Shown here piece by piece: positions 1 through 64,000 of a stretch of DNA of 64,000 nt. Numbering within the stretch: position 1 is the first letter of the stretch; each line of letters begins with the position of its first letter. The notes under the pieces were generated by a model, which worked only from the letters and a program-made list of their open reading frames with translations, was not told the origin of the DNA and made no database searches. Position numbers and translations under genes: made by a program. This DNA is from Luteibacter sp. 9135. Lineage in GTDB: Bacteria > Pseudomonadota > Gammaproteobacteria > Xanthomonadales > Rhodanobacteraceae. The stretch covers positions 1,397,001-1,461,000 of the forward strand of contig NZ_JQNB01000001.1 of the NCBI RefSeq assembly GCF_000745005.1, written 5' to 3'.

Positions 1-915
1 CTCGAAGTTGCTCGGCGCGCCCACGTCCATGGCATTGGCGATGGTGGGTACCGCATCGCGAGGGCGATACGGCTGGCCGCCGAAGAAGGCCGGCAGGGTG
101 TCGTTGGCGTTGCAGGCGAACACCACCTCGCCCAGGGGCAGCCCGATCTGCCGAGCCCACAACGCGGCCACGGCGTTGCCGAGGTTGCCGGTGGGCACGA
201 TGGTATTCATCGGTTCGTCCGCATGGATGGCCGCATGGCCGAAGTACGCCATCTGCGGCAGCAGGCGGCCCAGGCTGATGCTGTTGGCGGAAGACATCGG
301 CACGTCCGCCTGCAGGGCGGGATCGCCCAGCGCGGCTTTCACCAGTCGCTGGCAATCGTCGAAACTGCCCTCGACGCGCAGCGCGCGCACGTTGCCGCCG
401 AAGCTGCCCAGCTGGTGGGCCTGGCGCGGCGAGACACGGTTGTCCGGATAGAGGATGACGACGCGCACGCCCGGCAGGTTGTGGAATGCCGCGCCCACGG
501 CTGCGCCGGTATCGCCCGAGGTGGCGACCAGGATGGTCAGCGGGCGGTCGCCTTCGCGACGCCGTCGGCTGAGGCAGGCGGCGAGGAACCGCGCGCCGAA
601 ATCCTTGAAGGCGGCCGTCGGCCCGTGGAACAGCTCCAGCACGTGCGCGCCGTCGATCGGCAACGCCCGGCGTGGCGCCGGAGACGCGAACGCATCGGCG
701 CAAATGGCCGGTAGCGCCGCTTCCAGCGGATCGCCCGCGAAAAAGGGCCGCAGCATCCACGACGCGGTATCGGCCAGCGTGCCACCGCGCGGTGGCGGCG
801 ATACCGAGGGCATGGCGTCCGGGACATACAGGCCGCCGTCGGGTGCGATGCCTGCGGCGATCGCATCGCTCAGGCGAACGGGCGCGGCATCGCCGCGCGT
901 GCTGACGTAGCGCAT
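1..915 (-). CDS. thrC: Threonine synthase, 3' part missing at window edge
   Basis: Converts O-phosphohomoserine to threonine, a PLP-dependent cytosolic reaction and the last step of the pathway. I translated the frame by hand: it opens MRYVSTRGDAAPVRLSDAI and carries the N-terminal region of the family, then the PLP-lysine motif GPTAAFKDFGARF with Lys104, and the phosphate-binding stretch VATSGDTGAAV. 305 codons are inside the window; the family usually has about 430-480, so the C-terminal third lies outside. The start ATG is two bases after the thrB stop, with GAGGG about ten bases upstream, so translation is probably coupled to thrB. It is the last visible gene of the thr operon. Confidence 0.93.
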   Translation of the reverse strand, partial: MRYVSTRGDAAPVRLSDAIAAGIAPDGGLYVPDAMPSVSPPPRGGTLADTASWMLRPFFAGDPLEAALPAICADAFASPAPRRALPIDGAHVLELFHGPTAAFKDFGARFLAACLSRRRREGDRPLTILVATSGDTGAAVGAAFHNLPGVRVVILYPDNRVSPRQAHQLGSFGGNVRALRVEGSFDDCQRLVKAALGDPALQADVPMSSANSISLGRLLPQMAYFGHAAIHADEPMNTIVPTGNLGNAVAALWARQIGLPLGEVVFACNANDTLPAFFGGQPYRPRDAVPTIANAMDVGAPSNFE

Positions 916-917
916 GG

Positions 918-1874
918 TCACAACACCCTCGCCGCGGGGCCGTCCACCGGTGCCACCAGCACGTCGCTGTCGTGGCCTGTGGCGGCGAACGCCGCGCGCA
1001 TGGACTGTGCCGCGGCCTGCGCCGAGGCGCGATCCTCGAACCAGCCGAACACGCTGGGTCCCGCGCCGGAGATGCTGGCGCCGAGGGCGCTGTGGTCCAG
1101 GGCGGCCTGCTTGACCCGCGCAAAGCCGGGGATCAGGGGCGCACGGCGCGGCTCGACCAGCACATCGGACAGGCCTTCGCGAACGAGGGCGGTATCGCCG
1201 CGGTAGCAGCCTGCCAGCACCAGGGCCAGGTGGGCGCTCTGCGCGACGAACTCGCCCAGGGCGTAGTGCCCGGCCAACGCGGCGCGCGCCCGGCGCGTTT
1301 CCAGCACCACATGCGGATGCACCAGCGCGCAGTGCCATGCCGCCGGCACGGGAATGCGCACCAGGCGTGTGTCGGTGGACAGCACCAGGCCGCCCAGTAG
1401 CATCGGCCCCAGGTTGTCGCCGTGCCGGCTGCCGCTGGCCACCACCTCGCCGTCCAGCGCGAACGGATAGAGCGCCTCGCGCGGCAGCGGCTCGTCGAGC
1501 AGGGCGTTCGCGGCGACCAATGCGGCGACACACGACGCGGCCGATCCGCCCATGCCCGAACCCAGCGCAATGCCCTTGTGCAGCGTGAGCTCGAAACCGA
1601 AGGGTAGGGACAGGGCGTGCATCATGGACAGCAACGCGGCGCCGGCGGTGTTGTCCGCGGCGGCCAGCGGCAGGTCGGTGACCACGCCATGGATGGCGGC
1701 GATGCGCACCTCACGCTCGGCGATGCGGCGCACCTCGGCGCGATCGCCCGCGCCGGCCACGCTGTGGCCCAGGATATCGAAGCCGATGCCGACATTGCCG
1801 ACACTGGCATAGGCCTCCGCCACCGCGACATCCGCGCGGGCCAGAGGCGAGGAATCTTCGTTCAGCATGCGCAC
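918..1874 (-). CDS. thrB: Homoserine kinase
   Basis: GHMP-family kinase that phosphorylates homoserine using ATP; cytosolic, 318 residues, normal for the family. The N-terminal strand [18 protein letters not shown] and the glycine/serine-rich ATP loop [18 protein letters not shown] are both present, and [13 protein letters not shown] near the C-terminus fits the GHMP C-terminal motif. I chose GTG at 1874 because GGGAG lies seven bases upstream; ATG at 1868 is the alternative and gives 316 residues. The start overlaps the end of hom by 13 bases, so the two are probably translationally coupled. Confidence 0.93.
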
Positions 1875-3010
1875 CGTTTTACTCCCATGGCGCCGGCCAC
1901 GCGCAGCAGGTCCGTGAACACCGCGGCGGCCGTGACTTCGGGGCCGGCACCCGGCCCCTGGACGACCAGTGCATTGTCGCAGTAACGGCGCGTGGCGAAA
2001 CGCAGCACGTTGTCGGTCAGCTTCGAATGGGCGAAGGCGTGGTCGGCCTCGACCACCTGCACGCCGACGCTGGCGCGACCGCCGTCCAGCCGGGCGACAT
2101 GGCGCAGCACGCCGCCTGCCGACCGCGCATCGGCCAGCAGCGTGGCCATCGGGGCATCCATCAGGGCGAGTTGGTCCATGAAGGCCTCGCGGGAGGCCTC
2201 GGCCAGCTCCGCGGGAATCAGGCTTCGCACGGCGACATCCTCCAGCGACAGCGCCAGGCCGGCCTCGCGAGCGAGGATGACGACCTTGCGTGCCACGTCC
2301 ATGCCGGACAGATCGTCGCGCGGATCGGGCTCCGTATAGCCCATGGCATGCGCCTCGCGCACCAGCGCCGAGAACGGCACGGAGCCGTCGAACCGGTTGA
2401 ACAGCCAGGCCAGCGTGCCCGACAGCATGCCTTCGACGGCGGTCAGCTCGTCGCCCGTGTCGATCATGTCGCGCAGCGTCTGCACCACCGGCAGGCCGGC
2501 ACCCACCGTGCCCTCGTAATACAGGTGGGCGCCGCTGGCCTCGGCCGCGGCGCCGATCTGTCGCCAGCGTTCCAGCGGACCACTGGCCGCGCGCTTGTTG
2601 GGCGTGACCACATGGATGCCGGCACCCAGCCAGCCGGCGTAGTGGTCCGCTACCCGGTCGCTGGCACTACAGTCCGCCAGGATGGCCACATGGCTGCCGT
2701 CGCCGGCGACATAGGCCGCGAATTCGTCCAGTTCCACCGGGCGCCAGGTCTGGGCGCCGTGCTGCCGAGCGTTGAGGGCGTCGTCGTCGCAATCCAGCCA
2801 CATGTGGCGGCTGTCGCTGACGCCGCGCAGGCTGAGCTCCAGGTTGAAGTCGCGACGCAGGCGCGGTGCGGCGCCGCGTAGCTGGTTCAGCAGTGCGCTG
2901 CCGACCTTGCCGGGTCCAACGACGCCCACATGCACGACGAGGGGCTGGACGGCGGCGCGTACGGGCGCGGCACGTAAGGGCGAGCGGGGTAACGCGACAG
3001 CGATGGACAC
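1862..3010 (-). CDS. hom: Homoserine dehydrogenase, ThrA-type, without aspartokinase domain
   Basis: Reduces aspartate semialdehyde to homoserine with NAD(P)H. The dinucleotide-binding loop [13 protein letters not shown] sits at residues 29-41, and the catalytic-domain signatures [12 protein letters not shown] and [19 protein letters not shown] follow. It resembles the C-terminal half of enterobacterial ThrA rather than the free-standing Hom proteins with an ACT tail: I see neither an aspartokinase domain before it nor an ACT domain after it. The frame is open back to TTG 3118 (418 residues), but that part is Pro/Ala-rich and family-unlike. GTG 3010 has a GGAGG eight bases upstream and gives 382 residues, so I prefer it. 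First structural gene after thrL. Confidence 0.85.
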
Positions 3011-3017
3011 GATCGAA

Positions 3018-3033
3018 GCCTCCGGTAAGAGGC
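3018..3033 (-). promoter_or_regulatory. Hairpin enclosing the hom ribosome-binding site
   Basis: On the transcript, GCCTC and GAGGC pair across a six-base loop, and the 3' arm contains the GGAGG Shine-Dalgarno sequence of hom. A flanking AAG/CTT pair can extend the stem over a two-base bulge. A CCTCCCTCC tract about 25-35 bases upstream could also pair with GGAGG. There is no U-run, so if the leader regulates hom, the output may be control of translation rather than termination. This is inference. Confidence 0.4.
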
Positions 3034-3121
3034 CCTTGGTCACATCAGGAGGGAGGGTGTCGGCTGGAAGTTCCGGCGCCGGTCCCGTCCTGCGGGAGGT
3101 CGGGGCCGGCAGCGACAAGAA

Positions 3122-3256
3122 CTAGGCGCGCGCGAACTCCGATCCTCCGACCATGGTAATGGTCGTAGTCGTTGTAGTCGCGGTGGTGGTCACGGACGCA
3201 CGCGTGCCGGCCGTGGAGGCCGTAAGGAAATGCAGCGCGGGCGCAAGGGAAGACAT
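3122..3256 (-). CDS. thrL: Threonine operon leader peptide (thr attenuator)
   Basis: A 44-codon ORF that opens MSSLAPALHFLTAS and contains the run VTTTATTTTTTITM: nine threonines and one isoleucine within 12 codons, the hallmark of a thr operon leader peptide (in enterobacteria the ThrL peptide senses Thr-tRNA and Ile-tRNA by ribosome stalling). It ends about 110 bases before the hom start. A GC-rich stem-loop follows it (GCCGG outer arm, TCCCG/CGGGA inner stem, around 3075-3115), then the hom RBS hairpin. The start ATG lies only a few bases after the predicted transcription start, so the peptide may be translated from a leaderless end. Confidence 0.8.
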   Translation of the reverse strand: MSSLAPALHFLTASTAGTRASVTTTATTTTTTITMVGGSEFARA

Positions 3257-3265
3257 GAGCCCGAC

Positions 3266-3293
3266 GTTATGCCCGCGTGATAGCGGCTGTCAA
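3266..3293 (-). promoter_or_regulatory. Promoter of the thr operon
   Basis: A perfect -35 TTGACA (3288-3293), a 16-base spacer and the -10 CATAAC (3266-3271) on the minus strand. Transcription should begin near 3258-3260, two to four bases before the thrL ATG at 3256. Confidence 0.65.
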
Positions 3294-3306
3294 GCGGTTT
3301 GAATCG

Positions 3307-3339
3307 GGTTTCCACCCGCCATGATGGCGGGTGGAAACC
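3307..3339 (-). terminator. Perfect 16-base inverted repeat after cpdB
   Basis: GGTTTCCACCCGCCAT and its exact complement are separated by a single base, 13 bases past the stop of the nucleotidase gene. It is best read as the transcript-end hairpin for cpdB. No clear U-run follows, so factor-independent termination is uncertain. It also insulates the thr promoter just downstream. Confidence 0.6.
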
Positions 3340-3352
3340 GAGGCACGCACCT

Positions 3353-5350
3353 TCAGCGCTTCGACAGGTCCAGCGCGTACACGGCCGTGCCGTCGCCGTT
3401 GTCGTGCACCTGCGTGATCGCCAGGCCCTGTGCCGCCGCGATGTCCTGCTTGCCGGACGCGGCGGTGAAGGTCACCGGACCCTTCGTCTTGACGCGCACG
3501 AAGTGCCACGAGCGCGGGTCGACGTCCTTGCCGGTGATCGTCTTCTTCGCCTGGATCCAGCGGATCACCACCTCGCGGTTGCCGTCGGGCGCGTTCAGCA
3601 CCACGGACTCGCCGTTCATGCCCGGGAACTCGCCGCCACCGTTGGCGCGATAGCTGTTGGTCACGACGATGAAGGACTGGTCGGCGCGGATCGGCTTGCC
3701 TTTGTAGCGCAGGTCGCCGATGCGTTGCCCTTCCGGCTGGGTGATGTCGATGGTGTAGGTGATGCCACCCTGCATCTGGTCGAAGTTGTACGGCACCAGC
3801 TTGCCCGTGAGCGTCTGCTCATCTTCCTTCGTCGGATCGATGCGGTTGAAACGCGTGGCCGATTTTTCCAGCCACGCCTTCACCGCCGCGCCGTCGATCT
3901 TCACCGCCGCCAGCGTGTTCGGATAGAAGTAGAGATCGGCCGCGTTGCGGATCGTCATCGGGCCCTTAGGCACGTCCGTGTAGTCGTCGGGGCCACCGAA
4001 GCCGGTGCGGAAGGCGGAGGCCGCCGAGATCACCGGTATGTCCTTCAGTTCCGGATGCGCGCGGGCGATCTCGTCGCGGGCGTAGTCGGCCTGCGCGGCG
4101 TTGACCACCGCCAGCGCGCTCATGTTGCCTTCGTCGGCGAAGTAGCTGGTCAGGTCGTGGTCGGTGGCGCCGATCGGCGTGTTGACGTAAGCCACCGCGG
4201 CCTCGTGGGCCGGCATCACGATGGGTGCGATGGTGGGATCGACGGGCACGCACTCGTTCTTCTTCGGACAGATCGGCCGGACCTGGCTATGGCTCTTGTC
4301 CTTCTGCACCACCCAGCGGCCGTTATCGCGTGCCAGCGTCATGTTGATGACGCCCAGGTCCTTGCCGAAGAAGCCGCCCATGACGGCGGGCACACCGCGC
4401 ACGATGCCGCGCTTCGCGTCCACGTCCTTCATGCCCATGTAGCGCGGCCCCGGGAATTCGGTATGCGAATGGCCGAGCAGCAACGCATCGATACCGGGAA
4501 CGCCGGCGAGGTACCAGCCGCCGTTCTCCATCTGCGGCGTGTACGGCGCGGTATTGAGGCCGCCATGCAGGATGGCGACGACCAGGTCGGGCTTCTGTGC
4601 CAGCACCTCCGGCATGTACCGCTGTGCGGCTTCCACCACGCCGTCGACGGTGACCTTGCCCTGCAGGTTGCGCTTGTCCCAGTCGAGGATGGGCGGCGGG
4701 GTGAAACCGATGATGCCGATGCGCAACGTGGTCGGCACGGTCTTGCCGTCGGCGGTTTTCACCTCGACCGTCTTGCTCACGATCGTCCACGGCTTGAAGA
4801 TCGGCTGCTTGTCGCGAGCGCTGTAGACGTTGGACAGCACCAGCGGAAACTTCGGACCGGCACACGCCGCGGGCTTCACCCCATCCACGTTCATCGGCGT
4901 GTTGGTCACCTGCGCGAGGAAGGGCAGGCCGTAGTTGAATTCGTGGTTGCCGGCCGTGCCGCCGTCGTAGCCGATCGCGTCCATGGCCGCGTAGATGCCC
5001 AGCTCCGTGTCGCAGCCCACCGGCTTGACCATCGCCTGGTAGTCGGCCAGCACCGAGCCCTGGATGGTATCGCCGCTGTCGAACAGCACGGTGTTCGGGA
5101 ACTCCTTGCGCGCCTGCCGGATCAACGTGGCCAAGCGCTCGTAGCCGAAGCTGGGGTCGTTCTTCTGCTTGTAGTAGTCGTACGAAAGGATGTTCGAATG
5201 GATATCGGTGGTTTCGAGGATCGCCAGATCCAGCGTCGAACCGTTCGCGACGCTGCCGGAACGGGGCGTGACGGTATCGGCTTTCTGCGCCGTGGTGCAG
5301 CCGGCGAGCAGGGCGGCCGAGAGCGTGGCCAGTGCGAGGGACTTGAGCAT
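3353..5350 (-). CDS. cpdB: 2',3'-cyclic-nucleotide 2'-phosphodiesterase / 3'-nucleotidase lipoprotein
   Basis: Periplasmic dimetal hydrolase that dephosphorylates 2',3'-cyclic nucleotides and 3'-nucleotides, releasing nucleoside and phosphate. The calcineurin-like metal motifs are clear: LETTDIHSNI, FDSGDTIQGS, GNHEFNYG and LLGHSHTEFPG. The C-terminal 5'-nucleotidase substrate domain follows, with NSYRANGGGEFPG. 665 residues, the usual size of CpdB. The N-terminus has a lipoprotein signal ending LLAGC, so the enzyme is probably tethered to a membrane. It lies 58 bases behind a second phosphodiesterase gene on the same strand and probably shares its transcript. Confidence 0.9.
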   Translation of the reverse strand: MLKSLALATLSAALLAGCTTAQKADTVTPRSGSVANGSTLDLAILETTDIHSNILSYDYYKQKNDPSFGYERLATLIRQARKEFPNTVLFDSGDTIQGSVLADYQAMVKPVGCDTELGIYAAMDAIGYDGGTAGNHEFNYGLPFLAQVTNTPMNVDGVKPAACAGPKFPLVLSNVYSARDKQPIFKPWTIVSKTVEVKTADGKTVPTTLRIGIIGFTPPPILDWDKRNLQGKVTVDGVVEAAQRYMPEVLAQKPDLVVAILHGGLNTAPYTPQMENGGWYLAGVPGIDALLLGHSHTEFPGPRYMGMKDVDAKRGIVRGVPAVMGGFFGKDLGVINMTLARDNGRWVVQKDKSHSQVRPICPKKNECVPVDPTIAPIVMPAHEAAVAYVNTPIGATDHDLTSYFADEGNMSALAVVNAAQADYARDEIARAHPELKDIPVISAASAFRTGFGGPDDYTDVPKGPMTIRNAADLYFYPNTLAAVKIDGAAVKAWLEKSATRFNRIDPTKEDEQTLTGKLVPYNFDQMQGGITYTIDITQPEGQRIGDLRYKGKPIRADQSFIVVTNSYRANGGGEFPGMNGESVVLNAPDGNREVVIRWIQAKKTITGKDVDPRSWHFVRVKTKGPVTFTAASGKQDIAAAQGLAITQVHDNGDGTAVYALDLSKR

Positions 5351-5408
5351 CGGAAAGGTCCGTGTGGAATCGGGAGTGCGGTCGGCACGCTAGCAGAAAC
5401 GCGGGCGG

Positions 5409-7334
5409 TCAGGGCAGGCGCTCGGCCTTGGCCTGGTCGAAATACGTGTAGACCTTGCCGTTATCGTCCAGCTGCTTGGTCTTCAGCACGAAGCGATAGG
5501 CCGAGCGCTGCATCGCGCTACCGTCCACGCGGCGTACGTCCAGGCCATGCGCGGTGTCGGTGGTGACATCCACCGGGCGCACACTCAACCGGCCGGCCTC
5601 ATGCCCTTCGAGCGCCTCGCGCAGGACGCGCCCGTCCGGACTGCCCAGCTTCACGCCCAGCACGGCGGCCAGCGTGGGTGCGAGGTCGACATTGCCGCTG
5701 GGCAGTTCGCTGCGCAGGCCCTTGTGGAAATCCGGCCCGCTGGCCAGCAGCAGGTTGTGCACGTCGATGGGGCTGAAGCTGCCGTGCATGCCGCGCTCGT
5801 TGGACATGCTGGTGTACTCGGTGCCCTTGAATCCCTGCACCGTCGCTTCCGTATCGAAGTCGTAGCTGACCACGATGTCGGGCGAGCGGGTGTTTTCCAG
5901 GTGTACGGTGGCCAGCGGCAGCGTGCCGGGAATCTTCCCGTAACGCGCGTCGACGAAGATCGCACCGAACATCTCGTGGCTCTGCAGGAAGCGCACGGCG
6001 TCCACGATGCGGTTGCGATCGTGCGAGGGCAGGTAGAGGTATTCGCTGCCGCCGTTGGGTGCGAGGACGAACGCCTTCCCCGCGCCGTCGGCGGGCAGCT
6101 TGTACGACGGCGTGGTGTATGGGCCAGGCTTGCCGCAGACGCGACCGTCGTCGTCGAAGCGGGTGGGGCGCAGCGGCGTGCCGTCGGCCTTCACGCCGGC
6201 CATCACCGGTGCGTAGATGCAGCCCATGCCGTCGAAGGCGGGCAGCCCGGCACGCGTCATTTCGTCAGCCAGGCGAATCGCGCCCGCGCTGGAGAAACCC
6301 CATTCCGGATCGATGCGTCCGACCCGTCCGTCGGCGATCTGCCGCAGCGGGAAAAGATCCGCCGGGCCGGCGACGTTGCTGTGGGCGTGATCGGAGACGA
6401 TCACCAGGTCGGTGTCGGCGGCCATGCCGAGCGCTTGCAGCCGATCCTGCAACTGCCCCAGCAGTTCGTCCTGCGCACGCAGCGCCAGGTGGAAGTTCGG
6501 CGAGCCCACGCCGTAGGCATGCTGCGTCGCGTCCGGGTTGCGCAGCCAGACGAAGCTCACATCGGGTTTTTCGACCGGCAGCACGTACTCCAGGAAGGCC
6601 TTCATCAGGAACGCGTTGGAGGGCGTCGGCGGCGCGCCGGCCCCGTCGGAGGCATCCGAGGTGACGCCGTCCTTCAGCGTGACCAGCGGCAACTGCGCGG
6701 TGGGCGTGCCGTTGTCCGGCTCCAGGTGGAAGTGGTCGGGATCGTACGCATGCACCGTGTTGGCGGGCAACGCGAACCCGGCGCGCTGCAGCTTCTGCGC
6801 GAAGGCGAGCGGCAGTGCCACGTTCTCGTCGAGGATCAGGCCGCCCTCGTGGATGTCCTGGAGGAAGGCCGGGCCCGACTTGCCGACCACGGCCGTTTTC
6901 AGCCCGGCCTTGCGCGCCCGTTCCAGCAGGGTCGGTGCCTGCAGGAGGTCGTGGTGCCAGTGGTCGTCCAGGTCGCGCAGGATCGCGTAGTCCTCGGTGA
7001 AGATCGGCACGCTGAAGTCCACCGGCGCGCCCTTGGCATCGGCACCGTTCGCGCCGGGCGCCCAGAAGCGGTTGCCGAAGAAGCCGATGGTCCCGGGGAA
7101 GGAGCCGGTGGCGAAGCTGGACGCGTTGACCATGGTGAAGGTCGGGTACGTGGCGTGGTTGTCCGCGAAGAACGTGCCCTGCTTCGCCAGTGCCGCGAGG
7201 TGCGGCGTGTCGTCCGCGCTGATGGCATCCGGCCGCATGCCGTCCCAGACGAACACGATGACGCGATGCGCCGCGTGGGCCTGCATGGTCAGTACGGCCA
7301 GGGGAAGGGCGACGAGTCGGGCGAGAGGATGCAT
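5409..7334 (-). CDS. Alkaline-phosphatase-superfamily nucleotide pyrophosphatase/phosphodiesterase
   Basis: Secreted type I phosphodiesterase/nucleotide pyrophosphatase-like protein, 641 residues. After a Sec signal peptide ending AHA it reads HRVIVFVWDGMRPDAI, the first metal aspartate of the superfamily, then YPTFTMVNASSFATG with the likely catalytic Thr (the nucleophile in nucleotide pyrophosphatases). DADTQHAYG-like and VSDHAHSNV stretches (here NPDATQHAYGVG and VIVSDHAHSNV) supply the remaining Asp/His metal ligands. Substrate is unknown; phosphodiesters or nucleotides are likely given the cpdB, receptor and GDPD neighbours. Divergent from the TonB-dependent receptor gene. Confidence 0.85.
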   Translation of the reverse strand: MHPLARLVALPLAVLTMQAHAAHRVIVFVWDGMRPDAISADDTPHLAALAKQGTFFADNHATYPTFTMVNASSFATGSFPGTIGFFGNRFWAPGANGADAKGAPVDFSVPIFTEDYAILRDLDDHWHHDLLQAPTLLERARKAGLKTAVVGKSGPAFLQDIHEGGLILDENVALPLAFAQKLQRAGFALPANTVHAYDPDHFHLEPDNGTPTAQLPLVTLKDGVTSDASDGAGAPPTPSNAFLMKAFLEYVLPVEKPDVSFVWLRNPDATQHAYGVGSPNFHLALRAQDELLGQLQDRLQALGMAADTDLVIVSDHAHSNVAGPADLFPLRQIADGRVGRIDPEWGFSSAGAIRLADEMTRAGLPAFDGMGCIYAPVMAGVKADGTPLRPTRFDDDGRVCGKPGPYTTPSYKLPADGAGKAFVLAPNGGSEYLYLPSHDRNRIVDAVRFLQSHEMFGAIFVDARYGKIPGTLPLATVHLENTRSPDIVVSYDFDTEATVQGFKGTEYTSMSNERGMHGSFSPIDVHNLLLASGPDFHKGLRSELPSGNVDLAPTLAAVLGVKLGSPDGRVLREALEGHEAGRLSVRPVDVTTDTAHGLDVRRVDGSAMQRSAYRFVLKTKQLDDNGKVYTYFDQAKAERLP

Positions 7335-7410
7335 GGATCAGTTCCGCGTGAGGGTAAAACGGGCCATGGTGAGGCGTGCGTGTTGCAATATCGGTACCGC
7401 GCCGCCCCGC

Positions 7411-7424
7411 GTGACGATCGTCAC
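7411..7424. promoter_or_regulatory. Perfect 14-base palindrome in divergent promoter region
   Basis: GTGACGATCGTCAC is an exact palindrome in the 179 bases between the divergent phosphodiesterase and TonB-dependent receptor genes. Position and symmetry fit an operator for a dimeric regulator controlling both directions. The regulator is unknown, and it is not a recognisable pho box. Confidence 0.4.
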
Positions 7425-7513
7425 CGTGCGCGGCACCGTCTTGGTTTCGTAAGAAAATGTACACAGTGCGCGGTCACGCTTGGCGGCTTCCTCCGTTCGA
7501 CGAGCCACCATCG

Positions 7514-9805
7514 ATGAAGCCCTGCCGCAGTGCCCTGTTCCTCGCCCTCGCTTCCGCCTTTGCCATGCAGGCCCACGCGGACGACACGCCGCCGCCGAAA
7601 ACCCAGGACCTGGACGCGGTATCCGTGATCGGCCAGGGCGAGACGCGCCAGGTGCAGCGCATCGTGCCCGACGACCAGAAGGTGCTGCCGCCCGGCACCA
7701 GCCCGCAGAAGATCCTCAATCGCCTTCCCGGCGTGTCCGTGCAGTCCAACGACGCGTTCGGTGCCAACGAGGAGTCGCAGACGATCACCCTACGCGGTTT
7801 CAACGCCACGCGCCTGGGCTACACGCTGGACGGCTTGCCCTTGGGCGACAACGCCTACGGCAACTACAACGGCCTGAACATCTCGCGCGCCCTGATCGCC
7901 GAGAACATGGCCACGGTGGAATTGTCCGAGGGCATCGGCGCGCTGGGCACCGCGTCCACCAGCAACCTGGGCGGCGCCATCCAGTATTTCTCGGCCGACC
8001 CGTCGAAGACTTTCGGCGGCAAGGTGGCACAGACCTTCGGCAGCGACCACAACCGCCGCACGTATGTCCGCCTGGATTCCGGTGACTACAAGGGTTTCTC
8101 CATGTACCTGTCCGGCGCCAGGGCCGATGCGGACATGTGGGCGCAGCCCGGTTCGAAGACGGACACCAAACAGTTCAACGGCAAGGCCGTGTACGAGTTC
8201 GGCGACGGCAATCGCATCACCGGCTTCGCCGACACCTCGCGCACCTCGCAGGCCGATTACGCCTACCTGTCCAAGAGCGGGTTGCAGCGTGGCCTGGGCT
8301 GGGACTGGAACCTGTATGCGCCGGACTGGAACCGCGCGCTGGCCGCGGCGTACTGCGCACCGGTCTACACCAAAGGCGGCGTGAAGGACCCGCGCTGCGG
8401 CTTTTCCGGTGGCGTGGACAACATCGACGATGCCTACTACCAGAGCCGCGCCCTGCGCCGTGATGATCTTTACTACCTGGCCGGCGATTTCGCCGTGGCG
8501 GACGGCGCCACGCTGCACACGCAGGTATACCATCACGAGAACGCCGGCCAGGGCCACTGGTGGTCGCCGGGCCAGCGCTCCAACCCGGGCACGGCCGAGG
8601 AACTGCCGATCTCCATCCGCAGCACCAACTACACGATCAATCGCAACGGCGCCATTGCGTCGCTGGCGTGGGACCTGGGTGGCCACCACGTGGAAGGCGG
8701 CGTGTGGTACGAGAAGAACGACCACCATGTCGAGCGCAACTTCTATTACATCGACGGGCCGGTCAGCGACAACTATTACCTGTCGGATCCGGATCGCCGC
8801 CTGTTCTCCCAGGACTATACGATCACCACCCGGCAGGCCTACCTGCAGGACAGCTTCAAGGCGATGGACGATCGGCTGACCGTCGACTTCGGCGTCAAGA
8901 GCCCGCACACCACGATGAAGGCGGTGGAAGGCCCGGGCGTGGAAAGTCCCTATGCCAACGGCACCCTGAAGGCGGACAAGGCGCTGCTGCCGCAGGCGGG
9001 CCTGGCCTTCCAGCTGGCGCCGGGCCAGGAGCTGTTCCTGTCGTACGCGAAGAACATCGCCGCGTTCCAGGGCGGCGGTGCCGGTGGTCCGCTGGCGGTG
9101 GGGCAGGCCGCGTTCGACGGGTCGAAGTCCGACCTCAAGCCCGAGCAGTCGCGCTCGATCGACGGCGGCTTCCGCAGTGTCGGCCAGGCGTACGAGGCTT
9201 CCGTGGCGCTGTACGACGTGAAGTTCGACAACCGCCTGCTGTCGCTCAACCCGTGCTCAAGCATCGAGCAGGGCACGCGGCCGGGCTGCAACACCGCGTT
9301 CGTTAACGTGGGTTCGGTGTCCAGCCGCGGCGCGGAGTTCACCTTCATCTGGAAACCGATCCGCGGTTTCGAGTGGTACAACTCGGCCTCGTTCAACACC
9401 TCGAAATACGACGACAACTACGTAGCCAATGGCGTGGTCGTGCCGGTGAAGGACAAGACCACGGTGGATACGCCCAAGCGCATGTTCGCCAGCGAAGTCA
9501 GCTACACCTATGGCCCGTGGTCGGCCAGCCTGCGTGGCAAGTACACCGGCAAGCGCTACTACACGTACACCAACGACCAGAGCGTGGCCGGCGCCACGGC
9601 GTTCGACTTCGGCGCGGCCTACGCGTTCGGCGCGATGGGCAGCCTGAAGGCGCTGACCCTGGCATTGAATGTCACCAACCTCACCGACCATCGCTACGCC
9701 AGCAACCTGTCCGCGTTCGGGGCGACCGACGCGCAAGGCCGCTCGCTCGCCTTCCACGCCAGTGCACCGCGGCAGACCTTCGTCACCCTATCGGCGGATT
9801 TCTGA
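7514..9805 (+). CDS. TonB-dependent outer-membrane receptor
   Basis: Outer-membrane beta-barrel with an N-terminal plug, 763 residues. The ATG at 7514 begins a clean Sec signal peptide (MKPCRSALFLALASAFAMQAHA); the frame is open to 7457 but that adds only unrelated residues. The plug has VQSNDAFGANEESQTITLRGF and then NLGGAIQYFSADP, and the barrel ends in ...VTLSADF with the usual terminal Phe. The ligand cannot be read from sequence. Its neighbours are all phosphoester hydrolases, and its stop overlaps the start of the GDPD gene (TGATG), so an organophosphate such as a glycerophosphodiester or nucleotide is a reasonable guess. Confidence 0.9.
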   Translation: MKPCRSALFLALASAFAMQAHADDTPPPKTQDLDAVSVIGQGETRQVQRIVPDDQKVLPPGTSPQKILNRLPGVSVQSNDAFGANEESQTITLRGFNATRLGYTLDGLPLGDNAYGNYNGLNISRALIAENMATVELSEGIGALGTASTSNLGGAIQYFSADPSKTFGGKVAQTFGSDHNRRTYVRLDSGDYKGFSMYLSGARADADMWAQPGSKTDTKQFNGKAVYEFGDGNRITGFADTSRTSQADYAYLSKSGLQRGLGWDWNLYAPDWNRALAAAYCAPVYTKGGVKDPRCGFSGGVDNIDDAYYQSRALRRDDLYYLAGDFAVADGATLHTQVYHHENAGQGHWWSPGQRSNPGTAEELPISIRSTNYTINRNGAIASLAWDLGGHHVEGGVWYEKNDHHVERNFYYIDGPVSDNYYLSDPDRRLFSQDYTITTRQAYLQDSFKAMDDRLTVDFGVKSPHTTMKAVEGPGVESPYANGTLKADKALLPQAGLAFQLAPGQELFLSYAKNIAAFQGGGAGGPLAVGQAAFDGSKSDLKPEQSRSIDGGFRSVGQAYEASVALYDVKFDNRLLSLNPCSSIEQGTRPGCNTAFVNVGSVSSRGAEFTFIWKPIRGFEWYNSASFNTSKYDDNYVANGVVVPVKDKTTVDTPKRMFASEVSYTYGPWSASLRGKYTGKRYYTYTNDQSVAGATAFDFGAAYAFGAMGSLKALTLALNVTNLTDHRYASNLSAFGATDAQGRSLAFHASAPRQTFVTLSADF

Positions 9806-10920
9806 TGAAGGCGCTTGTTCTATCCTCGTCCGCCCTGGTCCTGTTGCTTGGAGCGCTGCCGATGTCCACGCCCGCCGCCCCGGTCCCTGCCGTCGCCCCG
9901 GCCGCGCCGATCGCCGCCAGGGTGCTCGTCATCGGCCATCGCGGGGCCAGCGCGCTGCGCCCCGAGCACACGCTGGCCTCCTATGCCGTGGCCATCGCGG
10001 ACGGGGCCGACTTCGTCGAGCCCGACCTGGTCTCCACGAAGGATGGCGTGCTGGTGGTGCGGCACGAGAACGAGATCGGCGGCACCACCGACGTGGCGTC
10101 CCATCCGGAATTCGCAGCGCGCCGCACCACCAAGGTGGTGGACGGCGAGACGATCACCGGCTGGTTCACGGAGGATTTCATCCTTGCCGAACTGAAGACG
10201 CTACGGGCGCGCGAGCGCCTGGCGGACATCCGCAAGGCGAACACGGCCTACGACGGCCAGTTCACCGTGCCCACCTTCGAGGAGATGATCGAGTTCGTCG
10301 CCGCCGAAGCCTCGGCCCGGCACCGCGTGATCGGCCTGATCCCGGAGATCAAGCACGCCACCTATTTCCACGGCATCGGCCTGCCGATGGAGGACAAGCT
10401 GCTGGCGATGCTGGCCGCCCATGCCTACACGCGCACGGCGCCGGTGGAAATCCAGTCGTTCGAGGTGGGCAACCTCCGCTACCTGCACGGCAAGCTGGGT
10501 AAGAGCCATCCGAACATCCGCCTGCTGCAGCTGATGGACGCGCCGGACAAGCACCCCGCCGACGATGCCTCGCTGACCTACGGCGCCATGATGACGCCGG
10601 CGGGGCTCAAGACGGTGGCCGCGTATGCGGATGCCATCGGGCCGTCCACGCGTAGCATCATTCCGCTGACGAAGGACGGCCGACTGGCGCCGGTGGCGCC
10701 GCTGGTGCACGACGCCCACGCGGCCGGACTGGAAGTGCACCCGTACACCTTCCGGCCGGAAAACCACTTCCTGGCGGCCGATTTCCGCGACGCTGGCGGC
10801 GACGCGGCGCGCAACGAAGCCGGGTCGGTGGCGGAAATCCGCGCCTATCTGGCCACCGGCATCGATGCATTCTTCACCGACGATCCGGCGCTGGGGCGCA
10901 AGGCACTGGACGCTCACTGA
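9805..10920 (+). CDS. glpQ: Periplasmic glycerophosphodiester phosphodiesterase
   Basis: Hydrolyses glycerophosphodiesters to glycerol-3-phosphate and an alcohol. 371 residues with a signal peptide (MKALVLSSSALVLLLGALP). GDPD motifs are intact: VIGHRGASALRPEHTLASY, FVEPDLVSTKDG and VRHENEIGG supply the catalytic His pair and the metal-binding Glu/Asp; FTDDP closes the barrel. Length and layout match the periplasmic GlpQ type rather than the short cytosolic UgpQ. Its ATG uses the A of the receptor's TGA stop, so the pair is translationally coupled. Confidence 0.92.
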   Translation: MKALVLSSSALVLLLGALPMSTPAAPVPAVAPAAPIAARVLVIGHRGASALRPEHTLASYAVAIADGADFVEPDLVSTKDGVLVVRHENEIGGTTDVASHPEFAARRTTKVVDGETITGWFTEDFILAELKTLRARERLADIRKANTAYDGQFTVPTFEEMIEFVAAEASARHRVIGLIPEIKHATYFHGIGLPMEDKLLAMLAAHAYTRTAPVEIQSFEVGNLRYLHGKLGKSHPNIRLLQLMDAPDKHPADDASLTYGAMMTPAGLKTVAAYADAIGPSTRSIIPLTKDGRLAPVAPLVHDAHAAGLEVHPYTFRPENHFLAADFRDAGGDAARNEAGSVAEIRAYLATGIDAFFTDDPALGRKALDAH

Positions 10921-10934
10921 GGCCGTTTGCCTGA

Positions 10935-10963
10935 CAGACATCGGTGGATTGCCCCGCTATGAT
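10935..10963 (+). promoter_or_regulatory. Candidate promoter for the amino-acid permease
   Basis: CAGACA, a 17-base spacer and TATGAT lie just after the glpQ stop, 31 bases ahead of the permease ATG. This suggests the permease has its own transcript rather than reading through from glpQ. Confidence 0.45.
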
Positions 10964-10994
10964 CCCGGCTCAGCCAGTCATAAGGGATTATCCG

Positions 10995-12500
10995 ATGTCA
11001 TTAGCCAGGTTCCTCCGGCACAAGTCCGTCGAGCAATTGCAGGCCGAAGTGGGCCTGCGCAAGGACTTCAGACGTGTGCTGGGGTTGTGGCAGCTCACCG
11101 CCATCGGTATCGGCGGCATCATCGGCGTGGGCATTTTCGTACTGGCCGGCCAGCAGGCGGCGCTCAACGCGGGCCCGGCGGTGGCCCTGAGCTTCATCAT
11201 CGCGGGCTTCGGCAGCGCGTGCGCGGCGCTGTGCTACGCGGAGTTCGCCGGCCTGATCCCGGTCACCGGCAGCGCCTATACCTATGGCTACGCCGTGCTC
11301 GGCGAGGGCGCGGCCTGGATCATCGGCTGGGACCTGTTGCTGGAATATGCCCTGGTGGTGGCGGTGGTCGCCATCGGCTGGTCCGGCTACGTGCAGGTGT
11401 TGCTGGCCTCGGCCGGCGTGCACCTGCCGGAGTGGGCGCAGAAGAGCATGAGCGCCGACACCATGGCCTACTACTGGCAGCAGGCGAAGCTGGGCATGGG
11501 CCTGTCGGTCAGCCGGCCCCTGCCGGGTCCGACGGACGGGCATCGCTTCAACATCATCGCCGCCGGCATCTCGCTGTTCGTCGCCGTCCTGCTCTCGGTC
11601 AAGACCGAGTGGGGGGCGCGCCTGAACACGTTCATTGTCGGCATCAAGGTCATCGGCGTGGCGCTGGTCATCGGCGTGGGCGCATTTTTCATCAACACGG
11701 CGAACTGGCACCCGTTCATCCCCGAGCGCATCGTCGACGCCAAGGGCATCGGCCACTTCGGCTGGCAGGGCGTGCTCACCGGTGCCAGCGTGGTGTTCTT
11801 CGCCGTGTTCGGCTACGACACCCTGACCACCGCGGCCGAGGAGGCGCGTGATCCGCAGCGCGACCTGCCGCGCGCGGTGCTGTTGTCGCTTGCCGTGGCC
11901 ATGGTGCTGTATATCGCGGTATCGCTGGTGCTCACCGGCATCGTGCCCTACGGCACGCTCGACGGCGAGGCCTCCGTGTCCGATGCGTTCAACGCCATTG
12001 GCCTGCCCTGGCTCAGCAACGTTATCGCCGTAGCGGCCGTCATCGGCGTGATCAGCGTGCTGTTCGCCTTCATGCTCGGTGCCGCGCGCATCTGGTTCGC
12101 GCTGGCACGCGATGGCCTGCTGCCGGCCTGGTTCGCCCGCGTGCACCCGCGCTACGGCACGCCGGCCCGGCCGACCATGATCCTGGGCATCTTCACCGCC
12201 GTGGTCGCCGGCCTGCTGCCCATCGGCGAGGTCGCCGAGCTGGTCAATATCGGCACGCTCAGCGCCTTCATCCTCATCTGCGCATCGGTGCTGGTGCTGC
12301 GCGTGCGCAAGCCGGAGCTGGAGCGCAAGTTCCGTACCCCGGCGGTGTGGTTCGTCGCGCCGCTGGGCATCCTGTTCTCGCTCGCGCTGATCTGGGGCCT
12401 GCCGGCCATCACCTTCGAGCGCTTCGCCATCTGGATGGCCCTGGGCCTGATCGTCTACTTCACCTACGGCATAAAGCACAGCAAGCTCAATCGCGACTGA
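10995..12500 (+). CDS. APC-superfamily amino-acid permease (CAT family)
   Basis: Inner-membrane amino-acid transporter of 501 residues with about 12 hydrophobic helices. The first helix motif GIGGIIGVGIFVLAGQQAA, then AGLIPVTGSAYTYGYAVLGE in helix 3, is typical of the cationic amino-acid transporter group of the APC superfamily. A hydrophilic loop at about residues 140-185 separates helices 4 and 5. The start ATG has TAAGGGAT just upstream; the frame extends 17 codons further without a better start. The substrate cannot be specified from sequence, and the neighbours give no hint. Confidence 0.88.
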   Translation: MSLARFLRHKSVEQLQAEVGLRKDFRRVLGLWQLTAIGIGGIIGVGIFVLAGQQAALNAGPAVALSFIIAGFGSACAALCYAEFAGLIPVTGSAYTYGYAVLGEGAAWIIGWDLLLEYALVVAVVAIGWSGYVQVLLASAGVHLPEWAQKSMSADTMAYYWQQAKLGMGLSVSRPLPGPTDGHRFNIIAAGISLFVAVLLSVKTEWGARLNTFIVGIKVIGVALVIGVGAFFINTANWHPFIPERIVDAKGIGHFGWQGVLTGASVVFFAVFGYDTLTTAAEEARDPQRDLPRAVLLSLAVAMVLYIAVSLVLTGIVPYGTLDGEASVSDAFNAIGLPWLSNVIAVAAVIGVISVLFAFMLGAARIWFALARDGLLPAWFARVHPRYGTPARPTMILGIFTAVVAGLLPIGEVAELVNIGTLSAFILICASVLVLRVRKPELERKFRTPAVWFVAPLGILFSLALIWGLPAITFERFAIWMALGLIVYFTYGIKHSKLNRD

Positions 12501-12763
12501 GTGTCGGTGGTTGTGGCGATGGTCTCGACGCACCCTGTGTTCTTTCAGTGATGTCATGACGTCCCTGCGCACGCGGCTTGGCGCCGGGGTGTGCACGGGC
12601 TCATGCATCGAGCCGAATCGGCAGGCGTGTTCCAAGTGTGCGAGTAGGCAAGCCTTTCGTTCGCTGCTTACGTCTTCTGGTGGTATGGCGTTGCGCGCCA
12701 CATGCGCTCTACTCGGAAGTGGCGCCGGTGGCGTCACATTCCACATCACGCAGGGAGCACATC

Positions 12764-13276
12764 ATGAAAAAGTCGGAACACCGCGCGGAAGTAACCGCCT
12801 TCGCCAGTTACAAGGGGGCGCGGGCACTCGCTGACGCATCCGGATTGAAACATCCGGACGGCCGTGCCCGTAGCAGGGTCTGGGATGAGACGTTCGAAGA
12901 GGCCGTTGGTGGCACGAGTGTACTCACCGATAACTTTGTGATCAGCGATAACAACGGGGCCGCTTTCCTTGTCGAGGGCGCGCCGGGTGAGCGATATATC
13001 ACGGCGAACAAGCCTGACGATCTTAACGTCCTGGGCAATGTGCGCGGAGCGAGGCAGGGTACGACGATCGGATTTCTTGTCCATCGCACACCTGGCACGC
13101 CCGTGCCAACCCTCCAGTTGCTGGGCCGTAACGGCAAGCCTCTAGGTCTGTCCGAAGACGTGCCGGAGGGATACGACTGGATGTTTTTCAACATGAATGA
13201 GTATGTATTCGGCTTCACGTGGTCTGGCGGCAACCTGCAGATGCATGGCATTCTGCTTGTCGACTGGACTTCCTGA
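12764..13276 (+). CDS. Hypothetical protein, no recognised family
   Basis: A 170-residue soluble protein preceded by AGGGAG six bases before ATG. I do not recognise it. No signal peptide, membrane segment or nucleotide-binding motif is visible. The second half is aromatic- and glycine-rich and beta-like (ITANKPDDLNVLG, YDWMFFNMNEYVFGFTWSGG), suggesting a small beta-sandwich, but this is only an impression. Codon use is less GC-biased than in the flanking genes, which may mean recent acquisition. It stands alone, convergent with the downstream receptor gene and separated from it by 24 bases. Confidence 0.65.
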   Translation: MKKSEHRAEVTAFASYKGARALADASGLKHPDGRARSRVWDETFEEAVGGTSVLTDNFVISDNNGAAFLVEGAPGERYITANKPDDLNVLGNVRGARQGTTIGFLVHRTPGTPVPTLQLLGRNGKPLGLSEDVPEGYDWMFFNMNEYVFGFTWSGGNLQMHGILLVDWTS

Positions 13277-13300
13277 GTCTGCACGCCGGCGTCGATGGTC

Positions 13301-16300
13301 TCAGTAGTCGTAGTTGACGCTCAGCCGCACATACCGCGGCTGCTGCACCGACGTCGGCGTGCCGTACAGCGGGTTGGCCAGGTTAGGGCTCTGCTCCGAG
13401 TTCGGGAAAATGCCGATCGTGCGCTGTTCGTTCAGCACGTTGAACACGTTCGCGTTGAACGCCAGCTTCGCATCGGCGAAGGCCGGGCGGTAGGTCACGC
13501 CCAGGTCCACCTGGCGCACCCACGGCAGGCGGCCGTGGCTTCCCGGAGGCGACGGCAGCCCGTTGCAGAAGTGGTAGCTGTTGCCGTAGCCCGCCGGGTC
13601 GGTGCGATCCGGGCCGAAGTAGCCGAGGCACGGCTTGGGCGCGCCGGAGATCATGCTCAGGTTGCCGCTGACCAGCCACTCGGGACTGAACTGGTAATAC
13701 CCGAACAGCTTTAGCTGGTGCTTGTGGTCGTTGTTCTGCACGCCGTTGGTGTTGACCATGATGTACGCGTTGTCCCAGTCCTGCGTGGTCGACACCGCCG
13801 TCTGGCCGGTACCGCGGGATTCCCGGTAGAGATCGGAACGAAGCTGGCCTTCGGTGTTGCCGTAGCTGCGTGAGAACGTGTAACTGACCTTGCCGTACCA
13901 GCCATCGGCGAACGGATGCTCCAGGAAGGTTTCCAGGGCGTAGTAGCGACGCTTCAGGCGATCGAAGCCGAATTCTGCATTGGAAAGCGGCACCTTCACA
14001 TAGTTGCCGCTGGTGTCCACCAGGTTGAACGTGTTGGCCTTGCCGGGGTTGAACAACCAGCAGCTGACCGGGTTGCTCTGGTCGGTCACGTCGTAGCCCA
14101 GCGAGGTGGCCTTGGCCAGCACCACGTCGATGTCGCAGTAATCGTCGATCGCGTTGCGCAGGACGCGTTGGGTGGCCTTGGCGCCGTAGACCCAGTCCGT
14201 GCCCAGCGTCTTGGTGAAGCCGAGGATGAACTCGTCCTGGTATTCGGACTTGAGGCCCTGGGTGGTCACCGTCTTCGGATCGGGCAACTGGCCAAAGGTG
14301 TTGTTGGCGGCCACGGGAGGCGAGATGGCGGTGAGCGCCGTGGGCGTGCCGTCAGCCGCAATGCCGCCGTAGGTGAAGTATTGCGATGTGGTCAGCGCCC
14401 CGCCGGCTGCGTTCAGTGCGGGGTTCAGCGGCAGGCCGAGGTAGTAGCGTCCCGCGTTCGCGTAGACCTTGAACGTCGCGTCTCCGAATACGTCCCAGCT
14501 GGCACCCAGCCGAGGGGCCCACTGCGGCTTGTGCTGGGTGATGAAGGCATCGCCGTTGGCATTGAAATTCTGGAACTGGTCGTTGCGGATACCCGCCGAC
14601 AGCAGCCACTGGTCGTTGATCTGCCATTTGTCCTCGATGTACTGAGCGCGCTGCGCGGAGCGCACGGTGGCCAGGCTGCTGTTGATGTTGCGGATCACGT
14701 AGTAGCCGCCGGCGCCATTGGGGAAACCCGCCGTGGCGGGCACGCCCAGGCCGGTGGAGATCGGTGTGTTCGGGTCGGCCACGCCGTATTCCCACGAATA
14801 CCCCGGCCCGGAGGTGACGTTGCCCTGATCGATCGCCGTGCCGGTCTGGTTGTCGATGCCGGCGGTGATCGTGTGGTCGCCGATCTTGTAGGTGATGTCG
14901 AAACGCGTATTCGTGGTGCGACCGCCGCGGCCGGCGGGTGTCAGGCTGGCCACGGTCTGGCTGTTGCCGCGTGCGGTGCCGCCGTTGAGGGCGGGGTTCT
15001 GGTTCACCTGGTTGTTGACGTAGGTCAGCGTCGGATCGTAGCCGCCCGGGGCGTCGTAGGCCGTGGTGTGCTGCTTGCCGTACAGGGCGCTGATGGTCAG
15101 GTTATCGGTGATATAGCCGGTGTACTTGGCCGACCAGAGGTCGCCGCCGGTCTTGATGTCGTCGTCCTGGCCGATGCGCGCCTGGCGTGTGCGTCCCACG
15201 TAGTCGTAGTTGTAGATGCTGCCCGATGTCTCGTACTTGTCCGAGGCACCGGTCAGCTCGAGGATGTGGTTATCGGTGATGTTCCAATCCACCTTGCCGT
15301 ACCAGCGCGGCGAGTTATAGGTGTAATCCACGTAAGGCTTGGTGCTGGTGTAGCCGCTGACCGGGTTGACCGTGTTGCCCTGCTGCCGCTGGTATTCACC
15401 GGCGATGAAGATGAACAGCTTGTCCTTGATCAGCGGGCCGCCGGCATACGCGCTGACCGTGGTGCTGTCGGTGCCGTTCTGCCCGTCCGGCGCGTAGAGG
15501 TTGCCGGCACGCGGCGACGACGGCAGGCCGCTCTCGTAGTAACGGTTGCGCTGGTTGGCCCGGGCGAACGCCGGCTCCCACAGCACCTGCGTGCCGAAGT
15601 GCCATTCGTTGGTGCCGCGCTTGCCCACGACGTTGATGACGCCGCCGTCGGAACGCCCGTACTGAGCGCTGTAACCGCCGGTATAGACCTCCTGCTGATC
15701 GATCGCGCCGTACGGCAGCGACAATCCGCCGAAGCCGAGCAGGGCATCCGTGGTGGAGAATCCGTTGACGTAGTAGGCATTCTCGCTGGCCGCCGAACCG
15801 CCGAAGCTCACCAACGACTTGCCGGTGGGGCCCTTGAAGCTGCCGCCGTTGTTCACCACGCCGGGGGCCAGCAGCGCGATGGCTTCGGCGTTGCGGCCCA
15901 GCGGAAGGCGGGCCAGTTGCTCGGAGGTCACCACCGTGCGGGAGTCAATGGTGGATACGTCGATCTTTGCCAGCGCCGACGCGGAGACGGACACCCCGCT
16001 CATGTCCTGGGCGGCCGTGGCCGTGCCCGCCGCCGCTGCGAATGACACCTCGGTGCCTGCGCCCACCTTGAGCACGACGTTCTGGCGGGTGTCCACGGCC
16101 TGTCCGTTGGCCTTGAGCGTCACCGTGTAGGTGCCCAGCGGCAGCTGCCCGGCGGAGTAACGACCCCGCTCGTCCACGGGTACCTCGCGGCTGAGGCCGG
16201 TGTCGCTGGTGATCACCACGGACTGGCCGGGCGTGGCCGGTGCCTGGCCGAAGACGCCGCCGGTGGTCGACTGGGCGAACGCGGCGGGGCACACGGCAAG

Positions 16301-16351
16301 GCCGAGGGCAAGCGCAAGGGCGGTTCGGGTCAACGGCTTGGTGCTGGGCAT
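13301..16351 (-). CDS. Oar-type TonB-dependent receptor with N-terminal carboxypeptidase-regulatory domain
   Basis: Large outer-membrane receptor, 1016 residues. The ATG at 16351 is preceded by AAGGAGA and starts the signal peptide MPSTKPLTRTALALALGLA; upstream frame is Arg-rich and unlike a protein. After the signal comes a short Ig-like carboxypeptidase-regulatory domain (residues about 25-110: VPVDERGRYSAGQLPLGTYT), then the plug (LPLGRNAEAIALLAPGVV; GQYGRSDGGVINVVGK-like segment) and a long barrel ending NYDY. This is the Oar/OmpA-related receptor layout, common in Xanthomonadales. Ligand unknown. Divergent from a second receptor of the same kind. Confidence 0.9.
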   Translation of the reverse strand: MPSTKPLTRTALALALGLAVCPAAFAQSTTGGVFGQAPATPGQSVVITSDTGLSREVPVDERGRYSAGQLPLGTYTVTLKANGQAVDTRQNVVLKVGAGTEVSFAAAAGTATAAQDMSGVSVSASALAKIDVSTIDSRTVVTSEQLARLPLGRNAEAIALLAPGVVNNGGSFKGPTGKSLVSFGGSAASENAYYVNGFSTTDALLGFGGLSLPYGAIDQQEVYTGGYSAQYGRSDGGVINVVGKRGTNEWHFGTQVLWEPAFARANQRNRYYESGLPSSPRAGNLYAPDGQNGTDSTTVSAYAGGPLIKDKLFIFIAGEYQRQQGNTVNPVSGYTSTKPYVDYTYNSPRWYGKVDWNITDNHILELTGASDKYETSGSIYNYDYVGRTRQARIGQDDDIKTGGDLWSAKYTGYITDNLTISALYGKQHTTAYDAPGGYDPTLTYVNNQVNQNPALNGGTARGNSQTVASLTPAGRGGRTTNTRFDITYKIGDHTITAGIDNQTGTAIDQGNVTSGPGYSWEYGVADPNTPISTGLGVPATAGFPNGAGGYYVIRNINSSLATVRSAQRAQYIEDKWQINDQWLLSAGIRNDQFQNFNANGDAFITQHKPQWAPRLGASWDVFGDATFKVYANAGRYYLGLPLNPALNAAGGALTTSQYFTYGGIAADGTPTALTAISPPVAANNTFGQLPDPKTVTTQGLKSEYQDEFILGFTKTLGTDWVYGAKATQRVLRNAIDDYCDIDVVLAKATSLGYDVTDQSNPVSCWLFNPGKANTFNLVDTSGNYVKVPLSNAEFGFDRLKRRYYALETFLEHPFADGWYGKVSYTFSRSYGNTEGQLRSDLYRESRGTGQTAVSTTQDWDNAYIMVNTNGVQNNDHKHQLKLFGYYQFSPEWLVSGNLSMISGAPKPCLGYFGPDRTDPAGYGNSYHFCNGLPSPPGSHGRLPWVRQVDLGVTYRPAFADAKLAFNANVFNVLNEQRTIGIFPNSEQSPNLANPLYGTPTSVQQPRYVRLSVNYDY

Positions 16352-16849
16352 GATGGAACGTCTCCTTGGCCGTGGTTCGCGCCACAGGCATGCACGGGCT
16401 TCGCGGTGGCGAAACCTGGATTCGGTGATGAAGGCAAAACCCCTGGATAACGCCCTGCCGGCCGGCATCTGCAGGTGCCGGGGGACATGGCGCTCCGCTT
16501 GGTACACGCGCGGGCGCGGTGCTTCCGTTCTGTCGAACAGGGTGCTGCGGCGCAGCACTTGCTATCGGTTATACGGAAAACGAAAAGCGATGTATAGAGG
16601 TTTAGACGTCCGCATTGCTATTTATTTGCGAGGCCGATTCCTAGGAATCGCGCCTCGTTCCCGGGCGTCTGCGGAACCCGGCGTCGCCGAGGTCGTCGGG
16701 TGGCGGCATCAGCGAACGCTGTATGGGCGGCCCGGACTGCTCGCCAGCGCACAGTTCCCTTGTCGTTTTTTCGTCATCCTCGCTCGCTAAGGTGCGCAGT
16801 CCGTTCCGGGACCGGAACACGGCATTGATGCCAGATCAAGGGGAAAGAC
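16352..16849. other. Divergent intergenic region between two Oar-type receptors
   Basis: 498 bases without a convincing gene. It is visibly more AT-rich around 16560-16640 than the flanks, as expected for divergent promoters, but I could not fix -35/-10 pairs with confidence. It contains a strong dyad: palindrome CGATTCCTAGGAATCG at 16635-16650, flanked by outer arms GAGGC (16630-16634) and GCCTC (16652-16656). This is a candidate operator shared by both receptor genes. Confidence 0.45.
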
Positions 16850-19800
16850 ATGCAGGGACCTATCGCACGGCGCTGGCTGTGCGCTGCCATCGCTTCGCTG
16901 CTCGCGGCCAGCACGGCGCACGCGCAGAACACGTCGTCGTCCATGAGTGGCAGGGTACTGACCGCCGACGGCGCACCCGCCGCGGGCGTCACGGTGCAGA
17001 TCGTGCACGTGCCCTCGGGTACCACGCGCGTGGTTACCACCGATGCGGACGGCCGTTACAAGGCGCAGGGCCTACGCGTCGGCGGTCCGTTCGACGTCAC
17101 CGCCACCACGGCCGTCGGTACGGCGGAGCGCGATGGCGTGTTCCTGCAGCTGGCGCAGGACACCAGCCTGGACCTGGCGGTGGCCGCATCGTCCGGTGCC
17201 GCCGCCACGCAGATGGAAGGCGTGCAGGTGCATGCCAACGCCTCCGACGTGGCCATGGCGCAGATATTCCAGCCGGACAACAAGGGTATGGGCACGCAGG
17301 TGTCGCAGCAGCAGCTGAAGATGCTGCCGGTGCCGAATCGGTCCATCCAGGACATCGCCCGCCTCAATCCCGCGATCACCATCACCAACAAGAGCAAGGG
17401 CGAGATATCGGCGCTGGGCCAGAACAGCCGCTACAACAACATCACGATCGACTCCGTGCCCACCAACGACTCGTTCGGCCTGGAAGACAACGGCCTGCCC
17501 GCGCTGAACCAGCCGGTGTCGCTGGATGCCATCGAGGCGTACAACATTTCGACCGCCAACTACGATGTGGCCAACAAGCGCGCGGTCGGCGCCAATATCA
17601 ACATCGTGACCAAGAGCGGCACCAACGACTTCCACGGTTCCACGTACTACGTCTATCGCAATGCTTCGGACATGGTGGGCGACGATCGCGCCGGCAACGC
17701 GTTCAAGGGTTACACGCGTCAGTGGACGGGCGGGGCGACCTTCAGCGGCTCGATCGTCAAGGACAAGCTGTTCTTCTTCGTCAGCCTGGAAAAATCGAAG
17801 ACCGTGGCACCGGCCCCCGACTTCGGTGCCATCGGCTCGGGCAAGGGCAACATCATCCCGATCAGCCAGACCGACCTCGATCGCATCACCAGCATCGCGT
17901 CGGGCCTGGGTATGACCCCCGGCAGTACCACCGCCGCCGGCGCCGACCAGCAGGAGAAGCGCGGCCTGTTCAAGCTGGACTGGAACATCGCCGACGGCCA
18001 CCGCGTCAGCCTGCGCTACGACAAGACCAAGAGCGAACAGCCCAACCTCAACGGCTACAGCACGTCGTCCACCTCGCCCAGCCTCAGCCTGTCGAGCTAC
18101 TGGTTCGACAAGCACCGCGAGAACTCGCAGTGGGTGCTCAACGGGTACGACGACTGGACCGACTCGTTCTCCACCGAGGCATCGTTCTCGTATTCCAAGT
18201 ACGACGCCACGCCCTCGGTGCAGACGCAGCAGCCGCAGGTGAAGGTGTACACCAACGGCGTGGTCACCGGTAGCACGATCACCGGAACTTTTGTCAACCT
18301 GGGCGAAGAGGAATTCCGCCACTACAACATCCTCGGTATCCGCTCCTATAACGGCTTCTTTGCCGGCACGTGGAACGTCGGCGATCATTCGGTGAAGGCT
18401 GGCGTAGATTACCAGCGCGACGAGTTCTACAACCTGTTCGGTCGTACCGAGTTCGGTGCTTACGTGTTCCCCAGCATCGACGCGTTCGCCAACCGCAACT
18501 ACTTCAGCTACTCGGTCTACCGCCCCACCGACGGCAACCTCGACAGCATCGCCGCGAAATGGGATCTCACCCAGTGGGGTTTCTTCGCCCAGGACACCTG
18601 GCAGCTCGGCAACCTGTCGCTGCAGTACGGCCTGCGTTACGACCTGCCGAAGGTCAGCAGTGCACCGCTGGCCAATCCCACGTTCAACGCGGCGTACCCG
18701 GGTTATCCCAACAACGCGACCATCGACGGTAATGGGGTGCTCGAACCGCGCGCGTCGTTCAACTACGCCTTCGATACCGAGCGGGCCACGCAGCTGCGCG
18801 GCGGCATCGGCCTCTCGGAAGGCGCACCCCCGGGCGTGTGGCTGTCCAATCCGTACACCAACAACGGCCGCTCGCTCACCAGCTACTCGGCGTCCAACGG
18901 TACGGGCTTCACCGCCGACCCCAACAACCCGCTGATTCCCGCTGGTGCGCGCCGTGGCGGCTCACCGGAGGTGGATGTCACCGATGGCGGCTTCAGGATG
19001 CCCACGGTGTGGAAGGCCAGCCTGGGCTTCGACCACCAGTTGCCCTGGTCCAGCCTGGTCTTGACGGCTGAGGTCGAGCACCTGGAAACCAAGGATGCGG
19101 TGCGCTTCCAGGACCTGAACCTCGGTGCCGTGACCGGCCAGCTTCCGGATGGGCGCGCCAGCTACTGGACCACCACCGACCCGCGTGCGTTCCGCAGCGT
19201 CGGCAAGACGGCGAGCGGCCAGAACATCTGTGCCACCGCCAACGGCGTGTGTGCGGCGCCGCGCGCCAACCGCGATCCGCGCTTCGGCAACGTCATCTAC
19301 CTCAGCAACACCAGCAAGGGCCAGGCCAGCTACGGCACACTGCAGTTGTCCAAGCCGTTCACCGCCGACTCCGACTGGTCGGGTTCGGTGGGCTTCGTCT
19401 TCGGCAGCTCGAAGGACGTCAGCTCGGGTAACGAGAAGGTGGCGGCCAGCACCTGGGCCAACGACGCCGTGTTCAACCCCAATGCCGACGCCACGGGCCA
19501 CAGCAACTTCGAGGTCAGCCGCCGCATCATCGCGTCGCTGAGCTGGCAGCATCGCTTCTTCGGCGATTACACCACCTCGGTCTCGGCGTTCTACGACGGA
19601 CACACCGGCCAGCCGTACAGCTGGGTGTTCGGCAACGATGTCAGCGGTATCGCTTCCACGGGCACGTCGGCGCCGCTGGGCCTGGCCTACATTCCCAAGC
19701 CCGGCGACGTGCTGTTCCAGGCCGGCACCCGTCAGGCCACGATCGACCAGTTCTACGCGTACATGGGCAACAACAGCTACCTGAAGGGGCGCGAGGGCAG

Positions 19801-20146
19801 CGTGGCCGAGCGCAACGGCGCGCATTCGCCGTGGGTCAACGAGGTGGACCTGGCCATCCGGCAGGAGATCCCGGGCCTGTTCAAGGGCAACAAGGGCGAG
19901 CTGCGGCTGGACGTGTTCAACCTCACCAACATGATCAACAAGCGGTGGGGCCAGGTGCGTGACATCGCCTACCCGTACAACCGCAGCCTGGCCAACTTCG
20001 CGGGTGTCGATCCGGTGAGCGGCAAGTACGTCTACGCGCTGCCGGTCGATGCCAGGGGTAATTACAACCCCGGCGCCTTCGTCCGCGAGGACGATCGCGC
20101 GCAGTCGCGCTGGTCGCTGCAACTGACGGCCCGCTACACGTTCTGA
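16850..20146 (+). CDS. Oar-type TonB-dependent receptor
   Basis: Outer-membrane receptor of 1098 residues. Signal peptide MQGPIARRWLCAAIASLLAA ends near AHAQ; AAGGGGAAAG precedes the ATG. Residues about 30-105 form the carboxypeptidase-regulatory-like domain (SGRVLTADGAPAAGVTVQIV, DADGRYKAQGLR). The plug follows (LPVPNRSIQDIARLNPAI, ANINIVTKSGTNDFHGS), then a long barrel ending ARYTF. The paralogue on the other side of the divergent promoter region differs extensively, so this is not a simple recent duplication. Ligand unknown. Confidence 0.9.
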   Translation: MQGPIARRWLCAAIASLLAASTAHAQNTSSSMSGRVLTADGAPAAGVTVQIVHVPSGTTRVVTTDADGRYKAQGLRVGGPFDVTATTAVGTAERDGVFLQLAQDTSLDLAVAASSGAAATQMEGVQVHANASDVAMAQIFQPDNKGMGTQVSQQQLKMLPVPNRSIQDIARLNPAITITNKSKGEISALGQNSRYNNITIDSVPTNDSFGLEDNGLPALNQPVSLDAIEAYNISTANYDVANKRAVGANINIVTKSGTNDFHGSTYYVYRNASDMVGDDRAGNAFKGYTRQWTGGATFSGSIVKDKLFFFVSLEKSKTVAPAPDFGAIGSGKGNIIPISQTDLDRITSIASGLGMTPGSTTAAGADQQEKRGLFKLDWNIADGHRVSLRYDKTKSEQPNLNGYSTSSTSPSLSLSSYWFDKHRENSQWVLNGYDDWTDSFSTEASFSYSKYDATPSVQTQQPQVKVYTNGVVTGSTITGTFVNLGEEEFRHYNILGIRSYNGFFAGTWNVGDHSVKAGVDYQRDEFYNLFGRTEFGAYVFPSIDAFANRNYFSYSVYRPTDGNLDSIAAKWDLTQWGFFAQDTWQLGNLSLQYGLRYDLPKVSSAPLANPTFNAAYPGYPNNATIDGNGVLEPRASFNYAFDTERATQLRGGIGLSEGAPPGVWLSNPYTNNGRSLTSYSASNGTGFTADPNNPLIPAGARRGGSPEVDVTDGGFRMPTVWKASLGFDHQLPWSSLVLTAEVEHLETKDAVRFQDLNLGAVTGQLPDGRASYWTTTDPRAFRSVGKTASGQNICATANGVCAAPRANRDPRFGNVIYLSNTSKGQASYGTLQLSKPFTADSDWSGSVGFVFGSSKDVSSGNEKVAASTWANDAVFNPNADATGHSNFEVSRRIIASLSWQHRFFGDYTTSVSAFYDGHTGQPYSWVFGNDVSGIASTGTSAPLGLAYIPKPGDVLFQAGTRQATIDQFYAYMGNNSYLKGREGSVAERNGAHSPWVNEVDLAIRQEIPGLFKGNKGELRLDVFNLTNMINKRWGQVRDIAYPYNRSLANFAGVDPVSGKYVYALPVDARGNYNPGAFVREDDRAQSRWSLQLTARYTF

Positions 20147-20228
20147 TCGACAGGGGGTGGCGCGTCCGGCATTGAAATCGGCCGTCGCCACCCCCTACCT
20201 TCAGGGCATCCCGCCTGGAGGAAGCCCC

Positions 20229-20936
20229 ATGCCCGATCTGTCCGCGTTTCCGATCACTACCCGGTGGCCGGCGCAGCATCCCGACCGCATCCAGCTGTAT
20301 TCGCTGCCCACGCCCAACGGCGTCAAGGTGTCGATCATGCTGGAGGAGCTAGGCCTGCCGTACGAAGTGCATCTCGTCGACATCATGAAGAACGAGAGTA
20401 AGCTGCCCGAGTTCGAGTCGCTCAACCCGAACGGCAAGATCCCCGCCATGATCGACCCGGACGGCCCCGGCGGCATTCCGCTGGCCCTGTCCGAATCCGG
20501 TGCCATGCTGCTTTACCTGGCCGAGAAGACCGGCCGCTTCCTGCCGCAGGATCCTGCGAAGCGCTGGGAGACGATCCAGTGGTTGTTCTTCCAGATGGGC
20601 GGCATCGGCCCGATGTTCGGCCAGGTGGGCTTCTTCCATAAGTTCGCCGGCCGCGAGTACGAGGACAAGCGCCCGCTGGAGCGCTATGTCGCCGAAGCGA
20701 AGCGCCTGCTCGGCGTGCTCGATCGCCAGCTCGACGGCAAGGCATGGATCGTCGGTGACGAATACACCATCGCCGATATTGCGACGCTTGGCTGGGTGAA
20801 CACCCTGCTGACCTTCTACGGCGCCCGTGAGCTGGTCGGTTTCGACGACTTCGCCAATGTCGCCGACTGGCTGGAACGGGGCATGTCCCGTCCCGGCGTG
20901 GAGCGTGGGCTGAAGATTCCCGCCCGGCAACCGTGA
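20229..20936 (+). CDS. yfcG: Nu-class glutathione S-transferase (YfcG-like)
   Basis: Cytosolic GST-fold protein of 235 residues, probably acting as a glutathione-dependent disulfide reductase like E. coli YfcG/YghU. The thioredoxin-like half begins IQLYSLPTPNGVKVSIMLEE, where TPNG is the Nu-class active-site loop with Thr and Asn in place of Cys. It continues with NPNGKIPAMID and ALSESGAMLLYLAEKTGRFLP, the glutathione gamma-Glu site. The helical half has QWLFFQMGGIGPMFGQ, also typical of this class. GGAGGA precedes the ATG. Apparently monocistronic. Confidence 0.88.
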   Translation: MPDLSAFPITTRWPAQHPDRIQLYSLPTPNGVKVSIMLEELGLPYEVHLVDIMKNESKLPEFESLNPNGKIPAMIDPDGPGGIPLALSESGAMLLYLAEKTGRFLPQDPAKRWETIQWLFFQMGGIGPMFGQVGFFHKFAGREYEDKRPLERYVAEAKRLLGVLDRQLDGKAWIVGDEYTIADIATLGWVNTLLTFYGARELVGFDDFANVADWLERGMSRPGVERGLKIPARQP

Positions 20937-21060
20937 CCTCTGGCATAGGGCGCTCCCGGGGATGCCGTTTAGCATCGAGGGCTTGCGCGGACCCCAGGGG
21001 TCCGCGCCGACCCGCTCGCAGGGATGGCAGGGCGACCCACACGCTCCACGGGAGAATGCA

Positions 21061-22956
21061 TTGAAATCCACGATCCTCGCCTCCGCGCTGCTGGCCGCCC
21101 TGGCCAGCGTCGGCGCCACCGCCGCCCGCGCAGACGATGTGCCGCCGCCGGCCGACGTCGCGTTCGACGGCACGCTCAAGCTTGTCGTCGACGCCACCGA
21201 CACCGACCACCGTATCTTCCGGGTCAAGGAATCGATTCCGGCCAAGGCCGGTCCGCTGACCCTGCTGTTCCCCGAATGGATCCCGGGCCACCACTCGCCC
21301 ACCGGTCCGATCGACCAGTTCGCCGGCCTCGTCGTCACCGCTGGCGGCAAGCGCCTGGCCTGGAAACGCGACGAGTTCAACGTCTATGCGTTCCATGTGG
21401 ACGTGCCGGCCGGCGCTTCCTCGGTGGACGTCGAGTTCCAGACGCTCACCCCGCAGGACACACGCCAGGGTCGGATCGTCATGACGCCCGACATCGTCAA
21501 TGTGCAGTGGAACCAGGTGTCCCTGTATCCGGCGGGCTACCGCGCGGATCGCATCCAGGTCGATGCCTCGGTCAAGTTCCCCGCCGGCTTCCAGTACGGC
21601 TCCGCGCTGGAGCAGGCGAGCAAGAGCGGCGACACGGTCACCTTCAAGACGATCGACTACGACGATCTGGTCGATTCGCCGGTGTTCGCCGGCCGCTACT
21701 TCAAGCGTGTGGACCTGGATCCCAATGGTCGCTCGCCCGTGCACCTGAATATCGTGGCCGACAGCGCCAAGGCGTTGGAAATCACGCCCCAGGGGCTCGA
21801 GGCGCACCGCAAGCTCGTCCAGCAGATGGACAAGCTTTACGGCGCGCGCCACTACAACCACTACGACTTCCTCCTGGCGCTGAGCGACAAGCTGGGCGGC
21901 ATCGGCCTGGAGCATCACCGCTCCTCCGAGAACAGCGCAGATCCCAACTACTTCACCGAGTGGGACAAGAGCTGGCTCGGTCGCGACCTGCTCTCGCACG
22001 AATACAACCATTCGTGGGACGGCAAGTACCGTCGCGGTGCCGACCTGTCCACCGCGAGTTTCAACGTGCCCATGGGGGACAGCCTGCTGTGGGTCTATGA
22101 AGGACAGACCCAATTCTGGGGCAATGTCGTGGCCGCCCGTTCCGGCCTGGTCTCGCAGGACCAGGCGCGCGACCTGCTGGCCATGGTCGCGGCCACCTAC
22201 GACAAGAACCGTCCGGGCCTGTCGTGGCGCAGCATCGGCGACACCACCAACGATCCGACCATCGCGCAGCGTCGCCCGCTCTCGTACCGCAACTACCAGA
22301 TGAGCGAAGACTATTACTCGGGCGGCCAGATGGTGTGGCTGGACGTGGACACCAAGCTGCGTGAGCTGACGAAGAACAAGCGCAACCTGGATGATTTCGC
22401 CAAGGCGTTCTTCGGCATGAAGGACGGTGACTGGAAGGTCAACCCGTACACCTTCGAGGACGTGGTCTCCACCCTCAACGGCATCGCGCCGATGGACTGG
22501 GCCACCTACCTGCACGAGCGCATCGACGGCAACCGCAACGACCTGGAAGGCATCGAGCGCGGCGGCTGGAAGCTGGTCTACAACGACAAGCCCTCCGAAG
22601 CGGTCAAGGCCTACGAGTCGCGCCGCCACTTCACCGACCTGACCTACTCGGCCGGCTTTGCCGTGTCGGCCAAGGGCGATATCTCCGACGTGCGCTGGGA
22701 CGGTCCCGCCTTCAACGCCGGCCTCTCGCCGGGCATGCACATCGTCGCCGTCAACGGCAAGGAATTCGACGGCGATGCGCTGAAGGATGCTGTCACCGCC
22801 GCCAAGGGCACGTCCGCCCCGATCGAACTGCTGGTGAAGAACTTCGACACGTACAAGACGATCAAGATCGACTACCACGGTGGCCTGATGTATCCCCACC
22901 TGGAGCGCGACAAGAGCAAGCCCGACTGGCTGGGCGAACTCTACAAGACCAAGTGA
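21061..22956 (+). CDS. M61-family metallopeptidase with PDZ domain
   Basis: Exported zinc aminopeptidase of the glycyl aminopeptidase (M61) family, 631 residues. The zinc motif HEYNHSWDGKYRRG is intact (HExxH), and the glutamate ligand is likely in SLLWVYEGQTQFWG. A PDZ domain occupies about the last 110 residues (GFAVSAKGDISDVRWDGPAF, GLSPGMHIVAVNGKEFDG). Translation starts at TTG 21061: GGGAG lies six bases upstream, and the signal peptide LKSTILASALLAALASVGAT starts there, while the only nearby ATG (21056) is out of frame and meets a stop at once. An intrinsic terminator follows. Confidence 0.88.
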   Translation: MKSTILASALLAALASVGATAARADDVPPPADVAFDGTLKLVVDATDTDHRIFRVKESIPAKAGPLTLLFPEWIPGHHSPTGPIDQFAGLVVTAGGKRLAWKRDEFNVYAFHVDVPAGASSVDVEFQTLTPQDTRQGRIVMTPDIVNVQWNQVSLYPAGYRADRIQVDASVKFPAGFQYGSALEQASKSGDTVTFKTIDYDDLVDSPVFAGRYFKRVDLDPNGRSPVHLNIVADSAKALEITPQGLEAHRKLVQQMDKLYGARHYNHYDFLLALSDKLGGIGLEHHRSSENSADPNYFTEWDKSWLGRDLLSHEYNHSWDGKYRRGADLSTASFNVPMGDSLLWVYEGQTQFWGNVVAARSGLVSQDQARDLLAMVAATYDKNRPGLSWRSIGDTTNDPTIAQRRPLSYRNYQMSEDYYSGGQMVWLDVDTKLRELTKNKRNLDDFAKAFFGMKDGDWKVNPYTFEDVVSTLNGIAPMDWATYLHERIDGNRNDLEGIERGGWKLVYNDKPSEAVKAYESRRHFTDLTYSAGFAVSAKGDISDVRWDGPAFNAGLSPGMHIVAVNGKEFDGDALKDAVTAAKGTSAPIELLVKNFDTYKTIKIDYHGGLMYPHLERDKSKPDWLGELYKTK

Positions 22957-22963
22957 ACCACCG

Positions 22964-22996
22964 AAGGGCCCCGCAAGGGGCCCTTCTCCTTTTCTC
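22964..22996 (+). terminator. Intrinsic terminator after the M61 peptidase
   Basis: AAGGGCCCC and GGGGCCCTT pair perfectly around a GCAA tetraloop, followed by a T-rich stretch (CTCCTTTTC). It sits eight bases past the stop codon. Confidence 0.85.
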
Positions 22997-23136
22997 GTTA
23001 TCTTTTCTTGATTTTCAAGACGTTGTCATCCGCTTGCCGATCATGCTTTGCAAAAGATCCCGTGGCTATGCCTTCAGTCCTGGCTTCGGTTGCTTCACGT
23101 GCTATATCGACTTTCCAGCCAAAAGGAGAGACGATC

Positions 23137-24030
23137 ATGGATGTGTCGACGAAGCACCTAGCGGAGCAAGTGAGTGAGCGAGAGAAAGCGTACGACGATC
23201 TTCGTAGCGATTGCCTGAGAGCGGCAAGGTTATATGGTGAATTGACGCATGGCGAAGACCTCCCGGACGAGGACCTTTCGGATGAAGACCTCCCGAAGGC
23301 CGTTGTGGCATGCGCTCGCATTCCGTCACGGAAGGACGAAACGCCAGAAGCGTTGGGTGTCATGTTCGATAACGCGTTCGCTGCGTTTGCTGCGTTGGCT
23401 AGCTATCTCGATCGCGAACAATCCTACGGGGGCTTGCGTTGCAGCTCCCCCTTCAGTAATCCGCAGGCATTGCTTGAATTCGTGGGAGAGCGCGTCGAGG
23501 CTCATCGCGTGGAATGCGACTGGGAACGACGGTTCGCGCGAGCGCGTGCCCATGATCAGGCAGAGACCATGGGGTATGTGGGCCACCCCTTGTTTCGTGC
23601 GAACGCCCGAAGTACATCCAAGGGGATTCTGTTAAATGCCATGCAAAGCGCACTGCGCGACGGCAAATGGCACTTCGGCGAATTCGCCACGTTTCAATGG
23701 CAGCAGTTATGGCGTTTCGATGTTTTTCCTGGCAATGCGTCCCGCGCATGGCAAAAGAACCTGGACGCCGAGATGGAAGCATGGTCGCAAGCAGGTTCGG
23801 AAACGAATACCCAACCGATCGATGGCCTGTTTGATTGCACCTATGTCGATGGCGAAGGGATGGTGCGAGAAGGCTTCTGCTGGGTACGTGTCGCATTCAA
23901 GGTTTCCACGATGAAGACGGTGATGACCGTACTTGGTCCCGTGCAGCAGGTTGGGTTCGGTATTCACGAGACCGATCAATACGACGACAAAGCCGGCTAC
24001 GAAATGCAGCCTGCGCGCTATCGCGAATGA
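23137..24030 (+). CDS. Hypothetical protein, no recognised family
   Basis: A 297-residue protein, AAGGAGAG just before ATG. I do not recognise it. It begins with a charged, helix-rich region (KHLAEQVSEREKAYDDLRSD), then an acidic near-repeat DLPDEDLSDEDLP at about residues 42-54, a mid part rich in Arg/Ala, and a C-terminal part that looks beta-rich (DGLFDCTYVDGEGMVREGF). No signal peptide or membrane helix. Codon use is less GC-rich than the flanks, as for the orphan at 12764. Its end overlaps the convergent acyltransferase gene by 13 bases. It could be horizontally acquired; nothing shows its role. Confidence 0.65.
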   Translation: MDVSTKHLAEQVSEREKAYDDLRSDCLRAARLYGELTHGEDLPDEDLSDEDLPKAVVACARIPSRKDETPEALGVMFDNAFAAFAALASYLDREQSYGGLRCSSPFSNPQALLEFVGERVEAHRVECDWERRFARARAHDQAETMGYVGHPLFRANARSTSKGILLNAMQSALRDGKWHFGEFATFQWQQLWRFDVFPGNASRAWQKNLDAEMEAWSQAGSETNTQPIDGLFDCTYVDGEGMVREGFCWVRVAFKVSTMKTVMTVLGPVQQVGFGIHETDQYDDKAGYEMQPARYRE

Positions 24031-25265
24031 TGCAGCGCGGGCATCGTGGATGACGCCGCGAGGGACGGGGCACCGTGTCCCTCGTGGTTGGCGCGCTGCC
24101 GGGCTTTGAGTCCGAACAGCGGCCGTATGAAGGCGACGCGCCGAATCACCAGCTCATGCAGCAGCGCACACCCCGCCACCGTGCCGCCAATAACCAGCGT
24201 GGGTTCCAGCCAGGCACCCAGGCCCATCGGTTTCAGCACGAACACCAGCAGGACGATCAGGCTCTGGTGCAGCATGTACCACGGGTACACCGCTTCGGTG
24301 GCGTAGGGCAGCCAGCGGAACGGACGGTCGAGGAACACCTTGCCCCAGCCCAGGATCGCCAGCAGCATGGTCCACAGGTAGAGCGTCTCCACGGAAGCGG
24401 CGAAGGGGTGCCAGAAGCTGTCCGGAATGCGATACGCGATGGCGTCCGGCGGCAACAGCTGACCCGCGAGGCGCAAGCCTAGCCACACGGTTACCGCGAT
24501 CATCGCCGTGGCCAACATGCCTTTCCGCATCGACACCACGCGATCCCAGAAAGCGTCGTCACGGGCCAGCAGGTAGCCGGCGAGGAAGACGAAGCCGTAC
24601 TTGGCATGCTGGTACCAGTCCCCAAAGAACGCCCCGCTGTCCGGGTAGAGCGGATGCAGGCGTAACAGGAAGCCGGTAAGCAAGGCCGTGGGCGCGCCGA
24701 TGAACAGGATGGCGGGCGCCCGGCAGAAGGTCGCCAACGCACCGCGCACCCATGGCAGCGAAAGCAGTGGCATCGATGCAACAAGGATCAGCGTGTATGC
24801 CCACAGGTAGGGCAGGTACCAGAGATGGTTCCACGTGATGCCATGCTCCCAGCCGGTGAAGCTGTGCGGCGGCCACGGGCGCACCTGCCAGTACCGCAGC
24901 AGGAAATCGCCGAACCCCGGCACGACGTGCCCGCTGGACACGCCTTCGCAGTACGGCTGGATCGGCACGACCACGAACATGCCGAAGATCAGCGGCAGCA
25001 TCAGCCGCCAGGTTCGCTGACCTGCGAAGCGCAACAGCCGACCCTCGGGGGCGGCCAGGGCGATCGCGATGCCCGAGATCATGAAGAGCAGGCACATCCG
25101 CCAGCGGTTCATGAACAGCATGGGCCACTGCAGCCACTCGGCGGTGTGGGCGCTCTTGATGTGGAAACCCCAGTCGGCCACGTAGGCCATGCCGGTGTGG
25201 TAGAGGATCAGCAGCCCGAAGGCGATGACGCGCAGGGCGTCGATGTCGTGGCGGCGGGTGGTCAT
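24018..25265 (-). CDS. Acyltransferase-3 family membrane protein
   Basis: Integral membrane O-acyltransferase of the Acyl_transf_3 family (OafA/OpgC-like), 415 residues with about ten hydrophobic helices. It opens RRHDIDALRVIAFGLLILYH, the family's N-terminal motif, followed by NRWRMCLLFMISGIAIAL, the usual first-loop signature. GWEHGITWNHLWYLPYLWAY resembles the OpgC/MdoC branch, which acylates periplasmic glucans, but the acceptor cannot be assigned. ATG 25265 was chosen because the family motif begins five codons in. It is divergent from a LytTR regulator gene, suggesting regulation by it. Confidence 0.85.
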   Translation of the reverse strand: MTTRRHDIDALRVIAFGLLILYHTGMAYVADWGFHIKSAHTAEWLQWPMLFMNRWRMCLLFMISGIAIALAAPEGRLLRFAGQRTWRLMLPLIFGMFVVVPIQPYCEGVSSGHVVPGFGDFLLRYWQVRPWPPHSFTGWEHGITWNHLWYLPYLWAYTLILVASMPLLSLPWVRGALATFCRAPAILFIGAPTALLTGFLLRLHPLYPDSGAFFGDWYQHAKYGFVFLAGYLLARDDAFWDRVVSMRKGMLATAMIAVTVWLGLRLAGQLLPPDAIAYRIPDSFWHPFAASVETLYLWTMLLAILGWGKVFLDRPFRWLPYATEAVYPWYMLHQSLIVLLVFVLKPMGLGAWLEPTLVIGGTVAGCALLHELVIRRVAFIRPLFGLKARQRANHEGHGAPSLAASSTMPALHHSR

Positions 25266-25351
25266 GGCATGGCGTCCGTGGCGATGTACAGCCAGATTGG
25301 GTCGCGGGGGCACCGCGGGGCCAGCATGATGGGTCGTAGCAGGGGCGATGA

Positions 25352-25384
25352 GGGACGAACGGTGGGCCCTGTGGGACGAACGAC
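25352..25384. promoter_or_regulatory. Candidate LytTR-regulator binding site (direct repeat)
   Basis: GGGACGAACG occurs twice, at 25352-25361 and 25373-25382, exactly 21 bases apart. Read on the minus strand, the nine-base cores are ACCGTTCGT (25355-25363) and GTCGTTCGT (25376-25384) with a 12-base gap. The first fits the published LytTR consensus (T/A)(A/C)(C/A)GTTN(A/G)(T/G) at all nine positions and the second at seven. The spacing is the one LytTR dimers use. It lies in the 167 bases between the acyltransferase gene and the LytTR gene. Confidence 0.6.
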
Positions 25385-25432
25385 CGTCCCTGTCGAGCTC
25401 CTCGGGCCTGCGCGGACGCTATCATCCGTCCG

Positions 25433-26350
25433 ATGGATACAGGACCCACACCGCCCGGCCAGGCACTCGACCTCGCCCACCGCCGCCGGCGCGTCTTCAT
25501 GACCGCCTTCTGGTTGCTGGCGTTCGGCAGCGGCGCCGTTGGCAATCTCCTGACCGGCCGGATCGACGCGGAGCGCTATGGCGTCCCTGTCGCGACCTGG
25601 CAGATCGCGGTCAACGAGTTCAGCAGCATGCTCGTCTCGCTGGCCATGCTGCCCCTGCTGCTGCGCGCTTGCGATCGCTGGCCCCTGCACGCCGACACCT
25701 GGCGCCGTTACCTGCCGCTGTATGTGGCGGGAAGCTTCATGTGGTGCGCCGGGCACATCACCGGCATGGACCTGCTGCGCTGGCTCGGGTATGCCCTGGG
25801 CGGGGCGGACTACAGCCCGGGCTCGTTGTGGACGCAGGCGATCTACGAATACCTCAAGGATGTGCGCACGTTCTTCCTGATCGTGGCGGTATGTCACTTG
25901 GTGGAGTGGTTCGGCCGGCACCTCAAGGGCGAGGCCAGCCTGCTGGATGCCCCCGACGAAGGGGCAGCAGTCGAGCCGGTCGACCGGCCGGAGCGTTTCC
26001 TCGTCCGCAAGCTGGGCCGCGACTTCCTGGTTGCCACGGCGGATATCGAATGGGCGCAGGCGTCGGGCAATTACGTCAACCTGCGCGTGCGCGGTCGCGA
26101 CTACCCGCTGCGTTCCACGCTGGCGGCCCTGGAGGCGAAGCTGGATCCGACTGTGTTCATACGCGTGCACCGCAGTTACGTCGTGCAACTGCGGCAGGTG
26201 ACCTCGATCGAGCCGCTGGAGGCCGGTGAGGCCCGGTTGCACATGGCCGACGGCACCGTGCTGCCGTGCAGCCGTCGTTACCGGGAAGGTGTGCGGGCCG
26301 CCGCCGGCGGCACCGAACCGCTGGCGGCGCGGGCTGCATCGCAAGGCTAG
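25433..26350 (+). CDS. Membrane-anchored LytTR-family transcriptional regulator
   Basis: 305-residue regulator with an N-terminal membrane part and a C-terminal LytTR DNA-binding domain. Four hydrophobic segments lie at about residues 22-40, 60-80, 95-112 and 140-160. The LytTR domain spans about residues 190-290: RFLVRKLGRDFLVATADIEW, then ASGNYVNLRVRGRDYPLRST and FIRVHRSYVVQL, all standard for the fold. No receiver domain, so the signal is probably sensed in or at the membrane. Divergent from the acyltransferase gene, with a matching direct repeat between them. Confidence 0.87.
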   Translation: MDTGPTPPGQALDLAHRRRRVFMTAFWLLAFGSGAVGNLLTGRIDAERYGVPVATWQIAVNEFSSMLVSLAMLPLLLRACDRWPLHADTWRRYLPLYVAGSFMWCAGHITGMDLLRWLGYALGGADYSPGSLWTQAIYEYLKDVRTFFLIVAVCHLVEWFGRHLKGEASLLDAPDEGAAVEPVDRPERFLVRKLGRDFLVATADIEWAQASGNYVNLRVRGRDYPLRSTLAALEAKLDPTVFIRVHRSYVVQLRQVTSIEPLEAGEARLHMADGTVLPCSRRYREGVRAAAGGTEPLAARAASQG

Positions 26351-26370
26351 GCCACTCCGGCGATTCCCGC

Positions 26371-26376
26371 TACAAT
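26371..26376 (+). promoter_or_regulatory. Candidate -10 element for tRNA-Arg
   Basis: TACAAT, 17 bases ahead of the mature tRNA, followed by a GC-rich discriminator (GCCCGACC) as is common for stringently controlled stable-RNA promoters. No good -35 hexamer is seen. Confidence 0.4.
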
Positions 26377-26393
26377 GCCCGACCGCAGCATCA

Positions 26394-26470
26394 GCGCCTG
26401 TAGCTCAGCCGGATAGAGTAGTGGCTTCCGAAGCCATTGGTCGGGGGTTCGAATCCCTCCAGGCGCACCA
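26394..26470 (+). tRNA. tRNA-Arg (anticodon CCG)
   Basis: 77-base cloverleaf. Acceptor arms GCGCCTG and CAGGCGC pair perfectly; the D arm has TAGCTCAGCCGG; the anticodon loop TTCCGAA presents CCG, reading codon CGG; the T arm contains GGTTCGAATCC. The ACCA end is encoded. No integrase or attachment-site duplication is seen beside it. Confidence 0.96.
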
Positions 26471-26477
26471 TCTTCCC

Positions 26478-26975
26478 TCAGAACGGCGGCAAGCTTCCCG
26501 CTGATTTCTCGTGTTCCTTCAGCAGCGGAAGCTGCGCGCGCGCATAGTCGCGGATCTCCACGTCATCGCCCTTTTCGGCTTCCAGTTGGTAAAGCCCGGT
26601 GGTCTGTTTGTGGTCGCGCACCACCGCATCCGAGTACGCACGGTCGAACGCGGCGCCGTCCAGCGCCTTGATCCGGTCGATCTCCTGCTGCTGCGCCGGT
26701 TCCGGGGCGATGGCGATCTGCACGCCCTTGCTCCCGGCAAGCCTGGCCAGCGCGTCGTTGGCCTGGGTGTGGTCGGCGACCATGCTCGCCGCATAGGTTT
26801 TCACGTCCTTGGACGATGCCTGCTCCGCCGCGAGCTTGCCGAGCGCGATCTGCGTCAGGCTGGCGCTGCTGGCGCGTCGCACGAAATCGGTGTCCGCAGT
26901 CGTGGTCTTGACCGCCTGTGCCGCCGCCGTGCCCGCAAGGACCAGCGACAGCAGTGCCGTAAGGATTCGGGTCAT
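26478..26975 (-). CDS. DUF4142-family exported protein
   Basis: 165 residues with a Sec signal peptide (MTRILTALLSLVLAGTAAAQ) and an all-helical ferritin-like body. DUF4142 features are visible: DFVRRASSASLTQIALGKLA, VKTYAASMVADHTQANDALA, and a C-terminal helix with YARAQLPLLKEHEKSA. Members are periplasmic or envelope proteins of unknown biochemical role, often stress-associated. It ends seven bases beyond the tRNA-Arg gene on the opposite strand. Confidence 0.85.
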   Translation of the reverse strand: MTRILTALLSLVLAGTAAAQAVKTTTADTDFVRRASSASLTQIALGKLAAEQASSKDVKTYAASMVADHTQANDALARLAGSKGVQIAIAPEPAQQQEIDRIKALDGAAFDRAYSDAVVRDHKQTTGLYQLEAEKGDDVEIRDYARAQLPLLKEHEKSAGSLPPF

Positions 26976-27026
26976 GAGCGGGTTGCCTCTGAGGGAAAGA
27001 CGGATGCTTTTGTCGACGAGACAAAG

Positions 27027-27059
27027 AACGACGCCCCGGTTTGGGGCCGGGGCGTCGTT
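27027..27059 (-). terminator. Strong hairpin between DUF1328 and DUF4142 genes
   Basis: AACGACGCCCC and GGGGCGTCGTT form an 11-base perfect stem, about 25 bases past the DUF1328 stop. It likely ends that transcript, although neither flank has a strong U-run. Confidence 0.65.
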
Positions 27060-27083
27060 CCTCTTACCTGGATATGTCGCGGC

Positions 27084-27257
27084 TTATATGCGCGGCCCGC
27101 GACGCAGGCCGCCGAACAGCAGCGACAGGATGAACAGGATCAGGAAAACCACGAACAGGATCTTCGCGATGCTTGCAGCGCCCGCGGCGATACCGGTGAA
27201 ACCGAAGATCGCGGCGATGATCGCGACGACGAAGAAGATGACGGCCCAATGCAGCAT
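27084..27257 (-). CDS. DUF1328 / UPF0391 small membrane protein
   Basis: 57 residues, two hydrophobic helices: [20 protein letters not shown], then [20 protein letters not shown], ending GGLRRGPRI. This is the characteristic YtjA-like UPF0391 pattern of a tiny inner-membrane protein of unknown function, often found near envelope-stress genes. GGAGAA lies seven bases upstream of the ATG. It stands as a single gene between two terminator hairpins. Confidence 0.88.
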
Positions 27258-27409
27258 GATGATTCTCCGGGGTGCGGGTTTCTATAAGGCGCCCCGCCGG
27301 GCGTCCATCGCCGCGTCGAGTCGGGTTGTATTCGACCACCGCGTTCCTGAAACCGATGTCTTCGACAGGTGAGTCGACGGCTCACCGCGTCTATGCATGG
27401 CGTACACGC

Positions 27410-27445
27410 AAAAAAAGAGAGCCGCTTGCGCGGCTCTCTTTTTTT
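27410..27445. terminator. Bidirectional intrinsic terminator
   Basis: A-run, GAGAGCCG stem, short loop, complementary CGGCTCTC and a T-run of at least seven. The symmetry gives a U-run on either transcript, but the gene it serves is the lipoprotein on the minus strand, 23 bases upstream. Confidence 0.9.
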
Positions 27446-27468
27446 GACGGGTGTAGGGAGGGGAAGAA

Positions 27469-28059
27469 TTACTTCTTCTTGACCTCGAACGCCTCGTTGC
27501 CCACGGCCTGACCGTTGAGCGAGATGGTGACCTTGTACTTGCCTTCCGGCCACTCGTTCGGATTCTGGATCTTGAACGTGGTGACGGCCGGACCATCGGT
27601 GCTGATCGACTGGCTGATGTCGCTCACGGTGGTGGCGGTCTCGCCGTCCTGGAAGGTCCACTTGGCGTTCAGCGTGGCGCCGGCGGTGGTGCCTTCGGTG
27701 GCAACCGAGGCGTAGATCGTCTTGTCGTTCGGCGCGAAGGCCGTCTTCGCCTTGGCGACCTTCTTGTCGGCGCCGACGGCGCTACCCAGGGTGACCGTGC
27801 CGACCTTCAGCGATTCGCTGGCGGCGACGGGAGCGGCCGGGGTGGCGGCCGGCTGGGCGGCGGGTGCGGCGGCCGGAGCGGCAGCGGCGGTGCCCGAGGC
27901 GGCCGGAGCCGTTGCCGGCGCGGTGGCGGCCGGGGCCGGGGCGGTGGCTGCAGCGGCAGGTGCGTTCTGCTGGTCTTCCTTCTTGCCGCAGGCGGTGAGG
28001 ATCAGCAGGCCGGCAACGGTAGCCGTGCAGAGGGCGGACGAACGGAAGGAAAGCTTCAT
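27469..28059 (-). CDS. Ala/Pro-rich lipoprotein of unknown function
   Basis: 196 residues. The signal peptide MKLSFRSSALCTATVAGLLI ends in a lipobox LTAC, so the mature protein should be lipid-anchored. Residues about 30-80 are almost only Ala, Pro and Thr, a flexible spacer. The C-terminal 110 residues look like a small beta-sandwich (SLKVGTVTLGSAVGADKKV, TTFKIQNPNEWPEGKYKVTI, SLNGQAVGNEAFEVKKK), as in Ig-like ligand or sensor modules. No family is recognised with certainty. Confidence 0.75.
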   Translation of the reverse strand: MKLSFRSSALCTATVAGLLILTACGKKEDQQNAPAAAATAPAPAATAPATAPAASGTAAAAPAAAPAAQPAATPAAPVAASESLKVGTVTLGSAVGADKKVAKAKTAFAPNDKTIYASVATEGTTAGATLNAKWTFQDGETATTVSDISQSISTDGPAVTTFKIQNPNEWPEGKYKVTISLNGQAVGNEAFEVKKK

Positions 28060-28174
28060 GTATGGATTCCGAGAATGACGAGTCAGGTTCGAACGGAGGC
28101 GGCGTCGGGGCCGATCCCCATGGCCGCCGCAGAGTACAGGCTACACAACTAAAGGCAAGACCAATGAAGAATGC

Positions 28175-28191
28175 ATGAATGCTGCATTCAT
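28175..28191 (-). terminator. Palindrome at the end of queF
   Basis: ATGAATGC and GCATTCAT pair around a single base, directly at the queF stop codon. With GC content this low, it is only a weak candidate hairpin. An additional GAATGCAT copy lies next to it. Confidence 0.3.
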
Positions 28192-29021
28192 TATTGTCGC
28201 GCGCCGCGCGGATTGCCGGGCACGGCGTTTCGATCGGTGCTGCGGAAGGGGTTGATGTCCAGGCCGCCGCGGCGGGTGTATCGCGCGTACACGGACAAGG
28301 CTTCCGGGGCGCAACGCGCCGTCATGTCCATGAAGATGCGCTCGACGCATTGCTCGTGGAATTCCGTGTGATTGCGGAACGACACGAGGTAGCGCAGCAG
28401 GCCGGCCTGGTCGATGCGAGGGCCGCGGTAGGCGATCTGCACGCTGCCCCAGTCCGGCTGGCCCGTGACCGGGCAATTGGAACGCAGCAGGTGGGAGACG
28501 AGCACGTCGTCCACGGTGCCCTCGCCGGTGGTGGCGAGGAAATCCGCACGCGGCGGCCCATAGCAGTCGATGGCGATGTCCAGGCTATCCAGCAGGGTGC
28601 CTTCCGGCTCGGCCAGCGCGGTGCCGTCCAGGTCGCCGGGCGCGCGCAGGATCACGTCGGCCATGCCACCGGACGCCGCCGACAGGTCGCGCTGCAGGAT
28701 GGCCTGTACGGCGTCTGCGTCAGCCAGGCGTTCTTGGGCGAAGCTGTTGAGGTACAGCTTGAACGACTTGGACTCGACGATGTGGGGCGTGCTTGCCGGG
28801 AAGCGGAATTCCGCGATGGCCACGACCGGCTTGCCCCGCGTATCCAGCCAGGACAGCTCGTAGCCGTTCCATACATCCACTCCGTGGAAGGGCAACGCGC
28901 CAGCGGCGATGCCGATCTCGTCGCGCTTGCCCTGGCGGGGAATGGGAAAGAGCAGGCCCGCGTCGTAGCGGTCTGCGTACACGGTGGACTTGCCCAGGGG
29001 CGAGTGTTCGGGGGACGACAT
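28191..29021 (-). CDS. queF: NADPH-dependent 7-cyano-7-deazaguanine reductase
   Basis: Reduces preQ0 to preQ1 in queuosine synthesis, the only known nitrile-to-amine reductase. 276 residues, the long (E. coli-type) two-domain form. [20 protein letters not shown] carries the catalytic Cys that forms the thioimide and the conserved Asp seven residues on; [12 protein letters not shown] is the NADPH-site signature, and [10 protein letters not shown] the second-half motif. ATG 29021 was preferred over 29030 since the conserved N-terminus begins there. Monocistronic. Confidence 0.95.
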
Positions 29022-29106
29022 GGCGACCACGGCAGGAAACAGGTCGCCATTATAAAGGACAGCCGCCCCCGGCCCGTGCCGGCCCGCGGCGCGGCTGTCC
29101 CGCCAT

Positions 29107-30095
<989 letters not shown>

Positions 30096-30099
<4 letters not shown>

Positions 30100-30521
30100 G
30101 CGTGTTTCCTTGCGGAGGGGGAGGGGATGTCGTCGGGGAACGCGGCGCCGGACTCACCATAGGCCGAGCGATACATGGCGATCTTCGTGTCCAGCCGCGC
30201 GATCGTCTCGGTCAGGGTGACCAGTTCACCGCGCAGGAACGCGGCGTGGCGGGCCAGCAGGTCGCCGCGGCGGCGGATGCTTTCCGGGGTCTCGCCTTCG
30301 CGGCGCAGTTCGGAATACTCCTGCAGCGTCCGCATCGACATGCCGGTGGCGCGCATGTGGACGACGAAACGCAGCATGGCGAGTTCGTTCTCGCCGTAGA
30401 TCCGCTGGCCGCTGCGCCGCGGTACGGGATCGATCAGGCCGATCTGCTCGTAGTAGCGCAGCGTGTGCACGGTCAGGCCGGTGGCGAGGGCTGCCTCGGC
30501 GATGGTCAGGGTCGTGGTCAT
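30096..30521 (-). CDS. MerR-family transcriptional regulator
   Basis: 141 residues. Winged helix-turn-helix at residues 5-75 ([51 protein letters not shown]), then a dimerising coiled coil (about 80-125). There is no C-terminal Cys pair, so metal sensing is unlikely; this subgroup usually sits with aldo/keto reductases or dehydrogenases and senses electrophiles or aldehydes. It is upstream of, and overlaps, the reductase gene, and it has a classical MerR-type promoter. Confidence 0.92.
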
Positions 30522-30527
30522 GCCGAA

Positions 30528-30558
30528 AGCCTACGCCTTCGAGTGCACTCGAGGTCAA
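30528..30558 (-). promoter_or_regulatory. MerR-type promoter with operator in a 19-base spacer
   Basis: TTGACC (30553-30558), a 19-base spacer and TAGGCT (30528-30533) on the minus strand, only a few bases before the regulator's ATG. The perfect palindrome TCGAGTGCACTCGA (30539-30552) fills the spacer, extended by CC/GG flanks. The long spacer with a centred dyad is the MerR/SoxR design in which the bound regulator untwists DNA to activate transcription. Confidence 0.75.
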
Positions 30559-30750
30559 GCGTCCCGGCAGACAAGACAAAAGCCGATGCGCTGGCTTGCT
30601 GCGCCGCAACTTGCATCGAGGGAATTTCGGCTTATAAGGCTATTCGGGCATATATGAATCGTTGATGCGTATATAAACCGTCCTGCGCCAATGGGGGTTG
30701 GCGCCGGTCGGTATCCACCTGACCAAACGCTCGCACGGGGAAAACAAGGG

Positions 30751-33726
30751 ATGAACACAGTCGGTTTGCGGCGCAGCATCGTCGCCAGTTCCATCGCGCT
30801 CGCGCTTTGGGCGCCAGCCGTTTTTGCGCAGTCGGCCACGCCGCCGACCGGCACCACCGATAAGCCCGACAAGGCCGTCGAACTGAAGGCCGTGACGGTG
30901 ACCGGCTCGATGATTCCCCGCGTGGAGGTGGAAGGGCCCGCGCCGGTGGTCACCATCACGGGCGAGCAGATCAAGCAGCAGGGCTACACCACGCTGTGGG
31001 AATTCCTCGACTCGTTGCCGCAGGTTGGCCAGCAGATATCCGACTCCGCAGCCTGGGGTTCCAGCTCGGTGAATGCGCGCTCGGTGAATCTTCGTGGCCT
31101 CGGCCCGGGCTTCAGCCTGCTGCTGATCGACGGCCACCGTATCGTCGACTACCCGCAGCCGCTGAACAAGCAGAGCAACTTCCAGAACTACAACAACCTG
31201 CCCACCGGCATGATCGACCATGTCGAGGTACTCGCCTCCGGCGCCTCGTCCATCTACGGCTCGGACGCGGTGGCGGGCGTGGTCAACGTGATCCTGAAGA
31301 AGAACTACAAGGGTGACGAGCTTCAGGTGACCGGCGGTGGCGCCACGCGGGGCGGACGCGCCTACGGCGACATCAATTTCTTCGGCGGCCGGTCGGGCGA
31401 AAACTGGCGCGTCGTCTACAACCTGGAGAAGTCGAACCGCACGGCCCTGTGGGGCATGGACCGGCCTTACCAGGATTCCGTGGCCGATGCGGGCTACGGC
31501 TCATGGAGCCCGGCATCGCGCATGTTCGGCTACCAGTACGACGCCGCGGGATCCATCGCCCTGTCCGTCATGAACGGCAACGGCCAGTACATCGCGCCGC
31601 CTGCGGGCACGTGCGAGAAGTTCAGCAACTCGCGCCTGGCCCAGTCGCATACCGTGTCTACGAACGGCACGCAGATCACCGGCGTGACGGACAACGGTTC
31701 GTACTGCGCGCAGCCCGCCCTGTTCCAGAACTGGGTACTGACGCCGGGCAGCCGCAGCAACAACGGCTACGTGTCGGGCGAATACGATTTCAGCAACGGC
31801 ATGCAGCTGTACGGCTCGGCGGCCCTGTACCGCACCGTCGGTATCTCCAACACCCAGTTGAACGTGTTCGGCTCCGGGCCGTTCTACGACCAGACGACCG
31901 GACAGGTCATCCACCAGGCCATCCGCCAGCTGACCGCGCAGGAAATCGGCACCTCGGCCAACACGCACGACCGCGAGCAGAACTGGAACCTGCAGACCGG
32001 CGTGCGGGGCACCGTCTTCGACGGCAGGTTCAACTGGGACCTGAATCTCAATAGCCAGAAGTACATCGTGCGCGAAGACTTCACCGGCTACAACGCGCAG
32101 GCCATGAGCCGCTTCTTCCTCGGCCAGCAGCAGGGCACCACGGCCGACGGGCTGCCCATCTACGCGATGAACTGGCAGCAGTTCTGGAATCCCATCACGC
32201 CGCAGCAGTACAGCCAGTTCGCGGTGAACGGCGAGAACACCTCGTCGTCGTCGCTCGACCAGGCGCAACTGCGCCTCAATGGCGACCTGTTCAAGTTTCC
32301 GTGGGTGGACGAGGCGGTGGGTTGGGCGGCGGTGCTGGAAGCGGCGCACAACACCTTCAAGCTTTCGCCCGATGCACGCGCGCAGGACCCGGCCACGTTC
32401 CAGAACCCGTTCGGTGCGTACCTCACCGGTGGCGGCACCCGCCAGCGGTATTCGCTGGGCACGGAGTTCCGCGTGCCGCTGCTGGATTCGGTGACCTGGA
32501 CGCTCTCCGGCCGCCTGGACAAGTACAACGACGCCAGCAGTGCCGACGTCGCCCGCACCTGGGGCTCAGGTATCGAATGGCGCCCGTACGACGGGCTCCT
32601 GCTGCGTGGCAGTTACGGCACCAATTTCAAGGCGCCGGACATGCAGGCCATCTACCTGACCGGCTCCACCTCGCCGGTGGGCGACTACATCGACCCGCTG
32701 CAGTGCGTAAGTGCGATCAAGGCGGGCCAGAACAACAGCACATGGTGCAATCAGGTCCAGCGGCCCACCTCGCAGTACTACACGCTGTTCACCAACGGCA
32801 GCCGCCTGCTGCTGCCGCAGACCGGCCACTCGTGGACCTACGGTTTCGTGTGGCAGGTACCGGGCGTGCAGGGCTTGTCCGTGTCGGCGGACTACTGGCA
32901 CATGGGCGTGGACAACGCCATCCAGTACCTCGACCAGGGCACCGTGCTCAATGACGAAGCCGGCTGCCTGACCGGCACCAAGCCCAACGGCACGTCCGGT
33001 CTGTCGCCCTATACGGCACACGTAGCGGGTTCGGCCTACTGCCAGATGGTCACGCAGATGGTGAAGCGCGATGCCACCGGGCAGATCCTTACCGTGCAGT
33101 CCGGCCCGATCAACGAGGCCTCGCTCTACGTCGGCGGCATCGACGCGTCGCTGGATTACAAGTTCCATACGGACGGCTACGGCGATTTCCGCGCGGGCAT
33201 CAATTACACCGACAACCTGTCGTACAAGCAGCGCGTGCTGGCCTCCGACGAGTTGCAGAACACCCGTTACCAGAACGTCGCCAGCCGGGTCACGTGGATC
33301 GGTGAATGGAACAGGGGCGCATGGAACGTGTCGATCTCCGGCACGCGCGCCGGCAGCATGCGCGCGCCGAACTACGACGGTTGCGACACGCTGCCGAACG
33401 GCATCCAGCCGGGCATGGTCACCGTGCCCAACGGCGGGCAGCAGCTGGCCACCGGTGTGTGCCAGGTCACCCAGGACGGCAACCAGGTCACCGTGGCCGA
33501 TACGACCTACAAGGGCCACACCCCCGTCTGGATCACCTGGAACGGCTCCGCCGCCGTGCAGATCAATCCCGACACGCGCCTGAAGCTCACGGTATCGAAC
33601 ATCTTCAACAAGGTCGGCGCGATTCCCTACTACGCCGGCGGCTTCGAGTTCGTCACCACGGGGCAGACGGCCTCCGAGTACAACGGACGGGAAGTGTTCC
33701 TGACATTCGATTACAAGCTCGACTGA
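30751..33726 (+). CDS. TonB-dependent outer-membrane receptor
   Basis: 991 residues with signal peptide (MNTVGLRRSIVASSIALALW). The plug begins LKAVTVTGSMIPRVEVEGPA and has GYTTLWEFLDSLPQVGQQ, VNLRGLGPGFSLLLIDGHRI and IYGSDAVAGVVNVILKK; the barrel ends FLTFDYKLD. This SxIPR type is expanded in Xanthomonadales and often takes up carbohydrates or peptides, but the ligand is not predictable here. The ATG was chosen for the signal peptide and the CAAGGG upstream. The 5' untranslated region has a perfect stem GCGCCAA/TTGGCGC (30685-30704), and the region 30620-30680 is AT-rich, probably the promoter. Confidence 0.9.
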   Translation: MNTVGLRRSIVASSIALALWAPAVFAQSATPPTGTTDKPDKAVELKAVTVTGSMIPRVEVEGPAPVVTITGEQIKQQGYTTLWEFLDSLPQVGQQISDSAAWGSSSVNARSVNLRGLGPGFSLLLIDGHRIVDYPQPLNKQSNFQNYNNLPTGMIDHVEVLASGASSIYGSDAVAGVVNVILKKNYKGDELQVTGGGATRGGRAYGDINFFGGRSGENWRVVYNLEKSNRTALWGMDRPYQDSVADAGYGSWSPASRMFGYQYDAAGSIALSVMNGNGQYIAPPAGTCEKFSNSRLAQSHTVSTNGTQITGVTDNGSYCAQPALFQNWVLTPGSRSNNGYVSGEYDFSNGMQLYGSAALYRTVGISNTQLNVFGSGPFYDQTTGQVIHQAIRQLTAQEIGTSANTHDREQNWNLQTGVRGTVFDGRFNWDLNLNSQKYIVREDFTGYNAQAMSRFFLGQQQGTTADGLPIYAMNWQQFWNPITPQQYSQFAVNGENTSSSSLDQAQLRLNGDLFKFPWVDEAVGWAAVLEAAHNTFKLSPDARAQDPATFQNPFGAYLTGGGTRQRYSLGTEFRVPLLDSVTWTLSGRLDKYNDASSADVARTWGSGIEWRPYDGLLLRGSYGTNFKAPDMQAIYLTGSTSPVGDYIDPLQCVSAIKAGQNNSTWCNQVQRPTSQYYTLFTNGSRLLLPQTGHSWTYGFVWQVPGVQGLSVSADYWHMGVDNAIQYLDQGTVLNDEAGCLTGTKPNGTSGLSPYTAHVAGSAYCQMVTQMVKRDATGQILTVQSGPINEASLYVGGIDASLDYKFHTDGYGDFRAGINYTDNLSYKQRVLASDELQNTRYQNVASRVTWIGEWNRGAWNVSISGTRAGSMRAPNYDGCDTLPNGIQPGMVTVPNGGQQLATGVCQVTQDGNQVTVADTTYKGHTPVWITWNGSAAVQINPDTRLKLTVSNIFNKVGAIPYYAGGFEFVTTGQTASEYNGREVFLTFDYKLD

Positions 33727-33757
33727 GCTGCGGTCCGTTGGGTAGGGGCGGCGGGTG

Positions 33758-33856
33758 AGCGACGACGCGAGCCACGCCGGCCTGCTCGCAAGCGACACAG
33801 CAAGCTGCGCCGGCCAGCTTGCGAACGATGCTGGAGGCTGCGCCGGCCTGCTTTCA
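33758..33856 (+). repeat. Three degenerate 33-base tandem repeats after a receptor gene
   Basis: Three adjacent copies of 33 bases share the core GCCGGCC(T/A)GCT(C/T)(G/T)C. In the one open frame (GTG 33755), they read SDDASHAGLLA, SDTASCAGQLA and NDAGGCAGLLS. This sits 29 bases after the receptor stop and before the convergent thioesterase gene. The small frame (73 codons to 33976) runs into the antisense of the thioesterase gene and has no clear ribosome-binding site. Confidence 0.55.
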
Positions 33857-33899
33857 TCTACTCGGGAAACCGCCAGCGGCGCGTGCGGTTTCCGTGGTG

Positions 33900-34304
33900 T
33901 CAGTGGTCGGCGGTGGCGACCGGCAGCGGCGCGACCGGTGTCGGCTTATGCTCCGCGTCCAGCGCGATCATGGTGAAGGTGCCGCGGGTGCACAGCTCAC
34001 GGGCGCCCGTGATCAGGTCCTCGGTGTACATCGCCACGTCGATCTTCATCGAGGTGCGGCCGACCGACACCACGGTGGCGATCAGTTCCACCATCTGGCC
34101 CTTGCGCACCGGCACGTGGAAATCCACCTGCTCGGAGCGGGCGGTGACGACGATCTGTCGGGAGTAACGCGAAGCGGCAAGGAAGGCCGCCTTGTCCATC
34201 CACGCCAGCGCCTGCCCGCCGAACAGCGTGCCGAGGTGATTGGTATGGTCGGGGAAGACGATTTCGAGGACGCGGGCCTCGATGGGACGGTCGATCTCGG
34301 TCAT
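33900..34304 (-). CDS. Hotdog-fold acyl-CoA thioesterase (YciA-like)
   Basis: 134-residue single-hotdog thioesterase. PDHTNHLGTLFGGQALAWMD is the family signature, with the catalytic Asp and the conserved central-helix Gly residues; VVTARSEQVDFHVPVRKGQM and VSVGRTSMKIDVAMY complete the fold. Length and motifs fit the YciA/acyl-CoA thioester hydrolase group that hydrolyses medium to long acyl-CoAs. Apparently monocistronic. Confidence 0.9.
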   Translation of the reverse strand: MTEIDRPIEARVLEIVFPDHTNHLGTLFGGQALAWMDKAAFLAASRYSRQIVVTARSEQVDFHVPVRKGQMVELIATVVSVGRTSMKIDVAMYTEDLITGARELCTRGTFTMIALDAEHKPTPVAPLPVATADH

Positions 34305-34405
34305 GGGGACGCTTCCTGTTGCAGTGCAGCATGCATCTTACAGGACGTCCGCACGTACGGGACGCGGGTGCCGCACTTACCGAATCGTTTTTTTGGGGGC
34401 GGGGG

Positions 34406-34598
34406 GTAGGAGCGCGCGCACGTGCGCGAACCCTCAGCCTCTAACTGAGGCGAAAGAAGCCGACCGCCTAAACCAGCGAGCGTTTCCGTTCATCCGGTAT
34501 CGCGTACCAGGCTCACGGAAACGCTCGCTCGCCTGGTGCGATATGGCATCGGTTGCCCTTGCCGTGGAGAGGGTTCGCGCACGTGCGTGCGCTCCTAC
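34406..34598. repeat. REP doublet (REPIN) downstream of nrdB
   Basis: Outer arms GTAGGAGCGCGCGCACGTGC(GCGAACCCTC) at 34406-34435 and its inverted copy at 34569-34598 differ by one base. A second pair of 14-base perfect arms (GCGAGCGTTTCCGT, 34476-34489 and 34515-34528) lies within. The GTAGGAGCG head and the internal palindrome resemble Pseudomonas-type REPs, which are mobilised by RAYT transposases. No RAYT is in the window. The rest of this 324-base gap (34305-34628) carries a T7/G-rich run at 34388-34406 and no gene. Confidence 0.75.
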
Positions 34599-34621
34599 AC
34601 CCTCGTTTTTTGAACGAGGGT
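34599..34621 (-). terminator. Hairpin after nrdB
   Basis: ACCCTCGTT and AACGAGGGT pair perfectly around a five-base loop, seven bases past the nrdB stop and directly abutting the REP doublet. The usual U-run is missing, so its activity as a terminator is uncertain. Confidence 0.6.
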
Positions 34622-34628
34622 TCTTGTT

Positions 34629-35657
34629 TCAGAACGACTGGTCGAAGGCGACCTCGCCCTGCACGCCCACTTGGTACGAGGAGACGCGGCGCTCGAAGAA
34701 GTTGGTCAGTTCCTGGACGTCCTGCAGGTCCATGAAGTCGAACGGGTTCTTCGCGCCGTATTTCTTCGGCATGTCGAGCTGGACCAGACGCTGGTCGGCG
34801 CAATACTCGAGGTACTGGCGCATGTCGGTGACGGACAGGCCGGCCACGCCGCCGGAGAGCACATCCGCCGCGAACTGGGTCTCGCAGGCGATCGCGTCTT
34901 CCAGCATGGCTTCCACTTCCTGGCGCATCTGGTCGTCGAAGAGGTCGGGCTCCTGCTCGCGCACGGTGCGCACCACCTCGAAGGCGAAGGCCATGTGGCC
35001 CGACTCGTCGCGGAACACCCAGTTGGTACCCGAGGCCAGGCCGTGCAGCAGGCCGCGCGAACGCAGGTAGTAGACGTAGGCGAAGGCGGCGAAGAAGAAC
35101 AGGCCCTCGATGCAGGCCGCGAAGCAGATCAGGTTGAGCAGGAACTGGCGGCGGTGCTCGCGCGTTTCCAGGCGGTTGAGGTTCTGGATCGAGTCGATCC
35201 ACTTGAAGCAGAACTCCCCCTTCTGGCGGATCGAGGGAATGCTCTCGATCGCGTCGAAGGCCTTGTTGCGCTCGCTCGGCTCCGGAATGTACGTGTCCAG
35301 CAGCGTGAGGTAGAACTGCACGTGCAGCGCTTCCTCGTACAGCTGGCGCGAGAGGTACATGCGCGCCTCGGGCGAGTTCACGTGCTGGTACAGGTTGAGC
35401 ACCAGGTTGTTCGACACGATGGTGTCGCCCGTGGCGAAGAAGGCCACCAGGCGATGGATCAGGTGCCGGTCGGCGTCTGACATCTTCGACTTCAGGTCAC
35501 TGGTATCGAGCGAGAAGTCCACTTCCTCCACCGTCCACGTGTTGCGGATGGCCGAGCGGTACATCTCATAGAACTGCGGGTACTTCATCGGCCGCAGGGT
35601 GAGCTCGAAACCGGGATCGAGGATATGGGTGTCGCGGGCGACGGGCAAAGCGGACAT
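34629..35657 (-). CDS. nrdB: Class I ribonucleoside-diphosphate reductase, beta subunit
   Basis: 342-residue radical-generating subunit. Dimetal ligands and radical Tyr can be placed: Asp in FFATGDTIVSNNL, EALHVQFY (Glu, His at +3 and Tyr four after the His, the Y122-equivalent spacing), Glu in ACIEGLFFFAAFAY and the Glu-His pair in RDESGHMAFAF. The C-terminal tail QGEVAFDQSF is the part that docks on the alpha subunit. ATG 35657 was chosen for GAGGTAG upstream and homology to the family's start; earlier in-frame starts fall in the REP. It follows nrdA with a 197-base gap that contains a REP doublet. Confidence 0.93.
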   Translation of the reverse strand: MSALPVARDTHILDPGFELTLRPMKYPQFYEMYRSAIRNTWTVEEVDFSLDTSDLKSKMSDADRHLIHRLVAFFATGDTIVSNNLVLNLYQHVNSPEARMYLSRQLYEEALHVQFYLTLLDTYIPEPSERNKAFDAIESIPSIRQKGEFCFKWIDSIQNLNRLETREHRRQFLLNLICFAACIEGLFFFAAFAYVYYLRSRGLLHGLASGTNWVFRDESGHMAFAFEVVRTVREQEPDLFDDQMRQEVEAMLEDAIACETQFAADVLSGGVAGLSVTDMRQYLEYCADQRLVQLDMPKKYGAKNPFDFMDLQDVQELTNFFERRVSSYQVGVQGEVAFDQSF

Positions 35658-35722
35658 CGGGGCTACCTCAGAAAGGATGGCGCCAGGCACGGCGGCACCG
35701 TGGCGCGTGTAGCGTGGCACGT

Positions 35723-35832
35723 GTAGGAGCGCACGCTGTGCGCGAAAAGCCAACGAAGCGGAGATGCAGCGCGATCCGCAGCGTTGCCGCGTCGTCGCGT
35801 TGTTGGTTTTCGCGCACAGCGTGCGCTCCTAC
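35723..35832. repeat. REP doublet (REPIN) between nrdA and nrdB
   Basis: GTAGGAGCGCACGCTGTGCG(CGAAAAGCCAAC) at 35723-35754 and its inverted copy at 35802-35832 differ by a single-base indel. On RNA the pair can form a long hairpin within the nrdA-nrdB message. The head GTAGGAGCGC and GTGCGCGAA tail are shared with the doublet downstream of nrdB, so they belong to one repeat family. Confidence 0.8.
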
Positions 35833-35854
35833 ATGGATCGTCGTGCGTGGTCGG

Positions 35855-38374
35855 TTACTGGCAGGCTTCGCAGTATTCGGGGTTCTCGAGCGAGCAGAAC
35901 ACCGCGGCTTCCGCCTGCTCCTGCGCATCGGCGACGACCGGCGCGGCGGGCGTCGGCAGCGCGGCCGACGACGAGCTGACCGTGGTCTTGGTGATGCGGG
36001 TGGCGGGACGCGAGCGCAGGTAGTACGTCGTCTTGATGCCGGACTTCCAGGCGTACATGTACATGGACGACAGCTGGCCGATGTTCGGGTTTTCCATGAA
36101 CAGGTTCAGCGACTGGCTCTGGTCGATGTAGGCGCCGCGGGAGGCTGCCAGGTCGATCAGGGCCTTCTGCGGCAGTTCCCACGTGGTGCGATACACCTCG
36201 CGCAGTGCGGCCGGGATGGACGTGATGCCCTGGACGGAGCCTTCGGCGAGCTTGATCTGGTCGCGCACTTCGGCGGTCCACAGGCCCAGCGTCTTCAGCT
36301 CGTCCACCAGGTAACGGTTCACCACCAGGAAGTCGCCCGACAGCGTCTCGCGCTTGAACAGGTTGGACACCTGCGGCTCGATGCACTCGTAGCAGCCGGC
36401 GATCGAGGCGATGGTGGCGGTCGGCGCGATGGCGATGACCAGCGAGTTGCGCAGGCCCTTCGCCTTGATCTTCTCGCGCAGCTCGGCCCAGCGACCGTCG
36501 ACGTCGGTCGGCGTGGCGGCCGGCCAGTAGTCGAACTGCAGCTCGCCGTTGGCGGCGCGGGTTTCCTCGAAGCCGGGATGGGCGCCGTCACGCTCAGCGA
36601 TCTCGTTGGACATCGAGAGTGCGTGGAAGTAGATCTCTTCCTGGATGCGCGAGGACAGCTTCAGCGCTTCCGCGGAATCGAAGGGCAGGCGGAGCTTGAA
36701 GAAGACGTCCTGCAGGCCCATGACGCCAAGCCCGACCGGACGCCACTTCATGTTCGCCGTCTTCGCCGTGGCGATCGGGTAGAAGTTGAGGTCGATCACG
36801 CGGTTCAGCTGGCGAACGGCGGTGCGCACCGTGGTGGCGAGCTTGTCGTAATCGAACTGGCCGTCGACCACGTGGCGTGCCAGGTTCACCGAGCCGAGGT
36901 TGCACACGGCGGTCTCGCCTTCCGAGGTCACTTCCAGGATCTCGGTGCACAGGTTGGACAGGTGGATGACGTTTTCCGGACGCGCGGTCTGGTTGCTGGT
37001 GGCGTTGGAACGATCCTTGAATGTCATCCAGCCGTTACCGGTCTGCGCCAGCGAACGCAGCATGCGGGCGTACAACTCGCGCGCCTTGATCGACTTGACG
37101 GCCAGTCCCTGGGCCTCGGCCTTCTCGTAGGCGGTCTCGAAGGCGGCGCCCCACGTGTCGACGAAGTGCGGCACGATCTTCGGGTCGAACAGCGACCAGT
37201 CGCCGTCGGTCTCGACACGGCGCATGAACAGGTCCGGCACCCAGTTGGCCAGGTTGAGGTTGTGCGTGCGGCGCGCGTCGTCACCGGTGTTCTCACGCAG
37301 CTCGAGGAATTCCTCGATGTCCGCATGCCAGCTTTCCAGGTACACGCAGGCGGCGCCCTTGCGCTTGCCGCCCTGGTTCACCGCGGCCACCGACGCATCC
37401 AGGGTCTTCAGCCACGGCACCAGGCCGTTGGAATGACCGTTGGTGCCCTTGATCAGCGAGCCGCGCGAGCGGATACGCGAATAGGCCAGGCCGATACCGC
37501 CAGCGAACTTCGACAGCTGGGCCACGTCGCCGTACTTGGCGTAGATGGACTCCAGCGCGTCCTGAGGCGAATCCAGCAGGAAGCACGACGACAGCTGCTC
37601 GTGCGCGGTGCCGGCGTTGAACAGGGTGGGCGAGCTGGCCAGGTATTCCAGCGACGACAGCATGCGATACAGCTCGAGCGTCTCGGCCACGTCGTTGCCG
37701 CCGAGGGCGCAGGCGATGCGCATGAAGAAGTACTGCGGCGTCTCGATGACGAAGCGCCGGGTCGGGTGGCGCAGCAGGTAGCGGTCGTAGACCGTGCGCA
37801 GGCCGAAGTATTCGAAGCGGCGCGAGCCGGCGGTGTCGATGGCATCGTTGAGCTTGCGCGCGTTGACCAGCACGAAGTCACGCAGGCGCTCGTTGAGGAT
37901 GCCCAGCTCGAAGCCGGTGCTGATCGACTGCGAGAACGACTGGATGTCCTGGCCGGACACTTCCTTGTCGACGAAAGCGGCCAGCAGGCGCGCGGCCAGC
38001 TGGCCGTATTCCGGTTCCTCGGCGGTGAGCGCCGCGGAGGTGCGGATCGACAGCTGGTCCAGCTCCTGCGTGGTGGCGCCGTCGTACAGGCCGCCGATGG
38101 TCTTCAGCGCCACGCGCATCGGGTCGACCGCGAACAGGCCATCGGCGCTGCGGGTCACCGCGCGCACGATCTTGTTCACGTCGACGGCTTCCTGGCCGCC
38201 GTTGCGCTTGGTGACGCGCATCTGGCCGGGGTTGTGCGGCGGGGTCAGCGCGAACGCCGGCGGCGGCTCGTTGCGGTAACCGGCAGCGGGTGCCTTGTCC
38301 GCCGGGGCGGGGGAGGTGACGGCCGTATCGGCTGCTTCGGTGCGCTCGCGCGCGGCGGATTCCATCGTGGTCAT
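35855..38374 (-). CDS. nrdA: Class I ribonucleoside-diphosphate reductase, alpha subunit
   Basis: Catalytic subunit that reduces ribonucleoside diphosphates, 839 residues (E. coli NrdA is about 760; the extra is an Ala/Pro-rich N-terminus). The ATP-cone follows at about residues 50-145 (MRVTKRNGGQEAVDVNKIVR). Active-site motifs: HEQLSSCFLLD, NLCTEILEVTSEGETAVCNL (radical Cys and Glu, then the redox Cys), and the Tyr-Tyr transfer region KSGIKTTYYLRSR. The C-terminal CSLENPEYCEACQ holds the thioredoxin-reactive Cys pair. The start ATG lacks a strong Shine-Dalgarno. Transcript begins about 370 bases upstream behind a B12 riboswitch. Confidence 0.94.
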   Translation of the reverse strand: MTTMESAARERTEAADTAVTSPAPADKAPAAGYRNEPPPAFALTPPHNPGQMRVTKRNGGQEAVDVNKIVRAVTRSADGLFAVDPMRVALKTIGGLYDGATTQELDQLSIRTSAALTAEEPEYGQLAARLLAAFVDKEVSGQDIQSFSQSISTGFELGILNERLRDFVLVNARKLNDAIDTAGSRRFEYFGLRTVYDRYLLRHPTRRFVIETPQYFFMRIACALGGNDVAETLELYRMLSSLEYLASSPTLFNAGTAHEQLSSCFLLDSPQDALESIYAKYGDVAQLSKFAGGIGLAYSRIRSRGSLIKGTNGHSNGLVPWLKTLDASVAAVNQGGKRKGAACVYLESWHADIEEFLELRENTGDDARRTHNLNLANWVPDLFMRRVETDGDWSLFDPKIVPHFVDTWGAAFETAYEKAEAQGLAVKSIKARELYARMLRSLAQTGNGWMTFKDRSNATSNQTARPENVIHLSNLCTEILEVTSEGETAVCNLGSVNLARHVVDGQFDYDKLATTVRTAVRQLNRVIDLNFYPIATAKTANMKWRPVGLGVMGLQDVFFKLRLPFDSAEALKLSSRIQEEIYFHALSMSNEIAERDGAHPGFEETRAANGELQFDYWPAATPTDVDGRWAELREKIKAKGLRNSLVIAIAPTATIASIAGCYECIEPQVSNLFKRETLSGDFLVVNRYLVDELKTLGLWTAEVRDQIKLAEGSVQGITSIPAALREVYRTTWELPQKALIDLAASRGAYIDQSQSLNLFMENPNIGQLSSMYMYAWKSGIKTTYYLRSRPATRITKTTVSSSSAALPTPAAPVVADAQEQAEAAVFCSLENPEYCEACQ

Positions 38375-38518
38375 GTCAGGCGTGCCCCAGGGCTCGGTTC
38401 AAACTCCCGTTCCCTCGGACGGGGCTCGAAGCGGTGGGCCGGCGGAAAAAGATCGCGTCGGAGCACGCCATCGGGGGCTCCGGACCGCGACGTGCCTCCC
38501 CGCGGAAGCCGTCACCAC

Positions 38519-38537
38519 AAAAACCGCCGCCTGGCGG
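38519..38537 (-). terminator. Riboswitch-controlled intrinsic terminator ahead of nrdA
   Basis: On the minus strand CCGCC, loop AGGC, GGCGG and five T's directly follow the cobalamin riboswitch, starting ten bases after its closing helix. It fits an expression platform that ends transcription before nrdA when B12 is bound. Confidence 0.75.
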
Positions 38538-38547
38538 GGCGACAGCT

Positions 38548-38736
38548 GTTGGCAGGTCTTCGGACTTCGTGGACGGGGACGCCTTTCGGGTCCGGCCTAG
38601 CCGTCGCTTCCCAATCCCACGGGGGGACCAGTGCGTGTGACGGGTTCGTTTCCACTTACCGCTGCGGGGCAGTTCCGGATTTGCACCGGATTCCCTATTA
38701 AGTCCGACGGGCAGTCGCGCCTCTTCGGACACCAAC
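38548..38736 (-). promoter_or_regulatory. Cobalamin (AdoCbl) riboswitch upstream of nrdAB
   Basis: Read on the minus strand. Core elements in order: AATAGGGAA (38691-38699), CCGGTG...AATCCGG...CTGCCCCGC (38664-38689), GCGGTAAGT, CACTGG and GTGGGATTGGGAAG in the middle, and the B12 box AAGTCCGAAGACCTGCC (38551-38567). Closing helix GTTGG/CCAAC (38732-38736 with 38548-38552). All conserved blocks are present in the right order and spacing. With the terminator following, B12 should switch nrdAB off. Confidence 0.93.
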
Positions 38737-38741
38737 GGGAC

Positions 38742-38787
38742 ACACCATATAGCTGGTCCCCGGTACCGTCAACACAAGATATAGGGT
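38742..38787 (-). promoter_or_regulatory. Paired NrdR-like boxes over the nrdA promoter
   Basis: ACCCTATATCTTGTGT (minus strand, 38772-38787) and ACCAGCTATATGGTGT (38742-38757) resemble the NrdR consensus ACACTATATMTTGTGT; the first is the better match. Centres are 30 bases apart, close to the three helical turns between tandem NrdR boxes. One abuts the -35 and the other covers the -10. Confidence 0.6.
38744..38772 (-). promoter_or_regulatory. Promoter of nrdAB
   Basis: TTGACG (38767-38772), a 17-base spacer and TATGGT (38744-38749) on the minus strand, so that transcription would begin just before the first paired element of the riboswitch. Confidence 0.6.
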
Positions 38788-38931
38788 AAATGCGCTATGT
38801 GCTTGATCCGCCGGGAGTCATTTTTTTACAACCCCCCGTGGACCGATTTGCGCATCGCGACATGACCGTTTCGTGAAGATGGCCTACACAAATTGCAGGG
38901 CTTCGAACCTTTAACATCTGCGATCCGCCCC

Positions 38932-41790
38932 ATGACCGCTCGCTCGATGCCATCTACGTTCGCGTTGCAGGAACACGCCCTGGTCACCCATGCGTTCGAC
39001 GCACTGCCGTTCGGCTTCACGGCCGTGTCGGCGACAGGGGAGCTCCTTTACGCCAATGCCTGGATGACCGCACGGCTTCGTGACGGGGCGGGGCAGGGCT
39101 TCCTGACCTGGTGGACCGAAGACAGCCGCGCGCGATTGAGCACCCTGCTCCTGACCGGCGGGATCGAGGGCGTCCGTGAGCTTGCGCTCACGGCGGTCGA
39201 CGGCACCGCCTGGCGGGTCTCGGTCGAGCTGTGGCGCGCCCCGGTGGCTGGCGAGGCGGTCTTCATGGTCGCGGTATCCCCCCCCGTTGGCGATGCCGCC
39301 GCCACGGCCGGCGACACGGAAGATCGGCGCCTGGCCCTCATCGAGGTGGGCAACCTGCTCCGTGACCTCGAGGATCCGGCCCACATCGCCTACTGCGTCG
39401 CCGAGGTGCTGGGCCGCACGCTCCGGATCAGCCGGGCCGGTTACGGCACCGTGGACACCGTGGCGGAGACCATCAGCGTCGAACGCGACTGGAACGCCCC
39501 CGGCATCCTGACGCTGGCCGGCGTGCTGAACTTCCGCGATTACGGATCGTACATCGACGATATCAAAGCCGGTCGCACCGCCGTCGTCACCGATGCCTAC
39601 CAGGATCCGCGCACCCAACGCACCGCCGATGCGCTGGCGGCGATCAGCGCCGTCTCCTTCATCAATATGCCGGTGACCGAGAGGGGCGGCGTCGTGGCGC
39701 TGCTCTACCTCAACCACGAGGGGCCCCGCGAGTGGCCGGAGGAGGAGATCGCCTTCGTCCGTGAGGTGGCCAATCGTACGCGCGTCGCCGTGGAGCGGCG
39801 CCGCGCCGAAGCCGAGCTGCAGCAACTCGCCCAGAGCCTGGAGCGACAGGTGGCGGAGCGCACCTTCGAGCGCGACCGTATCTGGCGCTTCTCCAGCGAC
39901 ATCCTGCTCGTGGCCGATGCGGATACGCGCCTGCTCTCGGTCAATCCGGCGTGGACCGCGATCCTGGGCTGGAGCGAGCGCGAGACCCTGGGACGGTCCT
40001 ACCTGGATTTCGTGCACCCCGACGACACCGATCGTACCGGTGAGGAAACCGGGCAGCTGGCCGACGGGGTGGCCACGCTGCGCTTCGAGAATCGTTACCG
40101 CACGGCCGATGGGGGCTTCCGTCAGCTGTCCTGGCGGGCCGTGCCCAGCGAAGGCATGATCTTTGCCGTGGCCCGCGATGTCACGATCGAACGCGCGCGC
40201 GACGCGGAACTGGACCTGGCCCAGGAGCAACTGCGCCAGGCGCAGAAGATGGATGCTATCGGCAACCTCACCGGTGGCGTGGCGCACGACTTCAACAACC
40301 TGCTGCAGGTGATCAGCGGCAACCTGCAACTGCTGGGCATCGATGTCTCGGGTAACGAACGCGCCGAGCGTCGCGTGGCCAACGCCATGGCGGGCGTCAC
40401 TCGCGGGTCCAAGCTAGCCGCCCAACTGCTGGCCTTCGGCCGGCGCCAGCCGCTGGCGCCCAAGGTCGTCAACGTCGGCCGCTTCGTCCGTGACATGGAC
40501 GAGCTGCTCCGCCGCGCGCTGGGTGAGGCGATCGAGGTGGAGACCGTGATCGCCGGTGGTCTGTGGAATACGCTCGTCGATCCGTCCAACGTGGAGAACG
40601 CCCTGCTCAACCTGGCGATCAACGCACGTGACGCGATGAGCGGCCAGGGCAGGCTCACCGTGGAGGCAGGCAACGCCTTGCTGGACGAGAACTATGCGAA
40701 AACCCACGGTGACCTCCGTCCCGGCCAGTACGTGATGCTTGCGGTGACCGACACCGGATGCGGTATTCCGGCGGATATCCTGGACAAGGTGTTCGACCCG
40801 TTCTTCACGACCAAGCCCGAGGGCCGCGGCACGGGTCTGGGCCTGTCGATGGTCTACGGATTCGTCAAGCAATCCGGTGGTCACATCAAGGTGTACAGCG
40901 AGCCGGGTGAAGGTACGACGGTAAAGATCTACCTGCCCCGGTCCATGCAGAGCGAGGATCGTATCGTGGTCGTCGAAGAGGAAGCCATTCGCGGTGGTGA
41001 CGAAACCATTCTCGTCGCCGAGGACGATGAGGCCGTGCGGGAAACCGTGGTCGGCATGCTCGCCGAACTCGGTTACCGCGTCCTGAAGGCACGCGATGCC
41101 GAGAGCGCGCTGTCGATCGTGGAAAGCGGTATCGCCATCGATCTGTTGTTTACCGACGTGGTGATGCCCGGCCCCCTGCGCAGCCCCGAGCTCGCGCGCA
41201 AGGCGGTCGAGCGCCAGCCCGGCCTGGCCGTGTTGTTCACCTCGGGCTATACCGAGAACGCCATCGTGCATGGCGGTCGCCTGGACGAGGGCGTCGAATT
41301 GCTCAGCAAGCCGTACACGCGCGAGCAGTTGGCACGTCGGGTCCGCCAGGTGCTGGGCGCCCGCATGCCCCGGACGATCGCCGAGGTGGCGACGCCTCCG
41401 CAGGCTCAGTCGCCGGCCCCGGCCCCGGCCGTTGCCGTGCCGCTACGCGTACTGGTACTTGAAGACGACGCCTTGATCCGTATGTCGATCACCGAGATGC
41501 TGGAGAGCCGCGGACACGTGGCGTTCGAGGCCGGTGACGGTAACGAAGCGCTTCGCGTCCACGGTGCCGAGGCCATCGACGTGCTGCTGGCCGACGTGGG
41601 ATTGCCGGGCATGAGCGGCGTGGATGTGGCCGAGCGGCTGCGCGAGGCCCAGCCGGAATTGCCGGTGATCTACGCCACAGGCGACCACACCGCCAATGGC
41701 GTGGTCCGCGACGATCGCACGGCGATCATCGTCAAGCCGTACGGAGTGGCCGACCTGATGGAAGCACTGGGGCGCATCGCGCGTCGTTGA
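38932..41790 (+). CDS. Hybrid histidine kinase with PAS, GAF and two receiver domains
   Basis: Cytosolic sensor kinase of 952 residues; no membrane helix. Order: PAS-like (about 15-115), GAF (about 130-290), coiled coil (about 295-325), second PAS (about 330-420), dimerisation helix with phospho-His452 in [14 protein letters not shown], ATPase with N box [10 protein letters not shown] and G boxes DTGCGIP and [10 protein letters not shown], first receiver (Asp742 in LFTDVVMPG) and second receiver (Asp888 in [12 protein letters not shown]) after a Pro/Ala linker. No output domain, so the signal passes on by phosphorelay. Starts are ambiguous (TTG 38893, ATG 38932, ATG 38947). Stimulus unknown; divergent from nrdAB, which need not mean a link. 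Confidence 0.88.
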
Positions 41791-41859
41791 TAGACGCTTG
41801 TCCGTCGACGCGGGCACGGGGCGTGCCGACGCGTCGACGGGTGCTTTTCGATGCGTCTG

Positions 41860-42765
41860 TTACGGCAGCATGTTGCCGCCGGTCACGCCGTAGGTCTCGC
41901 CGGTGATGAAGCTGGCTTCCTGGCTGGCGAGCAGGACGTAGAGTGGCGCGCATTCCACCGGCTGGCCCGGGCGGCCCAGCGGCACGTTCTTGCCGAACTC
42001 CACCACCTTCTCCTGCGGCTGGCCGCCGCTAGGCTGGAGCGGGGTCCACACGGGGCCGGGCGCCACGGCGTTGACGCGGATGCCCTTCTCGGCCAGTTGC
42101 TTCGCCAGCGCCTTGGTGAAGGCGACGATGGCCGCCTTGGTCGGCGCATAGTCGAGCAGGATGTCGGATGGCTGATAGGCCTGGATGGACGCCGTGTTGA
42201 CGATGGCCGCGCCCGGCGGCATGTGCGGCACGGCGGCCTTGGTCAGCCAGAACAGGGCGAACACGTTGGTGCGGAAAGTGGCCTCGAACGACGCGCTGTC
42301 CAGGTCGTCGATGGACTCGCTGAACTGCTGGCGGCCTGCGATGTTGGCAAGGATGTCCAGGCCGCCCAGCTCCTTCACGCTTCGCTGGACCAACTCCTTG
42401 CAGAACGCCTCGTCAGCCAGATCGCCCGGTACGGCAACCACCTTGTGTCCCTCGCCGGTGAGCAAGGCGACCACTTCGTCGGCGTCCTTCTGTTCGGAAG
42501 GCAGATAGTTGATCACCACACTGGCGCCTTCACGGGCGAAGGCGATCGCGGCGGCACGGCCGATGCCGGAGTCGCCGCCGGTGACCAGCGCCTTGCGCCC
42601 CTTCAGGCGGCCGTTGCCGCGATAGCTGGTTTCGCCATGGTCAGGCCTCGGCGACATCTCGGCGGCCAGGCCCGGCTGCGGTTGCGGTTGCCGGGAAAAC
42701 TCCGGCTGCGGGTACTGCGTGCGCGGATCGCGCATGGCATAGGGATCGTTTACGGCGTCGGCCAT
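41860..42765 (-). CDS. Short-chain dehydrogenase/reductase (YhxC/YdaD-like)
   Basis: 301-residue Rossmann-fold oxidoreductase with NAD(P) motif ALVTGGDSGIGRAAAIAFA and catalytic DYAPTKAAI (Tyr and Lys). The 50-residue N-terminal extension with PQTQYPQPEF-like, Pro/Gln-rich sequence is typical of the general-stress SDR group (YhxC/YdaD). GAGGACT precedes the ATG. Physiological substrate unknown. Divergent from the rhamnosidase gene with 98 bases between. Confidence 0.88.
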   Translation of the reverse strand: MADAVNDPYAMRDPRTQYPQPEFSRQPQPQPGLAAEMSPRPDHGETSYRGNGRLKGRKALVTGGDSGIGRAAAIAFAREGASVVINYLPSEQKDADEVVALLTGEGHKVVAVPGDLADEAFCKELVQRSVKELGGLDILANIAGRQQFSESIDDLDSASFEATFRTNVFALFWLTKAAVPHMPPGAAIVNTASIQAYQPSDILLDYAPTKAAIVAFTKALAKQLAEKGIRVNAVAPGPVWTPLQPSGGQPQEKVVEFGKNVPLGRPGQPVECAPLYVLLASQEASFITGETYGVTGGNMLP

Positions 42766-42863
42766 GGGGGAGTCCTCGTCGGGATGGGGAGCCACAAGGT
42801 TTACGGTCACGGACGTCCATGCGCCGTCCACACGGTGTCAGTTCGGGTTTCCCTTTCCGCGAT

Positions 42864-45449
42864 ATGCTCACCCGTCGTCGTACCGAGGCCTGCCCCTTGC
42901 ACGCACTTCACCGGCTCGCCCTCCTGCTGGCTTGCTTCGCGCCGATCGCCGATGCCGCGGTCGTGGTGCACACACCCCGGACCGAGCGCACCGACACGCC
43001 GACCTACGTTGATACGCCTGTACCCCGCTTCGCCTGGGTCATCGACAGCGATCGGCAGGACACCGTGCAGACCGGCTATCACCTCGTGGTGACTCATGTG
43101 GGTAAGGTGGTGTGGGATAGCGGCTCGGTGCGTTCACCGGCCTCGTTCGATATCGATTACGCGGGGCCAGCCCTTTTGCCAGGCGAGCGCTACGAGTGGC
43201 ATGCCGATGTCGACACCACGGATGGCGAAGGCCATGTCGCGTCGCACTTCGATACCGCGTTGGACGAGCGCGGATGGCACGGGGCGCGCTGGATCGGCAA
43301 GGCCAAGGCGGACAGCCTGCCGGCACCGCTGTTGCGCCGTGCATTCCATGTGGATACCGACGCGACGCGTGCCACGTTATACGTTGCCGCGGGTGGCTAC
43401 GCGGACATGTCCATCGACGGCCGGCCCGTGAGCGATGCCGTGCTGTCGCCAGGCTTCACCGATTACGACAAGCGGGTGGAAGTGGTGGCCACCGATGTAC
43501 CGCTGTCGCCGGGCGATCACGTGCTGGGCGCCGAACTCGGGCGCGGCTTCTACGGCATGACCAATCCGAATGTCTGGCACTGGGAAAAAGCGCCCTGGCA
43601 TGGCCAGCCGCGCCTCCGCGCGCTGCTGCGCATCCGGTACGCCGATGGGCGGCGACAGGACATCGTCAGCGACCGTGACTGGCAGCTCGCCGACGGACCC
43701 ACGCGACTCGACGACCTCTACGGCGGTGAGACATTCGATGCGCGTGCCACGGCGCCGGCGGCATGGCGTGCAGCCAGCGAGCTTCCCGCACCCAAAGGCA
43801 CCCTGGTCGCGCAGACGGAGCAACCGATCCGCGCGGTGGCCACGCTGAAGGCCACGGCGGTGACCGAGCCGCGCCCGGGCACGTATGTGTTCGCCTTTCC
43901 GCGCGTCATCGCCGGGTGGGCCACCTTCGACGTCAGCGGGCCGGCGGGTACCACGGTCGTCGCGCACTACGGCGAGAAGCTGATGCCCGACGGCACCGTG
44001 GACGCTCGCGACGAGCACCACTATTTCCGCAACGGCTTCCAGACCGACCGGTTGGTGCTGGCAGGCGTACGCACACGCTGGCATCCACGTTTCTCGTACA
44101 AGGGCTTTCGCTACGTGCAGGTGGATGGATGGCCGGGTACGAAGCCGCCGATCGACGCGGTCACGGCGCAGGTCGTGCACACCGACGTCGCCGAGACCAG
44201 CCGGTTCGACAGCAGCGATGCCTTGCTCGACTGGATCCATCGCGCGGCGGTGGACACCCTGCTCAACAACCTGCACGGCATTCCCACCGATACCCCGATG
44301 TACGAGAAGAACGGCTGGACCGGCGACGGCATGCTCGGGGCGGACATGTTCCTGCGCAACCTGGATACCGACCGCCTACTGGCCAAATGGGTGCGCGACA
44401 TTGCCGACACTCGTGGCGCGGACGGCGCGCCGTGGCTGATCGCGCCCAATCCGGGATGGGGCCATGTCCGAGCGCCCACCTGGCACGCGGCGTATGTGTT
44501 CGTGCCCTGGTCGTTGTGGATGCATGCGGGCGACCGCCGGCCGATCGAGGAGCACCTGGCCGGCATGGCGCGTTACGTAGCCATGGAGGATGCACGCTCC
44601 CCCGGCGGGGTGGCCGACACGGAGCTGGGCGACTGGGTCAGCCCGGAAACCGACCCCGGCGGTGAGAACGCGCCGGAGGACAAGCGCATCGCCGCCACCG
44701 CCTACCTGTATGGCATGGAGCGCACCGTGGCCCGGATGTATCGCCTGCTCGACCGGCCGGCCGCTGCCGACGCGTTCGAAGCGAGGGCCGCCCGGGTGCG
44801 CGAGGCGTTCAACGCCCGGTTCCTCGATCGTGCCGCGGGTCGCTATCGTGGCATGGGCGATCGTGGTTATCGCCAGGCCCATGCCCTGCTGGCGCTGTGG
44901 TTCGATCTCGTCCCGGACGAGCTGCGCGATCGCATCGCGGCAGGCATCGCCGACGATGCCAGGGTACGTGGCGACCATCTCGACACCGGAGCGCTCGCGA
45001 CCAAAACGATCCTTCCCGTGCTGACAGCCACGGGACACGCGGACGAGGCCTGGCGTATCGCCACCCAGACTACCTTCCCGAGCTGGGGTTTCTGGCGCGC
45101 CAGCGGCGCCACCAGCCTGTGGGAACACTGGAAGCCGGCCTCGCGATCGCGTGGGCACTATTTCCTCGGCACCGTGGACGACTGGCTGTTCGGTGACGTG
45201 GCTGGCCTGCGCCCGCTGGCGCCGGGCTGGCGACGTATCGGAGTGCGGCCCGCGCTCACTGCATGGCTGGCGCACGCATCGGCCTCGGTCATGACGCCCT
45301 ACGGCGAGGCCGCGGTGGCCTGGCACAAGGAAGGCGGAACGCTGATCCTCGACGTGCGCGTGCCCGTGGGTGCCGAAGCCGTGGTGACCTTGCCCGGGCG
45401 CCCCGACGTGGTGCTCGGTTCGGGGCGGCACCGGATGGTCGCGCCTTGA
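42864..45449 (+). CDS. Alpha-L-rhamnosidase (glycoside hydrolase family 78)
   Basis: Exported enzyme of 861 residues that removes terminal alpha-L-rhamnose from plant glycosides or polysaccharides. Layout fits GH78: Ig-like N-terminal domain, the two jelly-roll beta domains (about residues 130-420), an (alpha/alpha)6 barrel with PMYEKNGWTGDGMLG, where the Glu of the ExxGWTGD-like motif is the likely general acid, and a C-terminal beta domain. DWLFGDVAGLRPLAPGWRRI near the end is characteristic. A signal peptide ends at IADAA; the start (ATG 42864) is uncertain because no good Shine-Dalgarno is seen and TTG 42897 would still give the signal. Confidence 0.88.
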   Translation: MLTRRRTEACPLHALHRLALLLACFAPIADAAVVVHTPRTERTDTPTYVDTPVPRFAWVIDSDRQDTVQTGYHLVVTHVGKVVWDSGSVRSPASFDIDYAGPALLPGERYEWHADVDTTDGEGHVASHFDTALDERGWHGARWIGKAKADSLPAPLLRRAFHVDTDATRATLYVAAGGYADMSIDGRPVSDAVLSPGFTDYDKRVEVVATDVPLSPGDHVLGAELGRGFYGMTNPNVWHWEKAPWHGQPRLRALLRIRYADGRRQDIVSDRDWQLADGPTRLDDLYGGETFDARATAPAAWRAASELPAPKGTLVAQTEQPIRAVATLKATAVTEPRPGTYVFAFPRVIAGWATFDVSGPAGTTVVAHYGEKLMPDGTVDARDEHHYFRNGFQTDRLVLAGVRTRWHPRFSYKGFRYVQVDGWPGTKPPIDAVTAQVVHTDVAETSRFDSSDALLDWIHRAAVDTLLNNLHGIPTDTPMYEKNGWTGDGMLGADMFLRNLDTDRLLAKWVRDIADTRGADGAPWLIAPNPGWGHVRAPTWHAAYVFVPWSLWMHAGDRRPIEEHLAGMARYVAMEDARSPGGVADTELGDWVSPETDPGGENAPEDKRIAATAYLYGMERTVARMYRLLDRPAAADAFEARAARVREAFNARFLDRAAGRYRGMGDRGYRQAHALLALWFDLVPDELRDRIAAGIADDARVRGDHLDTGALATKTILPVLTATGHADEAWRIATQTTFPSWGFWRASGATSLWEHWKPASRSRGHYFLGTVDDWLFGDVAGLRPLAPGWRRIGVRPALTAWLAHASASVMTPYGEAAVAWHKEGGTLILDVRVPVGAEAVVTLPGRPDVVLGSGRHRMVAP

Positions 45450-45524
45450 TCATCCCGTGCCACCTGGGTATGCCGACGCGCGGGTAGGTTATGGTTTGGC
45501 TCACGTCACCACCGGGAGACTCCC

Positions 45525-47207
<1,683 letters not shown>

Positions 47208-47299
47208 GGGCATGCAGGGCGCTACCTGCACCTCGGATTCACGGCCGCTGCACGACCCTAAGGGTTGGGGGAGGACCCACGCCAATTGAGTGAGTTCGG

Positions 47300-49759
47300 A
47301 TGAATCGAGTCAGGAGATACCACCCGGCGACGCTGTTCAGCGCGCTGGTCTTTGCCCTCTGGGGCACCGTCATGCTGTTGGGCGGCATCCGACTCTTCGG
47401 TGAGGGCGGCTCTGTCTATTACCTCGCATCCGGTGCGGTCACCCTGCTCGTGGCGGCCCTGCTGCTGTTCCGCGTGCGCCTCGCCGTGCCGATCTACGCG
47501 TTGCTGCTGATCGCGACTGCGGGCTGGGCCGTGTGGGAAGTGCGCTGGGACTGGTGGCAGCTGCTGCCCCGCCTGGATATCTGGTTTGCGCTCGGCCTCT
47601 GGCTGCTGCTGCCCTGGCCGCGTCGCGGGCTCGGCCGTGAGCGCTTCGATGGCCGTTCGCGTGGTACCGGCGGCGGCTTCCTCTTCGTATCGCTGCTCAT
47701 CGTGGCCGTCGTCGGCATCGTCGGCGCGATGCATGTATCCAACGACATGCCTGGCGAACTGCCCATGGCCGATGTGTCCGGACCGCAGGGCGACCGCGCC
47801 GCGCGGCCGGACGGCGACTGGACCGATTACGGCGGCTCGCCCTACGGCCAGCGCTATTCGCCGCTGACCCAGATCACTCCCGACAACGTCGGCCAGCTGC
47901 AGGTCGCCTGGAAGATTCAGACCGGCGATCGCCCGGGCCCGGACGATCCGACCGAGACCACCTCCGAGAACACCCCGCTGAAGATCGGCGACACCGTATA
48001 CCTGTGCACGCCGCACAGCAAGGTGATCGCGGTGAACGCCGCCACCGGTGAAAAACGCTGGGAATTCGATCCGAAGATCCAGAGCCCGGTCGGCTTCAAG
48101 CACTGGGAACACATGACCTGCCGAGGCGTGTCGTACCACGACGATGCCCGCTATGCGGCGGCCGTGATCCCGGCCCCGGCCACCACGGCGGCGGGCGTTC
48201 CCGCGGTCGCGTCGACGGCGCCGCTGCCCCCGTCGGCCATCGCCACCGCCACCTGCCCCCGCCGCCTGTTCCTGCCCACCGCCGATGCCCGCCTTATCGC
48301 GCTGAATGCGGACAACGGCCAGCCCTGCGGCGACTTCGGCCAGGGTGGCACGGTCAACCTCCGCGCCAACGTCGGCCCCTTCACCCCGGGCGGCTACTAC
48401 TCCACCTCGCCGCCTGCGGTCACCAAGGACCTGGTCATCATCGGTGGCCATGTCACCGACAACGAATCGACCAACGAGCCGTCCGGCGTGATCCGTGCCT
48501 TCGACGTGCATGATGGCCACCTGGTCTGGAACTGGGACCCGGGCAAGCCCGACGACACCACGCCGATCGGTCCGGATGGCGTCTACACGCGCAACTCGCC
48601 CAACGTCTGGTCGCTCTTCAGCGTCGATGAAGGCCTGGGCATCGTGTACCTGCCGATGGGTAACCAGACGCCGGACCAGTTCGGCGGCGGTCGCACCCCC
48701 ACGTCGGAAAAATACAGCGCCGGGCTTGTCGCCCTCGACGTCGCCACGGGCAAGGTGAAGTGGAACTACCAGTTCACCCATCACGATCTGTGGGACATGG
48801 ACGTGGGCGGCCAGCCGACCCTGGTCGACCTGCAGACGGCCGATGGCATGAAGCCGGCCGTGGTCGCCTCGACCAAGCAGGGCAGCATCTACGTGCTCGA
48901 CCGCCGCGACGGCACGCCGATCGTGCCGATCCAGGAAGTGCCGCGTCCGCAGGGTGCGGTGCCGGGCGACCACACCGCGGCGACCCAGCCGCTGTCCGAC
49001 CTCAACTTCGCCCCACCGCAGGTGCGCGAGCAGGATATGTGGGGTACCACTCCGCTGGACCAGCTCTGGTGCCGCGTGCGCTTCCGCTCGCTGCGCTACG
49101 AGGGCATGTTCACGCCGCCGTCGCTGCAGGGCTCGCTGGTGTTCCCGGGCAACTTCGGCGTGTTCGACTGGGGCGGCGTGTCGGTCGACCCGACGCGGCA
49201 GCTGATGTTGATCAATCCCAGCTACATGGCCTTCCAGTCCAAGCTGATTCCCAAGGAAGAACTGGCCAAGATGGAACTGGGCCCGGCCAAGAGCGAGACC
49301 GAAGGCGTCAAGCAGGCCAAGGGCATTCCCTACGGCATCGAGCTCTCGGCGTTTCTGTCGCCGTTGGGTATTCCGTGCCAGGCACCGCCGTGGGGCTATG
49401 TCGCCGGCGTCGACCTGCGCAGTGGCAAGATGATGTGGCGCCACAAGAACGGCACGATCGTCGACAGCGCACCGCTGCCGATCCCCATGCCGCTGGGCGT
49501 GCCTAGCCTGGGCGGCATGGTGACCACCGCAGGCGGCGTGACCTTCCTCAGTGGCACGCTGGACTACTACGTGCGCGGCTACGACGTGCGCACCGGCAAG
49601 AAGCTGTGGGAGTCGCGCCTGCCCGCCGGTGGCCAGGCCACGCCGATGACCTATGCCGACAGCAGCGGTCGCCAGTACCTGCTGGTAGTCGCCGGCGGTC
49701 ACGGTTCGCTCGGTACGAAGCAGGGCGATTGGGTCATCGCCTACGCGCTGCCCAAGTAA
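47300..49759 (+). CDS. gcd: Membrane-bound PQQ-dependent glucose dehydrogenase
   Basis: Oxidises glucose to gluconolactone in the periplasm and passes electrons to ubiquinone. 819 residues: five N-terminal membrane helices (about residues 10-145), then an eight-bladed quinoprotein propeller. Landmarks include DWTDYGGSPYGQRYSPLTQI, ENTPLKIGDTVYLCTPHSKV, DVHDGHLVWNWDPGKPDDT, YQFTHHDLWDMDVGGQPTLV, and the late SLGGMVTTAGGVTFLSGTL repeat, which are standard for Gcd. Requires PQQ; no pqq genes are in the window. A strong hairpin follows. Gluconokinase, which would use the product, lies 2.1 kb further on. Confidence 0.94.
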   Translation: MNRVRRYHPATLFSALVFALWGTVMLLGGIRLFGEGGSVYYLASGAVTLLVAALLLFRVRLAVPIYALLLIATAGWAVWEVRWDWWQLLPRLDIWFALGLWLLLPWPRRGLGRERFDGRSRGTGGGFLFVSLLIVAVVGIVGAMHVSNDMPGELPMADVSGPQGDRAARPDGDWTDYGGSPYGQRYSPLTQITPDNVGQLQVAWKIQTGDRPGPDDPTETTSENTPLKIGDTVYLCTPHSKVIAVNAATGEKRWEFDPKIQSPVGFKHWEHMTCRGVSYHDDARYAAAVIPAPATTAAGVPAVASTAPLPPSAIATATCPRRLFLPTADARLIALNADNGQPCGDFGQGGTVNLRANVGPFTPGGYYSTSPPAVTKDLVIIGGHVTDNESTNEPSGVIRAFDVHDGHLVWNWDPGKPDDTTPIGPDGVYTRNSPNVWSLFSVDEGLGIVYLPMGNQTPDQFGGGRTPTSEKYSAGLVALDVATGKVKWNYQFTHHDLWDMDVGGQPTLVDLQTADGMKPAVVASTKQGSIYVLDRRDGTPIVPIQEVPRPQGAVPGDHTAATQPLSDLNFAPPQVREQDMWGTTPLDQLWCRVRFRSLRYEGMFTPPSLQGSLVFPGNFGVFDWGGVSVDPTRQLMLINPSYMAFQSKLIPKEELAKMELGPAKSETEGVKQAKGIPYGIELSAFLSPLGIPCQAPPWGYVAGVDLRSGKMMWRHKNGTIVDSAPLPIPMPLGVPSLGGMVTTAGGVTFLSGTLDYYVRGYDVRTGKKLWESRLPAGGQATPMTYADSSGRQYLLVVAGGHGSLGTKQGDWVIAYALPK

Positions 49760-49767
49760 CCCCGTGT

Positions 49768-49810
49768 CGATGCATCGGCCGCTATCTGTTCGATAGCGAC
49801 CGATGCATCG
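49768..49810. terminator. Large hairpin between convergent gcd and fsr
   Basis: CGATGCATCGG/CCGATGCATCG arms (49768-49778, 49800-49810) and an inner CGCTATC/GATAGCG stem give about 18 base pairs. It sits between the stops of two convergent genes, so probably ends both transcripts, though there is no U-run. Confidence 0.65.
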
Positions 49811-49812
49811 CC

Positions 49813-51033
49813 TCACGCCGTGGTGGCGCTCGCTTTCCGCGGGTCCGGCAGGAAGGCCGCCAGCAGGCCGATCAGCGGCAGGAACGCGCAGATCCTGTAG
49901 ACCGCCTCGATGCCGATATGGTCGGCCAGTTCGCCCAGCCCGGCCGCGCCGAGGCCACCCATCCCGAACGAAAAGCCGAAGAACAGGCCGGAGATCATGC
50001 CGACCTTGCCCGGTACCAGTTCCTGCGCGAACACCACGATCGCCGGAAACGCCGACGCCAGGATCAGCCCGATCGCCACGGTGAGCGGCGCGGTCCAGAA
50101 CAGGCTGGCGTGTGGCAGCAGCAGCGTGAAGGGCAGGGTGCCCAGGATGGAGAACCAGATGACCCGCTTGCGCCCGAAGCGATCGCCCAACGGGCCGCCC
50201 AGCAACGTGCCCGCCGCCACCGCGGCCAGAAACACGAAGAGGTGCAGCTGCGCGTTCTGCACGGACACGTTGAAACGGTGGATCAGGTAGAAGGTGAAGT
50301 AGCTGGTCAGGCTGGCCAGGTAAACGTACTTGGAAAAGATGAGTGCCAGCAGCACGGCGATACCCCGCCGCGCATCCGCGCTACTCGCGGCGATCGATGT
50401 GGGCGTGCGCCCGCCGGCCGTCAGGCGCGACAGTCCGTGGTGCCGGTACCACTGCCCGACATTCCACAGTACGACACCGGAAAGCAGGGCCAGCAGCGCG
50501 AAGAAGGCCAGGCTCGACTGACCCCAGCGCACCACGACGATCGCCGCTGCCAGGGGCCCCAGCGCCTGTCCCGCGTTGCCGCCCACCTGGAACAGCGACT
50601 GCGCCAGCCCATGGCGTCCGCCCGAGGCCATCCGGGCCACCCGCGACGACTCCGGGTGGAACACCGATGAACCCATGCCGAGCAACCCGGCACCGACGAG
50701 CAGCATCGGGTACGTGTGCGCCGCGGACAACACCAGCAGCCCGGCGAGGGAGAACAGCGTGCCGCCGGGCAGTGCCATGGGTGTCGGCCGGCGGTCGGCA
50801 TAGAGGCCCACCAGCGGCTGCAGGATCGAGGCGGTGATCTGGTAGGTGAGGGTGATCAGGCCGATCTGGCCGAAGTCCAGGTGGAAACCGGCCTTCAGGC
50901 CCGGATAGATGGCGGGCAGCAGCGACTGCATCATGTCGTTGAGCAGGTGGCAGAAGCTGATGGCGAAGATGACGCCGTAGACGGTCGGATCGGTGCGCGG
51001 CGAGGTCGACGCGGCACGGGCAGGCGCTTGCAT
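49813..51033 (-). CDS. fsr: MFS efflux transporter, fosmidomycin-resistance (Fsr) type
   Basis: 12-helix major-facilitator exporter of 406 residues. Similarity to E. coli Fsr is clear along its length: AISFCHLLNDMMQSLLPAIY, GSSVFHPESSRVARMASGGR, HGLAQSLFQVGGN, LLLALIFSKYVYLAS-like (here VLLALIFSKYVYLASL), LHLFVFLAAVAAGTLLGGPL and SGLFFGFSFGMGGLGAAGLG. In E. coli Fsr gives fosmidomycin resistance; the natural substrate is not established. ATG 51033 has AGGA upstream and a 15-residue lead. Divergent from an AraC-type regulator gene 70 bases away. Confidence 0.93.
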   Translation of the reverse strand: MQAPARAASTSPRTDPTVYGVIFAISFCHLLNDMMQSLLPAIYPGLKAGFHLDFGQIGLITLTYQITASILQPLVGLYADRRPTPMALPGGTLFSLAGLLVLSAAHTYPMLLVGAGLLGMGSSVFHPESSRVARMASGGRHGLAQSLFQVGGNAGQALGPLAAAIVVVRWGQSSLAFFALLALLSGVVLWNVGQWYRHHGLSRLTAGGRTPTSIAASSADARRGIAVLLALIFSKYVYLASLTSYFTFYLIHRFNVSVQNAQLHLFVFLAAVAAGTLLGGPLGDRFGRKRVIWFSILGTLPFTLLLPHASLFWTAPLTVAIGLILASAFPAIVVFAQELVPGKVGMISGLFFGFSFGMGGLGAAGLGELADHIGIEAVYRICAFLPLIGLLAAFLPDPRKASATTA

Positions 51034-51103
51034 GGGCGGTCCTGGGAACAGGGAAACGCCATGAGAACACGCCATCCCGGTGGCCCGCGCTAGGATATGG
51101 GTC

Positions 51104-51892
51104 ATGGATAGTGGAGATCGGGACAATCCGCACATTCCCTATCGGGACTTCCACGACGAGGCATCGCGCCCCGTCCTGTCCCGGGGCCACGACTACCCGT
51201 CGTCGTACGAACTGCAGGCGCATCGCCATCGGCGCGGCCAGCTGCTCTATGCCTCCACGGGCACGCTGGCTGTCACCACGCCGCAGGGGTCGTGGCTGGC
51301 CCCCTCGGAGCGTGCCGTGTGGATTCCGGCGACCACGCCCCATGCCGTCCGGATGATCGGTACGGTCAGCACGCGCAGCGTGTATGTCGACCGCGTGGTC
51401 GCCGAGCCGCTGGGTGATACGTGCCGCGTGATTGCCGTATCCCCGTTGTTGCGCGCGCTGCTGGTCGCCGCGGTGGACGTTCCCCCGGCGTACGACTTCG
51501 ACGGTCGGGATGGCATGCTGATGGCACTGCTGGTGGCCGAGGTGGCGCGCGCCGCGACCATCCCGCTGGCGCTGCCCTTGCCGACCGATCGGCGACTCGC
51601 CTCACGTTGCTCGCACTTCCTGGAGCAGCCGCGCATGACGGAGAGCATCGACCACTGGGCTGCCGGGCTCGGCATGCATCGGCGCAGCTTCACCCGGCTG
51701 TTCCGTCGCGAGACGGGGATGAGTTTCGCGCAGTGGCGACAGCAGGCGTGCCTGCTGGCCGCGCTGCCCCGGCTCGGCGCAGGCGAGGCCGTTACCGCCG
51801 TGGCGCTGGACCTGGGCTACGAAAGTCCGGCGAGTTTCTCGACGATGTTCCGCCGTGCGCTCGGCAGGCCGCCGACCTTCTACCGCGCCTGA
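51104..51892 (+). CDS. AraC-family transcriptional regulator with cupin domain
   Basis: 262 residues. Cupin-like sensor domain at about residues 25-110 (YELQAHRHRRGQLLYASTG, LAPSERAVWIPATTPHAVRM) and two helix-turn-helix motifs at the C-terminus (about 160-255: IDHWAAGLGMHRRSFTRLFR, VTAVALDLGYESPASFSTMF). It resembles NimR-type regulators that control a divergent MFS gene. It is divergent from the fsr-type exporter, so is likely its regulator. Confidence 0.9.
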   Translation: MDSGDRDNPHIPYRDFHDEASRPVLSRGHDYPSSYELQAHRHRRGQLLYASTGTLAVTTPQGSWLAPSERAVWIPATTPHAVRMIGTVSTRSVYVDRVVAEPLGDTCRVIAVSPLLRALLVAAVDVPPAYDFDGRDGMLMALLVAEVARAATIPLALPLPTDRRLASRCSHFLEQPRMTESIDHWAAGLGMHRRSFTRLFRRETGMSFAQWRQQACLLAALPRLGAGEAVTAVALDLGYESPASFSTMFRRALGRPPTFYRA

Positions 51893-51905
51893 AGGCCGGG
51901 CCGGC

Positions 51906-52421
51906 TCATCGGCCGATGGCGCCCGCGCCGCTGTCGCATCCCGACCGGATCACGCCTTCGATGGCCTCGGCGGGCGGCAGGCCCACGTCGACCCACAGGG
52001 CTTCTTCCCGCGAGGGTTCTTCCAGCGTCGCCAGCTGGCTGTCCAGCAGGGTCGGATCGAAGAAGTGGCCACTGCGGTGGCCGAGGCGCTCGGCCAGCAG
52101 GGCGCGGGATGCGTGCAGGTAGACGAAGCGCACATCGCCATGCGTCCCGCGAAGGACATCGCGATAGCGATGCTTCAGGGCCGAGCACGCCAGCACCATC
52201 GACTCGCCGCTGGCCCGGTGCTGGTCCATCGTGGCGACGATCGCTTCCAGCCACGGTTTGCGGTCGGCATCGTCGAGGGGAATGCCGCGTGCCATCTTGT
52301 CGCGATTGGCCTGCGGGTGAAGCGCATCGGCATCGACGAACGGCTGGCCCAGCCGCATGGCCAGGCCTTCGCCGATCGTGCTCTTGCCGCTGCCGGAGAC
52401 GCCCATGACGATGGTGATCAT
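51906..52421 (-). CDS. gntK: Gluconokinase
   Basis: Phosphorylates gluconate to 6-phosphogluconate; 171 residues, normal size. Walker A MGVSGSGKST at residues 6-15, FVDADALHPQANRDKMARGI for gluconate binding, LDDADRKPWL and LACSALKHRYRDVLRG are the family signatures, and HFFDPTLLDSQLATLEEP is the C-terminal motif. Fits metabolically with periplasmic glucose oxidation by Gcd in the same window. Convergent with the AraC gene, divergent from the aldolase gene. Confidence 0.94.
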   Translation of the reverse strand: MITIVMGVSGSGKSTIGEGLAMRLGQPFVDADALHPQANRDKMARGIPLDDADRKPWLEAIVATMDQHRASGESMVLACSALKHRYRDVLRGTHGDVRFVYLHASRALLAERLGHRSGHFFDPTLLDSQLATLEEPSREEALWVDVGLPPAEAIEGVIRSGCDSGAGAIGR

Positions 52422-52508
52422 ACGGCCATGATGCCGCGGTGCCGGCTACGGATTCGTGAACGGCTCGCGTACCATCGGGAGCCCGATATCTCCTTGCGTA
52501 CCTTGCTC

Positions 52509-53522
52509 ATGAAAACCGTCGACCTGCGCAGCGATACCGTTACCCAGCCCTCCGATGCCATGCGTGAGGCCATGTGGCGCGCACCGGTCGGCGACGACGT
52601 CTATGGGGAAGACCCCACGGTGAATGCGCTGCAGGAACGCCTCGCCGGCGAGTTGGGGTTTGCGGCCGCGCTGTTCGTGCCGACCGGAACGCAGAGCAAC
52701 CTGCTCGCGCTGATGAGCCACTGCGAGCGCGGCGACGAGTACATCGTCGGCGCCGACGCCCACACTTATCGTTTCGAAGGTGGCGGCGCGGCCGTGCTGG
52801 GATCGATCCAGCCGCAGCCCATTCCCCAGGCCGCCGACGGCACGCTGCCATTGGATCGGGTCGAGGCCGCGATCAAGCCGGTCGATCCGCACTTCGCCCG
52901 CTCGCGGCTGCTTGCGCTGGAAAACACCTGGCATGGCCGCGCGCTCCCCTTCGATTACCTGGCGCAGGCGCGTGAGCTGGCGACTCGCCGACATCTCGGC
53001 CTGCACCTCGACGGTGCACGCCTCTACAACGCTGCCATTGCCTATGGCCGGGCCGCCCGTGAGGTCACGACGGGCTTCGACAGCGTGTCCGTCTGCCTGT
53101 CCAAGGGCCTGGGGGCGCCGGTGGGTTCGGTGCTGCTCGGCGACGCTGCGTTGATCGAGCGCGCCAGGCGCTGGCGCAAGGTCGCGGGCGGCGGCTGGCG
53201 CCAGGCCGGCATGCTGGCCGCCGCGTGCATGTACGCGCTCGACCACCACGTGGCCCGCCTGGCGGAGGATCACATGCGCGCAGCCCGTCTTGCCGATGGG
53301 CTGCGTGCCGTCGCAGGGCTTGTCGTCACGGGCTGCCATACCAACATGGTGTTCGTCGACGTTCCGGCAGATCGGTTGAAGGGTCTCGCCGCGCACATGG
53401 CCAGGGCGGGTATACGGCTGAGCATCGGTTACCTGCCTTCGGTCCGCCTGGTGACCCATCTGGACGTCGACGACGAAGACGTCGAGCGGACCATTGCCGC
53501 GTTCGCGGACTTCGACTACTGA
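52509..53522 (+). CDS. ltaE: Low-specificity L-threonine aldolase
   Basis: PLP enzyme that cleaves threonine/allo-threonine to glycine and acetaldehyde; 337 residues. It starts VDLRSDTVTQPSDAMREAMW, the family signature, with VGDDVYGEDPTVNALQERLA next; HLDGARLYNAAIAYG is the PLP-pocket Asp region, and VSVCLSKGLGAPVGSVLLG contains the Schiff-base Lys. ATG 52509 is correct, since the conserved start is immediately there. It ends by overlapping the convergent amidase gene by seven bases. Confidence 0.93.
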   Translation: MKTVDLRSDTVTQPSDAMREAMWRAPVGDDVYGEDPTVNALQERLAGELGFAAALFVPTGTQSNLLALMSHCERGDEYIVGADAHTYRFEGGGAAVLGSIQPQPIPQAADGTLPLDRVEAAIKPVDPHFARSRLLALENTWHGRALPFDYLAQARELATRRHLGLHLDGARLYNAAIAYGRAAREVTTGFDSVSVCLSKGLGAPVGSVLLGDAALIERARRWRKVAGGGWRQAGMLAAACMYALDHHVARLAEDHMRAARLADGLRAVAGLVVTGCHTNMVFVDVPADRLKGLAAHMARAGIRLSIGYLPSVRLVTHLDVDDEDVERTIAAFADFDY

Positions 53523-54295
53523 CGCGGCGCCATAAGTTTGCGTTGCAGCGAATAGAGGATGGCCGCATCGGTGGCGTCCAGCGCGGGCGACTCCATGCCG
53601 CGGTAGTGGCGATGGAAGGCGATGATGGCGTTGCGGGGATTGGACACGTCGTAGCCCACGAGCCGGATGGCGGCGAGGCTGTCGAAGCCCGTGGGCGCCG
53701 GCAGGAGGGTGGCATCGGGCCACAGGCCGAAGCCGTAGCGCGCCAGCGTGGCCCAGGGGAACAGCGCGCTGGGATCGTTCTTGCGACCGGGCGCGATATC
53801 GCCATGGCCGACCACGGCTTGCCGCGGGATACCCAGCCGCGACGTGATGTCGCCCAGCAGGGCGATCAACGCCTGAATCTGGGCGGGCGTGAAAGCCGAC
53901 ACGCCATCGTTGTCGATCTCGATGCCGATGGACGACGAGTTGATGTCCGTCATGTCGCCCCAGCGGGCCGCGCCCGCATGCCAGGCACGCCGGCTCTCGT
54001 CGACGAGCTGGTCGATACGCCCGTCCATCTCCACCAGGTAGTGGGCGCTGACCGGACCCTCGCTGTTGCGGGTGCGCAACACACGCAACGCCGCACCGGC
54101 ATCACCGATGGACGTGTGGTGCAGGACGATCAGCTGCGCCTTGCGCACGTTGAAGTTCGGCGAAGGCGTCCAGTGGGCAAGTGCGCTGCGTTGCGGCGCG
54201 ACGGCCGGTGCACCGGCACAGGCGGTGAGCAGCAGGGCAAGCGAAACGCCCGCTAGAGTGCGGGCGTGCCTGGCGAGGCGGTTGCGGTGGATCAT
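53516..54295 (-). CDS. amiD: N-acetylmuramoyl-L-alanine amidase lipoprotein (AmiD-like)
   Basis: 259-residue zinc amidase of the Amidase_2 family that cuts the lactyl-peptide bond of peptidoglycan fragments. Lipoprotein signal MIHRNRLARHARTLAGVSLA with lipobox LLTAC. Zinc ligands are in LIVLHHTSIGDA and VVGHGDIAPGRKNDPSALFP (His, and the second His-to-Asp part), and SSSIGIEIDNDG provides the Glu. A C-terminal helical tail is present as in AmiD. Its start overlaps the upstream small gene by four bases. Confidence 0.88.
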   Translation of the reverse strand: MIHRNRLARHARTLAGVSLALLLTACAGAPAVAPQRSALAHWTPSPNFNVRKAQLIVLHHTSIGDAGAALRVLRTRNSEGPVSAHYLVEMDGRIDQLVDESRRAWHAGAARWGDMTDINSSSIGIEIDNDGVSAFTPAQIQALIALLGDITSRLGIPRQAVVGHGDIAPGRKNDPSALFPWATLARYGFGLWPDATLLPAPTGFDSLAAIRLVGYDVSNPRNAIIAFHRHYRGMESPALDATDAAILYSLQRKLMAPRQ

Positions 54296-54732
54296 TCGGT
54301 GCGGAAATCACTACTGGTGATGACCCACTCGATTTCGTCGCCCACGTCGCCCACGTCGTTCTTCGAGGCGACGACGATGTGCAGGTCGACGCAATCGTGG
54401 CCCTCGGAAAGCCATTCGGTCTTCTCCAGGTCCATGTGTGCGTCCTTCAGGGCGGCGCGCAGCGTGGGCATGTCGGAGGGGAAAAGCGTGATGCCTTCAT
54501 GGGTGAGCGTGCCGCCGATGACCTCGATGTCGCACAGCTTGTCGTCGAGGAAACGCAGGCGGACCCATTCCGTGCCGCCGGTATCGGTGTATTCGTCCTC
54601 GTCGTCCCAGAGGGCTTCGCCGCCGGCCTTCCAGCCGAGGGCCTCGCGGAGCTTCTTGCGTGGCATGCCGAAGAAAATATCGGTGTCGCCGCGGCGAATG
54701 CCGCGACCCGGAATCAGTTCGCAATGGTCCAT
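54292..54732 (-). CDS. Small acidic cytosolic protein of unknown function
   Basis: 146 residues, not recognised. Strongly acidic, no signal peptide or membrane helix. Notable segments: DIFFGMPRKKLREALGWKAG near the start, WVRLRFLDDKLCDIEVIGGT in the middle, and a short DVGDVGDE repeat near the end. AGGAAC precedes the ATG. It overlaps the amidase gene by four bases (ATGA) and follows zapE by 90 bases, so it is probably co-transcribed. The size and acidity recall small immunity-type proteins, but there is no supporting toxin gene. Confidence 0.7.
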   Translation of the reverse strand: MDHCELIPGRGIRRGDTDIFFGMPRKKLREALGWKAGGEALWDDEDEYTDTGGTEWVRLRFLDDKLCDIEVIGGTLTHEGITLFPSDMPTLRAALKDAHMDLEKTEWLSEGHDCVDLHIVVASKNDVGDVGDEIEWVITSSDFRTE

Positions 54733-54822
54733 GGCGTTCCTCGTCAGGTGGCGCGGGATGCCCGCCCGTAAAGCATGAAGCTGCAAGCATGCGGCCTTCC
54801 AGCCGTCGCTGTCCACGGCGTA

Positions 54823-55938
54823 TCAGGGCTTATGGTCACGCCCAAGGTAGTCCTCGCTCTGCATCTCGATCAGCCGCGACTCGGTACGCCCGAATTCCGC
54901 ACGCAGTTTCGCGCCATCGTAGATCTCGGTGATCGGCGCAGCGGCCGAGATCACCAGCTTGACGTGGCGGTCGTAGAATTCGTCGACCAGCAGCACGAAA
55001 CGCTTGGCCTCGTTCTCGGTGAACACGGTGAACTGCGGCACGCCGGACAGGATGACCGTGGGATACGTCTTCGCCAGTTCGATGTAATCGGCGACGGCGC
55101 GCGGGCCCTCGCACAGGGCGGCAAAATCGAACCAGACGATGGTGTCGGCGCGCTTGCGCACGGGAATGTCGCGCCCGTTGATGGCGATGTCGCCCCCTTC
55201 CACCGTGTCGCCCTGCGCCTGCGTGGAAAAGATCCGCGCCAGGGAAAGCTCGGCCTCGACGCCCGGGGGCACCAGGTACACCGAGGCCTGGCTGAGCGCG
55301 CGCAGGCGCCAGTCGCGCGGCGAGACCATCTCGTGCACGACGCAATGTGCCTCGATGGCCGCGATGACGGGCAGGAAGCGGGCACGCTGCAGGCCGTCGC
55401 GGTACAGGCCCGGGGGCGGCGTGTTGGAGGTGGTGACCAGCGCGACGCCGCGCGCGAACAGGCCGTCGAGCAGGCCGGCGAGGATCATCGCGTCGCCGAT
55501 GTCGGAGACGAGGAACTCGTCGAGGCAGAGCACGCGGCATTTCAGTGCGATCCGTTCGGCCACTTCGTCCAGGGGGTTCTGGCGCTCGCCCAGGTCGCGC
55601 AGCATGCCGTGCACTTCCAGCATGAAACGGTGGAAATGGCGGCGAAGCGCCAGGCCGGGCGCGAGGCTGGAGACGAACAGGTCCATCAGGAAGGTCTTGC
55701 CACGGCCCACGCTGCCCCACAGGTACAGTCCCGACACCGCCTGCCGCTGTTCGCTGGCCAGCATGTTGCGCAGGCGGCCGAACAGACCGCCCCCCGTGAC
55801 GGGCGCCGGCGCGCACAGTGCGGCATGCAGGCGGTCGAACTGGGCGATGACGGGCAACTGGGCGGGGTCCGATTCCCAGCGATGGCCCGCGATGCCGTCC
55901 CGGTAGCGCTCGCCGGGTGTCAACGCCGTGCAGTTCAT
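54823..55938 (-). CDS. zapE: Cell division protein ZapE (AFG1-like ATPase)
   Basis: 371-residue AAA-type ATPase that acts at the division ring late in constriction. Walker A GLYLWGSVGRGKTFLMD, Walker B RVLCLDEFLVSDIGDA, sensor region LVTTSNTPPPGLYRDGLQRA, and HFHRFMLEVHGMLRDL are typical of AFG1/ZapE. C-terminal FDFAALCEGPRAVADYIELA and FVLLVDEFYDRHVKLVISA are also family signatures. It overlaps the upstream hydrolase gene by four bases. Confidence 0.93.
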   Translation of the reverse strand: MNCTALTPGERYRDGIAGHRWESDPAQLPVIAQFDRLHAALCAPAPVTGGGLFGRLRNMLASEQRQAVSGLYLWGSVGRGKTFLMDLFVSSLAPGLALRRHFHRFMLEVHGMLRDLGERQNPLDEVAERIALKCRVLCLDEFLVSDIGDAMILAGLLDGLFARGVALVTTSNTPPPGLYRDGLQRARFLPVIAAIEAHCVVHEMVSPRDWRLRALSQASVYLVPPGVEAELSLARIFSTQAQGDTVEGGDIAINGRDIPVRKRADTIVWFDFAALCEGPRAVADYIELAKTYPTVILSGVPQFTVFTENEAKRFVLLVDEFYDRHVKLVISAAAPITEIYDGAKLRAEFGRTESRLIEMQSEDYLGRDHKP

Positions 55939-56633
55939 GCGGCGTCCGGCCTCGGCGGCCAGTCTTTCACCGCGTTCTTGATCGCGCCGCGCAGATCCAT
56001 CAGCCGGCGATGGAAGAAGTGACTGGTGTCTTCCATCCTCACCAGATGTGGCCGACGGTCTTCGGGAAGGCCGTCGATCCAGTCGTAGACGGCCTGGGGC
56101 TCGACGATCTCGTCGGCGTCACCCATCACCACCAGCCACGGGCAGGAGGGGAGCTCCAGGTCGGAGAAATCCCAGCCACGACCGGCGGCCGGCGGGGCGA
56201 TGCTGATAAGCGCACCGGCGTCCAGGCGTGCGGCATTGCGCAGGGTGACATAACTGCCGAAGGAGAACCCGGCCAGCCACAGCGTGGCGCCCGGGCGGGC
56301 CCGACGCGCCCAGGCAACGACCGCCGCGAGGTCGTCGCTCTCGCCGATGCCGTTGTCGAAAGGGCCCTCGGACGCGCCGACGCTGCGGAAATTGAAGATC
56401 ACCGTGTCCACGCCCGACTCGCGCAGCGACCGTTCGATCATGGTCACCACCTTGTTGTGCATGCTGCCCCCGTCGGTGGACAGCGGGTGGCAGATGACGG
56501 CAACGGCATGGCGACGATGTTCCGCGTCGCTAGGCTTGGCTTCGCATTCGAGCTTGCCTGCGGGGCCGGCCAGCGCGAAGCTCAGGGTCTCGTCCGGAAA
56601 ATGCTCCGGCGCTGTAGGTAGAAGTACGCTCAT
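55935..56633 (-). CDS. Alpha/beta hydrolase (YfdA/COG2945-like)
   Basis: 232-residue soluble hydrolase. CHPLSTDGGSMHNKVVTMIE near the start, FNFRSVGASEGPFDNGIGES, the nucleophile elbow LAGFSFGSYV with Ser, LVVMGDADEIVEP with Asp, and SHFFHRRL with His form a complete catalytic set. This motif order fits the COG2945 group of uncharacterised esterases. Start uncertain: GGAGGG lies only two bases before ATG 56633; ATG 56642 is the alternative. Probably first in the group with zapE. Confidence 0.85.
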   Translation of the reverse strand: MSVLLPTAPEHFPDETLSFALAGPAGKLECEAKPSDAEHRRHAVAVICHPLSTDGGSMHNKVVTMIERSLRESGVDTVIFNFRSVGASEGPFDNGIGESDDLAAVVAWARRARPGATLWLAGFSFGSYVTLRNAARLDAGALISIAPPAAGRGWDFSDLELPSCPWLVVMGDADEIVEPQAVYDWIDGLPEDRRPHLVRMEDTSHFFHRRLMDLRGAIKNAVKDWPPRPDAA

Positions 56634-56681
56634 GCCCTCCATGATAACCGGTGGCCGTTCACGACGCGGTGGGTTGCGCTC

Positions 56682-57320
56682 GTGAACGTGCTTGCGCACG
56701 CGCTGCTGGCGGGTAACGACACCGCGTTGCGCCTGGGCGGCGCCATGGGCGACTTCGTGCACGGCACGCCGGGCGACCACCTGCCGCCGGGTGTGCGGCA
56801 GGGCATCTACCTGCACCGGGCCATCGACAGCTTCACCGACTCACACGCCGAGGTGCGCGCCGCCCGTGAGCGCATGCCGCCGCCGTTCCGGCGCTATGCC
56901 GGCATCCTGTTGGACATGTGGTTCGACCACTGCCTGGCGCGCGATTTCGACCGCTGGTCCGACCAGCCGCTGGATCGATACGCCAGGGGGCTGCGCAGGG
57001 AACTCCACGATGCCGGGCCCCTGCTGCCCGACGCCCTGAAGCGCTTCCTGGGGTACATGGACGCCAATGACCTGCCGGCGGGTTACCGGGATGCCGCGGC
57101 CATCGGCAAAGCGCTGCGCGGTATCTCGCAGCGGCTGTCGCGGGCCAATCCCCTGGCCGAGGCCATGCCGCTGCTGCTGGCCGAGGACGAGGTGCTGAAG
57201 GCCACCTTCGAGAGGTTCTTCCCGCAGTTGCGAGCTTTTGCGGCGCACTGGGTAGCCGAGCGAGCGGCGGGAACCCCGGCGGTGGATGGCCTTACTTGGC
57301 CTGGTCGGTCATCCACTTGA
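56682..57320 (+). CDS. acpH: Acyl carrier protein phosphodiesterase
   Basis: Removes the 4'-phosphopantetheine arm from acyl carrier protein. 212 residues starting at GTG; HD-like metal motif in MNVLAHALLAGNDTALRLGG, MGDFVHGTPGDHLPPGVRQG, YLHRAIDSFTDSHAEVRAAR and GILLDMWFDHCLARDF all match the AcpH/DUF479 family. The last 29 bases overlap the end of the convergent cytochrome c gene. Confidence 0.9.
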   Translation: MNVLAHALLAGNDTALRLGGAMGDFVHGTPGDHLPPGVRQGIYLHRAIDSFTDSHAEVRAARERMPPPFRRYAGILLDMWFDHCLARDFDRWSDQPLDRYARGLRRELHDAGPLLPDALKRFLGYMDANDLPAGYRDAAAIGKALRGISQRLSRANPLAEAMPLLLAEDEVLKATFERFFPQLRAFAAHWVAERAAGTPAVDGLTWPGRSST

Positions 57321-57825
57321 CGGTGTTGGTGACCTGCTCGTCCGTCAGCGACGGATTACCGCCCTTGGCGGGCATGTGGTTGCCATCGGGGCCGGTGTAG
57401 CCCTCGATCGCGTGCTTGGTCAGCGTGGCGATGCCTTCGGCCAGGCGGGCCGACCAGGCGGCCTTGTCACCCAGCTTCGGCGCACCGGCCACACCGGCGG
57501 TGTGGCAGCTGTGGCAGAGGTTGTCGTAGATGGTCTTGCCGTCGGTGCTGCCACCGTAGGCCACCTGGGCCGCGGCGGCCTTGGCGGCGGCATCCTGCGC
57601 GGCCTGCATGGCGGCGCGGCCGGTGTCGCCCGCGTAGACCGCCCCGATGGGCGCGATGCGTGCTTCGGTGCGCTTGGCGACCGCCGGGTCCTGGTCCTTG
57701 GGAATGTGGCTATAGATGATGTAGGCCACCACCATCAGGACGAGGGCCAGGACGCTCAGGCCGGCCGTCAGCAGCGAAAACTGACGCATGAAGTTCTGGT
57801 CGGACTTGCTTGGAGAACCGCTCAC
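57292..57825 (-). CDS. Membrane-anchored c-type cytochrome (cytochrome c5 group)
   Basis: 177 residues. One N-terminal membrane helix (about residues 17-40, LTAGLSVLALVLMVVAYIIY), a helical Ala-rich spacer, then a class I haem domain with CHSCH haem-binding motif (LCHSCHTAGVAGAPKLGD) and axial Met in NHMPAKGGNPSLTDEQV. Likely an electron carrier to a terminal oxidase. Start GTG 57825 is preceded by GGAG at seven bases. A promoter lies upstream. Confidence 0.9.
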   Translation of the reverse strand: MSGSPSKSDQNFMRQFSLLTAGLSVLALVLMVVAYIIYSHIPKDQDPAVAKRTEARIAPIGAVYAGDTGRAAMQAAQDAAAKAAAAQVAYGGSTDGKTIYDNLCHSCHTAGVAGAPKLGDKAAWSARLAEGIATLTKHAIEGYTGPDGNHMPAKGGNPSLTDEQVTNTVKWMTDQAK

Positions 57826-57911
57826 GCATTCACTCCACTGGATTTGGGTGTGCCGTCCCCCTCCCCGGGCTCCGGCGTGCCTGCAAGCCGCGTTGCGGCG
57901 CTAACCGGGCG

Positions 57912-57939
57912 AGTATAACGGAACCTCCGCACGTGTCAG
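57912..57939 (-). promoter_or_regulatory. Promoter for the cytochrome c gene
   Basis: CTGACA (57934-57939), a 16-base spacer and TATACT (57912-57917) on the minus strand; both hexamers match consensus at five of six positions. The 5' untranslated region would be about 80 bases. This is in the 311-base divergent gap between the cytochrome c and RND operons. Confidence 0.55.
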
Positions 57940-58055
57940 CGGTCCCGGATATGCCCCTTCGCGGGCCGACGGCCACGGCCCCGAGGGGCAAACCATGCCG
58001 TCAGTCATGCTGTACCCCTGTCAACCGGCATTGTTCAATGCCGTTCCCGTAACCC

Positions 58056-58061
58056 TATATT
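58056..58061 (+). promoter_or_regulatory. Candidate -10 of the RND efflux operon
   Basis: TATATT, about 76 bases before the adaptor ATG, in a locally AT-rich patch. No convincing -35: TTGTTC would give a 19-base spacer. The rest of the gap has no gene or obvious operator. Confidence 0.35.
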
Positions 58062-58136
58062 GTCGTCGTCGAACCTTATCTTCGCGCGAACGGACGGCAA
58101 CGACCCGTCGTCCGGCTATCCACCTGGGAGTGTTTC

Positions 58137-59393
58137 ATGTCGCGTTTCTGGAAAATCGCGCTGGCCGTCGTCGTCGTCGTGCTGATCGCGGGCTTCTTCG
58201 TCGCTCGCCACCACCGGGCCAAGGGAGCCGATTCCTCGGCCACCGCCAGTGCGCAGGCCAACGGCGAGGGGCAGGGCAAGGACCAGCCACCGGTGCCGGT
58301 CACGGTCGTTCCCGTGGTCAGCCAGGATGTCCCGGTCTACCTGACCGCGCTGGGCACCGTGCAGGCGCGCAACACGGTGACCGTGCGCCCGCAGGTCGGC
58401 GGCCAGCTGATGAAGCTGAACTTCCAGGAAGGCCAGGAAGTGAAGAAGGGCGACGTGATCGCCGAGATCGACCCGCGCACCATCCAGTCGAACTACGATC
58501 AGGCGGTGGCGAGACTCAAGCAGGACCAGGCGCTCGCGGCCACGGCGAAGAACAACCTCGACCGTTCGCAGAACCTGGTCAGCAAGGGCGGCCAGCAGTA
58601 CGTGTCCAAGCAGGACCTGGACAACCTCAAGAACAGCCTCGACCAGGCCGCGGCCACGGCCAACGCCGACCAGGCCGCCATTCGTGCCGCCCAGGTGCAG
58701 TTGAGCTTCACCAAGGTCATCGCGCCGATCGACGGCCTGGCGGGCATCCGCTCGGTGGATGCGGGCAACATCGTGTCCACCACGGACGCCATCGTCACCC
58801 TGACCGAACTGCATCCCATCTACGTGATGTTCTACCTGCCCGAGAAAAACCTCGACATGGTGCGCAGCTCCGTCGGTGGCGAGGGCCTGTCGCAGCTGGA
58901 GGTCTCCGCGCTGGATCGCGTCGATGCCCACCCCATCGCCACCGGTCATCTGGACGTCATCGACAACACCATCGATACCACCACGGGCACCTTCCGCCTG
59001 CGCTCGCTGTTCGACAACGACAAGACCCAGCTGTGGCCGGGCCAGTTCGTCAACGTGCAGCTGAAGGTGCGCACGGTGAAGGACGGCCTGGTGGTGCCGT
59101 CGCAGGCGGTGCAGCGCGGGCCGGACGGCGACTATGTCTACCTCGTGCAGGGCGACAACACGGTCAAGATGCAGACGGTGGAAACCGCCAGCGAGGTGGG
59201 CGACAGCCACGTGCTGCTGAGCAAGGGCGTGAAGCTGGGCGACAAGATCGTCACCGAGGGCCAGTTCCGCCTCAAGCCCGGCTCCAAGGTGCAACCGCTC
59301 GCCCCGGGCCAGGTGCCCGCCGCGCCCACGGCGGACGAGCTGCAGAAGGCCAAGACCGGTCAGCAGGGTCGCCAGGGCGGCGGTCGCCGCTGA
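58137..59393 (+). CDS. mdtA: RND efflux periplasmic adaptor (MdtA-like)
   Basis: Membrane-fusion protein linking an RND pump to the outer-membrane channel; 418 residues. An N-terminal membrane anchor (residues 6-24), then the biotinyl-lipoyl halves VTVRPQVGGQLMKLNFQEGQ and VQLSFTKVIAPIDGLAGIRS around a coiled-coil hairpin (about 110-170), and the beta-barrel part (PIYVMFYLPEKNLDMV). C-terminus ends Gly/Arg-rich. TGGGAG precedes the ATG. First gene of an mdtABC-like operon. Confidence 0.93.
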   Translation: MSRFWKIALAVVVVVLIAGFFVARHHRAKGADSSATASAQANGEGQGKDQPPVPVTVVPVVSQDVPVYLTALGTVQARNTVTVRPQVGGQLMKLNFQEGQEVKKGDVIAEIDPRTIQSNYDQAVARLKQDQALAATAKNNLDRSQNLVSKGGQQYVSKQDLDNLKNSLDQAAATANADQAAIRAAQVQLSFTKVIAPIDGLAGIRSVDAGNIVSTTDAIVTLTELHPIYVMFYLPEKNLDMVRSSVGGEGLSQLEVSALDRVDAHPIATGHLDVIDNTIDTTTGTFRLRSLFDNDKTQLWPGQFVNVQLKVRTVKDGLVVPSQAVQRGPDGDYVYLVQGDNTVKMQTVETASEVGDSHVLLSKGVKLGDKIVTEGQFRLKPGSKVQPLAPGQVPAAPTADELQKAKTGQQGRQGGGRR

Positions 59394-59462
59394 CAAGGCG
59401 TGGCGCGCCCATGACGGGCGCGCCGCCACCGGACCGCAAGGTCCCGACACCAGGACTTACCC

Positions 59463-62400
59463 GTGGGTTTTTCGACACTCTTCATTCGCCGACCGATCGC
59501 TACCTCGCTGCTGATGGTGGCGGTGCTGTTGCTCGGCATCCTCGGCTACCGCCAGTTGCCGGTGTCGGCGCTGCCGGAAATCGATGCCCCGAGCCTGGTC
59601 GTCACCACGCAGTATCCCGGTGCCAGCGCATCCACCATGGCGGCCCTGGTCACCACGCCCCTGGAGCGAAACTTCGGCCAGATCTCCGGCCTGGGCTCGA
59701 TGAGTTCGGATTCCTCGGCGGGCCTGTCCACGATCGTCCTGCAGTTCAACATGGATCGCGACATCGACATCGCCGCGCAGGACGTGCAGGCGGCGATCAA
59801 CCAGGCGCGCGGCACGCTGCCGAACAACCTGCCTTATCCGCCCGTCTACAACCGCGTGAACCCGGCCGACGCGCCGATCATGACCCTGATGCTCACCTCC
59901 GACAGCCTGCCGCTGCGTGACGTGAACAACTACGCCGATTCGATCATCGCCCAGAAGCTGGCGCAGGTGCAGGGTGTGGGCCTGGTCTCGATCGCCGGCA
60001 ACGTGCGTCCCGCCGTGCGCATCCAGGTCAATCCCGCGCAGCTGGCCAACCTCGGCCTGACCATGGAAGACGTGCGCAGCTCGCTCACGCAGGCCAACGT
60101 CAACGCGCCCAAGGGCACGCTCAACGGCAAGACCCAGTCCTACAGCATCGGCACCAACGACCAGCTGTCCGATGCGGCCGAGTACAAGGGCACGATCATC
60201 AGCTACAAGAACGGCGCCCCCGTGCGCCTGTCCGACGTGGCCAATGTGATCGACGGCGTGGAAAACGACCAGCTGGCCGCCTGGGCCAACGGCAAGCCGG
60301 CGGTGCTGCTGGATATCCGTCGCCAGCCCGGCGCGAACATCGTGCAGACGGTACAGCAGATCCGGCAGACCATTCCCGACCTGCAGAAGGTGCTGCCGGC
60401 GGATGTGCACCTGAAAATCTTCTCCGACCGCACCATCACCATCCGGGCGTCGGTGGAGGACGTCCAGTTCACGCTGATCCTCACCATCTGCCTGGTGGTG
60501 GCGGTGATCTTCGTCTTCCTGCGCCGCCTGTGGGCCACGGTGATCCCGTCGGTCGCGGTGCCATTGTCGCTGATGGGCACGTTCGGCGTCATGGCGTTCG
60601 CCGGCATGTCGCTGGACAACCTCTCGCTGATGGCGCTGGCGGTGGCCACCGGCTTCGTGGTCGACGATGCCATCGTGATGATCGAGAACATCGTCCGCTA
60701 CATCGAGCAGGGTCAGGACGCCAAGACCGCGGCCGAGGTGGGCGCGAAGGAAATCGGCTTCACGGTGCTGTCGCTGACCGTCTCACTGGTGGCCGTGTTC
60801 CTGCCGCTGCTGCTGATGCCGGGCGTCACCGGACGCCTGTTCCACGAGTTCGCCTGGGTGCTGACCATCGCCGTCATCATCTCGATGCTGATCTCGCTGA
60901 CGCTCACGCCGATGATGTGCGCGTACCTGCTCAAGGCCGACCAGCTGCCGGAAGCGGAGGATGCCCACGAGCACGCCACGGCGTCCGGCAAGCACACGGC
61001 CTGGTCGCGGCTGGTCGACGGCTACGGTCGCAGCCTGGACTGGGTACTCGACCATCGCCCGCTGACGATGATCGTCGCGGCGCTCACCGTGGCGCTCACG
61101 GTCGTGCTCTACATCGTGATCCCGAAGGGCCTGTTGCCCGAGCAGGACACCGGCATGATCACGGCGGTGGTGCAGGCCGACCAGAACGTGGCCTTCCCGC
61201 AGATGGAAGACCGCACCAAGGCCGTCGCCGACGCGTTGGCGAAGGACCCGGCGGTGGCCGGTGTCGCCGCCTTCATCGGCGCCGGCTCGATCAACCCCAC
61301 GCTCAACCAGGGCCAGCTGTCGCTGGTGCTGAAGGATCGCGGCGATCGCGACGACCTCGACACCGTGCTGCCGCGGCTGCAGAAGGCCGTCGCCAACATC
61401 GCCGGCGTGGCGCTGTACCTCAAGCCGGTGCAGGACGTGACGCTGGATACCCAGGTGTCCGCCACCGAATACCAGTACTCGCTGTCCGACGTGAACTCGA
61501 CCGAGCTGGCCGGCTATGCGCAGCAGATGACGTCCGCCTTGCGTAAGCGCAAGGAACTGGCCGATGTGGACAACAACCTGGCCGACCAGGGCACCGCGCT
61601 GAAGCTGACCATCGACCGCGACAGCGCCAGCCGTCTCGGCGTGCCGGTGCAGACCATCGACGACACCCTCTACGACGCCTACGGGCAGCGGCAGATCTCC
61701 ACCATCTTCACCCAGCTAAACCAGTACCGCGTGGTGCTGGAAGTGGCGCCGGAGTTCCGCAACAGTGCCGACCTGCTCAACAAGCTGACGGTGCGCGGCA
61801 ACGGCAACGGTGCGTTGACCGGCTCCAACGCCACCAGCTTCGGCCAACTGGCGTCGAGCAACTCGGCCACGCCCTCCGGCATCGGCAACAGCGGCAATGT
61901 CGGCTTCCAGGTCGGTGGCGGCGGCAACATTCCCATCGCCGCGCTGGCCAGCGCCGTCGTCACCACGGCGCCGCTGGTGGTCACCCACCTGCAGCAGCTG
62001 CCGGCGGTCACCGTGTCGTTCAACCTCGCGCCGGGCGAGTCGCTGTCCTCGGCCGTGGAAGCGATCCACGAAGTGGAGAAGCAACTCAACTTCCCGCCGC
62101 AGGTGCGCGGCCAGTTCATCGGCAAGGCGGCGGAATTCTCCTCCTCGGTCGGCGACGAAGTGCTCCTGCTGCTGGCATCCATCATCGTGATCTACATCGT
62201 GCTGGGCGTGCTCTACGAGAGCTACATCCATCCGCTGACGATCATTTCCACCCTGCCGCCTGCGGGCGTGGGCGCCCTGCTTGCGCTGCTCCTGTGCGGC
62301 ATGACCCTGTCGGTCGACGGCATCGTGGGCATCGTGCTGCTGATCGGCATCGTGAAGAAGAACGCGATCATGATGATCGACTTCGCCATCGAGGCGAAGC

Positions 62401-62711
62401 GCACCGGCCTGAATGCGCACGACGCCATCCGCCGCGCATGCCTGCTGCGCTTCCGCCCGATCATGATGACCACCGCCGCGGCCTTGCTGGGTGCGTTGCC
62501 GCTCGCGCTGGGCAACGGTATCGGTTCGGAGCTGCGCAAGCCGCTGGGCGTCTCCATCGTGGGCGGCCTGCTGCTGTCTCAGCTGGTCACGCTGTACACC
62601 ACGCCGGTGATCTACCTCTACATGGAGCGGTTCTCCGACTGGCTGGCGGAACGCAAACGGCAGCGCGCCCTGGCCCACGAGGCGGCACTGCCCCGGCCCA
62701 CCGGGCGATGA
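59463..62711 (+). CDS. mdtB: RND multidrug efflux permease (MdtB-like)
   Basis: 1082-residue proton-driven inner-membrane pump with 12 helices and two large periplasmic loops. It starts STLFIRRPIATSLLMVAVLL; the helix-4 motif VATGFVVDDAIVMIENIVRY carries the paired Asp residues of the proton relay, and GIVLLIGIVKKNAIMMIDFA the conserved Lys. The MdtABC family has two permeases forming a mixed trimer; this is the first. A disordered Gly/Asn/Ser-rich segment (about 780-820) is unusual. GTG start with AGGAC upstream. Confidence 0.93.
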   Translation: MGFSTLFIRRPIATSLLMVAVLLLGILGYRQLPVSALPEIDAPSLVVTTQYPGASASTMAALVTTPLERNFGQISGLGSMSSDSSAGLSTIVLQFNMDRDIDIAAQDVQAAINQARGTLPNNLPYPPVYNRVNPADAPIMTLMLTSDSLPLRDVNNYADSIIAQKLAQVQGVGLVSIAGNVRPAVRIQVNPAQLANLGLTMEDVRSSLTQANVNAPKGTLNGKTQSYSIGTNDQLSDAAEYKGTIISYKNGAPVRLSDVANVIDGVENDQLAAWANGKPAVLLDIRRQPGANIVQTVQQIRQTIPDLQKVLPADVHLKIFSDRTITIRASVEDVQFTLILTICLVVAVIFVFLRRLWATVIPSVAVPLSLMGTFGVMAFAGMSLDNLSLMALAVATGFVVDDAIVMIENIVRYIEQGQDAKTAAEVGAKEIGFTVLSLTVSLVAVFLPLLLMPGVTGRLFHEFAWVLTIAVIISMLISLTLTPMMCAYLLKADQLPEAEDAHEHATASGKHTAWSRLVDGYGRSLDWVLDHRPLTMIVAALTVALTVVLYIVIPKGLLPEQDTGMITAVVQADQNVAFPQMEDRTKAVADALAKDPAVAGVAAFIGAGSINPTLNQGQLSLVLKDRGDRDDLDTVLPRLQKAVANIAGVALYLKPVQDVTLDTQVSATEYQYSLSDVNSTELAGYAQQMTSALRKRKELADVDNNLADQGTALKLTIDRDSASRLGVPVQTIDDTLYDAYGQRQISTIFTQLNQYRVVLEVAPEFRNSADLLNKLTVRGNGNGALTGSNATSFGQLASSNSATPSGIGNSGNVGFQVGGGGNIPIAALASAVVTTAPLVVTHLQQLPAVTVSFNLAPGESLSSAVEAIHEVEKQLNFPPQVRGQFIGKAAEFSSSVGDEVLLLLASIIVIYIVLGVLYESYIHPLTIISTLPPAGVGALLALLLCGMTLSVDGIVGIVLLIGIVKKNAIMMIDFAIEAKRTGLNAHDAIRRACLLRFRPIMMTTAAALLGALPLALGNGIGSELRKPLGVSIVGGLLLSQLVTLYTTPVIYLYMERFSDWLAERKRQRALAHEAALPRPTGR

Positions 62712-62743
62712 CGCCAGCCGCAGGCATGCCTGGAACCACCCCT

Positions 62744-62780
62744 TTTCGCCGGACGGCACCCCGTCCGGCGAAACCTTTTT
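62744..62780 (+). terminator. Intrinsic terminator between the two RND permease genes
   Basis: TTTCGCCGGACGG and CCGTCCGGCGAAA form a 13-base perfect stem around CACC, followed by CCTTTTT. It lies 32 bases past the first permease stop and 65 bases before the second permease start. Confidence 0.85.
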
Positions 62781-62844
62781 CCGGATGGTGCGTTAGGACG
62801 GAATCATTCCGCGCCGATCCGAGCACGATGCAGCGTTTCCCGAC

Positions 62845-64000
62845 ATGAATATCTCCGGTCCGTTCATCCGCCGTCCGATCGGCACGTCGCTGCTGGCCAT
62901 CGGCATCTTCGTGATCGGCGTCATTTGCTACTCGCTGCTCGGCGTGGCGGCGTTGCCGGCCATCCAGTTCCCGGCCATCTTCGTGCAGGCGCAGCAATCC
63001 GGCGCGGACGCCAGCACCATGGCCTCCACGGTAGCGGCCCCGCTGGAGCGCCACCTGGGCCAGGTGCCCGGCGTCGAGTCCATGCGCTCGAACAGCTCGG
63101 AGGGCAGCGCCTTCGTCCTGCTGTTCTTCCAGAACGGCACCAATATCGACGCGGCGGCGCGCGACGTGCAGTCGGCGATCAACGCGGCGCAGCCCGATCT
63201 GCCTAGTGGCCTGCTCAACGCCCCGTCCTACGAGAAGGCCAACCCGAACGACGATCCGGTGATCGTGCTGGCGCTCACCTCCGACACGGTGGCGCCCACG
63301 GCGCTGTACAACGTGGCCGACTCCATCCTCGCGCAGCGGCTGCGCCAGCAGGAGGGCATTGCATCGGTGGACATCGCCGGCAGCGCGACGCCGGCCATCC
63401 GCGTCGACGTCAACCTGCGCGCGCTGAACGCGATGGGCCTGTCTCCGGATCAGTTGCGTAATGCGCTCACCGCCGCCAACGTCACCTCGCCGCAGGGGTT
63501 CCTCTCCGACGGCAAGACGACCATGGCGGTGACGGCCACGGATTCGCTGCATACCGCCGACGAATTCGCCAAATTGATCATCGGCGTGAACAACAGCGTG
63601 CCGATCCGCCTGTCCGATGTGGCCAAGGTGTACGACGGCCAGCAGGACGCCTTCCAGGCTGCCTGGTTCAACGGCAAGCCCGGCATCCTGATGTACGTGT
63701 TCCGCAAGTCGGATGCCAACGTCATCGACACGGTGGACCGGATCAAGGCGCAGATTCCCACCATGCAGACCTGGCTGCCGGCCGGTGTGCAGCTGCATTC
63801 GTTCTTCGACGGCACGCCGACCATCCGCGCGTCGCTGCACGAGGTGCAGGCCACACTGCTGATCAGCCTGGCGATGGTGATCATGACGATGGCGCTATTC
63901 CTGCGCCGCCTTGCGCCCACGGTGATCGCCGGCCTGACGGTGCCGCTGTCGCTGGCCGGTGCGTTCACGGTCATGTACGCCTTCGGTTACACCCTGAACA
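62845..64000 (+). CDS. mdtC: RND multidrug efflux permease (MdtC-like), 3' end missing at window edge
   Basis: 385 codons of a second RND permease: starts MNISGPFIRRPIGTSLLAIG, with VAAPLERHLGQVPGVESMRS and RDVQSAINAAQPDLPSGLLN. The last part covers the first transmembrane bundle (LLISLAMVIMTMALFLRRLA). It resembles MdtC and would pair with the upstream permease. An intrinsic terminator stands between them. The essential helix-4 Asp pair lies outside the window. Confidence 0.92.
   Translation, partial: MNISGPFIRRPIGTSLLAIGIFVIGVICYSLLGVAALPAIQFPAIFVQAQQSGADASTMASTVAAPLERHLGQVPGVESMRSNSSEGSAFVLLFFQNGTNIDAAARDVQSAINAAQPDLPSGLLNAPSYEKANPNDDPVIVLALTSDTVAPTALYNVADSILAQRLRQQEGIASVDIAGSATPAIRVDVNLRALNAMGLSPDQLRNALTAANVTSPQGFLSDGKTTMAVTATDSLHTADEFAKLIIGVNNSVPIRLSDVAKVYDGQQDAFQAAWFNGKPGILMYVFRKSDANVIDTVDRIKAQIPTMQTWLPAGVQLHSFFDGTPTIRASLHEVQATLLISLAMVIMTMALFLRRLAPTVIAGLTVPLSLAGAFTVMYAFGYTLN

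Follow-up and report, generated by a model that had tools for sequence, protein, structure and literature searches.

Genes and regulatory features of the nrdAB locus

The window analysed here, a 64,000-nucleotide stretch (G000:C1:1397001-1461000) of a source genome represented by one 4.49-Mb contig (C1), carries on its minus strand a cobalamin riboswitch followed directly by nrdA and nrdB, encoding a class I ribonucleotide reductase (Table 1). A cmscan of the whole 64-kb window recovered the aptamer as RF00174 over the entire model, against a gathering score of 31.5 bits. Within 38340-38960, no Rfam family outside this clan matched at E <= 5, and two weaker matches from the same clan were dropped by the scan tool. 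The initial annotation of this DNA had placed a B12 riboswitch leading into nrdA on the minus strand; the covariance search and the profile matches of the two downstream genes bear this out, with coordinates correct to within about 15 bases, confirming that the B12-sensing RNA in front of nrdAB is real. By its sequence, the aptamer would be expected to bind cobalamin and to affect expression of the genes behind it.

Table 1. Positions of the features in the window (numbered from its first nucleotide)
Feature	Position	Strand	Basis
nrdB, small subunit	34629..35657	minus	PF00268, 271.9 bits
nrdA, class I ribonucleotide reductase large subunit, 839 aa	35855..38374	minus	TIGR02506, 726.6 bits (cut-off 341.05); PF02867, PF00317, ATP-cone
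Fourth leader hairpin, CCCCGT ... ACGGG; nrdA starts about 30 nt further on	38406..38424	minus	by eye in leaders
Third leader hairpin, ending in the second U5	38446..38491	minus	fold; U5 in sequence
Putative P13; its loop GCGGGG (L13, 38498-38503) is complementary to L5	38489..38513	minus	fold z -3.6
Linker hairpin + UUUUU (initially annotated as terminator)	38518..38548	minus	-17.5 kcal/mol, z -2.1
Cobalamin riboswitch aptamer (RF00174)	38534..38751	minus	113.1 bits, E 1.5e-27, model 1-189
C-rich aptamer loop L5 (CCCCGC)	38664..38669	minus	pattern search
NrdR-box-like site 2 (CAGCTATATGGTGTGT), covers -10-like TATGGT (38744-38749)	38740..38755	minus	consensus + promoter scan
NrdR-box-like site 1 (ACCCTATATCTTGTGT), overlaps -35-like TTGACG (38767-38772)	38772..38787	minus	consensus + promoter scan

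Among named records, the nearest nrdA sequences are those of Luteibacter, with 94-95% identity in the best segment in a search from which near-identical records were possibly omitted. The start of nrdB was taken as the ATG at 35657, while the scanned open frame extends back to a TTG at 35753. A tyrosine of NrdB aligns with Tyr138 of human p53R2, which we take to be the radical tyrosine of that protein, and this fits a tyrosyl-radical, oxygen-dependent class I enzyme. An inverted repeat with GTAGGAGCGCAC arms that looks like a REP element occupies 35723-35832 between nrdA and nrdB, and a further copy follows nrdB at 34587-34598; the window holds four matches to this repeat at one mismatch or fewer, compared with 0.5 expected.

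Upstream of the aptamer, two NrdR-box-like sites lie in tandem, 32 bp apart, over a sigma-70-like promoter, their positions across leaders being mostly -37 and -5 relative to the aptamer start. The sites were scored against a general NrdR consensus. Of 88 leaders, a set in which at least four species are present twice, 80 have a box pair that no more than 2 of 200 single-base shuffles of the same region could equal. Since the genome also encodes NrdR (TIGR00244, 199.9 bits) and the boxes are tandem promoter sites, nrdAB has the make-up of an NrdR regulon member, with binding of NrdR predicted at both sites.

A conserved hairpin downstream of the aptamer presents a loop complementary to L5

Cobalamin riboswitches work via pairing of a C-rich L5 with an L13 loop outside the aptamer, according to the accessible text of PMC2258182 and PMC9600662. 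In the leader studied here, the aptamer is followed by a variable linker hairpin, a strongly conserved hairpin and two more hairpins, and it is on account of this known pairing that the strongly conserved one was named P13. The window has the C-rich L5 and the complementary loop outside the aptamer in common with the system outlined in those two papers, as far as their available parts describe it, and differs from it in having a variable hairpin between P1 and P13 and a P13 some 115 nt upstream of the start codon.

L5 is close to invariant, with CCCCGCA found by pattern search in 79/80 leaders. A shape-directed search found a P13-shaped hairpin in 75 of 84 leaders, with a four-base loop in 68 of these and GCGG as its sequence in 55 of the 68. 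Because that search demanded pairing at the inner four positions, only the outer positions and changes of pair type support the stem. RNAalifold on 37 leaders gave P13 12 pairs, three of them changed on both sides, with a small covariation term (-0.48 of -18.13 kcal/mol). The loops CCCCGC and GCGGGG of the window could form six pairs by sequence complementarity. Across 80 leaders, obtained by keeping one copy of each of four doubled species and removing four leaders without a recognisable P1 end, at least four Watson-Crick pairs between L5 and L13 are possible in 73 and at least six in 55; the figure of 73 is a lower bound, given that in one leader (L129) the script took another hairpin than the evident one. 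The invariance of L5 leaves the kissing loop without covariation of its own. Taken together, the presence of a candidate kissing partner for L5 outside the aptamer suggests that the switch is better read as a canonical L5-L13 kissing loop than as a terminator in the linker.

Several other arrangements were considered and set aside. An alternative state in which the aptamer core (GGAAGC) pairs with the 5' arm of P13 (GCUUCC) was rejected by eye because Lysobacteraceae alter the P13 arm yet retain the pairing within P13 itself. The linker hairpin was dismissed as the kissing hairpin since its loop mismatches L5 in Luteibacter (by eye). A leader peptide coupled to nrdA was likewise abandoned, as the small open frames of the window appear, by eye, not to be common to its congeners. 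A single minimum-free-energy fold (z -1.7) yielded nothing usable on platform switching. Two nrdA leaders from other gammaproteobacterial families (L185 and L173) have in common another conserved sequence after P1, CCCTCGCCTTCGCG.AACAGGCGTCGGGG, which is possibly a different expression platform.

Intrinsic termination is not conserved among the leaders

The initial annotation had taken the hairpin and U-run just after the aptamer as a terminator through which the switch would act. The hairpin followed by TTTTT does exist there, and to that extent the claim stands; as a conserved switching device it does not. A terminator scan of the 651-base region returned two mutually overlapping sites against 0.9 +/- 0.9 in shuffles, placing the motif weakly above chance. 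Across the 84 parsed leaders (L135, L136, L148 and L064 could not be parsed), a T run of at least four between P1 and P13 occurred in one, the window's own; it was found in 0/20 other parsed leaders of the genus (L120-L141) and 0/83 overall. Linker hairpins that lack the U-run are common among the leaders. The conserved combination of GC hairpin and U-run after the aptamer that would mark an intrinsic-terminator riboswitch was thus not found.

A regulated intrinsic terminator at the linker, favoured by B12, would be supported by the ten pairs, six-nucleotide loop and immediately 3' T run of the hairpin, as well as by its stability (-17.5 kcal/mol) and its presence in the minimum-free-energy fold of the leader. 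It is opposed by the lack of the T run in all other parsed leaders, including the 20 congeners, and by its place after the aptamer but ahead of P13, the hairpin with the loop complementary to L5, since termination at 38518 would come before L13 has been synthesised. We therefore regard such a regulated terminator as unlikely, while a local terminator in the window's species is possible.

The third hairpin offers a second candidate, since it is downstream of P13 and so able to respond to L5-L13 pairing, its UCGCG...CGCGA stem ends in UCUUUUU, and one congener (L127) has a T run of six. However, a T run of at least five within 100 nt after the P13 loop was found in only 4/84 leaders, the fold z-score of this hairpin is only -0.8, and its base overlaps that of P13 by a few nucleotides, making its role as a terminator doubtful. 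Judged across the leader sequences, intrinsic termination does not appear to be the conserved mechanism, and because the U-run is not conserved, a translational or Rho-dependent block is more likely to follow the proposed L5-L13 kissing loop.

The genome carries a class II reductase and further cobalamin riboswitches

If B12 shuts off nrdAB, another reductase should be available, and a class II nrdJ elsewhere in the genome had been predicted on this ground by the initial annotation. The genome search located it at G000:C1:1720197-1721837 (TIGR02504, 578.4 bits; cut-off 399.95), and among solved structures its sequence is closest to that of 1xje, a B12-dependent reductase. The PF02867 genes found in the genome are two, nrdA and nrdJ, and a search for NrdD found none. 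Directly 3' of nrdJ is a lysine/alanine-rich, histone H1-like gene (L006:3361-4617) whose family matches are below the cut-offs. In-frame inserts of about 1.1 kb were observed in the NrdJ of ten genomes (G015, G032, G036, G059, G070, G076, G077, G083, G090 and G101) and in the NrdA of G029. They are probably inteins, which have been described in these reductase genes (available text of PMC4465626).

Three other cobalamin riboswitches of the genome precede metE (riboswitch at G000:C1:457335-457556, L037), a gene for a BtuB-like receptor (TIGR01779, 561.8 bits, below the cut-off of 599.7) and an mmsA operon (riboswitch at G000:C1:2568949-2569153, within L036, G000:C1:2565000-2574000). The metE leader also has a hairpin with CCGCGGGG, resembling the P13 of nrdA. 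CobB/CbiA, a marker of corrin-ring (B12) synthesis, was not found in the genome, and together with the targets of the other riboswitches this gives the organism the look of a B12 importer; with one synthesis marker as the basis, it probably relies on imported B12.

The mmsA operon was identified by its namesake (TIGR01722, 743.1 bits; cut-off 448.5) and also holds an acyl-CoA dehydrogenase-like gene, an enoyl-CoA hydratase and a 3-hydroxyisobutyryl-CoA hydrolase of valine breakdown. Proteins with a B12-binding domain found in the genome are MetH, IcmF and two radical-SAM proteins, the IcmF match (750.4 bits) aligning 639 residues with the first 592 of 1076 profile positions. The role of IcmF is to interconvert isobutyryl- and butyryl-CoA, and from this the mmsA route can be seen as a B12-free alternative for isobutyryl-CoA, so that mmsA, an unusual target, becomes explicable as the B12-independent alternative to IcmF. 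An earlier report of a B12 riboswitch on an mmsA operon was not found in the literature searched, which includes the available portions of PMC9600662 and PMC2667541.

Such leaders recur in the genus and family and were less expected than the nrdAB switch: among the matches listed, at least 77 further riboswitches stand, all of them, before BtuB-like (45), MetE-like (24) or MmsA-like (8) genes, each target being read as the best match in the 2 kb downstream. The BtuB-like targets split into a near and a distant type, and mmsA lies behind a riboswitch in at least nine genomes of two genera, the window's included. We lean slightly toward reading the B12 riboswitches of the family as one closed regulon, comprising btuB uptake and every B12-independent detour of the known B12 enzymes, in which nrdAB is paired with NrdJ, metE with MetH and the mmsA operon with IcmF.

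These companion targets also bear on the direction of control. That B12 turns nrdAB on would be compatible with the sequence alone; it is opposed by the other riboswitch targets of the genome, among them the B12-independent metE and the gene of a BtuB-like receptor. Targets of these two kinds are known to be repressed through their riboswitches. With PMC3848588 and PMC4342826 arguing, in their accessible passages, for repression of nrdAB likewise, an activating switch is scarcely credible, and repression of nrdAB by B12 is a well-founded expectation.

The riboswitch is widespread in the order and rarely occurs without nrdJ

The initial annotation regarded this arrangement as not the textbook one for gammaproteobacteria; by its distribution, it is no exception in the window's group. 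A first set of 61 genomes, including the window's own, was searched with RF00174 and PF02867, and 45 had a class I-like nrdA (>550 bits). One of them (G042) was left out because a contig end was too near, and 44 testable genomes remained; G043, with another class I type, and the fragmentary genes of G051, G052 and G054 were excluded from this number. Of the 44 (own included), 40 have the riboswitch upstream of their class I nrdA, and each of these 40 genomes also gave a class II-like match, judged by score and span. The other four comprise two without a class II-like match (G044 and G057) and two with one (G017 and G028). The gene of the other type in G043, a shorter class I reductase-like gene of 625 aa, lies directly behind a cobalamin riboswitch (L161, G043:C8:58000-61000), and that genome also has a class II-like match.

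A second set comprised 80 named nrdA loci, 51 of which were taken as Lysobacterales with enough upstream DNA, some being titled only Pseudomonadota or Proteobacteria; L057 was dropped for having too little DNA and L106 was uncounted. The riboswitch precedes nrdA in 41 of the 51, which divide into 39 with both riboswitch and NrdJ, nine with neither, two with the riboswitch only (L058 and L074, both MAGs) and one with NrdJ only. L061 was scored as having NrdJ from a fragment of 386.1 bits, under the cut-off. Two loci counted as lacking NrdJ, L067 and L078, each contain a more remotely reductase-like open frame (844-886 aa) with two match pieces below the NrdJ cut-off (G088:C1:481906-483435 and G099:C34:75265-76812, respectively), and the other Stenotrophomonas genomes counted as NrdJ-lacking were searched only at E <= 1e-60. 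Riboswitches of the named loci were called by nhmmer; Rfam confirmed all eight Lysobacterales positives tested, including seven of the eight weakest, and five positives from outside the order, and detected no riboswitch in 10 Lysobacterales negatives or in 18 negatives outside the order.

Outside Lysobacterales, the 23 named loci include five with the riboswitch (Myxococcota, Acidobacteriota), 17 with nrdJ and no riboswitch, and one with neither. Of 143 genomes drawn from across the class, 77 gave an nrdA match, 75 of them outside the order. From these 75, 28 nrdA loci of other gammaproteobacterial families were obtained and examined, and a same-strand riboswitch lies upstream in four (L173, L185, L194 and L200, the last with a match of only 37.2 bits).

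An uncorrected Fisher test of the association between riboswitch and nrdJ gave p 1.7e-7. On the nrdA tree, the riboswitch changes twice and nrdJ five times, and the four independent pairs include one changing the same way and three without difference, so that co-loss is not significant after phylogeny correction and the Fisher value is not our main argument. The association rests largely on one loss centred on Stenotrophomonas. Having nrdJ clearly does not require the riboswitch: of the 22 loci outside Lysobacterales that bear nrdJ and have sufficient upstream DNA, 17 lack it. A narrower rule does hold: a riboswitch without nrdJ is nearly absent (0/40 riboswitch-bearing genomes of the first set and 2/41 named loci). 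Lethality of that state in B12 would lead one to expect such rarity.

Decayed switches suggest an order of loss

Remnants of the switch were recognised by eye in two Stenotrophomonas leaders of NrdJ-lacking loci (L078 and L079), which retain the second NrdR-like box, the first aptamer bases, a damaged 3' side of P1 and P13, and have lost the aptamer core. L080, from the same supported tree group, has lost the aptamer and kept nrdJ with an in-frame insert. The region upstream of nrdA in L072 is also decayed, an NrdR-like box and a P13-like hairpin being kept and parts of the aptamer lost. Within the window's own genus, the nrdA leader of G017 (L136) gave no Rfam riboswitch match and has lost, by eye, the B12 box and the 3' strand of P1, and a class II gene is present in this genome.

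That such relics exist, in G017 and in several Stenotrophomonas leaders that lack the B12 box or the P1 3' side, gives some ground for suspecting that the riboswitch of the window is a relic as well, with nrdAB independent of B12 in practice. However, its aptamer matches the full model and both L5 and L13 are intact, making this very unlikely.

We reasoned that a riboswitch without nrdJ should be lethal in B12, from which it follows that the switch must break before nrdJ is lost. The relics look like steps in one such order, switch first and nrdJ later, and if this order is true, L080, G017 and G028, where a class II gene is present and the riboswitch absent or broken, show the allowed intermediate.

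Discussion

From the aptamer, its target genes, nrdJ, the box-like sites, and P13 with its complementarity to L5, all shown by computation, and from the conservation observed, we infer the following scheme. Nucleotide-loaded NrdR probably represses initiation at the tandem boxes over the promoter, and the transcript would start with the aptamer. Imported B12, after conversion to AdoCbl, would be bound by the aptamer, allowing L5 (CCCCGC) to kiss L13 (GCGGGG) of P13; the kiss may lock the leader in a form that blocks nrdAB expression by a translational or Rho-type step. DNA precursor synthesis would then shift to the AdoCbl-dependent class II NrdJ, and nrdAB would be made when B12 is lacking. 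As a whole, this explanation, an AdoCbl off-switch on nrdAB with NrdJ taking over, appears to us highly probable.

NrdR is reportedly also involved in the control of nrdABS in Streptomyces coelicolor, which belongs to a phylum distant from the window's organism. The initial annotation had pointed to B12 control of an oxygen-dependent reductase in Streptomyces, rightly so: a B12 riboswitch upstream of class Ia nrdA and a class II nrdJ in the genome are on record there (Borovok 2006, as cited in the available text of PMC3293853), and the window's genome shows the same arrangement, with class I nrdAB directly downstream of the riboswitch and class II nrdJ elsewhere. In Propionibacterium acnes, RNA-seq indicates that much nrdAB transcription stops before the first gene behind the riboswitch; the available parts of the report describe, as in the window, an NrdR box at the promoter and nrdJ as the supposed replacement, and, in contrast to it, a riboswitch also on nrdDG and a single nrd-box on nrdAB, the window's genome being without detected nrdD (PMC3848588). 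Bacillus methanolicus, a Firmicute, likewise carries in its genome a riboswitch on each of the B12-independent targets nrdAB and metE, with an mmsA riboswitch unmentioned in the accessible text (PMC4342826). Isozymes of B12-dependent enzymes have been treated as a category of cobalamin regulons (Sun et al. 2013, PMC3766115, available text), and in Pseudomonas aeruginosa the nrd genes respond independently of a B12 riboswitch, as stated in the portion of PMC5962746 available.

A B12 riboswitch on nrdAB is thus already known from other bacteria, and it is widespread in the window's group. The accessible portions of the literature searched held no mention of an nrdAB riboswitch in Xanthomonadales; Rodionov 2003, Vitreschak 2003, Nahvi 2004 and Borovok 2006 may hold one.

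By this distribution, DNA-precursor synthesis would be under B12 control in much of a large gammaproteobacterial order. With the mmsA operon, the B12 rule reaches branched-chain amino acid breakdown as well, and the decayed Stenotrophomonas switches form a natural record of the dismantling of a riboswitch-nrdJ pair. Given that the organism seems, by one marker, unable to make B12, the B12 of its neighbours would choose which essential reductase is run, and the class II enzyme is predicted to be conditionally essential when B12 is present.
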